From: Lindgomyces ingoldianus
Taxonomy: Eukaryota; Ascomycota; Dothideomycetes; Pleosporales; Lindgomycetaceae
DNA: 64,000 bases
Direction: 5' to 3'
Assembly: GCF_010093535.1 (NCBI RefSeq)
Contig: NW_022985170.1
Span: forward strand, 1,341,013 to 1,405,012
Both the position numbers and the translations under genes were made by a program. Shown piece after piece: positions 1-64,000 of the stretch (its first letter is position 1; each line of letters opens with the position of its first letter). The notes below the pieces were generated by a model. That model worked only from the letters and a program-made list of their open reading frames with translations. It was not told where the DNA came from and did no database searches.

Positions 1-372
1 TGGCAGGCGGGGCGCCTACCTCATTACACGAGGCAGCGCTGCCTCTATAGAACGCTGCATAAAAGCGTTGTAACAACAGCGTTTCTTTAGTGGTTAGAAC
101 TAATCAGATAGAGCAACTAGAAGTAGGCATGTTTATGTACAAAGGCTTCTAGGCGCATAAGTCTACCTTAGGTTTTAATAGGAGGGCGCATACAAGTTAC
201 AACGTGGTAACAGACCTTAATCATTACACGCTAACTTTTATATAGGCTGTAATGTAATTTAGTAGTTAATTAATAAGAAAGGTATAAAGTAGTGTTATAT
301 TTTAACATTTCTTAATTAAGCCTTTTAAATACCTTAGGCAGAGTGGCATTTGCGCGTAGTACGGTGGTGCGC
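1..372. other. AT-rich repeat-derived DNA without a gene
   Basis: No open frame of useful length is present. The first 80 bases are GC-rich and the rest is rich in TA dinucleotides, as in RIP-altered repeats. It abuts the left target duplication of the LTR element. Confidence 0.5.
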
Positions 373-377
373 ATTAT

Positions 378-640
378 TGTAACGGCACAGGCAAGACAAT
401 GGGTCCGAATGCGGTAGGAATCCACTCAGAGGCATATGGGAGTGCGTGGGGACTTAATGACCTAGGAATCTCATTAACACCTATAGGCCTTGTACAAAGG
501 ATATTAGAAAACTACTAAGCTAGCTACAGGAGAGAGGTGCGACTAAATACATAAGGGAATAGGGGTAACAGCAAGGGTTAGGGCTAATACAGGGGCCTTC
601 TAGGTTATCTAAAATAGAACAATTTATAAGGATTGTTACA
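378..640 (+). repeat. 5' LTR
   Basis: 263 bp. The left part matches the solo LTR at 29.0 kb closely. The right part, from about 555, is altered by C-to-T and G-to-A changes relative to the 3' LTR; for example, CCGGG in the 3' LTR is CTAGG here. Confidence 0.85.
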
Positions 641-1433
641 CTACCCCCCCTCTGTAGACTCATAGTCTTTATTAGTAGGTAGAAGTATTACTGTTATGTC
701 CTCTGCCTTCTTAAAAACTAAAAACTAGTCTAATTTAGCTAGGTGTCCTTACTAAGTATTCCTTCACACTACTAGCAGTGTCCTCTAAACTAAACGCTAT
801 GCGTGCGCGCCCGCTCTAATATTAATCTATGTAGATGTCTAGCTAATTGTTTTTTACTATCTGTGCAGTTATTAATCTTAGGCGTAGGTTTTAGTAAGGT
901 GACATTTAGGTATTATTAGGGGTGCCTAAAAGGTCTCTTGCTATTAGGGTAGCAAGGGTGATTTAAGGCATTATTAGAGGTAATTTAGTAGTTAGCAGGG
1001 GTTAACTAGCAGTCTTAGCTAGATTAGCTGCTAGGGATTAACTCTAAATTAGGTAGGTCTAGCTTTAGGTTCTATAGAAGCAGGTTTAGCTGTTAACAGA
1101 GTAGTAGTTAGTAGTTAAAAGTTAGGCATTAGCAGTTGTCTCTAATCTTAATAAGTTATTAGTAGTCTCTAAGTTTCTACCTTAGCACACTCTACACAAC
1201 TTTTCTAAAGGCAATTCTAATTATAGGGGATAAGAAGTTTTAAACTTAAAGGCTTTAGTTAATAAAAGGTCTCTAGTATTCTATCTATAAACTAAATAGT
1301 TTAACAGAACAGTGTGTAAGTATTATAACCTAAACTAAATTAAACATGTCTTAAGCTTAGATATAGTTAAACAAATAATTAGTGTAATATTATAATAAGG
1401 CTGTTATTAGCAAAAGTAAGTTTTTTAATATAA

Positions 1434-1713
1434 TGTAACAGTATAGGCAAGACAATAAGTCTAAATGCAGTAGAAATCTACTTAGAGGCATATAGAAGTG
1501 CGTGGGGACTTAATAACCTAGGAATCTTATTAACACCTATAGGCCTTGTACAAAGGATATTAGAAAACTACTAAGCTAGCTACAGGGGAGAGGTGCGACT
1601 AAATACATGAGGGAATAGAGGTAACAGCAGGGGTCGGGGCCAGGTCGGGGTCGGGGCCGATACGGGGGCCTTCCGGGCCATCTGAGATGGAACGATTCAT
1701 GAGGATTGTTACA
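1434..1713 (+). repeat. 3' LTR
   Basis: 280 bp. The pattern is the mirror image of the 5' LTR: the left part is transition-mutated, while the right part from about 1610 keeps a GC-rich stretch of GGTCGGGGCC-like tandem units. It ends GTTACA followed by the duplicated ATTAT. Confidence 0.85.
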
Positions 1714-1718
1714 ATTAT

Positions 1719-3085
1719 ACTCACTTTAACAGGAGGTCGTCGCAACATCATAGGGCTGAGGCATGCACATAACACTGCACACGTTCTAATTAGGCGGCTG
1801 ATAAGCAGTTGTTAGATGCTAGCTCTTAGATTTAGCCTAAAGAATTACTAAGAAGTTAAGCTTTAATACGTTGCAAGGTGAAGCACGCAACAGCTGTTTA
1901 TAATGTATTAAGCATACAAAATATTGCAGGGCAAACTACAAGAAATAATTATTGCTTGTTAGTAAAACAGAAGATGAAAATAAGTATTAGTCTATAACTA
2001 TGCAATCTTCCTAGTAATAGTAGAAGATGAAAATTGTCTGACTTGCCTTGTCCTCTAACAAGGGTATTTTTCTTAGCACAGTTGGTGGCTTTACAGGAGC
2101 GCTGTACTTGGCTAGCATGCATAAAAGATTATATAGGTTACGTATTATCTAGAGAAGAAAGGGCTAAAGCATTACTCTTGATACAAAAGACGCGTGATTC
2201 ACGAAAAGAGATTACAGACTGCTCTTAGCGTCAGGATCACCAATAGGTGCAAGGGAAGTCAGGGGGGCGGACGATACGCAGAGTTTGCGTTATAGCGAGA
2301 GTAAATTACAAACGAAACAAAATAGCAAAACCTCTTCCTTGACCACATAGCCACAGCCAGGTGCATTAATGAAAAGAGTGTAGGATCGCAACAGCCAGCG
2401 GTAGTGCTGGGGCCAGCGTCACTGTGTCTGCAACTATGAGCAAGCCTAGTGAGAGGAGGACCGTGTTTAAAAATAGGAATAATCTTAAAAAATAGTTTTG
2501 TAAAACTGTTTTAGAGATTAAACTGCAGCAAAAAAGTTAGCGCAATAGAAAATAAAAAAACAGAAGTTAAAAAAACATTACCTGAAAAGAACAGACTAGA
2601 AAAGTATTATCCCGATGCCGTCAAGGTGCCAAGATTGTCTAAACTAGGAAATCAAAACTTGCTTGATCGAAGCGGGTGCATGGCGACACCGCTTTTGTGG
2701 CTCAGACAGTACGGAAAATGCATGATCAAGCAGGCGCTCCTAGCACTGCCGTCTCGCAAACGATATGCCAAAAGCTCCGAGACATGTAATTTCGCTTACA
2801 GAAAAACAGACATGTCCTGAAATCATGGTGAGCCAATTAGAAGTTAGTTACTAGATTCCTAGCGCCGGCATCCCCGTTGCTAGCCCGTGCAATACCGACG
2901 CTTACTCAGATGTTTTGTTGCCCTTCTTCAGGGAGCGTGGGTAGAATGTCAAAAGAACGGGCGCTAAAACCTACTAAACGTCGCTTTGCCCCACATTTTC
3001 GCAGGTAAAACTCGAGCCAAAGGTAGGTTAAGAGACCGAGAGGGGTTGCCATTCTGTGCATGGTTTTTTGCAAAATATTTTGTAG
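1719..3085. other. AT-rich to mixed intergenic DNA
   Basis: Only short open frames of about 65 codons occur, with no recognisable domain and no splice-linked continuation. I see no gene, and no second repeat edge I can define. Confidence 0.4.
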
Positions 3086-3092
3086 TATATAA
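3086..3092 (+). promoter_or_regulatory. TATA-like element upstream of the tRNA gene
   Basis: TATATAA lies about 40 bp upstream of the first tRNA base. Upstream TATA boxes help TFIIIB placement in several ascomycetes (known for fission yeast). Its role here is inferred from position. Confidence 0.4.
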
Positions 3093-3131
3093 TCAAACAA
3101 CTGGGAAAAATGAACATCAATCAAGACATAC

Positions 3132-3288
3132 GGTGGTATGGTCTAGTGGTATGACGTCGCGTTGTGGCCGCGCCAGCCTGGGGTGAGTTAATCTCCATTC
3201 CAACCTGGCCCACTCAAACGAGTGGATTAAGAGCTACAAAACAAGAGTACTGACTGACAATTGTCCAGTTCGATTCCCAGTACCGCCA
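3132..3288 (+). tRNA. tRNA-His (GTG) with an 86-nt insert in the T arm
   Basis: Removing 3183-3268 leaves a 71-nt tRNA. The acceptor stem GGTGGTA (3132-3138) pairs with TACCGCC (3281-3287) through 7 pairs, one of them T-G, and the discriminator is A (3288). T8 and A14 are present, the D stem GTC/GAC frames a loop with G18 and G19, and there is a G15-C48 Levitt pair. The anticodon stem CGCG/CGCG frames the loop TTGTGGC with anticodon GTG at 3164-3166. The T stem is CTGGG (3178-3182) with CCCAG (3276-3280) around the loop TTCGATT (3269-3275). Without excision the T stem cannot form, because TCCAG before the loop does not pair with CCCAG. The A box is TGGTCTAGTGG (3139-3149) and the B box is AGTTCGATTCC (3267-3277). 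The one weak pair is 27-43 (T-C). No canonical 37/38 intron is needed. tRNA identity rests on the anticodon and the fold. Confidence 0.82.
3183..3268 (+). other. Spliceosomal-type intron-like insert within tRNA-His
   Basis: The insert starts GTGAGT and ends CAG. It has overlapping branch-like motifs ACTGAC/CTGAC with the putative branch A at 3257, 11 nt before the final G, which is ideal fungal geometry. It sits between tRNA positions 53 and 54, splitting the B box. Internally, TTAATC (3188-3193) can pair with GATTAA (3225-3230), and CCACTC (3210-3215) with GAGTGG (3220-3225); these share one base. The terminal TCCAG could also pair with the upstream exon CTGGG in the precursor. Fungal tRNA introns normally lie at 37/38 and are cut by the tRNA endonuclease; this one does neither by appearance. 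Confidence 0.72.
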
Positions 3289-3293
3289 AATTC

Positions 3294-3300
3294 TTTTTTT
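3294..3300 (+). terminator. Pol III T-run terminator
   Basis: Seven consecutive T residues start 6 nt after the discriminator base, the normal RNA polymerase III stop signal. It supports the idea that the split tRNA locus is transcribed by Pol III. Confidence 0.75.
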
Positions 3301-3749
3301 GGGGAAATTTTTTTGGCGAGGCGAAGTGAAACGGCTTGGCATGCATCATGGGTGTGCGAACAAACACGTTACGGTATGACAAGAAGAAATTGGATTGTGA
3401 AATGTTTTTGGCTTAGATTGAAAGTGCTGCCGCTGAGTTAGTCGAAAGAGGCATTACTTCCAAGTCTTTTGTGCTTATATGGAGGAAATGAGGAAATGAT
3501 GAAGGGGAACTGCACCTCCTTATAGAGGATGTTCTTAGTGAGGATAGGGATTGTATCCCTTATCATCTATGAACCCAAAACCCCAAATCCTAGGCATGTA
3601 GCTATTGTGTCATTCCTCTTTGTAGGTAGTCCTCTTCACGAGTGCAGAACCTCTATCCCTAAAATCCACAACTAAAGGCCAAAGCGGCCACCATAGGTGA
3701 TGTATCATAATACCAGACCCAGCAGCACCATTCCTTCCCCATTCCAACC
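3301..3749. other. Intergenic, no gene seen
   Basis: No open frame with recognisable content. It holds the presumptive 3' UTR of the RING-CH gene. Confidence 0.5.
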
Positions 3750-5366
3750 CTATGGCCTCACAATTTTCTTCTTACTTCGATCATAATCCTCTACTCTCCG
3801 CTTCCGATGATTCTGCGCCATCTTCCACCGCACATATAGCATCACTACATCCTTAACCCCCACAAATAGACAGCCCCCCAAGATGCTCCGTCCCCACCTC
3901 GCCTGCAGAAATCCCGTCACTTTACCGTCTGCGGGCTTTGTAACCCATGACTTTGGCAGTGCGTGTTTCAACACCTCACCGACTGCAGCCGCAATAGAGG
4001 GGAAGATGAGAGCCCCGAGGATGGTGTCTGCCAGGGAGGTCGTGCTAAATTGCATGTTGCGTTCGCGGCGGATGCGGTTTCTTCTGCCGGGGACATTTGG
4101 TGCGGGGGCAGCATCCTGTACGTCTACGTCTTGGGGAGGGGCGTGGAGGGGTGGTGCAGGGCCGCGGGCGATGGGTACTGGGGGGTTTTCCTCGGCAGCA
4201 TTGTTGTCGGCCGCACCGCCGTTGTTCCAGTCACCGAAGAGGTCGAAGTCAACTTCGAGTTCTACAGCTTCGATGACGGCGTCGTCGTCGCCGTCCTCGA
4301 GCACTTCTTCGATTTGGTCTCCCGCGTTGTCGTTGTCAGCGCCGTTGTTTCCATCTGTGTCACCAGCACGTGGTTGAATTTCCTTGAGCCATCGTTGTTC
4401 TTTTGGTAGCCAGACACGTTCGTAGTATGCATTGTAGACACCTCGGATGTAAGGCAGTGCGGCAATGGTGAAGGCAGCGCTCGGCGGCCATTGGAACGGC
4501 ATCATCTCGTCCTGGGGTCTGCCCGAGCTCGCGAAGAATATCAGCGGCAAGAATGGGAGAAAGCTATCAGCCAGTGTGGTCCGCGAGGCTATCAAAACAG
4601 TTGGAATCAGTGGAAGCCCCAGGTCCAGTCTCCAATTCAACCGTAGGTGGTCCATCGCCCGTGCCACGATCGACTGATGCATCGTTGGGGATTCGTAAAT
4701 AGGCATTAGAATCTGCGCTCCATCTTCTATGCCAAAGACTTCATAGACAGCATGTGTGCCCAACAGGGTAGCCGTGCTGTAGACCGCTGACCCCACTACG
4801 ATAAAGAACCCGGGCAATAGCATCATCCCCGTGAACCTCTCCACCGTCCGCACAAGATCCACGACTATGCTCCGTGGCCGCACAACCTTGATCTCAGCCT
4901 TGCACTGCGGACACAGTATCTTGCCTCTCCCACCACCAGCCCGCCGCCGGGAGCTCGGGGCCTCCATATCGGCGATCCAGTCGAGCAGGCACTTTTCGTG
5001 CGCAACGAGGACACAGGGACAGGGGCTGCGCCATTCTGAGGAGGTGGGTTCGTCTTCGGTTTCGTCATTGAAACATATCCAGCATTTGCGAGGCTCGTCG
5101 TCCGGCTGCGGAGCCGCCGTTAATTCTTTCTGCGACTGTGAATGCGGCTGTGAATGCGACTGTGACTGTGACTGTTCAACGGGTCTCTGCGCTTGTGGCG
5201 GGTGCGGGCTATTCAGGAGCAGTGTCTGCGAGTCTTCAGACGTCGCGGAATAGGCTTCGCTGTCGGTGCGACCCAGCTGCGATTGCTCATGCTGGGACGC
5301 CGGCTCGGCAGCTTCGCGGGGAGGAGACCTGCGCTGCGAGGCGGGCAGGGGAGGGACGGAGGTCAT
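3750..5366 (-). CDS. RING-CH (MARCH-type) membrane E3 ubiquitin ligase
   Basis: A single-exon, 538-residue protein. A C4HC3 RING variant lies at about residues 95-160: CWIC (C95, C98), then PCPC, an H-x2-C pair in AHEKC, and CPQC. This is the arrangement of RING-CH ligases, which recruit E2 enzymes to ubiquitinate membrane proteins. About five hydrophobic segments follow, the first being MMLLPGFFIVVGSAVY, so the protein should be a multipass membrane protein. An acidic D/N/E-rich linker sits between the third and fourth segments. The N-terminus has a Ser-Gln-His repeat tract encoded by near-tandem TGTGAATGCGACTG-like units. Four or more helices and a mid-sized length recall mitochondrial/ER MARCH5-like proteins more than the much longer Doa10, but substrate and location are not shown by sequence. 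Confidence 0.85.
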   Translation of the reverse strand: MTSVPPLPASQRRSPPREAAEPASQHEQSQLGRTDSEAYSATSEDSQTLLLNSPHPPQAQRPVEQSQSQSHSQPHSQSQKELTAAPQPDDEPRKCWICFNDETEDEPTSSEWRSPCPCVLVAHEKCLLDWIADMEAPSSRRRAGGGRGKILCPQCKAEIKVVRPRSIVVDLVRTVERFTGMMLLPGFFIVVGSAVYSTATLLGTHAVYEVFGIEDGAQILMPIYESPTMHQSIVARAMDHLRLNWRLDLGLPLIPTVLIASRTTLADSFLPFLPLIFFASSGRPQDEMMPFQWPPSAAFTIAALPYIRGVYNAYYERVWLPKEQRWLKEIQPRAGDTDGNNGADNDNAGDQIEEVLEDGDDDAVIEAVELEVDFDLFGDWNNGGAADNNAAEENPPVPIARGPAPPLHAPPQDVDVQDAAPAPNVPGRRNRIRRERNMQFSTTSLADTILGALIFPSIAAAVGEVLKHALPKSWVTKPADGKVTGFLQARWGRSILGGCLFVGVKDVVMLYVRWKMAQNHRKRRVEDYDRSKKKIVRP

Positions 5367-5982
5367 GGGGGGAGGGAGGGAGAGATTACAATTTCGGAAT
5401 CAGGACTCGAGTATGTCGACAGAGGAAGTTCTAGACTTAGATAGACAGACGAAATTTCATGATGGAGGTTGTAGGACGTTGGAGGCAAGCGGAGGTGTTG
5501 GTACGGGGACTAAGCATTCAGTGAACGGAGGTTTGTTAATGGAAACGCCGAGGCAGCGAACAAGCGTAGAAGACGTCACTTCGTTTCTCCGTCGCCAAGA
5601 ATTTGACGCCGATTTGATGCGGAGGAGCTTTGCAGTATTTGGGAATATATTGCGTCGTATCATGCGTAACTTTAATCACGGGAATGGATTTCAAGGACTC
5701 TCTTTAAATCATTGACCACAGACGCCAGCATACAGTCGACAATTGTGGTTATAAAAGACTCCTCGAGAGACTATGTCCTATGAATTCCGAGTCCCATGAA
5801 TTCCGTGTCCCATATCGATTACTATACAAAATCACCATGAATACAACGCCCCCAAATCCATTAAATCAAGCCAGTCCTGCAGCAGGTCCCGCGACAATAA
5901 GCATATTGCAGCAGCTACCGAAAATACTCATCTCATCAAAGCCACTATTGGCCCATCCACCGCTCTTATACTCTCCAGTCTT
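5367..5982. other. Intergenic between minus-strand genes
   Basis: Contains the promoter of the RING-CH gene and the 3' end of the next gene. Overlapping short plus-strand frames show no domain. Confidence 0.45.
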
Positions 5983-7900
5983 CTAATTCTTCTTCTCATC
6001 ATCCACTCTAGCATATCGCTTAGCCCTGGTATTCACTTTGAACGGAACATCAGCGAGGCTGAATCTCATAGCCGGACCAGGAGGACCTCCCGAGCCAACA
6101 GCCACATACCCACCCTCATGCTCCTGCATCATGTTCGGAAGGACCTTAGAGCGGAATACGCTCGAAGCACTATTCCTCTTGATCTGATTCTGGCGGGTTG
6201 GGGTCTGCGGACGGGTGCGCGGGAACGGGGTGACCTCTGGCGGTGGAGGGGGGCGGATTGGGCCGTAGTTGCTGGGTGGGGCGAAGTAACCGTAGCCGTT
6301 GGCCTGGTGCGATGGCTGAGTGATGTTATTGTTAGGCTGTAGGACCGTATTTTTGTAGGTAATTGCTTGGACGGAACGAGGTGGGAAGGTGTACTCCGGT
6401 GCTTGATACGCAGCTTTGCAATCCTGCATTGGGGATGAATCTTGGAATGACTGCGAAGCCGGGAAACGTCCCTGGAAGTATGAGCAAATGGCCGTTCGTG
6501 TGGGTTGAGCACTAACATTGTGGCCCGCTGGCATTGGTATGCGAGAAGGGAACTGGTGTTGTGTGCCCGTGGAGGAAATCTGGAGATTTCAGTCAGTGTG
6601 GAGCTGTGTAGGTATTTCCTACATTGTAATATCCATCTACCATTTGCCTGCTGTACTGCGCCCCTGGCTGACCTACCCTACCATTCATCTGGAAGCAAGT
6701 GTCAGCGCAGTTGATATGTAGGGACCTTGAAATACTAACAGTCCGGAAACCGGGATGCATCTCCGTATTGTGATAGTGACTGTTCATCGGACCGCCCCCT
6801 AAAAACCAAGACTTTTAGCTTGAGCCTAAAATGGGGACTGGGTAATACAAATTGGTTTCAACGATCTGTTTACAATTATCAAATGTCACATGCTGGGCCT
6901 GATGCAGAGCGTTGGGCTGTGCATGTGCAGAGACATCCAGAGAGGAAGCTTGTGTATAGAAGATGCCACCAGCCCATGGGCTACTCCTAGCTGCTTGCAG
7001 CCCCATTGAGCTAAGTGGTCGAGATTCCATAGCATTACTCGGTTTGAACCACGGAGCTCGGTGCTCTTGGCATGTATTAGCACGGGCTGGTTGACATTGT
7101 GCAGTGTTCGGAAGGTGCTTGAGTTGCTCTCCAATAACTTGACGATGTGCTTCCACATCAGGAGTGACGCAGGGAAACACTGGCCGGAATGCGCTCGCCT
7201 TTGGAGTCTCGGAACTACCTCCGTCGGAATCGATCTTAGATTTCCAGCCTGTCCCATAGGCATCCTTGCTGGTGCCGCTGCTCTCGCTCCGTGCCTCGGC
7301 CAGTCCTACACTCTCGCTGGTCTTGCCCTGAGACGAAGCAGGCTGTCTTCGGGCACTGGTACTAGTAGTGTCGAGGCTGCAATTCTGCGACAAGATTGAC
7401 ATACTCCTGTGAGTGCGCTGGCCGTTACTCTCCGAGAGCGGTGTCTCCCCAGCTGCGTCCAATGGGCAGTAGAAGAATGAATGCAAGGCCGACAACGACA
7501 ACGGACTGCGCTCAGGCGATGAGCTACGACCTGTCTGCTTCGGTTTAGGTTTCTTTGGCTTGCATGTCATTTTAGCAAGCATGTCGGGTTTCGGTGTCAG
7601 ATCCTCGCCTTTCCAGCCCTCTGGTGTCTCGACAAGATAGAAATATTGCGGCTTGCCGGTGGTGGGGAAAGGCTTGATGACAAGGTCAACTGGAGCATAC
7701 CAGTGGACACCGTTAGGGTTGGCCTCGTTCCCTAGAACCTTTTCACAAGCCGGGCATGGGAAGCCAGAGTCCTCGGCATGGTAATACTCCAGTCTGTGCT
7801 CGGGGAAGGAATGGTCCATGCTGCAGAAATCAAATCCTAAGAGCTCGGCGTGGCTTGGAATAGAACAGCCGCGAAAGACTCGAACCACTCTCATACACAT
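5983..7900 (-). CDS. Unknown low-complexity protein, four exons
   Basis: I joined 7900-6874, 6798-6740, 6688-6623 and 6579-5983. The introns (75, 51 and 43 nt) start GTAAAC, GTTAGT and GTAGGA and end TAG, CAG and CAG, and the frame stays open for 582 residues. The start at 7900 has a good CACCATG context directly after a possible 3' splice site, so an upstream non-coding exon is possible; the next Met at 7819 (MDHSFPEH) is the alternative. Near the N-terminus a CxxC pair (PCPAC) and a W/Y-rich segment look like a small folded, possibly zinc-binding module. The rest is Ser/Pro/Gln-rich, with a polyproline run in the last exon and a basic C-terminus. I do not recognise a family and assign no function. 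Confidence 0.68.
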
Positions 7901-8519
7901 GGTGAGCTCCTAAAGATGGCGCATTAGGAATGAGGGCTGTTGTTAGATGAGCCCCCGGTGTGGGTGATAGGGAGATTCGTGCTTGTGTTGTTGTTGGCCC
8001 TCCCAGCAGGGCGGAGGTGAAGTAGGGAAGCGAATTAAAATTCATATAAAGTCGTTCTGTTTTGTCAACAGAGGGGTCGTCGTGGTTGTGGTGTGCGGCA
8101 TCACCGTTTGATACGGCACGTGCACGGCGCCTTGGCAACGAGAGGTACTGTGAATGTCTTGAATCGGACTATCCTTTCGCCGATGGTTTCCAAACGCTTT
8201 ATCTCCTGATAGCCTGCGTTCGGGCTGGCTAAACAGCCTGGCGTGCAGCCGCTATGAGTCGAGAAAAGAAGAAAGGAAAAAGACAACAGTAGGTTAACAT
8301 GGAACATGACAAGTATTGAGTTAGTCTGTTTAATCTCTATCTAGAATAAGGGTTAATAGGAATCAAATTTCTGACCTGTATGTAGGAGGGGTTTCGTTTT
8401 CGCCGAATTGAACTCTAAGGAAAAGCTGGTAGTGCGGAGATCTTCAACACAAAAAACATGCTGAATCGCCGTCTTCATCCCCTGGTTGAAACCGATATGC
8501 CTTCTTCGATGCTTTCCTG
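7901..8519. other. Intergenic, no supported gene
   Basis: Two short minus-strand frames (7830-8138 and 8101-8307) show no domain. The segment probably holds the upstream region or 5' UTR of the unknown gene and the 3' UTR of the TANGO2-like gene. Confidence 0.45.
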
Positions 8520-9539
8520 CTACCACCCTTCGATTTGGAATTCAAACGATTTGTCTCCTTTCCCTTTCTCAATTGGATGCGCATCTCCATCGAAAAGTGA
8601 TCGTTCAATATAGAGCATCTTCCCACCGTTATCGACGAGGATGATTATATTCTTCTGCGTTCCATAGCATCCGGACGTGGCATTGGCGGCTCTGTGCTTG
8701 ACCACATCACCTACAGGATGTGCCGGCATATTCATTTCTTCCAGATCATCCTTTCCAACGGCAGGAACGAAAATACTGTGGCGTAGTTGGTTCAGATACA
8801 TGTCCCACTCTTCATTTTCCTTCTGCCTGGGCATTGTGTCATGGCAAAGAACGGCAAACAACCTCTCAAGTAATTTCTCCTTGCTTTCCCTTTTCTCCAC
8901 GCTCGCATCGATAGCGGCTTTGACCTCCTTTTCTCCGTTTACGACCTTCGGCCAGGATCGGTCACCATAGGCGGCATTGCTGAGAGCGTAGGTCTCGTGG
9001 GATTTCCCGGCCACCCATATCAAGCCAGCAGCATCCGGAGTGCGGTTAGAGATGATTGCAAGGCCTTTCCTTCCCCCTTTGACAACATCCTGGATCTTTC
9101 CATACAGCAGGCTGAAGCCCCCAACTCCTCTTACCCCATCTTCCTCTACAAGCCTCTTCGCAAACTGCTCCGACGACTCGTCCACTTTCGGGTCAGATTT
9201 CAGCCAGGCATTCGGAATAAGACCCCGACTTCGGGCCCCTTCAACAATTGCTTCGCCCTCTTCGCGGTAATTGGTGAGGACTGCGACTCGACCCTGACGA
9301 GTCACGCCAAGCCAAGTACCGTGGACGGGACGATGCAGATCGTAGCCTCCGAGGACTTGGGAGTCGGGTTCTGGCCACCATGTTGCATCTGCTGTTGGAC
9401 GATGCAAGTATTCCTGGCGCCCTGAGTCAGTGGTTTGCCGAAGTGAGGTGAGAGAAGATGCAAGGAAATTTACATCTCTGTTGTTCAGGAGGATGAACGG
9501 GTACTGAGGATGCTCAGTGGTAACAATGGCGATACACAT
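8520..9539 (-). CDS. TANGO2-like NRDE-family protein
   Basis: A single-exon, 339-residue protein. It begins Met-Cys-Ile-Ala with Cys2 and has the NNRDVNF motif at residues 19-25, the NRDE signature that names the family (formerly DUF833). Other matching features are a WWP motif near residue 54, the segment HGTWLGV then G-R-V-A-V-L-T-N-Y-R, and a C-terminal GCYGTQKNII segment. Animal TANGO2 is linked to Golgi/ER organisation and heme trafficking; the fungal role is not established. The length is normal for the family and the start codon gives the required N-terminal Cys2. Confidence 0.86.
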   Translation of the reverse strand: MCIAIVTTEHPQYPFILLNNRDVNFLASSLTSLRQTTDSGRQEYLHRPTADATWWPEPDSQVLGGYDLHRPVHGTWLGVTRQGRVAVLTNYREEGEAIVEGARSRGLIPNAWLKSDPKVDESSEQFAKRLVEEDGVRGVGGFSLLYGKIQDVVKGGRKGLAIISNRTPDAAGLIWVAGKSHETYALSNAAYGDRSWPKVVNGEKEVKAAIDASVEKRESKEKLLERLFAVLCHDTMPRQKENEEWDMYLNQLRHSIFVPAVGKDDLEEMNMPAHPVGDVVKHRAANATSGCYGTQKNIIILVDNGGKMLYIERSLFDGDAHPIEKGKGDKSFEFQIEGW

Positions 9540-10259
9540 TCTGGAAACCTACAGGAACGCCTGTACTCTACTGGCTGCAGTCGTTCACAAGCAAGGAGAA
9601 ATGTAAAACTGGTTTAGAAGAAGACGAGAGAAGGAAGCTGGAAGGAAATGTTTTGGTCGAGTGAAATCGATTCCAAAGTTCGGGAAAGTACGGGCGTCTA
9701 GTTTTAAAAGTGGCGGAGAAGTGCAGAGCGGTGTGATGAGCCCAAAGCGCCTACTTATATACGTGGATCCAGCAAGCAGGCCCAGACATCTGACCTGTAC
9801 GGTGTCACGGCTCCATGGGGTGAGTGAAGGATGCTAGATGGCGAAGTGTGCATGCGTGATGGATGTCTGACGGGAAATGCTGGTCCGAGATTTTGGACTA
9901 GCAATTTTGCTCACACGACTGCAAAATGTTTGTTTGGAACATATTTCTTAAAGCAAAGTATCGAGGGGAGTTGCTTCACATTTATGTACAACATCGACCC
10001 CTTATCCGACGCTGTTGCACTGCATGAGTGTTCGTGCAGTAGGATTGCTTTTCTTTGTGTCTATCCAGTCACGTGCGATTTGTGCTGACCTAGGAGCCGA
10101 GCCGCATTCCTCCTGGACTGGGCCTAACGCGTCACCCTCACTCCCAGCCAATCCATGCCACATCCTCAGCCCTACATGTTGCATCAACCCGTCTAACGGT
10201 CTCGTTATCCCCAAACCTCCACGTTTCTTCCCGAACCGCATCTCCGGCCCACCCTAGAA
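9540..10259. other. Divergent intergenic region
   Basis: About 720 bp between the starts of the TANGO2-like gene (minus) and the UPF0132-type gene (plus). It probably carries both promoters. I see no conserved element I can name. Confidence 0.45.
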
Positions 10260-10963
10260 ATGGCAGACTTCGCGCCCTACCAAGACGTCCCCGAAACCCA
10301 ACGCGCACTCTCTCCACCTCTACCCAGCAACTCTCCGCGACCCTCACCACGCGCTTCCCTCGACCGCACCCGAAATATAGGTACCGCGGCAGTGACCTCG
10401 CCCCATAGCCAGACCTTCCCCCAGCGTGAATATTTTGGGAATCAGCAGGAGCCAGAGCGGGTAGCTTGGAATGCAGTGCCTGGCGGGTTTGGCGGAGGAA
10501 GAGAAGATGTGGATATGTTTGAGACCAGGTTGGGATTGAGGATGGACTACGAGGCTTGTCTGGCATACCTATTGTTGCCTCCTGCGGGAGGAGTCTTGTT
10601 GCTGGTGTTAGAGCATCGGAGTGACTATGTGCGGTTCCATGCATGGCAATCCAGCCTGTTGTTCGCCTTCGTCTTCGTAAGTTAGGAGCTGATATATGGG
10701 CAAGGATATGTATGTGCTAATGAGCTTAGGTTGTCCATATCATCTTCTCCTGGTCAAGCATAATATCTTGGCTTCTGTTCATCGGCGACCTTGGCCTGAT
10801 TGGGTTTCTGACTTGGCATGCGTATAAAGATGGTAGGCGTCCTGATCGGGAAATTATTTTGAGGAACGAACTCAAGCTAACCCACAGTGTAGCCGAAACC
10901 CTTGACAGGTACGAAGTCCCCTTCTTCGGTCCTCTAGCTAGCTCTATTCTAGACGACGAGTAG
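10260..10963 (+). CDS. UPF0132-type small membrane protein
   Basis: Two exons, 10260-10676 and 10730-10963. The 53-nt intron (GTAAGT...TAG) keeps frame and gives 216 residues. The N-terminal 80 residues are Pro/Ser-rich and probably disordered. A compact hydrophobic domain follows: LAYLLLPPAGGVLLLVLE, then VRFHAWQSSLLFAFVF running across the splice site into IISWLLFIGDLGLIGFLTW, i.e. three membrane segments. The protein ends YEVPFFGPLASSILDDE, typical of fungal UPF0132 proteins as I recall them. A second possible intron (10833-10887) is not used here because reading through keeps the frame and the conserved tail. Function is unknown; the domain suggests an integral membrane protein of ER or vacuole. 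Confidence 0.78.
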
Positions 10964-11472
10964 GGGACTTCAATATTCTCACCTGCGCCCAGGGGTGACA
11001 CACTCTCTTTCGCGATACGCGTAAATCCACAACTCGCAGCGGGTGCTTGATACCCCAGGAGAGCTGATCAGAACGAGGCAGCGAGGATCCTGACTTTTGA
11101 GGACCCTGATTTCAAGGTTCCTCTTCATGAAGCCGTTTGTCTGCGGTTCATGGCGTTCAGGGTGGGTTGCATGTTAAGGCGTCAAATGAGATTTCAGCAT
11201 GTATTTCATAGTCCGTCTTAAGGGGAGGATGGCATTGGCTTTTCTCCTCTGCGAGCGCTATCTAGGTTGTGACTATTTGTAATAAACTCCTTGCTATGAG
11301 GCTAGTGTGTGTCGGTGATGGTCATTGAACATGAACAAGGATTCGATCTGTCAGGCCAGCCGCCGGAATTCGGGAGAGCGTCAAGAGGCTGGCACATATC
11401 TCTCCAATATCAGAGCCCTTCCTATCTCATAGTACGTGCTAACTTGCAAACGTACAGCACAATCACTCCCAT
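10964..11472. other. Convergent intergenic region
   Basis: Lies between the 3' ends of two convergent genes and presumably holds their 3' UTRs. No gene seen. Confidence 0.5.
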
Positions 11473-12650
11473 TCACCCAAACCGATCCCGAGCAATCTGC
11501 CTTAAATACTCCATCGTCTTCTCTTCCTTCGCCCTCCGTCCAGCCAACCTCTCTTCCCTCTCCGCATCCCTTGCCCTCATAATCTCCTCCCTCCGGATCT
11601 CCCTCTCAGTCTTCTTCCGCTCCATCTCTTTCTTGCGCTTCTTATACGCATCGATCCCGTCATCGCCCATGAGATCGGCATCTCCAACCTCGACATCCCC
11701 GGCTTCCTTCGCATCGCGGAAGCCCTTCAATGTGTTGGTTGTCTCACGCTTCTTCTCAAGCTGGCGCTCACGAGAGCCAGGGTCGGCGCGTGGGATAAGC
11801 TCTTCAAGGCGGTCTTTTTGCGCTTTCCGGTCGGCTTTGCGAGCGTAATGGATATCGTCCATGTAGTTTTCGCGGTCTCGATCACGGTCTTCTTCACCAA
11901 GCTCGTCTCGATATCGCAGGTCATCAAGCCTAGGGATTGTCGGGCCAGTCCGCCGAAGCGCTACATCGCGGGGCAGCGCCGGACCAAACTCTTCGTCGTC
12001 GCTCTCTTGATCATCATGTCCTCCATCCGGCGAGTCGCGGGGATATCGCTCTAGAGACTGTGGTTGAGGCGCAGACGATGCGGTTCGTTTGGCTTTCTGG
12101 AGCGTTGCAGCATCGTACCATCCCTCTGCGAGATCTCCACGATTCCTCGCCAATGTTAGCTTACGGATGCTTACAAATTCGTGTATGGAGCAGGATGGAG
12201 AGGCAGAGGGGAGTTAGCATACCATCGTCCTACAAAGCTCTTCCACCTTCCCTTTAGCTCCTTCTCGTCTAAATCCTCGAGATAAAGCTGCTTTTGAATT
12301 TCAAGATATGATGCAAATAACGGCTTGTACTCATTGTAGTCGTGTTTTGACAGCATCTGCGCTTTGAAAGGAAGGGCTATGGGGCGGGGTGGAGGAGAAC
12401 GCGAGCGTCGTCTCTTATGGCGGTCATGTCGTTCACGATGGGGCGAGCGGGATCGGGGATGGCGGGAATGGTGATGGTGCTTCTCGGTGCGGGGTGCACG
12501 ATATGGAGAGCGGGATTGTGATCGTGGCTTTCGGTGTCTGGTGTTGTTGGCGGATTCACGTTCAGGCATGGTGGGGTAAGGGGGAGTTGGTGATGGAGGT
12601 GGTAGGAAGACTTCAAGACGATTGGCCGACACGGTTCGCTTGGCATTCAC
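11473..12650 (-). CDS. RS-rich, charged coiled-coil protein (probable nuclear RNA-processing factor)
   Basis: Two exons, 12650-12223 and 12145-11473. The 77-nt intron begins GTATGC, has a GCTAAC branch motif and ends GAG, giving the conserved-looking junction KSFVGRW-NRGDLAEGWYD. The N-terminus is an Arg/Ser/His-rich tract like splicing-associated RS domains. A short helical segment (YLEIQKQLYLEDLDEKELKG) follows, then a long acidic/basic coiled coil including LMGDDGIDAYKKRKKEME and the C-terminus EYLRQIARDRFG. Starting at 12650 gives 366 residues. The internal Met at 12569 (MPERES) has a better CACCATG context and would give 339. The C-terminal half looks like a widely conserved eukaryotic family whose name I cannot give with confidence. 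A role in pre-mRNA processing is inference from composition. Confidence 0.8.
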
Positions 12651-13141
12651 CCATTTTTCTTTAGCCGTCCTCGCGTCTTAAAAACCCTACCTCTCCTCTC
12701 AGCTCAACAAATTTTTGTGAAAACAAGACAATGTGCTACTTCCTTCAATCCTTGATTAACCAATTCTAAACGAATCATTCAGCACCCCTCAGCAAGGTCT
12801 TTGCCAAGCAGGCTTTCCGAGACAGCCTGCCTCGATCCCGGAACCCTTATTATAGTTGGCACATATCTCCAATTTAGCTCCGATCAAAAACCGGGAAACA
12901 ATAGACAACGCCGGAAACAACCTCAAGAACTTTCGGCATGAGATGCTCATGTGAGAAGCTCATGAAGTGTTCCTGATCGTGGACTGCGGGGTAGATGCGT
13001 CATGACGGGCCAGCGGTGCCTGGCTTCTGGAATTTCATAATTCCTGATGGATATTTTGGGTGCTCATGACTTCACAAGATGCCAGGTTGTTCGTTTTACT
13101 AATATCCTCTCTTGTATTTTCTGTGATTGTACCAGCTTAAC
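12651..13141. other. Divergent intergenic region
   Basis: Between the RS-rich gene and the decayed hydrolase gene. No open frame of interest. Confidence 0.45.
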
Positions 13142-14646
13142 ATGCATTTGACTTTGGTCCTACTATACTCCATCCTGTTTGCATCAGCTGCAAGCTCAAC
13201 CTTTCAGACCGCCCCAAAATGTCGATTCTCTCCCCAACACTCTCAACAAGACATTCTCACCAACGGTGATACTTTCATATGGGATCTTTTGTACTGAGAA
13301 GGTCACTTCCACCAAGACAACGTTGGATATAATACAGCCAATGAAATGACATATGATGGCACCCTCCTGGACCCTCGAACGGGTCTCAACAACATTGGCG
13401 GGCTACATCCCTTCAACGCAGCTAGAAAAGAGTCTCTCCATGTCATGGTACTAACGCATGCTATCGCGGGCAACCGCCACGCGGCCCGCTTCCTGTCACC
13501 CGAACAGCCAGACCACGCAGCTACTGTTGCGGTCGATATCTTGGAGAAGAAGCTCGATACATGTCTTAAGTTTAATAGGACATACCCGGGGTTCGGTCGC
13601 TTTCTGCCTTGGTTCTTAAGCAATGAGATAGATTTACGCCCAACAGCCGACTAGGTGAATCGAGTCCCAGCTCACGATAATGGGTTAGTCGACTTTACTT
13701 GCATGCTCTTTGAATTTCTAACTTAGACCAAGAGAGCTGCTCTGAGCTGTATACGGTGCAGTCGAAGCCTTCGAACAATGGAAAAATTTAAGGTTACAGA
13801 GCCTCGCAAAGAGATGGCAAAAGTGGCTAGACTACACGAAAGTGACGGCTGAAGAGGTAAGTCTACCTAGAATATAGGTTTATTTCGATCTAAAACGAAG
13901 ATAATAGGTTTTCTACAATGGTATAGGTCGTGTCTGTGCTGTAGAAAGCATCAGGAATCAATCAGTGCCTATTGGTGGCTTTAACCAATCCTACATTTGC
14001 GAAGGGACCCAGGCCCTAAACGACCCGTACGAAGGCGAACCGTTCACTTTGTGGCTGTATCTGTTCTCCCCATGCCTTACAGCCACCGACAAGGCGGATA
14101 TATGGGCCGTGAAGCGCCCACAACTCGTATTGGTTGAGTGGGATTCCAATACTTCTCTCGGCAACGTCACCGTGTAAAGGGGGTATTGGTATTCCAGCCA
14201 CGAATAGTGGAAGATTCTTGAGATGCCATATCTAGATGTGCCACTCATTAAGCGGATTTTCCACAACTGAACGAGCTCGGACTTGTAACTCGTATCTAAA
14301 CAATCTCCCTGGGATGTATGCGTCAGTGAACAACATCACAGATTCCAGTTGCCAGATTCGAGGTTACATATTGAGTGTCGGTATTCCAAGCACCTCCAAC
14401 CAAACAGTGCAAGAGTTGGACGTCGTCACTCCGTATGCAGTCTTTCCGACTATTCTTTTCAATCGTAGTATTGGCCTTGCCTGGTGGAAGAACATGGTGG
14501 ATGGGAAGGGAATGCAAAACCCATACGGCTCAACCAAATCCGAAAGGGTAGATGGAGGGGATATCAGCAGCTTTGTGAGCTGGAACAGCAAGATCACAAC
14601 TGTTACAGCAATCCTCGGCGGCGTTACAGGATTCATGAAGACAAAA
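13142..14646 (+). pseudogene. Decayed secreted glycoside-hydrolase-like gene (GH162-like?)
   Basis: Translation from 13142 gives a signal peptide (MHLTLVLLYSILFASAA) and then a long homologous frame broken by stops at 13295 (TGA), 13652 (TAG), one in ELL*AVYG near 13755 (TGA), one after GNVTV at 14174 (TAA), and one in SSHE*WK near 14203 (TAG). A one-base insertion near 14270 shifts the frame into the tail that ends at 14646. At least two introns remain recognisable: 13688 to about 13730 and 13858 to about 13912. Retained segments include GLNNIGGLHPFNAARK, RPQLVLVEWD and TPYAVFPTILFNRSIGLAWW. These resemble secreted fungal proteins I associate with endo-beta-1,2-glucanases of family GH162; that assignment is from memory. 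No intact product can be made. Confidence 0.75.
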
Positions 14647-14649
14647 TGA

Positions 14650-15984
14650 AGAGAGAAAAGTTATACGACTAATTTATTAGCGTCGCACGACGAGAGTACG
14701 AAAATTCATTCGGACAAAGATTGAGGGGAGAAAACGTAGAACTCTGTCTTCCCAAAGCCCAGGTGGCGATTACTGTGGCAGTGAGGGATTATGAGTCTTG
14801 CCGGTAAGCCCTGGCTCCACCCCCAGTACGCTGTACTGGTGTGAGCTTCTAGAAACAGGCATCGGTCTATATTTATATGGGAGATTCCATATAGCAGCGG
14901 CAACAACAACTGTACTGACAGGTACAGAGCATGGTGCGAATCTAACCTCATCTCACCTTTCCTCATGCAAATAAACTCTGTGCCACCGTCGGTCGACGAA
15001 TAACACCGCAATACCGACAATCACGTCAACATGTGTACTCGGGATCTGGTTGGAAACGCTGCATCCAGATCTATATGGCATGTCGATGATGCTGATGAAC
15101 TTTAGAGAAGGTCGAGACACAGCCTATTTATCGCGTAGCTTTAACATGGTTTAGCAACGCCATCGCGAAACATAGTTTACGTTTTCGCTCTTCTCAGGTG
15201 TCTCCTCCAAGCCACCACATTCAAGGCAAGCTTCTGGAGTGACTCTAGCATTCACCAGAATAGTCTTCCTAATGAGGATAATTAAACGAGGATCGGCGTC
15301 GCGCTTGACCGATGTTAAACGTCATTCGTCGGAGATTTCACTCCCGTCCTCCGACTTCAGGATCTGACCACTCAGCACCTTCGCTCACTACCCCCATCCA
15401 ACCGTGAGCAGTCGATCTTCCGGCCTTGAGAGGAGACCCGAAGTCCATTTCGCAGCACACCACTACCCGTCATCATCAGCAAAGTTTCGCAATCATTACA
15501 AAAAAAGCTCGAGAAACAAAATTCTTCGACGCTCTAGGCTACAAATATGCATGGAAAGGGTTCTTGCGAGAGAAAAAGTGTATTTATGTACTAGCGCCAC
15601 GCAAATGTCCAGATGTAGGTATGCAACTACGGTCCAGCAGAAGCAAAATGACGGCCCGCATGGTCTCTTACAATACCAATGTTTGTCGGGAAATCCCAAG
15701 GCGCCGTGCCATCAAACCTCAGAACACTTAATAATGGTTCTTACCTTTCTTATTGGCACCAACACCCCGTTTCATGTGCGTCGTGCAGCGCCTTCGTCAC
15801 TCACCCTGTCTTCCACCAAGCTATTTGTAGGTTACTAAGGCAGCCATGTCCCGTTCGGCCCCACTTTCTCTGACATGCGGCCAGTCTGATATATGTACTG
15901 GCCGGTGTTGCTCGTTGACGCGGCCTTTGCTCTGCTATTTGCTTTCGCTGAGATAGGCGTTCTGTTGCGCGCAGACAGTTCATC
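14650..15984. other. Intergenic, 1.3 kb, no supported gene
   Basis: Overlapping short frames around 15.4-15.9 kb have no recognisable domain or consistent splice structure. The last few hundred bases should contain the promoter of the membrane-protein gene at 15985. Confidence 0.45.
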
Positions 15985-17966
15985 ATGTCTTCTCCTCAGG
16001 GTGGTCAAGGAGGTCAAGGAGGTCAAGGAGGTCCCCCTTTAGTATGTATCTTGAGAATTGTTTGCTAGAGGGAAAGTTAACCGTATGTAGGGGCAACATG
16101 GCCCACCAGTACAATCAGGTCCTCCATATGCACCACAAAACGACAGTCTGGGTGGTGTACCTAGCATAATGCCCGATATTCCTATAACGGCCGCCTTTCT
16201 TTTCCTCTATGTTGTCTTCGCAATTATCCATATTGTAATATTCAAGAAGAACAATGCCCGAGGGCACAAATTTTTGTTTTCGGGGGCCATGTTTGGTAAG
16301 TCAAACTCGAATCTGCGAATATAAAACTTACCTGGAGCTAGGTTTCTGCACAATTCGAATAATAACAATGTCCTTGCGAATAGCGTGGGCATGTCATGCT
16401 CGAAATATCAGTCTGGCGATTGCGGCTCAAATCTTCGTCTATGTTGGAACCGTCATTTTGTTCATTATGAACTGGTTTTTCGCGCAAAGAATCATCCGCG
16501 CTCAGCATCCAAGATGGGGGTGGTCAAAGCCTTACCGTGTTCTCCACCGAGCCGGCCTTTTCTTCCTGATCACCTGCTTATTGATGCTCATTGTAGCATC
16601 GATTCAGCAATTCTTCACTTTGGATGAATATATACACAAGATCGATCGCAATCTCCAACTCACGGGCCAGACTTACTTCGCAGTATTCTGTCTTGCTCCA
16701 GCAATCCTGATCTTAATTTCGGTCATTCTCCCAAGAAGGGGCACCGAAAAGTTTGGCGCTGGCCGACTTCGTAACAACATCTCAATCCTTCTTTTGGCCG
16801 TTTTCATGCTTTCGGCTGGGGCCATTTTCCGTTGCGTTACAACATGGCTTCCACCTTCTCCTCTTCGAAACCCTCAAACCGGATGGCCAAACCCTTCGCC
16901 GTGGTATTTTTCTCGAACTTGCTTCTACATCTTTAACTTTACTACTGAAATTATCGTTGTCATCTTATACGCACTTGTTCGCTTCGACCTCCGTTTCCAC
17001 GTCCCAGACGGTTCGAAACGCGCTGGAGATTACCATGACGGACGCTATCACGTGGGTATTATTGGCAACGAAAAGAATCTCAAGCGCGCCTCGAGCGGGC
17101 CAATGTATACAGCGCATCCCAATGTCTCAGCCGACACGCTACACGAGTATGAGTCGTCCCTCTTCGACGATACTCGCACACTTGCTGATTCGTTACGATA
17201 CCCATCCTCCGTCCTTGAAGTCGACTCCAAGACCGGACATTGGAAGATCAAGCGCATATCTGGCGCATCTTCCATTCGCACACACCACTCGCACATGTCC
17301 AATCCCAGCCTATGGAGTCCAGATCGCGATACCTACGTCAGCGGCGATGTCCCTCCCATTCCATCACTCCCCGACAAAGGGGATTGGCCGCTTCGCGAAT
17401 CCCAGCTCCCACGCGGCTCAATCCCAGTAATGGAGCACCGGAATCGGAGAAGTACATCTGGAGGAACGTCGAACAAGAGTAACGAGATAGAGGGCCACGA
17501 TATGAATGGTTTCGATATGAGCAGCGCTATTGCGGACGCGTTAGCGAGACTTGAAGGCACTAGTGGGAAACATGCACTGCCACCGGGATACGATACCATA
17601 ACCCCAATCGATGCGAGGAGACCAGAATCCTCAGATATCCCAAAGAAAGTAGGAGAGTATTCGACAACGAGACATACTGCGAGTTCTGATCTGCCGGGAA
17701 AGACGTATCCAACAGCGCTAGCTCCGGCTCCAGCGCAAATCCGACCTCAATCACACAACGCTAGATCGGATCTCCCCGCCAAAATCATGCCCCCAGAACC
17801 AAGTCCGCCACAACCCTCCGAAGGCACGGGGAGGAATGAACCCAGTTTCGAAACCGCAGAAGAGGAACCCAGGCGATTTAGCTTCGAAGCTCTGCCATGG
17901 AGAGGCGAGGAGGGATATGAGCGCAGTTTGAGCTCAAGTGAAAGGGATTTGGAGAGGAGAAGTTAG
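15985..17966 (+). CDS. DUF3112-type seven-helix membrane protein
   Basis: Three exons, 15985-16041, 16091-16295 and 16342-17966, with introns of 48 and 46 nt (GTATGT...TAG, GTAAGT...TAG), give 628 residues. The first exon encodes a Gly-Gly-Gln repeat from a tandem GGTCAAGGA unit. The second adds a Pro-rich stretch and the first helix (TAAFLFLYVVFAIIHIVIF). The third adds six more hydrophobic segments, including FVYVGTVILFIMNWFFAQ and FYIFNFTTEIIVVILYALV. About 290 hydrophilic residues follow, Ser/Pro-rich and likely cytosolic, with many basic-Ser sites. Seven helices and a long tail resemble fungal proteins annotated as family-C-like GPCR or DUF3112. Ligand and coupling are unknown. Confidence 0.82.
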
Positions 17967-20150
17967 AAGTAATTGTTACGAATATTGCGTAAGGTCATGA
18001 GCGTCGGCGTTTACGTGTATGTGTGTGCTTTGTTAGGAGGCTTTTTGTATATTTATCATGAATAGGTCGCAAGTACCTATGCTACACAATATTATGAATT
18101 CAGATTGAGAATTGGGTTCGATGGCCGTGTTGCGGGGCATCTGGGGCGTAGGTGGGCTTATGCCACATGGAATTTGGTCATCGTCTACTTTCACAATCTT
18201 CACCTGGGTTAGGATAAGATTGGACACATTCAGTGTTCATCCACTCAACAAAAGACAAGCCTATTGAACATGTTTATATGTACAACTCCGAATTCTAAAG
18301 AGGTACTTGAATATTGGGTATGGCACCTGGAGCACTTGTCGAAGCACTAACACAGAAAGAAAAGACACATACGTGGAGTGGAATCAAAAATGCCATACTT
18401 TCCTTGGACGTGTGATACTAGAAGAATGGTTGCTTTCACGAAGAAAAAAATGGCAAGATCCATGTCGACAGTGGCCTGGGTCTCGTGCTACAAACGATTG
18501 AGTGCCAAGTGTATAGAGTTCTATGGGAGAAGAATTCCGACTGATTCCTGGAGATGGCCTGGATCTGAGCGATTGGCGCCTTGGATGTTCAGCCGGCTAT
18601 CTGAAGAGATAAAATCGATGCTCTCAATGGCACTGAAGCAATTCTCTCGAAATTTTGTACCCCAGTGTTATGTGCGCCTGAGAACTAGAAGTATCGCCTT
18701 AAGCGCAGTATAGACTCTGGGCCGGAGAACACTCGTTTCTCGGTTTCTAGCATTGAACTTGGATTCGCAATTATTGAGTGATCCAGAAGGGAAACTTTAA
18801 AAAAATCTAGAATTTCATGGATTTTCTAGCCCGAACAAATCTTCCACCCGGATGACATTAACGAGGCTTAAAACCATATAGTCTATGCTGCTATGGCAGG
18901 AACACAGGGGGGTTTGAAGGGCCACGACCCCCCAAGAAATACATTCCGAAAATATGCAACATACCAACTCCCTCAGGTCTAGTTCCGTGGCCCAACCTTA
19001 TAAAGTGCTCTGAAGGCATTCCTGGAACCTCTGTTCACAGCAAAAGAATACGACGTGTATGCTCCGACTCTCTGAGTCCACGCCTCCTTGGAAATCCGCG
19101 GCCAGACATACAATAAAACAAGAAAGCGAAAGATTATGTTCTCAGATCCTGGAAATTTGACGGCATTTAACTCTTAAAATTGGACTGAAGACTGAGGTTA
19201 TGCGAAAACAGACCTTTTCTAAACTATTATGGTCGATTTCGATGTGTGAATGAGAACTAGAAAGTCTCATGGCGGGTTACCCAGAGAGCCCAGGCGAGAT
19301 CAAAAACCGATGCTCGTTTTCACGTTGGCCGTGGGAAATATCCTGAAACGGCTACGGGATTTGTCGAAAGAAGTTGGGTTCATGCAAAACTGCTGCTCGG
19401 AAGATCTTATACCCAATATTAAGGAATCAGCTTACGCGTCAGTATGTGGAGTTTGTCGCCCTAGAAGACTTCAAAATCGAGTTGTCCGGTCCCAAATTCC
19501 CCACCCCAACCCCAACCCTTAGTCCAAATCGATGACGCCTACGTCTCATGGCCTTCCAACCCTCCAAGAGCTCCCTAAAACGCCTTTCCGAATTCGCTAC
19601 AATATCGTTGTTGCACAGGAGATGATGGAGCCGGCTGACATCTGCCAAGTCGGAGAATCAGATCTATTTAGATCCTACGCTGATGGCAGTTGGTTCACTA
19701 GCGCTGACGCCATGGTAGTGAGGCTGTGGTGCAGTTATGATTAGCTCAACCGTTTGCGAATGGCGGGGTAATTTTGAGAATGGGATGTAAGCGTGGGTTG
19801 CTATGACTTCCATCCAACGTGTTGCTCATTCGTTGGGTGTGAGTCGGAATAAGTTTAAGATTGCGGCATTAGCGTAGAAGGAGTATATTTTCCCAAAGTT
19901 TCTCACAGCTGCCATTTGTTAAGTCCGGATACGTTTGTGGATGTTCACCATGCCTCATGGCTTTTGAAGATAGAAAATTTATATTCGTCTGACGTCTTCG
20001 GTTTGGTCCGATCCTAGAGCACATGGAAGTAATCGATATTTTTTTCGACCCTGCAAGGATATTCAACTAAGGTGGCTACGATTCCACCCTTTAAGTTCTC
20101 GCATAAGTGCGCGAGGATATGGTTTCGAGATTCCCTTATGAGCATCCAGC
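17967..20150. other. Gene-poor segment
   Basis: 2.2 kb without a frame I can support. The longest short frames (18378-18713 and 19250-19522) have no domain and are not linked by convincing introns. Confidence 0.45.
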
Positions 20151-20154
20151 TCAG

Positions 20155-20300
20155 GATGCCGAGGCTGGACAGGGATACAGAGTCCAGCCCATGAGGCTGA
20201 TGGCCGCACTCGGGTGTTTCTTGACTAAGTAGTATGCGGTTGATACACCAAAGAACCCGGCACCAACGATGACGTAAGAGGAGGAGAACTTGTGGTATGA
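20155..20300 (-). pseudogene. N-terminal relic of an FAD-dependent oxidoreductase
   Basis: The minus strand reads YVIVGAGFFGVSTAYYLVKK, a Rossmann FAD-binding start with GxGxxG, then HPSAAI and PCPASAS before a stop. This is the opening of the DAO/sarcosine-oxidase-like family, in which a PxPxxAS segment follows the first beta-alpha-beta unit. No continuation of the catalytic part is seen downstream on that strand, so this is a short relic. Confidence 0.62.
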
Positions 20301-20713
20301 AAGAAGAACTGCCCGGAGATTGCGAGATTTCAGGACTGGAAAGAGATCTACCTATTTATTTGGCCTGGGCGTCTCCCTTTTGCTGACTAGTCTACCTGGT
20401 ATGTCCACGGGCTGTTGTCAGAGATTACAGGCTACTATCATTGCTGCACAATCGGACAGAAGTCACCCGCCCCACTTGTAATCCGCCTCTTTACCTCTCT
20501 TGAAGCTTTCCTCGAAGCCACCTTGATCTCTTCCATTTATCTAGCGCTAATCCAGAGCGATGGTGCAGGTTCAAGCACTGCGGTCAGACTTCAATGACTA
20601 CTGACGGACTCTTACAAGCTTAGCCAAGGGGAAGAAATGCTCAGGTAATCTTTAGCTTTGGAAGACTGGATCCAACTCCGTCTTTATTGATATGTATGAC
20701 CTTCATTATGCTT
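20301..20713. other. Intergenic, no gene seen
   Basis: No recognisable coding content between the FAD relic and the disrupted membrane-protein gene. Confidence 0.45.
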
Positions 20714-21030
20714 TTAAATGTCTTGAGTCCAAGGACTATATGCCAAATTCTGATCCTCAAGTGACCTAGTGACCGGATAGGTGTCCCTCATGCCATATCT
20801 TTCCTCCACACCGCGCGCCTGGATATTCACTCTACCAGCGCCACGCAGGGGAAAAGCGGTACTCTCCGCCATAGCATCCAACGCATTTTTTTGCTGTATC
20901 TCTAGGGCATCAAAAGGACATTGTTGGACTGGATCAGCAGGAAGCTCCTGCATTTCACCCACCATCGTTACCGGAAGTCCATCCAGTTCGGGCTTGTGCC
21001 AGAAATCTTCCCCACTTTCGGTCAGAGTTG

Positions 21031-21180
21031 GCAACAATCAAGTCAATCAAGTCGGGGTGAATTGCTTGATTGATTGACGGATCTGGCACGTTTTGATTGA
21101 CTTGATTGACTTGATGGCACAAATGAGGCTTGACTTGATTGACTTGATTGACTTGATTGATAGATTACGTAGTGAATCAA
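21031..21180. repeat. Left subterminal repeat array of the hAT element
   Basis: Multiple copies of a 9-bp unit, AATCAAGTC or its complement GACTTGATT, in both orientations just inside the left inverted repeat. Subterminal arrays of this sort are the known binding sites of hAT transposases. Confidence 0.75.
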
Positions 21181-21680
21181 CCGCCGTATATCTCGTAGAT
21201 GGTCTCCAGGTCTTCGGGAGAGATGGCGTCACTACGTGGACTTTTTGCTAACTTTGTAGGCTTCAAGCCAAGGCGCTTCCAACTACGTAGGCTTTGTAGG
21301 GCGGAGAGGAGGTCTGCCTTCATGCGGAGACGCCTCGTCTCCAGCAAATCACCCAGCTCGGAGAAGGTCCTCTCACAATCAGTGGCCGCCGCAGGGATGC
21401 TGAGGATCGTAAGGGCGAAGCGCGATAAGACGGGGTACTCGTCAGCCTTCCCCATCCAGTACAGAATCGGGTTGCGCGCAAACAGGGACTCCTCTGGTAC
21501 AGGTGACTCGATTATCCAGCGCTCGAACTCATCGCGGCGATAGGTTGGGCGGGCGTCGTCACCTTGTAGGGCAGCTCTCATAAAATCTGACCGGCTCCCA
21601 GCTAGCCCTGTACGTGCCTTCTTCGGCGGAGGCTCTGGAGTACTGACGGGAGAGGCGGCGTCTTTAAACTCTGCCCACAA
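21177..21680 (-). pseudogene. hAT transposase C-terminal dimerisation domain (remnant)
   Basis: An open 167-codon tail. It contains the hAT dimerisation signature: YWMGKADEYPVLSRFAL, then IPAAATDCERTFSELGDLL and TRRLRMKADLLSALQSLRSW, which matches the family pattern of P-x-S/A-x(5)-ERxFS followed by RxRL. The frame continues upstream to about 21750 (GWLDDCHLGFQRLW) and then loses homology at the internal deletion. The catalytic DDE part is absent. Confidence 0.85.
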
Positions 21681-21914
21681 GCGTTGAAAGCCAAGGTGGC
21701 AGTCGTCTAGCCAGCCTTTGTATACGTGGTAGAGGCAGGTAAGTTGGTGGGCGGTAGAAGTTGAGGAATTTCAGATATATGGCGCTAAGCCTAGTTAGGC
21801 AACTATCACGACTCTAAAGTCCCTTAAAGCCGAGCTGCCTCATACTATATTCACTACTCCCGCACACTAAAGGATCCTGTATCCCCCAGTAAACCTAAGA
21901 TCCTAGGGATTCAA

Positions 21915-22040
21915 GTCTGTCAATCAAGTCAATCAAGCAGGCACGATTTGCTTGATTGACTTGGTAAATTTCGCCTGGCTGATTGACTTGATTGACGGCT
22001 ATCAATCAAGTCAATCAAGTCAAGTTATCAAGTCGACTTG
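21915..22040. repeat. Right subterminal repeat array of the hAT element
   Basis: The same AATCAAGTC/GACTTGATT units as at the left end, again in mixed orientation, filling about 125 bp inside the right inverted repeat. Confidence 0.75.
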
Positions 22041-22393
22041 ATTGTTGCCAACTCTACTTTCGGTATTCTCTTTCAGTGTTTTTCGTTGAACTCCGCGACT
22101 AAGAGTGAAAGCGAAGATTGCGATGAGCAGCACTCCGAGTATTGTGCCTATTTCGATGCCGCTATTGCTCCTGATGATAGAACGGGCTTGCTAGATAGAG
22201 CATAGCTCAGCGTGCTTATAAGTGATGCTATTGTTGCTATCCGCGTCGGAGGGTTATCGAAAATTGTAATCACGGCAGTGACGACAATTACTGAAGGGGT
22301 TTCACCAAGGGCCAAGGCGCTCCGTGAAATGAAGGATGATATAATATAAGTTGAGGGAGGTCTTGAGATGGGCCACAGGGCTGAGGTTGACAA

Positions 22394-23201
22394 TAGCTTT
22401 ACTAGTTAGCGATATCCTACATAGTTCATCCTTCAGCAGTCTTACAGGAAGGGAAGTCAGTAGGGGCCGCCGTTATGAGTAGGTTGCCTTTGTGAGCAAA
22501 TAGCTATGCTAACGGCCGCAAGTAGCGAGATGAAGAAAATCGTGGTAGTGGTGATAGCAGAGAATGCTAGTCATCGGTGCGGTGCATGCACCTTTTTTTT
22601 CGAAGTGCAAAGGTCCGTGTTACAGGGTGGCATGACCTATGTCGGGGATTTGTGTAAATGGGAAGAGGAATTGAACTTAAACTAAGTACACTTACGCAAT
22701 GTTTAACGTTTAGAGGATGTTAAGAGACGAAAAGAAGATCAAGCTGTGGAGTTGAATCAAGCGCCTTCGTATCATCAGCCTGTGCATCAAACATGCAGTC
22801 TCGGCATTGCAGATGCGCGATTGTAGCCCTGTCGCCTAATTGCAGCGGGCATAAAAATATATTCGAATTTCATTGGGGGAGTTGTGGTAGTTGGGCTGCG
22901 TGCGAGTGAACCTGTGCCACGAAAGACATGAACACGTCAGAAATTTAAAGCCGAAGGAGTTATCATGATGCGCTAACATTGAGTCTGGATAGGAGACGTA
23001 CGAGGAGCGCAAATATTGATGAGTTCCCATTCTTATATTATCTACACGATTGGTCCTTGATATTGATGACCAACTTGTCCAGAAATGCGCAAGCAGAAGC
23101 GCAGATCTATAATTATTCTCAATTAGGGTATTTCAAGTATCACCTGTCTCTTTAGCCTAGTTGTTCGGCCTACCATGCGGGTCCTCGAAGGAACTTCGCA
23201 T
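22394..23201. other. Intergenic or decayed 5' part of the disrupted gene
   Basis: The position corresponds to the missing N-terminal exon of the disrupted membrane-protein gene, but no continuous homologous frame is left. Confidence 0.4.
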
Positions 23202-23936
23202 TCAATTTATTCCAAGAGTACTCTTTCTCTCAATATTCTTCCTGACATCCTCGTTCTCAAAGGCATAATACCGAGAAGACCTTGGCCTCTCCCCTCCCAC
23301 CTTGACCATTGACACCCGGGGACTCTCAACCTCCCACTCTCGAATAGGAAGTCCTTGTGGAGCCATATCCCGAGACATCTCATACTTCGAGTTTGTCACG
23401 TGTACCGCTTTTGCCTGTGCAACGGTTGCCGAGTATAGCGCCTCGTATCCACCATGCTCCGATTTGCGTTCATGTGGTTGGGGGTACCGGTTCTGACGTC
23501 GATACCGAAGGCTGAAACAAACAGCTACGGCGGCGACGAGTAATACCCCGACAATCGTTCCGATCACGATACCAGCTATTATTCCCGGAGAAAGATTGGA
23601 ATGTGCCACTGGCCTTTGGGACTCGAGTATTGAACCCGGTGGTGAATTTGCGGATGTTGAAGGCGTTGGAGTGGATGTCGCGGTCAAAAATTCTATGGGC
23701 GTTGTTGAGATGTCGCTGCTGGATATGAGAGAGACATCCGCGGACTTCAATGATGAAGTTGTTTGTGTTGGCGAGGATTGGATACTCGGGAAAAATGTCT
23801 CGATTTGTTGAGTGGGCGTGGTTGTGCTGGAGAACGAGGATGGTGCTAGTGTACTTTCAATGTTCCTGCGTGTGGAAACTCGTGACGAAGCGCTACCGCG
23901 TCCTTGAGTGGTGGTAGCAGTTGTAGCGGGTAAGTC
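23202..23936 (-). CDS. Single-pass Ser/Thr-rich membrane protein (5' exon unresolved)
   Basis: The open frame begins after a 3' splice-like site (TTCCTAG) near 23937 and runs to 23202. A Met at 23750 would give a 182-residue form, but the Ser/Thr-rich stalk clearly continues upstream of it (TTATTTQGRGSASSR and on), so an N-terminal exon with a signal peptide should lie upstream. After the stalk comes one membrane helix (GIIAGIVIGTIVGVLLVAA), a basic stop-transfer RYRRQNR and a cytosolic tail of about 95 residues. It has the same orientation and architecture as the next four genes but lacks the ELDG tail motif. Mid2/WSC-like sensors share this layout; function is not shown. Confidence 0.6.
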   Translation of the reverse strand, partial: DLPATTATTTQGRGSASSRVSTRRNIESTLAPSSFSSTTTPTQQIETFFPSIQSSPTQTTSSLKSADVSLISSSDISTTPIEFLTATSTPTPSTSANSPPGSILESQRPVAHSNLSPGIIAGIVIGTIVGVLLVAAVAVCFSLRYRRQNRYPQPHERKSEHGGYEALYSATVAQAKAVHVTNSKYEMSRDMAPQGLPIREWEVESPRVSMVKVGGERPRSSRYYAFENEDVRKNIERKSTLGIN

Positions 23937-24362
23937 TAGGAAGATCAGTAACTTCGACCTAGGAAAGGGTAGGGACCGAACCAGCTCTTTTTGAAGACAT
24001 CGTCTCTATACCTTAACCAAATGGTAAAAGGGCGATGTGTGTGAAGAGGACATGCTAAAGACACAGTAAAACAATATGAAGGCCAGAATGCATCTATGAT
24101 GGGGGCCAGTCTCCGTTTCCAAGAATTGGAGGCTGTGCCGTACCTATGTCCGGAATGGATCCTTCGCTGAACATCTACGGATGATGAAATTCGCTGATTG
24201 GCCAATTGTCCGGAACCCCTTCGTTTCATAGTCGCAACCATGTTTGCTCACATGGTCAAAAATGCACACAAGCTCGAATGCGCCACACACGTGACCATGT
24301 TCCCAACTAATTTCGCAGGATTCAGGATTCGAAACACTGCGACCATAAAGTCCGGTAGACCC
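23937..24362. other. Possible 5' exon region of the 23.2-23.9 kb gene
   Basis: A minus-strand frame at 24241-23945 contains a splice-like GTATAG, but none of the joins I tried keeps a convincing frame. Left unresolved. Confidence 0.35.
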
Positions 24363-25133
24363 CTAGTCCATCTCCGCTGGCACAAAATCTCCCGGAAGTT
24401 CATGGGCGTCCTCCAACGCAATCTCCGATTTCGAATCCAACTCGCTTGGCCACATCTGGAAGATTGGTTTCCCGTCAAGCTCTGCTTTTGAGATGCGCAA
24501 ACCCAACTCAGAATTATTACCTAATATTTGCGTTCGAAAACGAATGCCGAGAAAGAAAGCAGAAAGAGATAAAGCCGCAGCTCCCAGGATTGCTCCAATC
24601 GCGATACCTGCTTTGGCCCCTGCGCTAAGACTCGATTTGGAGGATTTTTTTGAAAACGGTAATGGGATTGACGTCTCTGAGGTTTGTGATAATGGTGAAG
24701 ATGACGACACAAAAGAGGACATGGAGTGACTGAGTGTGAACAGGGTTGGTCCAGTCAGCGTGGGTGTGGCTGACTCTGTCGACATTACCATAGAGGGAGA
24801 GGATGCCTGCGCTGAGGATTGTAATAGGGGCGAGGGAATGTATCGTGGAAGTGATTCAAATGCTGGCGTTGAAATTTGACCTGATGTTGACGTTGCCAAA
24901 ACTGATGTCAATGTCGATGTTCGCTCTAAGCTACGATATTCGACATCCGGCTCTATGACAATCCTTGTGGAGAACGGCCTGTTGTCGGTCAAAGTAATAG
25001 CAATGACCTCTGCGCCCTGCGCAGCTGCTATGAACCCCAGAACGAAGAGTTGGAAATTGTAATTAAGAAGCATAATAAGTATAAGCTCAAGTGCAATGAG
25101 AGATCGCGAGAAGAGGATTGAAGAAAACTCCAC
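24363..25133 (-). CDS. Single-pass membrane protein with ELDG-type tail
   Basis: A single-exon frame of 256 residues. A hydrophobic N-terminus (LLNYNFQLFVLGFIAAAQG) acts as signal peptide or anchor. A short ectodomain and about 100 residues rich in Ser/Thr/Pro, likely O-glycosylated, follow. One membrane helix (AGIAIGAILGAAALSLSAFF) leads to a cytosolic tail with KAELDGKP and, at the very end, HELPGDFVPAEMD. The same tail motifs occur in the neighbouring paralogs. The Kre9/Knh1-like ectodomain seen in the two upstream paralogs is missing or much shortened here. It is a cell-surface protein of unknown role. Confidence 0.7.
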   Translation of the reverse strand: MEFSSILFSRSLIALELILIMLLNYNFQLFVLGFIAAAQGAEVIAITLTDNRPFSTRIVIEPDVEYRSLERTSTLTSVLATSTSGQISTPAFESLPRYIPSPLLQSSAQASSPSMVMSTESATPTLTGPTLFTLSHSMSSFVSSSSPLSQTSETSIPLPFSKKSSKSSLSAGAKAGIAIGAILGAAALSLSAFFLGIRFRTQILGNNSELGLRISKAELDGKPIFQMWPSELDSKSEIALEDAHELPGDFVPAEMD

Positions 25134-25575
25134 AGGCCTAGGAAAATGCCATTAAGTTTTAGAAGCAGCTAAGTCGTCCTATATTTCGATTAAATGTCGC
25201 AAGTGACGCTATGGCAAAAATAGATAGAATTGTGGCTTAAGAACTTGTTGTGTATGATGGCGCTTGATGATTGGGTGTGCCGCCCTCTTGTTGTAGGCAT
25301 AACAGCGCGTCGAGATGCATTTTTCGAAACACCAGGGCCTAAAACCGATGGGGCTAAAATACAGCGGACCGCAACAGCAAATCGTCCAATCCTTTGAGGT
25401 GAGAATTTCGGCATGCACTCTTTCCGGAGGATTGACAAGAGTTACAACACGTTTGATAAGCTTGTTGTAGAGGTCAAGGCTGTTGCGAGCGGCTGGAGCA
25501 TTTCTCGATTTACTCCGCGACGTACCATCGTTTGATTCCTCCTCGTAGCACTTTAATAAATTGGGTATTGATATT
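25134..25575. other. Intergenic within the array
   Basis: Promoter region of the 24.4-25.1 kb gene and 3' UTR of the next. No gene seen. Confidence 0.45.
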
Positions 25576-26664
25576 CTAGAGAGGCGAAATGGGGCTGAGA
25601 GGAGCCAAAGCCGTTTGCGAATATGAGGCTTTGTGACCTGTGTCTCGTGCGGAAGGGCTTTCTAAATCCAAGGCTCTGTTTCCAAAGATTGAGTCAATTA
25701 GACCTAGAGCCTCGATGATGGTGCTGTTCGTGTATGCGCTTTGACGGCCTATCTCCGCTGGTGATTCCACAACTGGAAGTTCTTGAGGTTCGTTTGATGA
25801 ACCGGGTCCATCTGCTGGGAGTTCAACTGGTTCATTGATGGGCTTCCCATCTAGTTCAGGCTTGGGTTCATACAGCCGTGAGATCTTTTTCATTGTAGTA
25901 GACACCTGTTTGAATTTCATTCCGAAGAAGAAAGCAATGGTTGCCAAAATTAGCGCCCCGGAGACTGCGCCAATAGCAACGCCTACTTTAACTTTCGTGC
26001 TTAGGGCCGAGTTGACGCTTAGAGAATTGCTCTGAGATGTCGTTGGGGAAGAAGGGCTGTTTAGCCACGATTGTGAAGGCTGAGCGCTAGTGAGCACCAT
26101 TGCCGGTGTTTCTCTTGTGAACAAGGTAGTTGGCATCAATGAAGGACTATTCAAATTGGCGTTGACCGCCGTGGATGTCGTGAGGGAACCAGAGGACCCG
26201 CCTGCTGTTTGGGGCGATATCGTTTGTGTGAACATCGCGGAATCATCGATTGACCCGGTTGGCACTATTGTGACGCCGAATAGGACACCTGCCGAAATTT
26301 CTTCCCCTTGACGAAGGCCGATATGATAACCATCTCCAGGAGTTAGCAGTTCATTCACATGCCATGCAAACTGTCCCCCAGTAGCATTGGAAGTCAATAT
26401 TGTCCGGCCGCCCGATTCTGGGTCAATTAATGCAATTGAGGTCTTCTGTCATATGAATACAAGTTAGGAAAGAGAATAAAGACGGGAAAATATATGGTCA
26501 GACCGCGGAGCACGTACCTGATCGTCTGCTGGGGCATAAGTTAAAGTGTAGGTCTTTCCCAGCTCAAATATCCGCAGTGTATTTGTTAGGATCAATCCTC
26601 GCGTAGGCTCAATAATAATAGTACACGCTGAAATTGGGAGCCATAATATTTTGAGCACAAGCAT
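25576..26664 (-). CDS. Kre9/Knh1-like ectodomain membrane protein
   Basis: Two exons, 26664-26518 and 26445-25576. The 71-nt intron (GTACGT...CAG) keeps frame; product 338 residues. It has a signal peptide, then a Kre9/KNH-type N-terminal domain: FELGKTYTLTYAPADDQ before the splice, KTSIALIDPESGG after it, and then ATGGQFAWHV and DGYHIGLRQGEEISAGVLFG. The pattern of G-x-Y-x-L-T-Y, G-x-F-x-W and Y-x-I-x-L belongs to the Ser-Thr-rich GPI-anchored family. A Ser/Thr stalk, one helix (VGVAIGAVSGALILATIAFF) and a cytosolic tail with KPELDGKP, VELPADG and QELPVVE follow. Instead of a GPI anchor it has a membrane helix, so it could signal inward. A role in wall sensing is inferred from architecture only. 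Confidence 0.78.
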
Positions 26665-27157
26665 ATTGAGAGGGCCGGTCGAGAGAACAAGAGAAAGACA
26701 TCAAGATAGAGTTTGGAGGGGTTGAGACTGGAGGAGGGGTGTAGAATTAACCCGATAGCCTGAATCCTAGATGCGATATAGAGCGTCACTTTATGAGGAA
26801 TGCACAATTGTCCGATGCTTTATATAGCAATGATGCAGAATTGTCGGACTTGGCGTCTTCTGTTGTCGTCGCAGTTAATGATTGGTTTCTAGCCTCGCCA
26901 AACCTAGCTATAATGATAGCTGCAAGGCAACGCCGCAACGCCGCATGTTTGCGAAACGCTTACTCGCAATTAAAGGACCAGGTACTTCAAGGAATGCGGG
27001 GGGGTGGCACAACAAAGTACTCGGCTTTGTAGCTCTGAAAGGATAAACCGCGAGTTGGGAGGCTTTCTAGTGGAGCACTTCCATCCCACAATGTTTTTTT
27101 CCACAAGAAAAAGTTATCTTTATCGAATGAGTTGGAGAAATTTCAGGAGGGTATTTA
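26665..27157. other. Intergenic within the array
   Basis: Promoter of the preceding minus-strand gene and 3' UTR of the next. A short plus-strand frame at 26793 has no support. Confidence 0.45.
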
Positions 27158-28464
27158 CTATGCCCACGGGTTCTGCGTCAATCGTGGATCTTCGAACGGT
27201 TTTGTTTCCTTAACTTCCGGTTGCTCGTTCTCAAGAGAAAGTACCGTGGCCTCGCTTGTATCGACAGAAACAAGAAGCTCCTGTGGCGAAGACGTACTGG
27301 GTTGAACATCCATCTCGGCTCGCACCGCCTCGCCGTCCATTTCTGCAGGGGTTGAAGAGAGACGCTGAGGTAGTGTATCAACCAACTCCGGTCGAACTAG
27401 GGCTCGATCTGGTGCCCCGTTCATTTCCGCCCTCCCAAGGAGTATTGGCGCTTGTGTCTCGCTTCCATCAATCTCAGGTCGATCGTCCCCAATCTTCATC
27501 TCCTTTCCGTCAATTTCTGGCATGCCTACAATATCCCCTGATTCTTGGTTCCTGGGCCCTGATGCCTTTCGCCGGAATGATGCTCTGAGGAAAAATGCGG
27601 CGAGCGCAAGAATCAGTCCTCCAATGGCTGCACCAATACCTATCCCAATCTTTGTGCCTATTGGTAAACTCTGAGTGGTGGATCCCGTCGCAGAAAATCG
27701 CGTCGACGTTGTAGTAGTCGCAACCGTTTCTAAGGCAAAGGTAGATGACTCGCCCTTTTTTGTTGAAGTACTACCAGCATATTTCTCAGACGTGATGGCT
27801 GAGGTTGCCGAAGTGGCCGTGGCTTGTGCGCTTTTGGTCCCTGCGGAGGCAGGGCTCAAGGAGGAGGGGATTGGAGCACTTGTTGATGTTGGAGTCTCTG
27901 GAGACGTGGAAGCGCTGTTCTGAGGACTACTCGGACGGGTACTCGGAGGGTTACTAGAAGGAGGTAGAGAGCTTATAGCGGCTGACGAAGATGGGCTGTC
28001 ATTCGAGCCTGTGACTTTAATAAGGCCAGAAAAATTAAGGTCGCTGTTGCCTTGCCGAATTTCTAATGCGTAATCTTCGCCATTAGGAAGCGAACTGTCC
28101 ACCGTCCACCGAAATATACCACCAGTGGCGCTAGCTTTGTGAAAGTTAGGGACATTCTTCAGACAGCTGGGGTTTTATGGCGTACTAGTGAGAGTTCCGA
28201 CGGTCCCAAGTGAGTTCGGGTCACCCTGTCTTAGGATAAATGTAGTAGGCTTACAGGACTTATTAGCTTAAACACGAAGGAAAGGTCGGGCTGGTGCATA
28301 GTTACAGAATTGCCTCCAGGGCTGTAACGGACTTCATAAGTCTTGCCAACCTCAACTGTACTTGGGTAGCTATCGAACATCAAACCATTGACTATGTTGG
28401 AGAATCCCGCGCAGATGAGAAGTAGACATTTTGGGATTTGGGAAAACAGATATACAGGTCGCAT
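27158..28464 (-). CDS. Kre9/Knh1-like ectodomain membrane protein with repeated tail motif
   Basis: Three exons, 28464-28306, 28249-28186 and 28134-27158. Introns of 56 and 50 nt start GTAACT and GTACGC and end AAG; frame continuity gives 399 residues. The second exon restores TTFILRQGDPNSLGTVGTLT and the third opens SATGGIFRWTV and EDYALEIRQG, a textbook KNH domain. A long Ser/Thr/Pro stalk and one helix (IGIGIGAAIGGLILALAAFF) follow. The cytosolic tail repeats the motif five times as PEIDGK, PEIDGS, AEMNGA, AEMDGE and AEMDVQ. It is the largest member of the array and the best template for the others. AAG 3' sites are less common than CAG/TAG, so exact junctions deserve transcript support. 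Confidence 0.76.
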
Positions 28465-28974
28465 GGCTGCAACAAAGTATCTAAGGAGCGACAGTGGGAG
28501 GTAATATTATGATAGAAGATGCGACCAAGGAAGTTTGAGCAGGCTAAAGGAAGAAACATATATCAGATAATGACCCTGCGGAGGCGCAATGCAACAGCAG
28601 ATTGAACGGTCCTCTTTGGGCGAGCTTTGAATTCAGATTGCATCCTATTGGACACAAGGCTATCTCTTCAACCTCAGGTTCGCCAAATTGGAGAGTAGGT
28701 GTGTGGTGGAGCGTACGCCTCAATAAGCCTAATATAGGTCTGTGCGCAAATGGCGTTCCACAATGGGTTCTGAAATCCCATTCTTCGATGCAGAAGTCTA
28801 TTCGGCAGGGTCGCAACCTACTCGCCCCACGCGCCAAGGTGAGGGTCCCCTTGGCCCTCCCGGGTTTAACTAGAAAACTAGGTTTAACACAAAAAATTGC
28901 GTAATTTTCTTAACACCACCTTTCTAACCTCTACTTTTTAACCTCTATGCTATATGCTTATATAAAATAGCCTA
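28465..28974. other. Intergenic, becoming AT-rich toward the LTR
   Basis: No supported gene. From about 28860 the sequence is AT-rich, up to the duplicated TTTTA that flanks the solo LTR. Confidence 0.45.
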
Positions 28975-28979
28975 TTTTA

Positions 28980-29261
28980 TGTAACGATTTGCATGAATGG
29001 TTCCATTTCAAAGTTACCTCACAAACCTATATCCGAAGGTTCCGCGTATCTGCCCCGACCCTGCCACCTGCGCTACCCCTATCTCCAAGTATCTAGTCGC
29101 ACCTCTCCCCTTAGCTAGCTTAGTAGTTTTCTGATATCCTTTTGTACGAGGCCCATAGGTGTCAATCGAATTCCCAGGTTTCTGAGTCCCCACGCACTCC
29201 CATATGCCTCTGAGTGGATTCACACCGCATTCGGACCTATTGTCTTGCCTGCGCCGTTACA
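28980..29261 (-). mobile_element. Solo LTR of the 0.4-1.7 kb family
   Basis: 282 bp. Read on the minus strand it begins TGTAAC, continues closely matching the LTRs at 378-640 and 1434-1713, and ends GTTACA. It is flanked by a perfect 5-bp duplication TTTTA at 28975-28979 and 29262-29266. A single LTR with its own target duplication is the usual product of recombination between the two LTRs of a full element. It shows little RIP-type mutation compared with the other copies. Confidence 0.9.
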
Positions 29262-29266
29262 TTTTA

Positions 29267-30281
29267 GCTCTTATAAGAACACTGAGACTGTCCATACGCA
29301 GCAGCAGCGTTACGGTCTGGATACTAGTTATCGCGCGGTAGCGGATGGTAAGGGACTTAAGCCTCTAGTCGTTTGTCGTTGTTGTCAAGGATGTCGAAGG
29401 GTCTAAAGCTTGGCGTCGGCATTGGAGCACTAAAAGAAATGGAAGCGTCAACTGGGAAAGGGAAAGCGACAAGAGATGACGATTCTGATGGTAAGGATGA
29501 ATCAAGTACCTTCCCAGTAGATTAAATGATTGTCCATAAAAAGTAGACAATCTGAACTGGCATTTGACTGGGTGATTAGCTGATATTCTCCATCTAGTAT
29601 GTCTGATCCAAAAGCTCTAGAGGCAAGAGGTATCTTCAGCACTAGCGATATCAGCCTAAGAATATATCGACAGCAGCAAGGACATCCTAGTAATGTTTTA
29701 GACTTGCTATGCGGGGTCCTTATCGAGCGACTCCATGGTAGGATCCCTTAGACCAATGTGAACTGAATAATGACAGAATGTCAGCTGGAACCTAACGCCT
29801 AAACTCCCAGAACATGGGCTCACTCGCCGCCCCACTCTCTGGGAAGATGGTTGTAGTAGGGAGGGAAAGTTTGACCAGCTAGTACATTGCTTGTATATAT
29901 GAAAAGGCCAACTCGGCCTGCTGAGGTTGTGTACACCAAGATTACAGTGATTATAGTTAGATATTGGATAATGCCATGAAAGGATCGGGTGGTGGTCATA
30001 ACAGACAAGAGCAGGAGTAGACCCCTTTCATAGTATGGCAAAGTGTTTCAGTGAAAAATGAAGAAGAAAGAAGGTCGTTTCTAAAGCGCACAAAGCTAAG
30101 TAGCTTTTCTGGAAGTTTCGTCAAGGTTGGAGATGGGCGATTCGTCAAGGCATTTCTAGGTTCGATTGTTGTGTTGTATCCTTGACCAGGGTTGTGAGAC
30201 ACGTAAATGTATCAACATTGCAGACCGCATCACCGCTCTAGTAGGCAGCGCGTTATCGGGCATTTTAGTGACCCTTCGGTT
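29267..30281. other. Intergenic, no gene seen
   Basis: About 1 kb with only short, unsupported frames. It should contain the 3' UTR of the oligoribonuclease gene at its right end. Confidence 0.45.
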
Positions 30282-30889
30282 TCATGAGTCTAACACGAAG
30301 AACGCCTTACGATAGAATCTGGCCTCCCGAATACTTTCCAAAATATCTTCTCGCGCCTCGTGTAACATCTTCTTCCTTGGCGCTTTATTTAGAATCTCGG
30401 TGGGGGCCCATCTTCTCGCAGCTTCCTTAATGCTACTAACGTCCAAAATCCGATAATGAAGATAATCAATGACAGGTTTGTACGGCTGTTTGACCAGAAA
30501 AGACTTATCAGCATGGACTGAGTTTCCAGCTAATAGAGCGGTTCGGGCCTTTGGAACGTGTTTCTGGATGTATTGGAGTAATCCTGAGGCTGCCTCAGCC
30601 GGGGTGGTTGTGGAGGTGGTGCAAGCTATCGTCAATCCAGAGTTGGCGTGATGCTTCGTGCACCACTCCCCCATCCGACCAAGCTGCTCTTCGCTATGAT
30701 GGATGACAACCTCAAAGCCAATGTCGTCGAGGATATTGAGATCGCTGTCAGTTATAAAGCATGCAATAGACATGATGGAGTCATTTTCAGGGTCAAGCCC
30801 AGTCATCTGGATGAATTAGCAAGGACGACCAGCTGTATTGGGAACCCTACTTCGCAGTCTATCCAAGCAAGAGGGTCTTTTGATGCCAT
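30282..30889 (-). CDS. REX2: Oligoribonuclease (DEDDh 3'-5' exoribonuclease)
   Basis: Two exons, 30889-30851 (13 codons) and 30806-30282, with a 44-nt intron (GTAGGG...CAG), give 187 residues. The splice reconstitutes LAWIDCEMTGLD, with catalytic Asp11 and Glu13 of the Exo I motif just before the junction. The later motifs are GNSVHADKSFL (ExoIII-type His/Asp) and the LHYRILDVSSIKE segment. The family degrades 2-5-nt RNA to mononucleotides; yeast Rex2 and human REXO2 act largely in mitochondria. There is no obvious targeting leader at this start, so location is open. It is divergently arranged with POL1, 277 bp between start codons. Confidence 0.93.
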
Positions 30890-30997
30890 TTCAATGATGG
30901 AAGCTTGAGATGAAAGAAAACGAGGGGTTGGGTGGATGGGCGAAATGCAAGGTGGGGGGGAACGTGTGTATGGTCTGTGCACACTCTAGCCACCTTA

Positions 30998-31032
30998 GCG
31001 CGCCAAAAACCACTTTCGGAAGACGCGACGCG
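30998..31032. promoter_or_regulatory. MCB/E2F-like cell-cycle elements
   Basis: GCGCGCCAAAAA starts at 30998 (E2F/SBF-like), and two tandem ACGCG cores lie at 31023-31027 and 31028-31032. ACGCGT-type MCB boxes bound by MBF drive G1/S transcription of POL1 and other replication genes in yeasts. The location, in the short shared promoter, supports that role here; binding is inferred. Confidence 0.5.
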
Positions 31033-31166
31033 GTACGTGGTCTTCAGCTCATCCATCGTCTCTCCACCCAACCTCTACTCTCTCTCATGAAAACATCCAA
31101 ATCCTGAGCTTCGAGCTTCCACTCTACCAATTCTTTGCTGGTGTTCTTTGTTCCATTTATTGCATC

Positions 31167-34100
31167 ATGTCACGAGCAGCCAAATTAGCAGAGCTTCGAG
31201 CTTTGCGTGCTGCAGGCAAGACGCGCCTTTCCACTTACCAAGTCGTCGAAGAAGAGCAATTGTACGATGAAGTCGACGAAGAGGGCTACAAAAAGGTCGT
31301 CCGAGGCCGTCTAGACCAAGATGACTTCATTGTAGACGACAATGGCGAGGGCTATGCCGACGATGGCAGAGAGGAGTGGGACGGTGACCACCCCGGCTAT
31401 CGCTACGCAGCGACAGACAGTGAGGAGGAAGAAAACCGCCCCGCCAAAGGCAATGCTGGTATGCGAACTCACCAAGGTGATGCATCATTTGAGAGGATTG
31501 TCCTGACGCGTAATAGGCAAAAGGAAACGTGAGGAAGACAAAGAGAGGCAAGAGAAGATCAACAACGGCATCAGCAAGTACTTCAGCGCGAAGGCTGCCA
31601 CAAAGGCTGTGAAGCCTAAGGTGTGTCCGTATTTCCAGTGCACTCGAGACCCATGTCAAATAACACCATGCGTAGCCTGTTGCAACCGCTGCGGATGATG
31701 CCTTTATGGCCGACTTGCTCTGCAAAGTGGACTCGAACATTCCCCGCCGTTCTGCACCTCTCATGCGACCTATGAAGACTGAATCTCGAAGAAAGACACG
31801 CGTCTTGTCCCCCACTGTGTCTGAGAACAGGGCCTATGCCGTCACGAAGAAGACTGGTGACTCGGACGGCTACATGCCAGACACCCCTCCAGCAGAAAAT
31901 AACGATGACGGCTATCTTCCCACTATTGATGACGATATGCCAATGAGCGATCTCCCCCTTCAATCATCACCGGTTGCCAAAGCCGTAGAACGGAAATCTC
32001 AACCTCCTATCAAGGCCGAAGAGGAAGAGGAAGACCTCATGGAGGTCGCTGAGGTGGTTGGTCATGCTGGTGTGGCTACACCCAGCATTAACATGGCTGG
32101 ACGCCGGCCTGTGCCCAAGATCAAGAAGTCAGACTACCCGACACCCGCCAGTTCTTCACCAGCTGGGCCTTCAACCGCGCCTGCTGTTGATGCATCCTCC
32201 TGGAATGATGTTACCGACAGACTCAACGTCATGAGTAGCCCCGCGCCGACTACTACAAGCGTCGGAAAACTGAGCCCACAGTCAGTGCTTGAAGACGATG
32301 GTAGCGTGCGGATGTTCTGGATTGACTATACCGAGATCAATGGTAGCTTGTGTCTGTTTGGAAAAGTGATGGACAAGACCACTGGTAACTACGCCAGCTG
32401 CTTCCTCAAAGTGGATAACATTCTTCGAAAGCTTTACTTCCTCCCTCGCGAATACCGCCAGAGGCGAGGTCGAGACACAGAGGAGGAGGTCGAGATGAGT
32501 GATATCTCCGAGGAAGTCGATACTATCATGACCAAGCACCGAGTGGCTATGTACAAGATCAAACCTTGCACGAGGAAATATGCATTTGAGCTTCCAGGCA
32601 TTCCCAAGGAGGCCGATTACCTGAAACTTCTTTACGGGTACGAGAAAACGCCTCTCTCCACCGATCTGACTGGTGAGACATTCTCTCACGTATTCGGCGC
32701 AAACACCTCATTGTTCGAGCAATTTGTACTCTGGAAGAACATCATGGGTCCATGCTGGCTCAAGATCGATGATGCAAATTTCAACGCCGTGAACAACGCG
32801 TCATGGTGCAAGCTCGAGCTTCAAGTCAGCAAGCCTGGGCTCATCTCAACGCTCGGAAACTCGGACAACTTGGAAGCTCCACCGCTCACTCTCATGAGCA
32901 TCTCACTTCGCACCACATTCAACGCCAAAGACAATAAGCAAGAGATTCTCGTGGCGAGCGCTATGGTCTATGATAACTTCTCGCTCACCGATACTACTCC
33001 CGCAGACAAGCTTCCCTGTAAGAGTTTTACTATCATGCGTCCAAATGGAGATGCCTTTCCAACTGGATTCAAAACCGATTCCGAAAAACAGAAAGGCAGC
33101 GTCATGCTCCGCAAAACCGAAAAAGAGCTCCTCAGTCTCTTCATGGCTATGTTCCAGCGTCACGACCCTGATGTACTGGTCGGCCATCGCCTCGACGACG
33201 TAGACTATAGTGTCTTACTGAACCGCATGCGTGAGCGCAAGACGCCAGGCTGGCACCGTATTGGGCGACTCAGGAGAAGTGAGTGGCCCAAGAACATGGG
33301 CAAGGGTGGAGGCAGCTTCATTGTTGAGAGGCAATTAGCTGCAGGACGCTTATTGTGTGATTTGGCCAACGATCTCGGAAAGTCACTCATGACAAAATGT
33401 CAATCATGGAGCCTGGAGGAAATGTGCCAACTTGTCCTGAACAAGCCCCGACAGGAATTGGATAACGAAGCAGCGTTAAAGACATGGGCTTCTACAAAAG
33501 ACGGTCTGATGAACTACGTCAAGCACTGCCAAGCCGACGCATACTTCATCGCCGCCATCTCCATCAAGGTCCAGATGCTCCCTCTGACCAAGGTTCTCAC
33601 CAATCTCGCTGGAAACTCATGGGCGCGTACACTCAGCGGAACGCGAGCAGAACGCAATGAGTACATTCTTCTGCACGAATTCCACAAGAACAAATACATC
33701 TGTCCCGACAAGTCGTGGGGTAAAGGCAAGCCGAAAGCTGAGGAAGAAACCCCTGAGGGCGAAGAAGGCGTTGACGCCAAGAAAAAGGATAAGTTCAAGG
33801 GAGGACTTGTTTTCGAGCCCGAGAAAGGCTTGTATGACAAGTTCATCCTAGTTATGGACTTCAATAGTTTGTATCCTAGCATCATCCAGGAGTTCAATAT
33901 CTGCTTTACGACAGTAGAGAGATCTGATCTCGTAAGTTCTCCTATGCAATTCCAAGCTCCTATATCAGCAGACCTAATAAATATACAGTCTGAAGACGAC
34001 GAGAGAGTCCCCGAAGTCCCCTTGAACCAAGACCAAGGCATTCTCCCACGCCTAATTGCAACACTCGTCTCCCGCCGTCGAGAAGTAAAAAAACTCATGA

Positions 34101-35719
34101 AGTCCCCCACCGCCACATCGGACCAACTCGCCACATGGGACATCAAACAGCTCGCTCTCAAACTCACCGCAAACTCCATGTACGGCTGTCTTGGCTACAC
34201 GCGCTCACGTTTCTACGCCCGTCCGCTCGCCATGTTAACAACATACAAAGGCCGCGAGATCCTACGCCGTACAAAAGACATGGCAGAGGCGAAAATGCTG
34301 CGCGTTATCTACGGCGACACTGATTCCGTCATGATCAACACCAACGTCGACAACATTCAAGATGCGCTCAAACTTGGTAACGAGTTTAAGCGCGAGGTCA
34401 ACGATAGCTACAAGCTCCTCGAAATCGATATCGACAACGTCTTCCGCCGGATCCTACTGCACGCGAAGAAGAAATACGCTGCCATCAATATGGTCCCTAT
34501 GGACGGCAAGTACGTGGAGAAACTCGAAGTCAAGGGTCTGGACATGCGACGTCGAGAATACTGCGCACTTTCTAAAGAAACATCCACCGAACTCTTGAAC
34601 TTCCTCCTCAGCGGCGAAGACCCCGAAACCGTAGTCGAAAAAATTCACGACCATTTACGCACCTTGACGCAGAAGATGCGCTCATATGAAGTCCCCGTTC
34701 GCAAATACACAATCTTCACACAACTCGGCAAAAACCCCAACGAATACCCCAATGCGAACTCCATGCCCAGCGTGCAAGTCGCACTGCGTCTCTTGGCCAA
34801 GGGCAAGCACGTCAAAGCCAAAGACGTCATGTCGTTCATCATCACAGGTGCTTCATCCGGATCCGCGGAGACTGCTGCAAAAAATGCGTTCCCCGTCGAC
34901 GAAGTGCTAAACCCCTCTTCCGACCTCAAACCAGACATCGACTACTACTTGCACAAGCAAATTCTGCCCCCGGTCGAACGTCTCTGCGCGCCGATCTCGG
35001 GCACCAACATCACGATGCTGGCGGCGTGTCTAGGGCTCGATACAACAAAGTACCGTATCTCGTCGGCCGCGCACACAGGCAATGCACAGGATACGGAGAT
35101 CCAGCCCCTAGAATCTCAAATCCCAGATGAAGTCAGGTTTAAGGATTGCATGCCGCTGTTTCTTCGGTGTCGGAATTGTTGTACCACCTTTCCGTTCACC
35201 GGCCTCTCGACCCCAACTTCATCTCTGTCCACTATCACTCACTCCGGCATCCAATGCCCGTCCACTGGCTGCGCCACCATCCTCCCAACCCTCTCAGTCG
35301 TCGCACAACTTGAATCGACAATCCGCCAACACCTCGCTCGCTACTACGCCGGGTGGCTCATATGCGACGACCCGCAATGCGGGACCCGCACGCGCCAGAT
35401 CTCCGTCTACGGCCATCGGTGTCTCGGGCCCAAGGGCCTTGCGAAAGACTGTCTGGGGAAGATGGGCTGGGAAGTTAAGGAGAAGGATATTTGGAATCAG
35501 TTGTTGTATCTTAAGTCGCTTTTTGATGTTGATAGGGTAGGGAAGGCAGGAGGTAGCAGGGTAGAAGAAGAAGCAAGGGAGAAGGCGAAAGTCCTTGCGG
35601 AGGTAAACCGCGAGAGGTTTGGGACCGTCAGGGGGGTTGTTGAGAGGTGGCTTGAGAGGAATGGGAGGCAGTGGGTGCAGATGGATACTTTGTTTGCGTT
35701 TGCGATGAAGCAGCAATAG
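31167..35719 (+). CDS. POL1: DNA polymerase alpha catalytic subunit
   Basis: Four exons, 31167-31458, 31517-31620, 31676-33931 and 33989-35719, give 1,460 residues, normal for the family. Introns are 55-58 nt with GTATGC, GTGTGT and GTAAGT starts and TAG/TAG/CAG ends. The third (33932-33988) is a multiple of three and has no stop, so retention would add 19 residues. Family-B polymerase motifs are in order: [14 protein letters not shown] (motif A, about residue 859), [12 protein letters not shown] (motif B) and YGDTDSVM (motif C, about 992, with the two catalytic Asp). The C-terminus has paired Cys clusters ([28 protein letters not shown]) of the zinc domain that binds the B subunit. The N-terminal region is acidic and disordered, as usual. 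It initiates DNA synthesis with primase in the nucleus. Confidence 0.96.
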
Positions 35720-36112
35720 TGCGTCGCTGTTGTTTTGGATGTCTTCGTGTAGTAGCCCGAGGGAAGGACAAGGATAGGAGAGTTGGTACTGGCCTATGGT
35801 GGGGCATACTTGGAGTACCGGCGTGTTTGTTTTCATGCTATTCACGGCTGGTTTGGCTATTTGGAAGCTGTGGCGTGGCTAGCTACGGATATAGTGGCTC
35901 TTGAATTCAACATCCCCTAATTATATCCTCTAATATAATGTGATGTAATGCGATATGACATGATATGAGAGGAACTCCTTGCCGCCTGGGTATATTGCGT
36001 CCGTTGTACTAACCCCAAAGACATGGATAGTAACACTGGCAAATATATACGCGAAATATTTCAGTAGAGAAATCTCACCCCAATGTGATTAACAAGCAGT
36101 GATTCCGCTATA
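35720..36112. other. Convergent intergenic region
   Basis: 3' UTRs of POL1 and BNA5. No gene seen. Confidence 0.5.
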
Positions 36113-37669
36113 TCAAATCGAGACATCATTCTTAGTCTCCTTAGTGAGCACTTTCTTACACGCATCATGGAAAACGGCAATGAATCGGTGAACATCCATA
36201 TAGGAATTATATAACGGGGCGGGAGCCACACGGATCACATCTGGTCTTCGTTCATCCGCAACAACGCCCTCCTCTTCCAAGAGCTCCATCACTGGGTCAA
36301 GTAATCCTGGATTAAGTAGCACGCTGAGCTGTGCACCGCGCTCAGTGGGGTTGGAGGGTGTGATGATGGTATACGGCGGCTTGACTCCCCCGTACCGAAG
36401 CAGCCGAGCCTCGAGGTAAGCAGTGAGCCGAAAGCTTTTCTCCCGCAGAGCGTCCATGGTTGTAAGGGAGAAGACGTCCAAGCTCGCCATGACGGCCGTC
36501 ATGTCCAAAGCGCTCGGATTGCTAAGTTGGAAGCCACTTGCGCCGGGAATAGGGACGAAGACGTTGTCCATGCGGAATCTGCTGCTTTTGTCGCTGCCCC
36601 ACCATCCGCTTAGGCGTGGGCGGTAATGCAACTGCTTCTCGCTTTCTCCGTCAGCGGAATTTGCAGCGGGAGATTCTTCCTCGATTTTCCCGTGCGTTTC
36701 GTGCACGAAGAGTCCGCCGATAACGCCCGGTCCCCCGTTCATGTACTTATAGTTACACCATGCTGCGAAATCGACATTCCAGTCATGGAGTTTCAGTGGC
36801 ACGTTGCCAACCGCGTGTGCCAGGTCCCAGCCTACGGTTATTCCGAGAGAGTGGCAGTGGTGTGTTATTAGGTTTATGTCGAAGAATTGGCCTGAGTAGT
36901 ATTGGATTCCTGGAAGGAGGACGAGGGCAGTTGTTGCGGCATGTTGAGAGATAATGGAGAGAATGTGCTCGTTGGACAGATATGGCAACGAAGACGAAGG
37001 AGGGTTGATAGTGACCAAAGCTGAGGGGGGAAAATTGTGGTGTGCCAGTTGTGAGAGGGCGGCATACTGAGGTTGCGTTAGTCTCGATGACTATGCCAAG
37101 CGAGACATGAGGGGGGTAGACGAGGGGCTTACATGGTCGCTGGGGAAGGCCTTGCCCTCGATGATGATTTTGTAGCGGTCTTTTGTTGGTTTGTAGAAGC
37201 TTGACATCAGGAGATGTAAGTTTGCTGTCAGGGTCTCCATTACCACAACTTCACTAGGTAATGCTCCCACAATTTTGGCCATCTGCTCCTTGATAGCATC
37301 GTCGATGTGTAACCATGGCGCGTGGCCATCTTCGAGAGGCTTGAAGTGCCCGTATACGGCTTTTGATGCCCACGTATCAAGGTATTTGTCGATGTATTGC
37401 CGAGTGCGGCGTGGCTGAAGGCCCAGCGAGTTCCCACAGAGATATACAGACTCTTCCGCGTCATTGGAAATGACATTGGTGTTGTCTCCTCCTGTATGAC
37501 TTATAGGAACAGGACCATATCTCTTGTTCTTCAAATCCGCCTTTGTTGGGATGATGAACTCCTCCCGCAACTTACTCAGTGCATCTTTCCTATCCTCGTT
37601 GCGAGCATATTCCTCAGAGCACAACTCAGCATCGGCAACACCCGCAAAAGGGTTCTGTGGCTTCAGCAT
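36113..37669 (-). CDS. BNA5: Kynureninase
   Basis: Two exons, 37669-37133 and 37066-36113, with a 66-nt intron (GTAAGC...CAG), give 496 residues. The enzyme cleaves kynurenine and 3-hydroxykynurenine to anthranilate and 3-hydroxyanthranilate in the cytosolic tryptophan-to-NAD pathway, using pyridoxal phosphate. Diagnostic segments are YLCGNSLGLQPRRTRQYID, the TVGWDLAHAVGN region with the cofactor Asp, and WCNYKYMNGGPG with the Schiff-base Lys. GWWGS and RFRMDN follow in the C-terminal domain. Length and motif order are normal. It is divergently transcribed from ISA2. Confidence 0.95.
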
Positions 37670-37853
37670 TCCCGGGAGAAGCCCAAACCAGTGTGAATCA
37701 CAGTCAAGTGAAGGTGGATGTGGGGGGAATGGGGAAAGGGGAAAGTGCGGGAGAAAGGAAAGTTAGTTAAACTTTTTAGACACTCACTCCAACAGGCGGG
37801 GCAATCGCGGGGATTCCAAACTCTTTGGCGCTTATGTAACTTTCTGCCCTAAG
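37670..37853. promoter_or_regulatory. Shared promoter region of BNA5 and ISA2
   Basis: Only 184-256 bp (depending on the ISA2 start) separate the two divergent start codons, so the promoters must overlap. I recognise no specific factor site. Confidence 0.45.
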
Positions 37854-38642
37854 GTGCCGCCTTTGATCGCTAATGGTTTTGACATTCACTCTTTCGTAAC
37901 TGAACACCATCTAGCCATTTTCAATATGGCATCCGCATCAACGGCATGTATATCGTGTCTGCGGAGAGTACGGGCAGCGACATCAAAGAATACATTTCCT
38001 TCTCCGCATCTTCTCCGCATCCATCAATCGCGAGCATTCCGGATATCTACCGCCGCCACACCACACCAACCCCTCTTCCTCGACTTCCTCGCTCCTTCTA
38101 TCCTCACGCTTCCCCAGAAGTCATCTATGGCAATTTCATCGCCGTTGATATCATTTAGACGAACTCAATTCCCCCGATTCGTCACCACCGCCGCCCATTC
38201 CACAAAGCCCGCCGCCGAATCTGCACCCCCGCAGCAAACCACCCCAGCCCGCGCGATCCAAAACCCTCGGACCTCCGAAAATGGAACATCCATGCTTATC
38301 TCCCTCACGCCGCGTGCCTCCTCCCGCCTTTCAGCCATCGCTATGACTGACAACAACCCCAACCTGGCTCTCCGTGTCACCGTCGAAAGTGGCGGATGTC
38401 ATGGATTTCAATACCTGATGTCGTTAGTCGACCTTTCCACCTCTCCGCCAACAGAGGAAGATACTGTCTTTGAGGGAGACAAGGCGGCGAAAGTTGTGAT
38501 TGATGAACCAAGTCTAGAACTTTTGAATGGGAGCACGATTGATTATACTATGGAGTTGATTGGGAGCCAGTTCAAGGTCACGGGAATCCCAGGGGCCACG
38601 AGTAGTTGTGGGTGTGGGTCAAGTTTTGACATTAAGATTTAA
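37854..38642 (+). CDS. ISA2: Mitochondrial iron-sulfur assembly protein, HesB/IscA family
   Basis: A single-exon frame. The more likely start is the second Met at 37926 (MASASTACISCLRR), which gives 238 residues with an Arg/Ser-rich mitochondrial presequence; starting at 37854 would bury the presequence under 24 extra residues. The C-terminal A-type domain carries the three expected cysteines: ESGGCHGFQY and CGCGSSFDI at the very end. Isa1/Isa2/Iba57 mature [4Fe-4S] proteins such as aconitase and lipoate synthase in mitochondria. The last residues and the Ser-Ser-Cys-Gly-Cys-Gly arrangement fit Isa2 better than Isa1. Confident of family, fairly confident of paralog. Confidence 0.9.
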   Translation: MPPLIANGFDIHSFVTEHHLAIFNMASASTACISCLRRVRAATSKNTFPSPHLLRIHQSRAFRISTAATPHQPLFLDFLAPSILTLPQKSSMAISSPLISFRRTQFPRFVTTAAHSTKPAAESAPPQQTTPARAIQNPRTSENGTSMLISLTPRASSRLSAIAMTDNNPNLALRVTVESGGCHGFQYLMSLVDLSTSPPTEEDTVFEGDKAAKVVIDEPSLELLNGSTIDYTMELIGSQFKVTGIPGATSSCGCGSSFDIKI

Positions 38643-39109
38643 GAGAGTGGTAGGTTGTAGATCGGATGAACCCCTTGGGAAACATTCCGAATTATTCATA
38701 TGATCCAGAAGCAATTCCTTGTTGCCTACGGCGGATTTTGGTTGATATTGAGGCCATCCTATATAGCCGTGCTGGCATCATTTCCCCAGTCCTGCAATGT
38801 GCAATGTGCATGGGAGTGTATTACTTTGATCGGGAAATCCGACACGTAGGAGTTGGAATTTGCTGAATAATACACCGGACAAGAAGTGAGGTTAAAGGGA
38901 AATGAGGAGGTGGTGTGGGAATAGGAGGGGGAAAAAAGGTTAACCAGGTACAAGATATCGTGAACCCCAAAACGAAGTCCCCGTCGTGTTTTCCGCCCTA
39001 CTTCTTTCCTTCTCTCTTCCCCCTTCGCAAGAGATATAGCGAAAGAATATGGGGTGAAGATATACCTAGCATAGTGATGTTTCGCATCACGAGAAATCAT
39101 CGATTCCTG
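38643..39109. other. Intergenic, no gene seen
   Basis: 3' region of ISA2 and sequence downstream of a decayed minus-strand frame. Confidence 0.45.
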
Positions 39110-39620
39110 GTCCCCTAACCGATCATTCAAATCACCACCAAGTCGCGATTTGAACTTCTCAAGCTCCTCCGCCAAATACTCATCCATAGCGTTTCGTATA
39201 TGGAGCGGAAAATATCTTTAATCGGGTTCTCATAAATCTCTCGATCATCCTGTAAAGACACTGCTGTCCTGCTTGTGATTCCCACGCGCGTCGTTGCCTC
39301 CAGAGACCCAGGATTTTCTTCCTCGGCATGAATTTCCGTACAAATTGACAGAAATCCCAGAATCGGGTTGGATGGATGCATGACCCCCGCGGCGCCGGAC
39401 AGCGAGCGAGCGAGTAATCCGTTCACGCTGTTCTCCGGGCCGTAGAAGTCGAGTAAGTAGTCTTGGGGTGATTTATGGATGCAAGTTTTGTGGATCTGTC
39501 ATAAGAGTGCCCCAAATATGCAGTCCAAGTTCATCATGTTGAAGAGGGGGGAAAAGTTGTCTCCCTTCAACACATCCTTGAACACGGCCAGGGAACATGG
39601 CGGAGAAGGGAGGAGTGTGC
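39110..39620 (-). pseudogene. Unidentified decayed coding fragment
   Basis: The minus strand reads a protein-like string (NMMNLDCIFGALL, an in-frame TGA, then SPQDYLLDFYGPENSVNGLL and MHPSNPILGFLSICTE). After a +1 shift near 39186 it continues as MDEYLAEELEKFKSRLGG. One stop and one frameshift within about 170 codons of otherwise coding-like sequence suggest a relic. I do not recognise the family. A short intron at the TGA cannot be excluded. Confidence 0.4.
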
Positions 39621-41057
39621 CTTTCTTTTGGCTGTTGTAGGGATCTGCAGTCGAGTATGATCTTGCTCATCTAGGACTCAGTTCATTACTGTTTCCAACA
39701 TGACGGCGGGATCCTCAGCAGCTCTTGAGTGTTTGAAGTCTTTTCCATCCCGGAAGTTATACAACTGTACATATCGACTTATTGGCTGGATCTAGCAGTT
39801 AATATTATGTCCCCTCTAAAGTCTTACTCTTCAATGACGAATTTGCTGTTTAGTTTTCAATTCTTGTCCCACGACCACCAAGAGGCCGGAGCACTAATTG
39901 CAAGCGTCTGTCTCCTGAGACACTCATAAACTCAGGCGGGACGTTATAAGCAGTAGAATTTTTAGGAATCTAAGGTTGACCTTTTGCTCTAGCTTCACAG
40001 ACGTCCTCCCAACGAGAATATAGTTGTCTCCGCGGCTCTTGATGAAGTAGCCCAAATCGACCCATTTCACGTTTGATGGAATGAGTCCCTCGGCACTTTC
40101 AGCATGGGCCAGATGAACGGAGCCCATGAGATCAATATGCTGCGAACTTCTCCCAGGACAGAAATAAAGTATTGGTACCCGTCGTTGTGAAGTTTAGCAG
40201 TATCTTTCAACTCTTAATTACTTCAATACCATTTAACACACTCTTTACGGGCGTGAATACCGTCGATAAGGACACGAGACACATGAGCGGGTCCCTTGAT
40301 TTTCACTTCTGTAGCGATCGCGGTCGCTAGTCGCTTGAAGTTCCTCAAGGGGGTCTCGTAGGTCTTGCCAGGTTTCTTCGCCTGATTCCTACTCTTGTCT
40401 TTAGGTCGCCCTCGAATCACCCCCTCTGCCTAATTGTCTTCAAAAAGGTCATCGACGGCCCTGGCGTTTCTCGCTGTTGCAGCCAACCACTATGCGAACG
40501 CATCCGTTCCCTTCTCGTACCCCGGTACATATCGAAAAGCAGTGGTGATAGAATGCATGCCGCTGCATTAGGCCACGGACTCTCTCGCCCAAAATTTATT
40601 CCCATTAGGAGTTAGAGAGGGAGTTTGGAGAGAGGTTGGCGGCTCATGAGGGCAAAGCGGAGCAAAATATCGGGTTGGTCGGAGTTGGCGGCGAGCGGCA
40701 GACTGCATTTGGCTTAAGCGAGTCTATTGTGAGGTGAAAGAGGTCTACTTACCCTCCCTTACCTCCGCCAGCCATCTCCAAAATATTAGATTACACAATG
40801 ACACCCTCTCCGGGATCCAGAGAATATGAGAGGCAATGTTCTCTCAAGTCAGCACTACTGTAAGAACTCTTGTCACCTCTTCCCTCTTTTAGTTCCTGGA
40901 TTGAAGAAAGCTCGATTGAGATGGGCACTGGACTTGGCTTGTAAACCTTCGAAGTCTATTAAAAAGTCCATGCAAACCTCCCGTATCCCAAATCCGATCA
41001 AGCACCTCGATACCCCCTTCTATATCTCATATTCTCCCCCCTTATATCTTCTTTAAC
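39621..41057. other. Intergenic, possibly with decayed minus-strand frames
   Basis: A minus-strand frame at 40420-40223 (TYETPLRNFKRLATAIATEV...) and another at 40605-40417 look coding-like but short, and I could not link them by a valid intron. Not called as a gene. Confidence 0.35.
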
Positions 41058-43805
41058 TCAAACATAAAATTCCCTCCCCCTCTCCCTCTCCTCTTTCTCA
41101 TCCCAGTCATCAATCCTCAGTCCCTCTCTCTTTGCGCGTTGTGTCTCATCCCCTTGATGCAGCGTATCCAAATACTTCTTAAACGCGCTGCTCATATGTA
41201 CGATTTGCTTGATATGTTCTGGCGAGAGGATTGTACGGCCGAGATCGTCCTTGGAGTCTTCGACTTCGGCTAGGGCAACGGCAGTTTGGAATGCTTAGAC
41301 CATCATGTCAGCGGGAATATTTGGGGGTTTGGGGTGAAAATAGGCCTGAGAACAGCTATCAAGAATTAGGGGAAAGTCACATACCATTCCTAATCTCCCT
41401 CCCATTCCATTTAACCGCCCTAACCTCCTTACTTGTCTTAACATACTTTCTCGTCTCCCCAGCTACCACAAACTCGCCCTCCCTTTCCCTCTCCAACTTC
41501 TTGAAAAACGCCTCCCACACCTCTCCACGATTCTCATCATGGAAATCTGGATAATGAATGCTAACGTGAATCCTACTCATAAATGCTTCATCAAACGTCC
41601 CTACTCGATTTGTTGTCAGGAAAAGTAGACCCTGGTAGTACTCCATGGCACGCAGGAACCCGGCTACCAGGTTGTTGCGGCCAACGTCTCGCGCGACCCT
41701 CTGCTCCATGTAGATGTCCGCTTCGTCGATTAGGAGAATGGCGCCCCAGTGTTTTGCGAGCTTGAACCAGTACGCTAATTTTGCTTCGATTGTGCTTGGG
41801 TTGGTGCCAATGTCCGAACACGTGAGACTTAGGAGCGGTCGTCGTGTGTATGCTGAAATGCATTCTGCAGTGTAGGTTTTGCCTACGCCGGGCTTCCCGT
41901 GGAGTAGGAAGATCAGACCTGAGCCTTTTCCTTGGATGAAGTCGGCGGACCATTGGTCAGATGTGTCTTCGATTGCGTTGTTGGGGGCGGGTTGAGAGGG
42001 GGGTTGTGTAACGGTGTATTTGGAAGAGAGCGACTTTATAAGTGTGCGAGTGGAGGGGTCCAGCACGAGTTCGTCGACGAGGGCAGTGTCGTAGCGCGGT
42101 TCGGAGAAGTTGGAGACGTCGAGGCGGTCTTGGTGGTTTTAGCATGCTTCTGGTATCTAATATAAAGAACGGGTTCGGGTTGGGATTAAGATTGTGGTAG
42201 GAGGACTAGATGTATATACGTACGCCAGTTCCGGACTTTCATGATAAACCCGTGCGCAGAGCGGTCGCAGAGAAAGTACTGATGCGGCGTCAACTCTTTC
42301 GTCGTCATCGGGTTTATTCTCGCATAATCCGCAAATCTAGATTTCCGTTTCACGTTGTTAAGCTTTACGCATCTCTTACAGAAACACGTCGGAATCCCGC
42401 CGATAGAGCGTTCTCCCACATCATCTGAAAGTCTTGGTGGAGGGAGTTTTCCATCTGGATGTGGTTTATCCGAGTGCAAGGACAACCAAAAGGACTCCAT
42501 GTCAACCATGACAAGTCCGGTGAACTATCACGCATCAGCATCCATATTCCGTACTGTATATAGAAGAAAGGGGCGGGGATATTTGAAGAAACTTACCCTC
42601 TGTCTCGGAAACGTAGTAGTCAACCCATCATACCACATACATTGCTTACTCGTCAAGCGATAAAACATCTTCCCTCTCTCCTCCAACCTCTTTCTCATCG
42701 CCTCAGGCGTCTCCTTATGCTTATCTTCTCTCAAAAATTCACAAGGGAAGATATCCAAATCCGCGATCTCTTTCTCACCATCAAATGGCAACACCACGGC
42801 CGTATAGATCCTTGGGCCAACGTAGATGGCGTTGTAGTACAAATTCCACAAGCCAATGGTGTACCTGACCGGCGAGCCATTATTGATCTCCCAATCCACA
42901 CTGCGGACCACATACGAGTCGAAAATGCCGCAAGACTGTGTGTCGAAATAGACGTCGATTCCAGGCCGGAATAACGTCCAAAGCATGTCATACGTCGTCA
43001 CTGGTCTTTCTCGCTCATGTCTTGCTCTCTCTTTCTCTAACGAATCCTTCAAAGTCTGCTGCAAGAACTCAAGTACTAGTCCTAGGTGCTCATATGTGTC
43101 CTCTTCAACAAGACACGACTGTGAATCATTAGAATGATCCTCTAACTTCCCGGGCGCGAAGTTCTCGCGATACGTTGCTAGCTCTTTCTCATGGTGCACC
43201 AGGATGGTATAAGGCTCGCTGATGGTAATACTATCCCCGATAAGATTCTGTCCAGGACAATATTCGACCACGGCGCGAAGCGCATTGACTACGGCCGCGG
43301 AATTAATCTGGATGTATTTTTCCCCCATCGAATGGATTGGCGGCGCCTTTGGTGGTGCATCTCGGTAGTGATATGGACTCCGATCCTGAGCTGTGAAGGC
43401 TATGGTAATGACTTCTAGGACTGGCTGCTCAGGCGGAGTCCTTGATGGCGCGAAGCGATCGGATTCCTCTTCCCAGACAATGTCGTTGGAGGATACATGG
43501 CGATATTCGATTTTGTGGACGACCTTCCGGATGGGTGGCGGTGGGCCAGGCGTCCTTGAAATACGGTGTCGATGAGGTAGATGATGCGCCTTAATGGGAG
43601 ATTCAGGGGCCTCTGGCTTATGCTCTCGTATCTCGCCGTTGGTGAGATGATGGTCGTTGCCAGTCGTGTCTAGCACTGTGGGTGCAATTTCGTCCGTAGA
43701 ATCGGCCTGCTCTTTTTCTTTCCCAGGGGAGGGTTTTTCTTCAGATTCTACCACCGACCCATTCTGAGACATACCGCCCAATGGTGACTGTGGATCGTGT
43801 CCCAC
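41058..43805 (-). CDS. AAA ATPase with fungal N-terminal domain
   Basis: Four exons, 43805-42597, 42524-42224, 42128-41385 and 41293-41058; introns 72, 95, 91 and total 829 residues in frame. The first 140 residues are charged and disordered. A DUF7025-like region follows, ending in YDGLTTTFPRQR-FTGLVMVDMESF across the first splice. The ATPase core has Walker A HGKPGVGKTYTAE, Walker B ILLIDEADIYME, and the sensor-1-like segment FLTTNRVGTFDEAF with R-finger candidates in SRIHVSIHY. The C-terminus is a helical charged tail. Such proteins are abundant in Pezizomycotina and related in their core to BCS1/FIGNL-like ATPases; substrates are unknown. The second-to-third exon junction uses an AAG 3' site and is the least certain. 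Confidence 0.85.
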
Positions 43806-44764
43806 TACCAGTGTTCTACCTACTTAATGAAGTCCCGTGCTGTCCGGACGAGATTTTCAGCACAGAAGAAACTTTTGGCGAACAAGCCCCAACTCAAACA
43901 ACCGTCTTTTAATACGAAGGATAAGGATGCGGCAAACACAGTGGAAAATCAAGGAACAAGTGAGGTAATGGTGGGTGGTATTGATGCCAGTCAAAGAAGT
44001 CAAATAACCTGATGAATTAGGCAACCGGTGAGGATCGTTCCCCACGACTCCAACAAAATGCGTTGAAGAAGCAACAGCACGCACCAACGCTAAACCTAAA
44101 AAATCCTGATTCAAAAGGTGAGGCTGAGACGCAGCTGAGCTGGCAATTCCCTGCAGAGCTCGGGTGGTTTGATGTCGATTAGCGAATCAGATGAATTCAG
44201 ATATGCAGCTCTGGGGACACCAAGCAAAGCGAATCCAATGAATCTACAATCTCGAAGGGGCCGCGCTGGACGCCCTACTTAATTGCATGCATGGCGTGGA
44301 TTAGCTCCGTACTCCGGGTAAGATCGAGGCGCAACAACTCACCGGTCTGACGTCGCCGCTAGTGTTGCCGAGTAAATCAACGTCGACATCTGTTTACAAA
44401 GGACAATTTCAACACGCAATGTTGCATCAGAAAAGTCCAACTATCCACCTCGTCACAGAAGTTCATTCCTTTTGATGAAACTATACACTCCTTTTCAAGG
44501 AGCTACAGGCAAGATACCAGAGAGGAGTATTGGCTCCTCTAGGCATATTGAATCTACCAATACTTCAATGGACGATGTAGGCTTAGCCGAAACACCACCC
44601 TGAGTGCAGAGAGAGAAGACAGAGGGAAGAAACAGCAAGGTATGCTGAAACACCATTCGCGGATTCATTTGAGAATCGCGAGCTCCATGCAACCGCTATA
44701 AAGGAAAAGGGAGACGCATATTCGAACATGCTAAGTGATGCTGATACAGGTTCACCTTCTACGC
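43806..44764. other. Intergenic, no gene seen
   Basis: Upstream region of the AAA ATPase gene and 3' UTR of NST1. Short frames only. Confidence 0.45.
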
Positions 44765-47700
44765 CTAAAAGCCCCCATGACCGAGGTTTGCAAACGGCCT
44801 GCCACCAAACACGTTAGCAGGCACGCTGTGACCAGGAATCGGACTACCAATTTCACCCAATGCTGCAGACGGACCGCCCATCTCCTCAAACTTTATTGTA
44901 GCTTGCCCAGAGCCAGCCGTGTCGTCCTTGTATGTCAACTGACCCCCCCCGTTGGCTGCGTCACCATAGACCTCACATGCAGTCTTGAGCTCTTGTTGCG
45001 AGATAGGTTCCTGTGATTGGTTGGGCACCGTTTCAATATGACGATAGACGTCAGATACGTTGACGAAGCCATTCAACCCGGGCTTGATAGTTGATTCAAT
45101 TTTGCATGCGTCACAGATCAATCGGCGGATCCAGGTTATGCGAGGTTCGTTTGGTCGTTGAATGCCGGGCGTAGGGTGGGGGAATGGGTTGTTGAACATA
45201 CTGGTGGTTGGAGAGTTACCCCAACCAGGCGCACCCGTCATCGGGAATGGCATAGGTGGTGTCGACCACACGCTTCCAGTGTTGCTGGAGCTACCGAATG
45301 GAGCGTACGAATCTGCTCGAGGCTGGCCTGGGGCATCCGAAAAGCCGAATCCCAGCGGGCCGCCGCCCCGCAAGGATCCATGTGGCTGCAAGCTCGTTCG
45401 ACGAGGCTCGCTTGGGAAATCGGGCATATCGTCCGCATCATCAAGCAGCGCTTTGCTGCCAAGATGACTTGCAAGATTATCGACGTCTAGGTCATGCGGT
45501 TGCTTGTTTTCTTCGTGAGGCTTGACGCTCGATGGTCGCTGGATGGGCCCAGCAGGTCGCGCAATCGGTTGGGCTTGAGGGGCGGTGATTGGCGGTTCAA
45601 CATTTGGCTTGTCAAACGAAGCTGAGGCTTGTCGAGAGTGCGATGGCATTCCCATACCAAATCCAGGCATTTGATTTGGTCCTCCAATACCAGGTATCGA
45701 GGGACCGAGACCAGGTGGTCCATCCATGGAGAACCCACGACCCATCGGCATTGCATTTGGAGCGTGCATACCAGGGGGAAGAAATGGACGGAAGTTCTGC
45801 GGTCCAGGTGGTTGCGGGTAGAAAGGCATGTTGTTTACAGAGTGACGCGGACCCATACCTGGTATCATTGGACCTTGACCATGAGGGAATCCATTGAGGC
45901 CTGGTGGCATGTTGCTGAGACCCATTCCAGCTGGTGGCTGCATACCGGGAGGTGGCCCCATTGGAGGCATCGGAGAAGTAGGCTGGGTATGGTGAACAGG
46001 TGGGGGTTGCTGCGATGTCGGGGGCTTTGTTAAGATCTGCTTGGGTACAATGGTATTCTGAATCTGCGATGCAGGCGACATAGATTTGCTGGTTCCAGGA
46101 GCAACTTGAGGGGTCTTGGGTGAGGATCCATGTGATCCTTGCTGTGAACTCTGTCGGGGACGGTTAGGAGTAGGCGCCTTCGGAATAGCGGGCATAATAT
46201 GAGGCGATGGCATGCCTGTGGACGAAGATTGCTTCAACAGACCCGGAGGCAGTGCCACAGCAACTGGCTGCGATGACTTCTTGAGGGATGGTGCCGCATT
46301 CTGAGCCGCAGAGGCTGCTTGCTCTTCTTTTCGAATGCGTTCCCTTTCCGCCTTTGCTTTGGCCTCACGTTCTCGTCGCTCTTTTTCTTCTTGCGCTTTC
46401 TTCTCTCGAGCCTCCTTTTCCTTTGCCTCGCGTTCTTCACGCTCTTTCCGCTTCGCGTCGTCCCTAGCCTTCTTTTCCTGAGCTTTATGCTCGCGAGCCT
46501 TCCTCTCTATCTCCTGCTGCCGTTCACGCTCTTCTTGCTGTCGCTTGAGGCGTTCGGCTTCCTTCCGCTGTTTCTCTTCCTCCTGGGCTTTGCGCTCTGC
46601 CTCCTTTTTCTTTCGTTGCTCCTCACGTTTCTTCCGCTGTTCCTCCAATCGCTTCTCCTCCGCAGCCTTGGCCTCGGCTTCTTGGGCGGCCTTCTCCGCA
46701 TCCTTCCGTGCCTTCTCCTCCGCCTTGGCCAACCGTTGTTTCTCCTTCTTTTCCTTTTTCTTCTGTGCCTCTTTGGCCCTCTTCGCCTCTTTCTGTTCTT
46801 TTTTCTGATCGTCTTCTGCTAGTTCCTCGAGGAGCCTCTGCTGGCGTTCCCGGGCAACCTTTTCTCTATATGCAGTGAGCACCCGTTGTTCAAACATTCG
46901 TGCCGCAAATATCTGAAACATCCGCCTGCCTTCCTCCATGCGCTGTTCCTCTGTCATAGTGTCCTAGTAGCCATTAGCTTTATAGACCGATGAAACTTAA
47001 ATTAAACAAACCTCCTCATCTTCATCATCTTCGTAGTCTCCATCATCGTACCCTTCTTCCTCATCCTCTTCCTCTTCATCAAAGTCATCTTCTTCGGGCG
47101 GAGCATTGTGATTATGTGAGCTATGAGATTTCGAGTACATGCTAGGATGGGAGGCATATTGAGCCTCTTCCTCTCGCTGCATTCGACGCTCGGCAAGCTG
47201 TTCCATCATCTCGATGAATTTCTTGCCATCGTTCTTGAGTAAGTCGTCGGCCACTGTCAGTATTCCGCCTGTAGAATTCACTTAGCTTTCATCTTTACTC
47301 GTGATAGGAGAATGTGTTACCTTTGACCGTCAAGCTGTTGCCAAAATTGAAAAAGTCTGCCGCTGATCCACGTGGTAAGTCAATGGGTTCGTCTTCGCTA
47401 ATGTAGTCTTCATCGTCATCCTCACTATATTCCTCTTCTTCGCCTTCCTCCTCCTCCTCGTCGTCTTCAGACTCGGTTAGCTCACGAATCCTCGACGGGG
47501 GGTGTGTGGTCATCATAGGGCGGCCATGAGGCATACTAGACAGCGCTTGCGCATAGCGGCTCGCAGGTAGAATGGGCCCGCCGTCCTGCTGATGGTTCGC
47601 ATACTGTTCCAATTCCTCATAGTATGCATCATACAAGACTTCCAGCTCTTCCTCAATAGCAGTGCGCTTGCGTCCGCAGACAGTGCAACTACAGGAATGC

Positions 47701-48362
47701 TTCTGCTGCTCCTTCATCTTGCGCAGGACGGCTTCCTTTTCTATTTTGACCAGCGACTTGCGCTCGTCTTCTCCTAGAGACAGCCAGAATTCCTTGATCC
47801 GCTCCCGTTCCTCCGATGTTGACGTATTCCATATGCGGTCTTTGGAATGGGACTTGCGGGGAGCGTCTAGAGTCGTATGCGGCGGCGGGGGGTGGGAAGG
47901 AGGATGATGCGGAGGGGGGGCGGAGGGGTACGCAGGTTGCTGGGTTGCAGAGCCGGCCTTGGTTTTCTTTTTGGACTTCTTCCCAGTACCAGTGGCGGGC
48001 GGAGGTCCGGTATAGCCAGTCGGGTAATGCCCATTCGTCCCGTACAGCTCGTCGTCCGAGTAGTACTCGCCCTCGGGAGGCTCAAAGCTATCAGGGTCGT
48101 CTAGGCCGGCGCCTGCATACAGCGGTGCGGGTTGCCCGGACAGGCGTTGGGCATGGCCTGCGGAGCTCTGGCCTTGTGGGGGGTGTCCGTTTTTCGCGGG
48201 GGCTGGCGTGTGCTTCTGCTGCTCGGCGGCCTGCTTCGCGGCCTGCTTCTCTCGTCGCTTCTGTTTCTTGCGGTTCACAGGTGCAGGAGCGGGAGGATGT
48301 GACCCCGAGACGCCGTTGAGGGGTGCCATCGATGCGGCCGGGCCTTTTGTGCCTGACGCCAT
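44765..48362 (-). CDS. NST1: Stress response protein Nst1
   Basis: Three exons, 48362-47321, 47268-47012 and 46963-44765, with introns of 52 and 48 nt (GTAACA...CAG, GTTTGT...TAG), give 1,165 residues in frame. The N-terminus has [20 protein letters not shown]. Then come a Pro-rich linker, a segment with a CSCTVCGRK cysteine cluster, and long acidic runs of Glu/Asp. A roughly 200-residue Lys/Glu/Arg/Ala coiled coil follows ([20 protein letters not shown] and similar), then a Pro/Gly/Met-rich C-terminal half. This order is typical of fungal Nst1, which acts in salt tolerance (name from yeast). The low-complexity charged stretch creates long antisense frames that are not genes. It is divergent from RHO2 with about 960 bp between starts. 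Confidence 0.9.
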
Positions 48363-49322
48363 GGGACCGAAGTGGTGGGACCGAGGGTGGTGCTGGAGGG
48401 CAACGTCAGAAGGCAGGTTTGCAGAGGGCCGGAGCCGCGGCCGTGTTTATGTAGCGGGGAGCAGGGCAAGACTGGCCGGGCGGCCAAAAGTGAAGGTATG
48501 AGACCCCTCCAGTGTCTGCAACGTACTGTGAAGGAAAAAAGGAAGCAATCTCCCGCGCGGTCCGGGGGCTCAGACTGCGGGAGTCAGTCAAGACGGGGGT
48601 CGGGCGCTCGATCGGGCGGTGGGAGTGAACGGCCGCGTGGTGGGTGGAGGGTCTGAATGTTGACAGTGATGAAGGTTGGCGGCATCAAGTGCTAGCCTGT
48701 AGGACCGCGGAATTTGCCGAGGAAGGCGCAGTGCAGTACCCAGGCCGCATACTTCAAGACGCTCTCAAACCCTCTTAACACCCACGCCCCCGAGACACGA
48801 CCTTCCTCACACCCCATTTCTTCGGCTGCCCACTGCCACCACCCGTGTGCGTCCTCTGTGCTCCTCGCTCGCTGTCTCTGCCTGCCCATTGCGCCCGCAA
48901 CAGCTGTGACATTCACCCCGTCGCCGCTCCGCCCGTCGTCACGAACCTTCGCCGCCCTCCCAGGTCTCATTCTCGCTGCGACGGTGTTCTGGGCTCCAGC
49001 CCACTGCATTGTGCTAGTTGACTCTTCCCACGACGCTCCCTCCCTCCGCGACACTCCTCCTCCTTCTCCGCCGCCGCCCCGCCAGCTATTGCCCTCCAGC
49101 TCCGCTTGTTGACATTGATCCATCACTGTAGCCTTCCCCCTCCAGAACGGCAATTGCTATCTGCAGGCACGCATATTCTTCCAAAGCGCATTCATTTGCA
49201 CAGGAAGCGCAATACTGAAGCTCACGACGCCGCCTGCAGACTTCTCCGACAATCCTCCCCGTCCTCTGCACCCCACAACTGTCGCAGCCACAGCCTGAGC
49301 CCTCTTCCCAGTCTGCTGCATC
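48363..49322. promoter_or_regulatory. Divergent NST1/RHO2 promoter region
   Basis: 960 bp between start codons. The RHO2-proximal half is strongly pyrimidine-rich on the plus strand (long C/T runs), as in many filamentous-fungal promoters and 5' UTRs. Antisense frames in it are composition artefacts. Confidence 0.5.
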
Positions 49323-50510
49323 ATGGCACAGAACGGCGAGCCCGTGATGCGAAGGTACGTCGCTATAATTTCATCATCTGATATCAGTTTCACCACCCTG
49401 ATACGGAGCTTCGCGATTGCCCATCATGGCTTCCTCTCCAAGCTCCTTCCCTACATACACGTCATGATCCCTCAATTCCTGCACCTCCCCTCATTCTTCT
49501 CTACATTCCTTAGCTCTACTTTTCTGCTTTAAGTCGCATGTTCCATTTCCCGAAAAGATCGTACGCACCAATATTTGCAACTGTCAAGAAACCCTGGCCT
49601 TGCGCAAAACCTGCATTGGTGTTCCCGATCCGAAAGTCATCCTTGCTAAAAATAGGCGTTGGTACATGGCTCCCATGCCCACTTTTTATCGTTTCGGATT
49701 CACTTTGGCTCCATATTCCCATTTCGTCCAACCTGCTCTCTGTAAAAGTCGCCATTTGTACCCTTTCGCTCGAAGCTTGCTGTTATTTCGCTAGCCCCGT
49801 TTGACTCTCATCCCGAAGATGTGAAACAAAAACTAACAAGGGAACCTATGGAACCATGCTGATCAGCCCAATAACAGGAAGCTGGTCATTATTGGCGACG
49901 GAGCTTGCGGAAAGACTTCTCTCCTGAGTGTTTTCACTTTGGGATACTTCCCAACTGTACGCCCCTCCCCCGAAAATGCCGCACAAGCTGCGGCAGATCT
50001 CGTATTCTAACTAGCTGGTAGCGCTACGTACCCACCGTTTTCGAGAATTACGTCACGGACTGCAGAGTGGACGGCAAATCAGTGCAACTAGCGTTATGGG
50101 ATACGGCTGGCCAGGAAGACTACGAACGGTTACGGCCGCTGGCGTATTCTAAAGCTCATGTCATCCTAATCGGCTTCTCTGTCGACTCCCCAGACTCTCT
50201 AGAAAACGTTAAGCACAAGTGGGCCGAGGAGGCACGAGAACGATGTCCCGGTGTCCCCATCATCCTCGTCGGCCTGAAGAAGGATCTTCGCGATGACCCG
50301 CTTGCACAGGAGGAAATGCGAAAGAAGTCCCTTAAATTCACGACGACCAAGGCCGGAAGCGACATGAAGGAAATTATTGGCGCACGGAAGTATCTCGAGT
50401 GTTCTTCCCTAACTGGCGATGGTGTCGACGACGTATTCGAGGCCGCCACCCGCGCTGCACTTCTCTCCGTCGACAAAAGTGAATCGGGCGGCTGCTGCGT
50501 TATCTTGTGA
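49323..50510 (+). CDS. RHO2: Rho-family GTPase Rho2
   Basis: Three exons, 49323-49354, 49878-49956 and 50022-50510, with introns of 523 and 65 nt, give 199 residues. P-loop GDGACGKTS, switch [18 protein letters not shown] (effector loop), switch [22 protein letters not shown], and [11 protein letters not shown] as the NKxD equivalent (here KKD). The C-terminus is GCCVIL, a CAAX box ending in Leu and preceded by Cys, so geranylgeranylation with possible palmitoylation is expected. [11 protein letters not shown] and the [12 protein letters not shown] start identify Rho2 rather than Rho1 or Rho3. Rho2 signals at the plasma membrane to the cell-wall integrity pathway and glucan synthesis. The unusually long first intron, directly after codon 10, may carry regulatory sequence. 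Confidence 0.93.
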
Positions 50511-51215
50511 AGCGTCTCTCTATTCATTACAGTCTGCATTGGGCGGTGTTTTCATGGGCAATTGTTATCCTGGACTGCTTTGCTGTGCTGGCGTTGCTAA
50601 GCGGGCTACTTCTTCCTACCTGACCGTCACTGCATCTTTCCCTTCCATCATTTCATTCTTCTCTTCGTGTTCGAGTTGGGAGAAAAGCAGTCTTTAGGGG
50701 ATGTGATGGATGAGCATGGTTTGATGAACATGGATTGGGATTTTAAGTTCTAATGGACATATTGTGGAGGGAATTGAGCTCTTTGGGGCATGGAAGGCTG
50801 CGAACTGCAACTAATGATGATGATGATGATGATTGTCATCTTACGCTCATTACTATCTGTAATTTTTTTTTTTCCTCACGCTTTTAGTGGTTGGATGGGA
50901 AGGGGGATTGGAGGCATGAGAGGTATGGTGGCTGGATTGAATGCATGGCTTGTGCGTACGTTGAGAGTTAATACTATCAGACAACTTTTGCAAGCAGCAC
51001 AGAATGCGGCTTTTGTCTTGCTCCACTCTGTATGTAATTTTCAGCGTTCTGCTTAAGCCGTGAATGGGAGAAGTGTCCGTGTCGGATGCTGACTAACAGC
51101 CCACGTGAGTCTCATCGCAACCCTGTCACCCATGCATGTGTCTTGGCGATCTGGAAATCTTCAATTTGAGCAACCGCAACACTAATTGCCCTCCCCGCAT
51201 AACTTCGATCCAAAA
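50511..51215. other. Intergenic with (ATG)n microsatellite
   Basis: 3' UTR of RHO2. A trinucleotide run of ATG units lies at 50814-50833 and a T-run follows near 50862. No gene seen. Confidence 0.5.
50814..50833. repeat. (ATG)n microsatellite
   Basis: About seven uninterrupted ATG units in the 3' flank of RHO2. Confidence 0.8.
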
Positions 51216-52039
51216 ATGAATCTCTCTATACTCCGATCGACATTTCAAACCATAAAACCCTCGGCTTTTCGACACCCGAAAGCCCTGCAAAATGCGTCTG
51301 CACAGACAATAACAAAACCGCCGAGTTCAGGAGGAAGGATAGCGCCATTTTCTTCAACACCAAAGTTGGAGAAGAGGAAGAAGGGAGGGAAGAATGCTAC
51401 TGATCCTCGGATAAGTATGTTTTTTTCTGGGATATTTTGGTGGTGACTTCAAATGCAACCCATACCATCTCCTTTCTCACATCACCTCACCACTCCCAAT
51501 CCCAGTCTTCTTGAATATCAAATCGCCTACGAATCAACTCCCGCTAACCCAACCTTCCCCCAACAGCACAAATCCGCTACCACCTCTTCCACCCCCTAAC
51601 CCCGCGCCCGCTACGCTTCTCCCGCCTCCGCTTCCTCCGCCACTGGACCATCCATCGCGCCTGGCTCCTCTACCTCCGAAAAACACGCCGTGCGCAGGAA
51701 CTCGAACTCGAACGACAGTACATGTCGATGCGGGCAGCATGCGAGGCTCTCCGACTGCTCGATGAATCCGGAAACACAGTGACGGCGGAGGAAGCTGGTG
51801 GTAAGGGCGCGGAAACGGGACGGTTGGGACCAAGAGGGAAGGAGGTTGGGAGGTTGTATCGTGCAGCAATGGTTAAGCGGTTTGGGCTTGGGGGAGGAGG
51901 GGATGGACGACCAGAGGGGGTATTGAGGGGCGTAGAGGGTCAGGGTGAGGGGGGAAAGTGGGGCGTGCCGATTGAGTATGCAAGGCTGCAGACGGATTTT
52001 CCGGCGAGGGACGGGTGGAATTATGGGTGGACAAGGTGA
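51216..52039 (+). CDS. MRPL20: Mitochondrial large-subunit ribosomal protein MRPL20 (mL58)
   Basis: Two exons, 51216-51414 and 51567-52039, with a 152-nt intron (GTATGT...CAG), give 223 residues. The splice yields ATDPRI-TQIRYHLFHPLTPRPL, followed by FSRLRFLRHWTIHRAW and the helical ELELERQYMSMRAACEALR, then GVPIEYARLQTDFPARDGWN. I recognise these as the fungal MRPL20 core. The N-terminus is a basic Ser/Arg-rich presequence without acidic residues, as expected for import into mitochondria. A Gly-rich insertion lies between the helical part and the C-terminal motif. The start at 51216 is preferred over 51186 because it begins the targeting sequence directly. Confidence 0.85.
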
Positions 52040-54009
52040 GGGGTTGGAGGGTTTTTAAGGTGGGTGTGGGTGTGGGTGTGATTTATCGGGGTTTTGAGGG
52101 TTGAGGGAGGGAACGGTGTATGATACTATGTATGAATGTGTATATGTGTGTATTCAAGAGAGGCGTACGCACTGTGGAATTTGTGAAGGAATGTACCCCC
52201 ATTTCTTTTTCTAAATCGACGGGATGTTGGCACTTATGAGCGTGTGTACAAATAGGTAAATCTGGGAATATGACACGCTGCTAGCATTCGCGCAGGTACG
52301 TGGCCTCAAAATAGCTACGCATCCTAAAAAGATGCTCAAATATCGAGCACAGAGAATGTGTCTATAAGAAGATCAACAGCAAGGCAAGCTAGATTGGTAT
52401 CGTTAAAAGCATCCCGATTGCCAACTAATGACTTGTAAAACCCCTGGCTGACTGCACGGGAAATGAGCGAGCGTGGAAGAGAGCATTGATACATTATATC
52501 TAGCTTAGCATTTAGCATTTAGCATTCACTCTCACACGAGACAGCCTACATGGTAGACCTTAGAGTGATTCCGTAATTAAACCTCTACTTTCACCTACAC
52601 CTACATGCAATCAATGGATTCAGTCCTACTTCCTCCTATTTCTCCCCCCTTATGGGGGGCATAGCACACAACTGCCTAACCTGTCCATCCCATATTCCAG
52701 AGCACTCCCAACACATCCACAGTCCGGTATCGCAATACTAGAGAACCATTTGGGGGTGGAAATACCAAGAGAGGAAGAGCGGTACTGTGATATCATGATT
52801 GCGAAATGACGAACAAACGTGCAAACAAAAGCAGGAGATTCAGTCGTTTGGGGTATGGGACAGAGGAGCGCTGAAATGTGATGATGATGATGATGTCTTT
52901 ATTACGCCCGGCTCTAGCCTAGAGGGCACTAGTATGTTATTACCTAAGCGCTTCCTTGGTGATGGCTTAACTCCTCGTAAGCGCTGAAATGTCTCGAATG
53001 CTGAGTGCGGGGTGTGGGTCTGTGCCCATCAAAGGAAACCTTGGAAGATCTTGGAAGCCTTTGGTGTTGTGGACGGTGTTGTCATTTGCATTTATCACGA
53101 AGGTATTCAGGACCAAAATTTGCATCCTGTAAATAGTCTCGAATTTTCTAAGATATAAGAGCTAATTAGACTTTACCCTATTCATGTTCCATGTTTTATG
53201 ATAACATGTTGTGCTTGCCCGCCCTTTGTTCTCTCTGAGCCATGCTAGCGAGAGGAAAGGGAAGCTTCAGCGAAAGGGTTGAACGTCCTTAATGGCGAGC
53301 CTAGAGGCTGTTATTGCATCACCGGCCTAAATGGGGGAACTGTTCTTCTCTGGGCAGCAAGCTATTCGTCAAATCAGCCAGCGCTCAGAACTCAATTGCC
53401 ATCAGCTGGGGTTGAGGAGCTCCCAAAGAGGTATTAGCGGAAGGTTACTCCACAATGAATTAGATGTTAAGCCAGGTTTCGGTGGATCAGAGGGGAATCA
53501 ACAACTCGCCTCCTGCCCGTAAGGGATGCTGCGAAGGGAGGCGGTCAGGATGTATGTCCACATGGGAGGATGGGAAGAATCTGCCAGGGGTAAAAGGCTG
53601 AGCTGAGCTGATTTTCTTACATATATCGGCTCACAATCTTCACCGCATATTGTTTTTGTTTAGCTCGAGGAAAAGAGCTGAGCAGGTACGTCAGACAGTG
53701 GCGTCAACGCAAGAGGCAAGGCGTGGGATTCTCATTCCTTCGTTGCTGACAGGTCAACCGCTAACTTTAGCCCGTGCCTGAAGGAGGGGTGCTGAGGCTC
53801 TGCCACTTGCAGCTTACACAAAAGAACCTCTTCCCCACCACAAGCTGGCCTTTCTTCTCCCCCAGACTTCTCTCTTCATTCCTCAAACCTCCATCTTCTT
53901 TCCTACGAAAAGATTCCTCGTCAACAATCGTTTCCCAGCCACCGGCAGTCGATTCTCACTCCTCTCAATTGCCAAATACCAACAACGCGAGCCCGACCCG
54001 ACCCCCGCA
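52040..54009. other. Intergenic, about 2 kb, no supported gene
   Basis: Contains small simple repeats: TTAGCAT-type units near 52500-52525 and a GAT run near 52880. The segment just before 54010 is pyrimidine-rich, consistent with a promoter/5' UTR for the mutase gene. Confidence 0.45.
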
Positions 54010-55926
54010 ATGGCCGACCCGATCGCTGAAGTTGCCAAGAAGCACCCTGCTCCTGAGGGTATCGTCTACGCATATGGTACTGCAGGCGTAAGTACCATCC
54101 CCCTCTCGTGTTGACCAGTAGTCCGTTAATGTCGCCAACAGTTCCGTACGAAAGCGTAAGAGTCCCGGAGCCCCCAGCCCCCAGCCTGCCTTGGACCCCC
54201 ACCCCCGCCTATATCCACACGCCCTCTCTCGGAGCATTGCTGACAGCCATAGCGAGGTGCTCGACTCCGTGATGGCTCGATGCGGACTCATAGCAGCCCT
54301 CCGCTCTCGCGCGCTCGGCGGTAAATCCATTGGAGTCATGATCACCGCGTCCCACAACCCGCCCGAAGACAACGGTGTGAAGCTCGTCGAACCGCTTGGA
54401 AATATGTTAGCGGTGAGTTTTATTTGCACGGGGCGATGTAGCCCCATTCCGTCTATCACCCCTCGTTGGAATCTAACCCTCTTCTGCAGGAGGAGTGGGA
54501 GGTCCTCAGTACGGAGATGGCGAACAAGGCAACCCCTGAGGATGTCTCCGCCTTCTATCGAGAAATTGCCGAGAGGTTCAATATCAAACTGAGCACTCCA
54601 GCACATGTCGTAATCGGAAGGGATACCAGGGCATCAGGGGCCCGGCTCCTGTCGTGTGTCCTTGATGGTGTCAAGGCTGCTGGTGCCGAGCCCAAGGACT
54701 ACGGCTTTTTGACAACCCCTCAGCTCCATTATATGGTACGATGCCTCAATACTCAAGACACCTCTGACGCATACGGCACCCCAACCGAACCGGGCTACTA
54801 TGAGAAGTTCTCCGAAGCATTTAAAAGGGCGCTGGGGGGGAAGAAGATATCCGGAAGCTTGACAGTCGACTGTGCCAATGGTGTTGGTGGACCAAAGTTG
54901 ACAGAGCTTGTTAAGTATCTTCCACCGAAAGATCAGGGACTGGAAATCTTCGTAGTTAATGACAACGTTATCAAGCCCGAGAGTCTGAATGTCGAGGTAA
55001 GGGGATAGAAACAGAAGTCCTTTTGCACACAGTTTGTTAGCATCATACTAAATCTCTTCATCCAGTGCGGCGCCGATTTCGTCAAAACGAACCAGAGAGC
55101 TCCTCCATCCTCCAAATCCGGACCAAATGACCGTTGCTGTTCGCTAGACGGCGACGCCGATCGGCTCGTATACTACTTCAAAGACTCGAACAACATGTTC
55201 CACCTTCTCGATGGCGACCGGATTGCCACCCTTGTAGCATCCTTCCTTGGAGACCTCGTCCGCCACTCCGGCCTCTCAGACATCCTCAAGCTCGGGGTCG
55301 TCCAGACGGCCTATGCTAACGGCGCCGCTACTAATTACGTCGAGCAGAATTTGAAGTTGACTGTCGATTGCACACCCACCGGCGTCAAACATCTGCACCA
55401 CGCAGCCGCAAAACTTGACATTGGTGTCTATTTTGAAGCAAATGGACATGGAACTGTCATCTTCTCCGCCGCTACACTAGAGGCCATCGCGAAACACGAA
55501 CCTCGCTCACCGGCTCAAAAGGAGAGTCTAGACGTCCTCAAAGCCTGCATAGACCTCATCAACCAGTCAGTTGGTGACGCCCTTTCGGACATGCTGCTAG
55601 TGGAAGTGGTGCTAGCACACAAGAACTGGGGTCCGCAGGAATGGCTGGCGACCTACAACGACCTCCCGAACAGGCTCCTGAAAGTTGTGGTCTCGGACCG
55701 CAACCAGTTCAAAACTACGGATGCCGAGCGAAAGCTTGTAAAACCAGACGGCATCCAGAAGCAGATCGATGCGGAGGTGCAAAAGGTCCGCCAAGGCCGG
55801 TCCTTCGCGCGGGCTAGCGGCACCGAGGACGCCGTCCGCGTCTATGCGGAGGCTGCCACAAGGGCCGAAGCTGACGACCTGGCCCGCAAGGTCGCGGAGA
55901 TTGTGAAGGCGGCTGGATCAGCGTAG
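54010..55926 (+). CDS. PCM1: Phosphoacetylglucosamine mutase
   Basis: Five exons, 54010-54087, 54142-54155 (14 nt), 54253-54412, 54490-54996 and 55066-55926, give 539 residues with frame kept throughout. It converts GlcNAc-6-P to GlcNAc-1-P in cytosolic UDP-GlcNAc synthesis, feeding chitin, N-glycans and GPI anchors. The phosphoserine loop is [11 protein letters not shown], the magnesium loop is [12 protein letters not shown], the sugar-binding segment follows in [12 protein letters not shown], and the phosphate-binding [12 protein letters not shown] lies near the C-terminus. Length matches yeast Pcm1 and human PGM3. The 14-nt exon encodes FRTKA across its edges; automatic gene finders may miss it. 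Confidence 0.94.
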
Positions 55927-58900
55927 GGGTGGAGAGGGATTCCTGCTGGCAAGTATGCTTATGATATGACGACATAACGATCTAGATAAAAGTTTTTTTT
56001 ATTTTAATACTGTTAGGTCTGTTTTGATGCGTGTGCTGGTGGTACACGGTTTACTAAGCTGTAGGGGAGATTCTTGAATATTTTAGCTAATATTGGACCT
56101 GGAGTGCCTTCGACATGGGGTCTTTTGGAGCCAAATGATTGCGGGAGCCTCTAAGTTGGGGTTTCGGTCTAGTGGGGAAGATGTCGAATCCTTGCTCCCT
56201 TTTTCTAGGTTCCTTTTAACAGAAACATGTCAAGACACAATCCACCAGAATCCACCATATTTCCGAGCCGTAGTAAGCCAGGCATCTCTCAGAGTCTCCT
56301 ACGTGGGTTTCCGAATTAATGGGAATGCTGTTGGATCCTTGCCCCCTTCCCTAGGCGATCTTCACGCTCAGAAATCCTTCAAGGAGATTGGACATGGCCA
56401 GTTTTCTGCAAGGCTGATAGCAACCGCGGGAGCCAGATACCCCCTCGTGCCCCTTAGGGCTGATGTTGCTAGTTGAAATCAAAAAGGGGTACGAAGGAAC
56501 CTGAGGGTGTTGAAGAATACTATACGAATATGAGTATTAAAGGCTGGTGTTGATATCAGGCCTATCTGTATAGGGCTCTTCGACTTTCCAACCATGTCTC
56601 ATCGTCACAGAGACGTCGGTCACACCGATATTGAAGGTAAGGAACTAGGCCCGTCCTGTAGTGGCCACCGTTAGCACACGATGCCAATATGTCTGGAATC
56701 CCTTGTGAGTGTTCTCGAAGTCGTCAAAATAGCGAAGAGGAGAAGGGGACCAAGGCGCGGGAGGGTTGGCTCTTCGAGCACGAAGGTTGGGGTTGGAGAT
56801 GATAACGAGCTTCGGTATAGAGCTTCGGACTTCCAAGCCTTCCATGCGTCTCTTGAAGACGCTTGCGCGGTGCCGGTGTCGCCGCAAACGAAGTCCCCGC
56901 CATCTATTATCTGCCAATTCTTCCAATATGCTTACGACCGCCATCAGGGATGTCTGCGGAATAAAATGGCGATGGCGATGGCGATGGCGAATGGCATCCT
57001 TCTGTCCTGTCAGCTATTAAAAGCAGTGGAATTGAGGCGGGAACTAAGGTTGCGATCAAGCAAGTTGTGTAGGGCATTCATTACATCCCCTGGCCTTGTT
57101 GAGTATCGTGTCGCCGTACTCGAGTTGGCCAGCGAAGCTCGAGTCCGGACTTGAGTGTCATTCCGCTCGACTTACTTGATACTCTAAAGTTTTCCGTAGG
57201 CGCCGCCGAGGTTACACGAGAGTCCAAGACGAAGAATCTGGTTTGGCCAGCTTTCTGTGTGGTGCGATGATAACAGAGCTTGAGGTAGGACACTAGGTGG
57301 ATACTTGCTTGTGTAGAAGCCTCCCTGTCGCTCCGAATCCCTACAGCGGTCGACTAAGTATCATTCATGTATTGTTAACGAACCCCTAGAGCTTGGAGGA
57401 CGGCGCGCTCAGACCAGTCGGCTCTCTCTTTCCCAATCAATCAACCTTTTTTTGTTACTGTGGGGCTAGCAGGGGAAGAAGCGAGGGCGGTGGCTGTCAG
57501 CGCGCTCTTATATCAAGGTAGCCACTGGAGGAAAAGCTTACCTGTGTAGGGTCCCTGTCTTCGACATGGCGCTGAACGATCGACGGCTGGTGTTACCTTG
57601 GACTCACTGAGTATCAAGTCGTCATCCTTAACGTACTAGTGGAGTTTGTCGGCTGGTCGAGCAATCTGTTACGACTAACAGCTTCTTGATCTATCGAGGG
57701 GGCTATGTTGTCGTTGTCGCGTCGGGCTTTAAGGGATGGAATAGAGCGGACGGGTTCCTAGAGGAACTCTGCTTTCTTGTGTGCGACTGCTCACACGAAT
57801 GCGGACATAATAAGAGAATGTACTAATTGGCAGGGCATTTGCTGAGCAAGGGGGGATCAGCTTACTACTTCCCCTTAAGCTCATGGAGGCTCTCGTCTTC
57901 GCCTGCTCGATACGGGTATAGGCAAGTTCCTGGTTGAGAGTTTACTGTAGTGGCCGTTGCGGATACAAAGGGGGTCCTGCTTCCATCTACACAGAAACCG
58001 GCATCAAGGCAAGCACCATCAACAAGCTTACAGTGCGGTGCAAGGCATCTTCTACCCTCCTTAGGCTATTAATAGGTGATCCACGTTCCTTTCTACCATC
58101 CTGAGCCTTTGCCGTTAGTTATTGACCGTGTGCAGCCCCCCAAAGACCGCTAGTGGTGAAGGAGGTCCCTCGCAAAGCAGGCAGACCGCAACGCCAAGAC
58201 CCAACCTTTTAAATCCTTCTTGCCCTACTGCTTCCATCTTTCCTCCACCACCCACTCCATCAACACCTTCATCTTCCCATTCTCCCACGGCCCTGCTCCA
58301 TCTCAAGCAATTCCTGCCTATCTTCCTCGAACTCTCTTCCCCATCCCCTAAGCTGTCTAGTGTTCTGCCGCACTCGCCGTATTCGCCGCCGCCGTCTTGA
58401 TGGCACACAAACACTACGAGACTTTTTTTCGACTCTCCAACGGTAAGAAGCCCTCTGCTACCCACCTCTGGGGATGATGACGGAGACCACTTTGTGGCTC
58501 CCCAGATACTTCGCACCAGAGAACCAGGACTCCCTTGGGGCTCAATGTACGATAACCATCACTACCTGTCTGACCCACCACCCATCCATACATATCACTC
58601 TACTCATTTTCGAGCTATTTGCTAACATAATCTGCCTCCCATAGACCACGCCACTCAAATATAGCAAGCGCCCTGCCCGGTCTTTTCGGTCATGATGTCG
58701 ACGCAGATGGATTCTTTTTAGCCAGCCGTAAGTTCTTACTCCTCCTTTTCCAATATAACCCCGTCTTCCTTCGTTCCTGCCTTCTTTCCTTTTACTCATG
58801 TTTGGAACTCCGGTCAAAAAATGGCCAGACGCACATTTCCATGGGGAAGAAAAATTCCCTGAACGATGTTTTTATGCGGTAGTGTCTTCCTTTTTGTAAC

Positions 58901-61039
58901 ATTTCTTCGAGCGACGCTGGTGACGACCACAATGAGGCATCGATGCTAGCTAGCGTGCAGAAACTACCCACTAGCGTCGGACGCTCATTTCTGGGTCGAA
59001 AATAAGCAGAGTTTAGGGTTCTCTGCCCACCAATCATGTCGACGGCCGAGTCCCTGAGCCCATGCATGTCCGCCAGCCGGGCATGTATGTGCTACAGGCA
59101 GGCGACCTGAACCCGAATGGACAATTGCCACCCCAATGTGACTCGACAATCTATGGGGCCGGTCCAATGGCAGTCCAGTAGTTAAGCCCTGGATTCTCTA
59201 CCTTGCTCTGTTCTTCGCTGATTTCAAACAGTAGATGTATCCCGGGGCCAGGAACTCGGTCGCCTACCCAATGGTGGAATAACAAGTAAGCTCCAGATTC
59301 CCTTACTTGTTCTTCACTGACTTCACATGGCAGATGTGTCTTGTGGCTTAGTGAGGTCCTGACCGAACTGGAGTTGGGGATTAGGTACCGGTACGGACAA
59401 AAGACTCACCCCGGGTCCCTAGCCGAGCTAGTTTTTCCCGAACGCTGTTTTATATGGCGGAGAGCGGAGAGGGAGGGACGTGGAACCAGGAGCCCAGTCA
59501 CCTGACTTGCGAAGCTTCCGACGCAGGGAGTCGGATGAATAGTTCCACCCTTCCATTGCACCATCAAGAGCGCACTGTAGCATTCTGTCGACCGCGCGTC
59601 AGCTTCACTCGTTCCCCACGCTCTATGTACATTAGTTTGCAACAAACAAGCTTTTAAATTTAATGTATGGCCCTTCACGTTGAGCGAGGTCGTTTACACT
59701 ACTATTGTCATGTATTCTTCACTGTTATGTGAAGTTCACCTTGCCGACACGTAAGGGCCCCGAGCTTATTCATTGGTACTATGACTTCGTATAGCATAGT
59801 AGCTCAAGGTACACGCTGCGTCCCTCAAAGTTTTCTAAACGCTTGGGTATAGAGGAATGTGTGTCCTTTCGAATCCAGCACTGTATACGCGCAGCATCAT
59901 AGTGAAGGAACCCTCATTTAACATCTTGCCAAAAATTTAGGATGAGTGAACACCATGTTAGCCTTTACTCTAGATTTTAATGTCTAACATCCGTCCCTAG
60001 GTCGCTGAAAATCCACTGTACCGGGAAATAGGCGGGGTACCTTGCTTTTAAGCAACTATAACTCTGCGCGCATGTTGATATTTTCCTATAATTTTGCATT
60101 AGTAGTGCGCTATGGTGACATTTGAGCATTTAGGACCTTTTTTAGCTATAAATTACGTTTACACTGTCGCCTTCATGGCTAATTCACAGAAAGCCTCTTT
60201 TCGTGGCGTGATAGGTTTACCTCCCCACAGCACCACCCACTGTCAAGCTCTTACCACTCTTAGTACTTATAAAAGGTTCTTGCCTAAACCTCAGAACTTT
60301 ACTACGATACTAAGAAGTCGTAATCGGCCTCTTGTCTACTATAGTGCGTAAATTCATGGAAGGTCGCCGCACTAACCTGTACATACGCCTGAAGCAATCG
60401 CTACCCCTGGTAGAGCAAAACAACTCTACATGTCTCGCGTAATTATAGTTATTGTTACCTAATTTATTTACGTTGGTTCAGCAAGCCCAAGCTTGTCACT
60501 AGCTGCGCGAAACCTGTGCACGATCTTAGCAAGCTAGCCATCAGCTCCACAGCCTTGCGACCCAAGACCAGCTTTGCTTTACTTTCAGTCAATATTCACT
60601 ATTTAATACATGAAAAGATACATATGTACGCTTATGGAAGTTTCTTACTCCGTATTTGTACCAACTAGTTCAGCGGTGAAGCCAAGCACTTCTGCCTAGC
60701 AGCCTTTCAGCCTTTCAGCTCGTGCGAACTGAATCAATTGCAACTCCTTCAACCATCTCTTCAGTTAGGTCCTTTTTGGGGGCTAGAGCACCTTTTCATC
60801 TACTAAACTTGACCATTTGTACAATGTTCAACTATTAATCCCCCCTTCAACTACGTTAATCCTCCACCTTCATACCTGACAGCCTTATACGTCAGGCCAC
60901 GCTCTATATACCATAATATCGTTAGAAAGGTAACGACACATTTAGACAACGTCCTCATGGTCCTTCCTATGCGTGCCATTTGTGTGCGCTTCGGTACCCA
61001 TAAATGCTTACTTAGTACACAATAGCAGGACTTTGAAAC
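55927..61039. other. Gene-poor segment of 5.1 kb
   Basis: No gene I can support. Noted content: an imperfect 60-bp direct duplication near 56155-56215 and 56300-56360; a GATGGC-type hexamer run at 56966-56990; splice-like signals around 58.4-58.8 kb beside a possible short exon reading HDVDADGFFLAS near 58700; and an imperfect duplication of about 50 bp at 59190 and 59290. These suggest decayed sequence rather than a working gene. Confidence 0.4.
56966..56990. repeat. (GATGGC)n hexamer run
   Basis: About four GATGGC units in the gene-poor segment; outside any supported coding sequence. Confidence 0.75.
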
Positions 61040-64000
61040 ATGTCTAAGAAACGGGCTGCCAGCGACGATGAAGTGCTCGCCTATTCCGAATCGAAGAAAT
61101 CAAAGATCGGGATTTCAAAGAGTGTCCTAATAGAAGGTTCTCAGCAGAATCTACAAAATGAGGCATATACCGTAGGCTGGATTTGCGCTATTACTACCGA
61201 ATATGTCGCAGCTCAAGCTTTCCTCGACGAAAAGCACGACGGACCGGAACATGTGCACGTTCATGACGAGAACGATTACACTCTTGGTCGAGTTGGGAAA
61301 CACAATGTCGTTATCGCCGTTCTACCTAACGGTGAATACGGTATTTCCTCTGCAGCAGGTGTCGCAAGCGATATGCTCCACACCTTTCCCAATATTAGAA
61401 TCGGGCTGATGGTTGGCATTGGTGGGGGCGCACCAACTCCCAAGCATGATATCCGTCTGGGTGATATCGTGGTCAGCGCTCCTTGTAATGGGAAGGGTGG
61501 TGTAATTCAATACGACTTCGGCAAAAATATCCAGGATCAGAGCTTCCAACTAACGAGGTTCTTGAACCAGCCACCAAAGGTCCTACGGGCGGCCATGAGT
61601 GGGCTCAAGGCAAAATACGAGCTAGACGGTCATCAGATTGACGAGGCTATTAACAGAATTCTGGAAGAGAAACCAAGACTGAAGAAATATAAACGGCCTA
61701 GTCCAGAAAGCGATAGACTATACCAGTCAACCGTCAAACATCCTCCAGACAATGAGAAAAACTGCACCGTGGTCTGTGGAGACCACCAGTCGGACTTAAG
61801 GCCGCGAGACGAACGAGCCGAAGGTGAAGATAATCCAGCAATCCACTACGGTCTGATTGCCTCGGCGAACCAATTAATGGAGAACGCTTTGCTTCGGGAC
61901 AAACTAGCAGAGGATAAGGGGGTCCTATGTTTTGAGACAGAAGCGGCAGGATTAGTGAACCAGTTCCCTTGTCTAGTTATTCGAGGCATTTGCGACTATT
62001 CCGACACTCATAAGAATGAGAGGTGGCAAGGATATGCAGCAATGGCAGCAGCTGCATATGCAAAGGATATTCTTTGCCGAATTGCTCCAAACAAGGTCGA
62101 GGCTGAGAAGAAGATCTCTGACCTTCTTTTATCTGGTTAGTTCACTTCGCTAAGTGTAGTGATCATTAGTTAACATTCAACAAGTGAAGAACGATATGAG
62201 TAAATTGCGATGCGATGTTCAAGACGCAAGGTCTGCTGTACAAGGCATATCATTCGAGCAGAAGCGAGGGAATATTGAAAGCTGGCTATCACCATCAGAT
62301 CCATCCACAAATTACAACAAGGCATTACAACAACGCCAGGAAGGCACAGGTTGCTGGTTCCTAAGCACTCCTGCGTACTTCCAATGGAAGACACAGCGGA
62401 ATTCCTCCTTGTGGCTTTACGGCATACCCGGATGTGGCAAGACAATCCTTAGTTCCACAATTATTGAAGACTTGGATAAGAAGCCCCCCGGATCAACTTT
62501 CCTCTACTTCTATTTCGACTTTAGCGATATCCACAAGCAGACACTTGAAAACATGGTCCGATCCCTAATTGGCCAGCTGTACTCCAAGTGTGAGAATACG
62601 CGGAAGCAATTGGATTCGCTCTTTTCCTCCTGTGAACGTGGGCGTCGTCAACCCAAATGCGAGTCACTTTGCCAGGTTCTCTCCCAAATGCTAGATCCCT
62701 TAGAAGACGTATATGTTGTTTTAGATGCCCTTGACGAGTGTTGTACGCGGATGGGGTCACACACTGAAGGATTGCTCTCATGGATAAGAGACCTGCTAGG
62801 CTCAAGGCAAAGAAATGTCCACCTTCTTGTGACAAGTCGGCCGGAGCAGGACATTCAATCAAAGTTGAACGACTTGGTTCACGAGGAGAATAGAATTCAC
62901 CTCCAGAGCAATCTTATCAGTGATGACATCTATGCCTACATTCACACTAGGGTAAGGGAGGGTGATGGTTTAAGGAGATGGCGAGAACGTCCTGAAGTTC
63001 AGGACGAGATTGAAGCCGCACTTGTCCAAAAGGCCAACGGCATGTGAGTAGGGTTTCAGTTTGCTATAGTCTTATTACCTAGAATAGTACACTAAGGTCA
63101 AATAGGTTTCGATGGGTTACATGCCAGATTGATGCGCTCGAAAACTGCTTGGAGTATCGCTCTCTCAAAAGGGCACTTGTCTCCCTCCCAAAAACATTAG
63201 ATGAAACTTACAGCAGAATTCTACAAGCTATTCCTTCCGAGCACAAGCAATACGCCACGATCATTCTTCAGCTTATTACATTCTCAGAGCGACCATTAAC
63301 GATCGAGGAGGCTGTTGATGCAATAGCAGTGGACACAAAGGGGAAACCATACTTTGATCCGAAGTACAGGATGCCTAATCCTCAAGAAATTTCGCGTTAT
63401 TGCTCAAGCTTAGTGGCTGTTGTTTCTATCACGGAGCATTCGAACAGGGGTAATCATGTGGAGCTTCAGTTGGCTCATTTCTCAGTGAAAGAATATCTGA
63501 TGTCGACTCGACTGGACAGCGATATCGCGCATGATTTTCAAGAGTCTACTGCTGGAGCAGCAATTGCAAAAACTTGTCTAGCGTATCTCCTGCACTTCAA
63601 CCAGAAAATTCCACGAAATGAGATTGTGAAGTGCTTTCCATTCGCACAATATTCAGCAAGATTCTGGATGAGAAATGCAGTAAGGGCTAAGGATTCAGAC
63701 AATACAGTGCTAGATTTCATTGAGCAGTTTTTCTGTGACCAGAAATGCTCATATGAAATCTGCTACAGCCTTTATAGACCAGATTTGCAATTCAACGGAC
63801 CGTATGAGGGCCAAGGGAACCCAGCACCGGCCTTGTATTATGCTGCATTTGGGGGCTTACTGCAGACGGTGAATTGCCTCTTAAACCGAGGTACCAACGT
63901 CAACACGCAGGGTGGAAGATACGGCAACGCACTCCAGGCAGCTTCATTTCGAGGCCACGAGCAGATTGTGAAGCTGCTGCTCGACAAGGACGCCGACGTC
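61040..64000 (+). CDS. PNP-NACHT-ankyrin NOD-like receptor (3' end beyond the window)
   Basis: Three exons so far, 61040-62135, 62185-63043 and 63106 to the window edge; introns of 49 and 62 nt (GTTAGT...AAG, GTGAGT...TAG). Residues about 44-355 form a nucleoside-phosphorylase-like domain ([51 protein letters not shown]). A NACHT ATPase follows: Walker [16 protein letters not shown] near residue 443, Walker [13 protein letters not shown] near 540, and [13 protein letters not shown] as sensor region. From about residue 890 ankyrin-type repeats begin ([36 protein letters not shown]) and run off the edge. Such proteins are fungal NLRs linked to non-self recognition and regulated cell death; the PNP domain acts as N-terminal effector or sensor. 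Ligand unknown. Confidence 0.93.

Follow-up and report, generated by a model that had tools for sequence, protein, structure and literature searches.

The locus described here raises the question of whether a nuclear tRNA gene can contain an intron of the type that the spliceosome removes from messenger RNAs. The introns of nuclear tRNA genes are taught to be handled by the tRNA endonuclease and a ligase alone. The gene in question encodes a tRNA-His(GTG) and is located at 3132-3288 on the plus strand of the window, i.e., the whole stretch of 64,000 nucleotides that was analyzed (C9:1341013-1405012 in the 68.4-Mb, 99-contig assembly of Lindgomyces ingoldianus; Pleosporales, Dothideomycetes). 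An 86-nt insert with GT...AG ends separates tRNA positions 53 and 54. All of the results come from this single assembly. As discussed below, we consider it highly probable that the insert is a spliceosomal intron in a working Pol III tRNA-His gene and that the tRNA genes of this fungus contain at least four more of the kind.

Exon 1 (3132-3182) contains the 5' strand of the acceptor stem, the D arm, the anticodon arm, the variable loop and the 5' strand of the T stem, which is CTGGG at 3178-3182 in the sequence and in the cloverleaf parse. The anticodon GTG, found by both ARAGORN and the cloverleaf parse, is at 3164-3166, and TGGTCTAGTGG at 3139-3149 is what we take to be the A box, going by the consensus. 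The insert (3183-3268), GTGAGT...ACTGACTGAC...CCAG, begins with a predicted 5' splice site (GTGAGT, 3183-3188) and ends with a predicted 3' splice site (CAG, 3266-3268). Two overlapping ACTGAC branch motifs (3249-3254 and 3253-3258) are 14 and 10 nt from its end, and a hairpin (CCACTC-AAAC-GAGTGG, 3210-3225) is predicted within it, the fold of the whole insert having a z-score of only -1.49. Exon 2 (3269-3288) supplies the T loop TTCGATT, the T stem CCCAG, the acceptor strand TACCGCC (to 3287) and A73 at 3288. All of these features are on the plus strand, as are a TATA box (TATATAA, 3086-3092) 46 bases 5' of the tRNA, a B box AGTTCGATTCC (3267-3277) and a T7 run (3294-3300) that is a predicted Pol III terminator.

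A sequence-only reading of this DNA had described a tRNA-His gene split in its T arm by a spliceosomal-looking insert and had listed a Levitt pair, the upstream TATATAA, the T7 run and a B box made partly by the last two bases of the insert. Each of these is borne out: TATATAA and T7 are read directly in the sequence, the B box opens with the two bases of the insert's terminal AG, and the Levitt pair, G15-C48, is seen by a manual count. A canonical 37/38 intron model for this gene scores no better than the placement at 53/54. The same reading had expected a full cloverleaf on removal of the insert. The acceptor stem (7/7, with one G.T) and the T stem (5/5) are as expected, but the D stem (3/4) has a T.T pair at 13-22 and the anticodon stem (4/5) a T.C mismatch at 27-43. 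In a comparison with and without the insert, of the kind that it had also proposed, ARAGORN finds no tRNA gene in the window DNA with the insert in place and a 71-nt tRNA-His(gtg) when 3183-3268 is deleted.

Tools that read the unspliced DNA find no tRNA above cut-off in the window. A compact reading that retains the insert scores 26.5 bits against the Rfam tRNA model, under the 29-bit cut-off; when the Rfam search is run over the whole genome and spans the insert, 3132-3288 scores 33.3 bits. Folding of the spliced letters at minimum energy is predicted to form the acceptor and T arms, but neither the D arm nor the anticodon arm; an incomplete predicted cloverleaf is common for unmodified tRNA letters. 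A search for a second exon that fits exon 1 (TTCRANN, T stem 5/5 and acceptor 7/7) has one match in 510,362 strand-bases, which is the gene itself, and the exon patterns have no match in prokaryote and viral contigs, as expected for a fungal gene. Elsewhere in the window, at 61040-63047, a phosphorylase-superfamily ORF is followed by a NACHT/NPHP3_N ORF, which is how fungal NLR-type genes are built.

At least 36 tRNA genes were gathered from the 68-Mb genome by searches that are blind to the ends of any insert. The Rfam tRNA model provided 34 of them (it scored 63 of 3779 candidates; a limit of E = 10 gives 37 rows), and its first look passed over at least two, tRNA-Lys(CTT) (L087) and tRNA-Phe(GAA) (L094), the latter with a 42-nt intron at 37/38. 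These two were added by a D-arm pattern that matched nine places (four in a reversed control), namely three known genes, the two new ones and four places judged by eye not to be tRNAs. The first look of the Rfam search skips genes with long or additional introns. Eleven fungal tRNA sequences used as queries gave a single match, an already known Val gene. All 36 genes fit cloverleaf pairing once inserts are removed; 20 have an intron of 6-42 nt at 37/38, and five have an insert outside 37/38. Genes for Tyr, Cys, Ile, Pro, Glu and elongator Met tRNAs are absent from the list, and these may carry further such inserts.

Some members of the collection display patterns of their own. For example, two tRNA-Thr(AGT) genes (L018 and L019) have identical exons and 37/38 introns of 6 and 7 nt that are one base apart. 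One of the tRNA-Lys(CTT) genes (L039, C95:14176-14247) is a diverged copy on a small contig of 26.8 kb. In addition, a minus-strand locus (L095, C50:270239-270267) has tRNA-like D and anticodon arms followed by no recognizable T arm; it can be read as a fragment, a chance match or another gene with a distant insert.

Three of the five inserts outside 37/38 are at 53/54. They are the one in the window gene, a 48-nt insert in a second tRNA-His(GTG) gene (His2; L038, C12:177581-177699) and a 49-nt insert in tRNA-Thr(TGT) (L040, C34:427985-428118), which also has a 13-nt intron at 37/38. The fourth, of 48 nt, is in the variable arm of a tRNA-Ser(GCT) gene (L029, C33:390075-390203); without it, the variable arm is TTCCTTCGGGAGC, the same as in tRNA-Ser(AGA) (L025). 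The fifth, of 51 nt, is in the T loop of tRNA-Lys(CTT) L087 (C1:157401 region), after TTCGA (58/59), and this gene has a 38-nt intron at 37/38 as well. Both inserts of that gene, at 37/38 and in the T loop, contain the segment CCTTAGAACGA (L087, 1491-1720), which may reflect chance, a duplication or a role in pairing.

The five inserts are all different and are on five contigs (C9, C12, C34, C33 and C1). Each lies precisely at a tRNA junction, and in all five genes the acceptor stem (7/7) and the T stem (5/5) pair across the insert. A search of the genome with four of them (all except the Lys insert) found no copies elsewhere; each of the four is single-copy, and therefore, they give no sign of a mobile introner. 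A pattern for more 53/54 inserts (CTRACN{3,16}AGTTCRANNCC) gave 17 rows (16 places) compared with 24 in the reversed control; 12 of 12 pairs form only in the window tRNA-His and tRNA-Thr(TGT) rows, and His2 was missed because of its T stem. The window tRNA-His and His2 are 66% identical and are mutually closest among 20 aligned tRNAs, although their inserts differ. Since both are split at 53/54, the split may predate their divergence.

The ends of the inserts resemble those of messenger RNA introns. All five have GT...AG at the exact exon junctions, their 5' splice sites (GTGAGT, GTAGGT, GTAAGT, GTAAGA and GTGAGT) are of the GTRNGW type, and each has a CTRAY branch motif (ACTGAC, GCTAAC, ACTAAC, ACTAAT or TCTAAT) 8-11 nt from its end. 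However, the 3' trinucleotides are CAG, AAG, GAG, TAG and TAG, so that two of the five are not the usual YAG, and we count AAG and GAG as a mark against the spliceosomal reading; the sample of host introns described below demanded YAG and, hence, gives no rate for either. By contrast, the 20 introns at 37/38 have 38 product-identical registers in total, and GT...AG is seen in none of these.

GTRNGW and CTRAY are general fungal splice signals. In a random background of 255 kb of the genome, both strands, GT...AG occurs at a rate of about 0.004 per register, and the combination of GT...AG, GTRNGW and CTRAY 7-15 nt from the end occurs in five of 499,354 random 86-nt stretches (1e-5). The joint chance of GT...AG in all five inserts, with two to three registers allowed for each, is about 10^-10; once the GTRNGW and CTRAY conditions of that combination are added, it becomes about 10^-22, a figure for which the motifs were picked after the inserts had been seen.

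A frame-bridging scan over the window and 63 loci provided a sample of the introns in the host's own messenger RNAs. It gave 21 mRNA-type candidates compared with four in the reversed control, and one of the 21 is an artefact over the window tRNA-His. The remaining 20 are 42-108 nt long, with the branch motif a median of 10 nt from the end, and the tRNA inserts (48-86 nt; motif to end 8-11 nt) fall within these ranges. The annotated DNA polymerase alpha gene has two introns, both at the expected places. In each of the five inserts, the longest run of Ts has two or three bases. This is not significant as a sign of selection, since 16 of the 21 mRNA-type candidates are also free of T4.

The surroundings of the genes bear on whether they are alive. 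TATAWA is present at -70 to -20 in 26 of the 36 tRNA genes and in 2.0% of random windows, and a run of at least five Ts follows within 50 nt in all 36, compared with 4.0% of random windows; the five split genes have both. In the genes with a 53/54 insert, the B box, which starts with the closing AG, has the sequence AGTTCRATTC. As AGTTCRA is found in nine of the 31 genes without an insert outside 37/38, this form of the B box is normal in the genome. The window gene, after removal of its insert, has a cloverleaf, a GTG anticodon and a Pol III promoter and terminator, together with the 27-43 mismatch.

An intact tRNA-His gene was looked for in the genome with the Rfam tRNA model and three pattern searches, and none was found. 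The pattern TTGTGGCN{10,16}GTTCRANNCC (TTGTGGC plus the T arm) matched one place, which is not a tRNA (control two). TTGTGGN{11,17}GTTCRANNC matched 23 places (control 17), none with a T stem of 5/5 and with anticodon stems of at most 3/5. The D-arm pattern AGTGGTN{1,5}ANNNNNNGTTGTGG matched five places (control three), the sole tRNA among them being the window gene. Of the 16 known genes that have no intron at 37/38, patterns of the TTGTGG plus T-arm type would recover 12 (12 of the 13 in class I), and patterns of the D-arm type would recover only nine of all 36 genes. An intact tRNA-His gene elsewhere in the genome is unlikely, though one could hide in a gap of the assembly or behind a long intron at 37/38.

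The sequence-only reading had left the choice between an mRNA-type intron and a dead copy and had pointed to the other tRNA-His(GTG) genes as a check. One more was found, His2, and it is split at the same position. If the inserts had simply broken dead tRNA copies, the cell would use intact genes elsewhere, and for Ser(GCT) and Lys(CTT) this could be so, because uninterrupted sisters exist (L021 for Ser; L016 and L039 for Lys). The anticodon-stem mismatch of the window gene and the incompleteness of the tRNA gene list also leave some room for this explanation. However, neither of the tRNA-His genes found is intact, the split genes have retained their TATA box, B box and terminator, their stems still pair across the inserts, and GT...AG ends with branch motifs are not expected of random insertions. 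Thus, we consider it very unlikely that the split genes are dead, and the intron reading is much better supported, given the split genes for His2, Thr(TGT), Ser(GCT) and Lys(CTT) with their TATA boxes and terminators. A related doubt, that the inserts are artefacts of assembly or annotation, draws on the use of one assembly only; with five different inserts on five contigs at exact tRNA junctions, and four of these single-copy where tested, such an error is very improbable.

Cutting by the tRNA splicing endonuclease at ectopic sites, as in Cyanidioschyzon merolae and the Guillardia theta nucleomorph, is another alternative, which we think as improbable as the dead copies. According to an excerpt of PMC3978253, algae do have tRNA introns at sites other than 37/38, and in the G. 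theta nucleomorph many of these are without a defined bulge-helix-bulge. Some registers of the Lindgomyces inserts do have partial bulge-helix-bulge pairing (a central helix of 3/4 in Thr; an outer helix of 4/5 in His2 and Lys), but the central helix has 0-3 of 4 pairs in all product-identical registers of the five inserts, and a full bulge-helix-bulge is not formed in any of them. This count is a weak test, because the introns at 37/38 reach a central helix of 4/4 in only one of 20 (mean 2.20); their outer helix of 4.95 of 5 is so by construction. It also speaks against the endonuclease that none of the five inserts is at 37/38, the eukaryotic nuclear position, and that GT...AG with a branch motif is in all five and in none of the 20 true 37/38 introns. 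Self-splicing by degenerate group I or group II introns is another way in which such inserts might be removed. Group I introns require a 5' exon that ends in T, and in the GT...AG register the five exons end in G, G, G, C and A. An Rfam search of the five loci finds no family except tRNA up to E = 1, which speaks against both groups. Fungal rRNA genes are known to contain very small introns (56-81 nt) that are putatively of group I (an excerpt of PMC3160393), but self-splicing has almost no probability here.

From the anatomy, recurrence and context of the five inserts, we infer that the spliceosome would remove them. Presumably Pol III reads through the insert of the window gene, which no T run of four or more interrupts. 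The spliceosome would then join position 53 to 54, and only after this could the T arm form, with end processing, addition of G-1 and charging to follow. In the three genes with a 53/54 insert, the AG of the insert would take the place of the two bases that open the B box, so that the internal promoter stays readable, and this may explain why 53/54 recurs.

Several known systems resemble this one in part. Introns of the mRNA type are found in the U6 genes of some basidiomycete yeasts, and the U6 snRNA gene of Schizosaccharomyces pombe contains a GT...AG intron that the spliceosome removes from a short Pol III transcript (an excerpt of PMC10484740). The tRNA inserts are likewise GT...AG introns in short Pol III transcripts, although here splicing is deduced from the DNA sequence. 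However, U6 belongs to the spliceosome and its intron is thought to be due to reverse splicing near the catalytic site, whereas tRNAs are not known to be part of the spliceosome; the Lindgomyces hosts also differ in having internal A and B boxes and in that several isotypes are affected. A second parallel is the nuclear rDNA of lichen-forming ascomycetes, for whose spliceosomal introns Bhattacharya (2000) is a reference. As described in an excerpt of PMC8527467, yeast spliced one of these introns from a Pol I rRNA. They too have GT...AG ends and lie ectopically in a gene of Pezizomycotina for an RNA other than mRNA, and the spliceosome of the host removes them, but they are in a large rRNA made by Pol I, whereas the inserts are in a 71-nt tRNA made by Pol III.

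The canonical introns at 37/38 are in nuclear tRNA genes as well, and Thr(TGT) and Lys(CTT) carry one of each kind, but the two kinds differ in position, length (6-42 versus 48-86 nt), ends and branch motif. Algae and archaea have ectopic and permuted tRNA genes, which are also interrupted outside 37/38. An excerpt of PMC3978253 describes these disrupted genes as bulge-helix-bulge mediated, with archaeal introns also in the T loop at 59/60. There, the endonuclease cuts at bulge-helix-bulge junctions, whereas the Lindgomyces inserts carry motifs for splice sites and a branch point. Among the titles and abstract beginnings of the open-licence PubMed Central literature, no paper was recognized as describing nuclear tRNA genes with spliceosomal introns, and an excerpt of PMC6652019 contains nothing on nuclear tRNA introns.

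With no intact tRNA-His gene found, maturation of the essential tRNA-His would have to go by way of the spliceosome, and so, the fungus likely needs the spliceosome to make a working tRNA-His. The wider picture is also probable, i.e., that the spliceosome would be obligatory for every tRNA-His, that introns would have entered tRNA genes repeatedly with 53/54 favored, and that Thr(TGT) and Lys(CTT) would need two splicing systems that are unrelated to each other. If this is true, the decoding of histidine codons in L. ingoldianus would be tied to mRNA splicing, and a capless, non-coding Pol III transcript could be a regular substrate of the spliceosome outside of U6. It would also account for tRNA genes that escape annotation programs, and the genes with two introns would be natural test cases of two machines acting on one tRNA of 71-76 nt.
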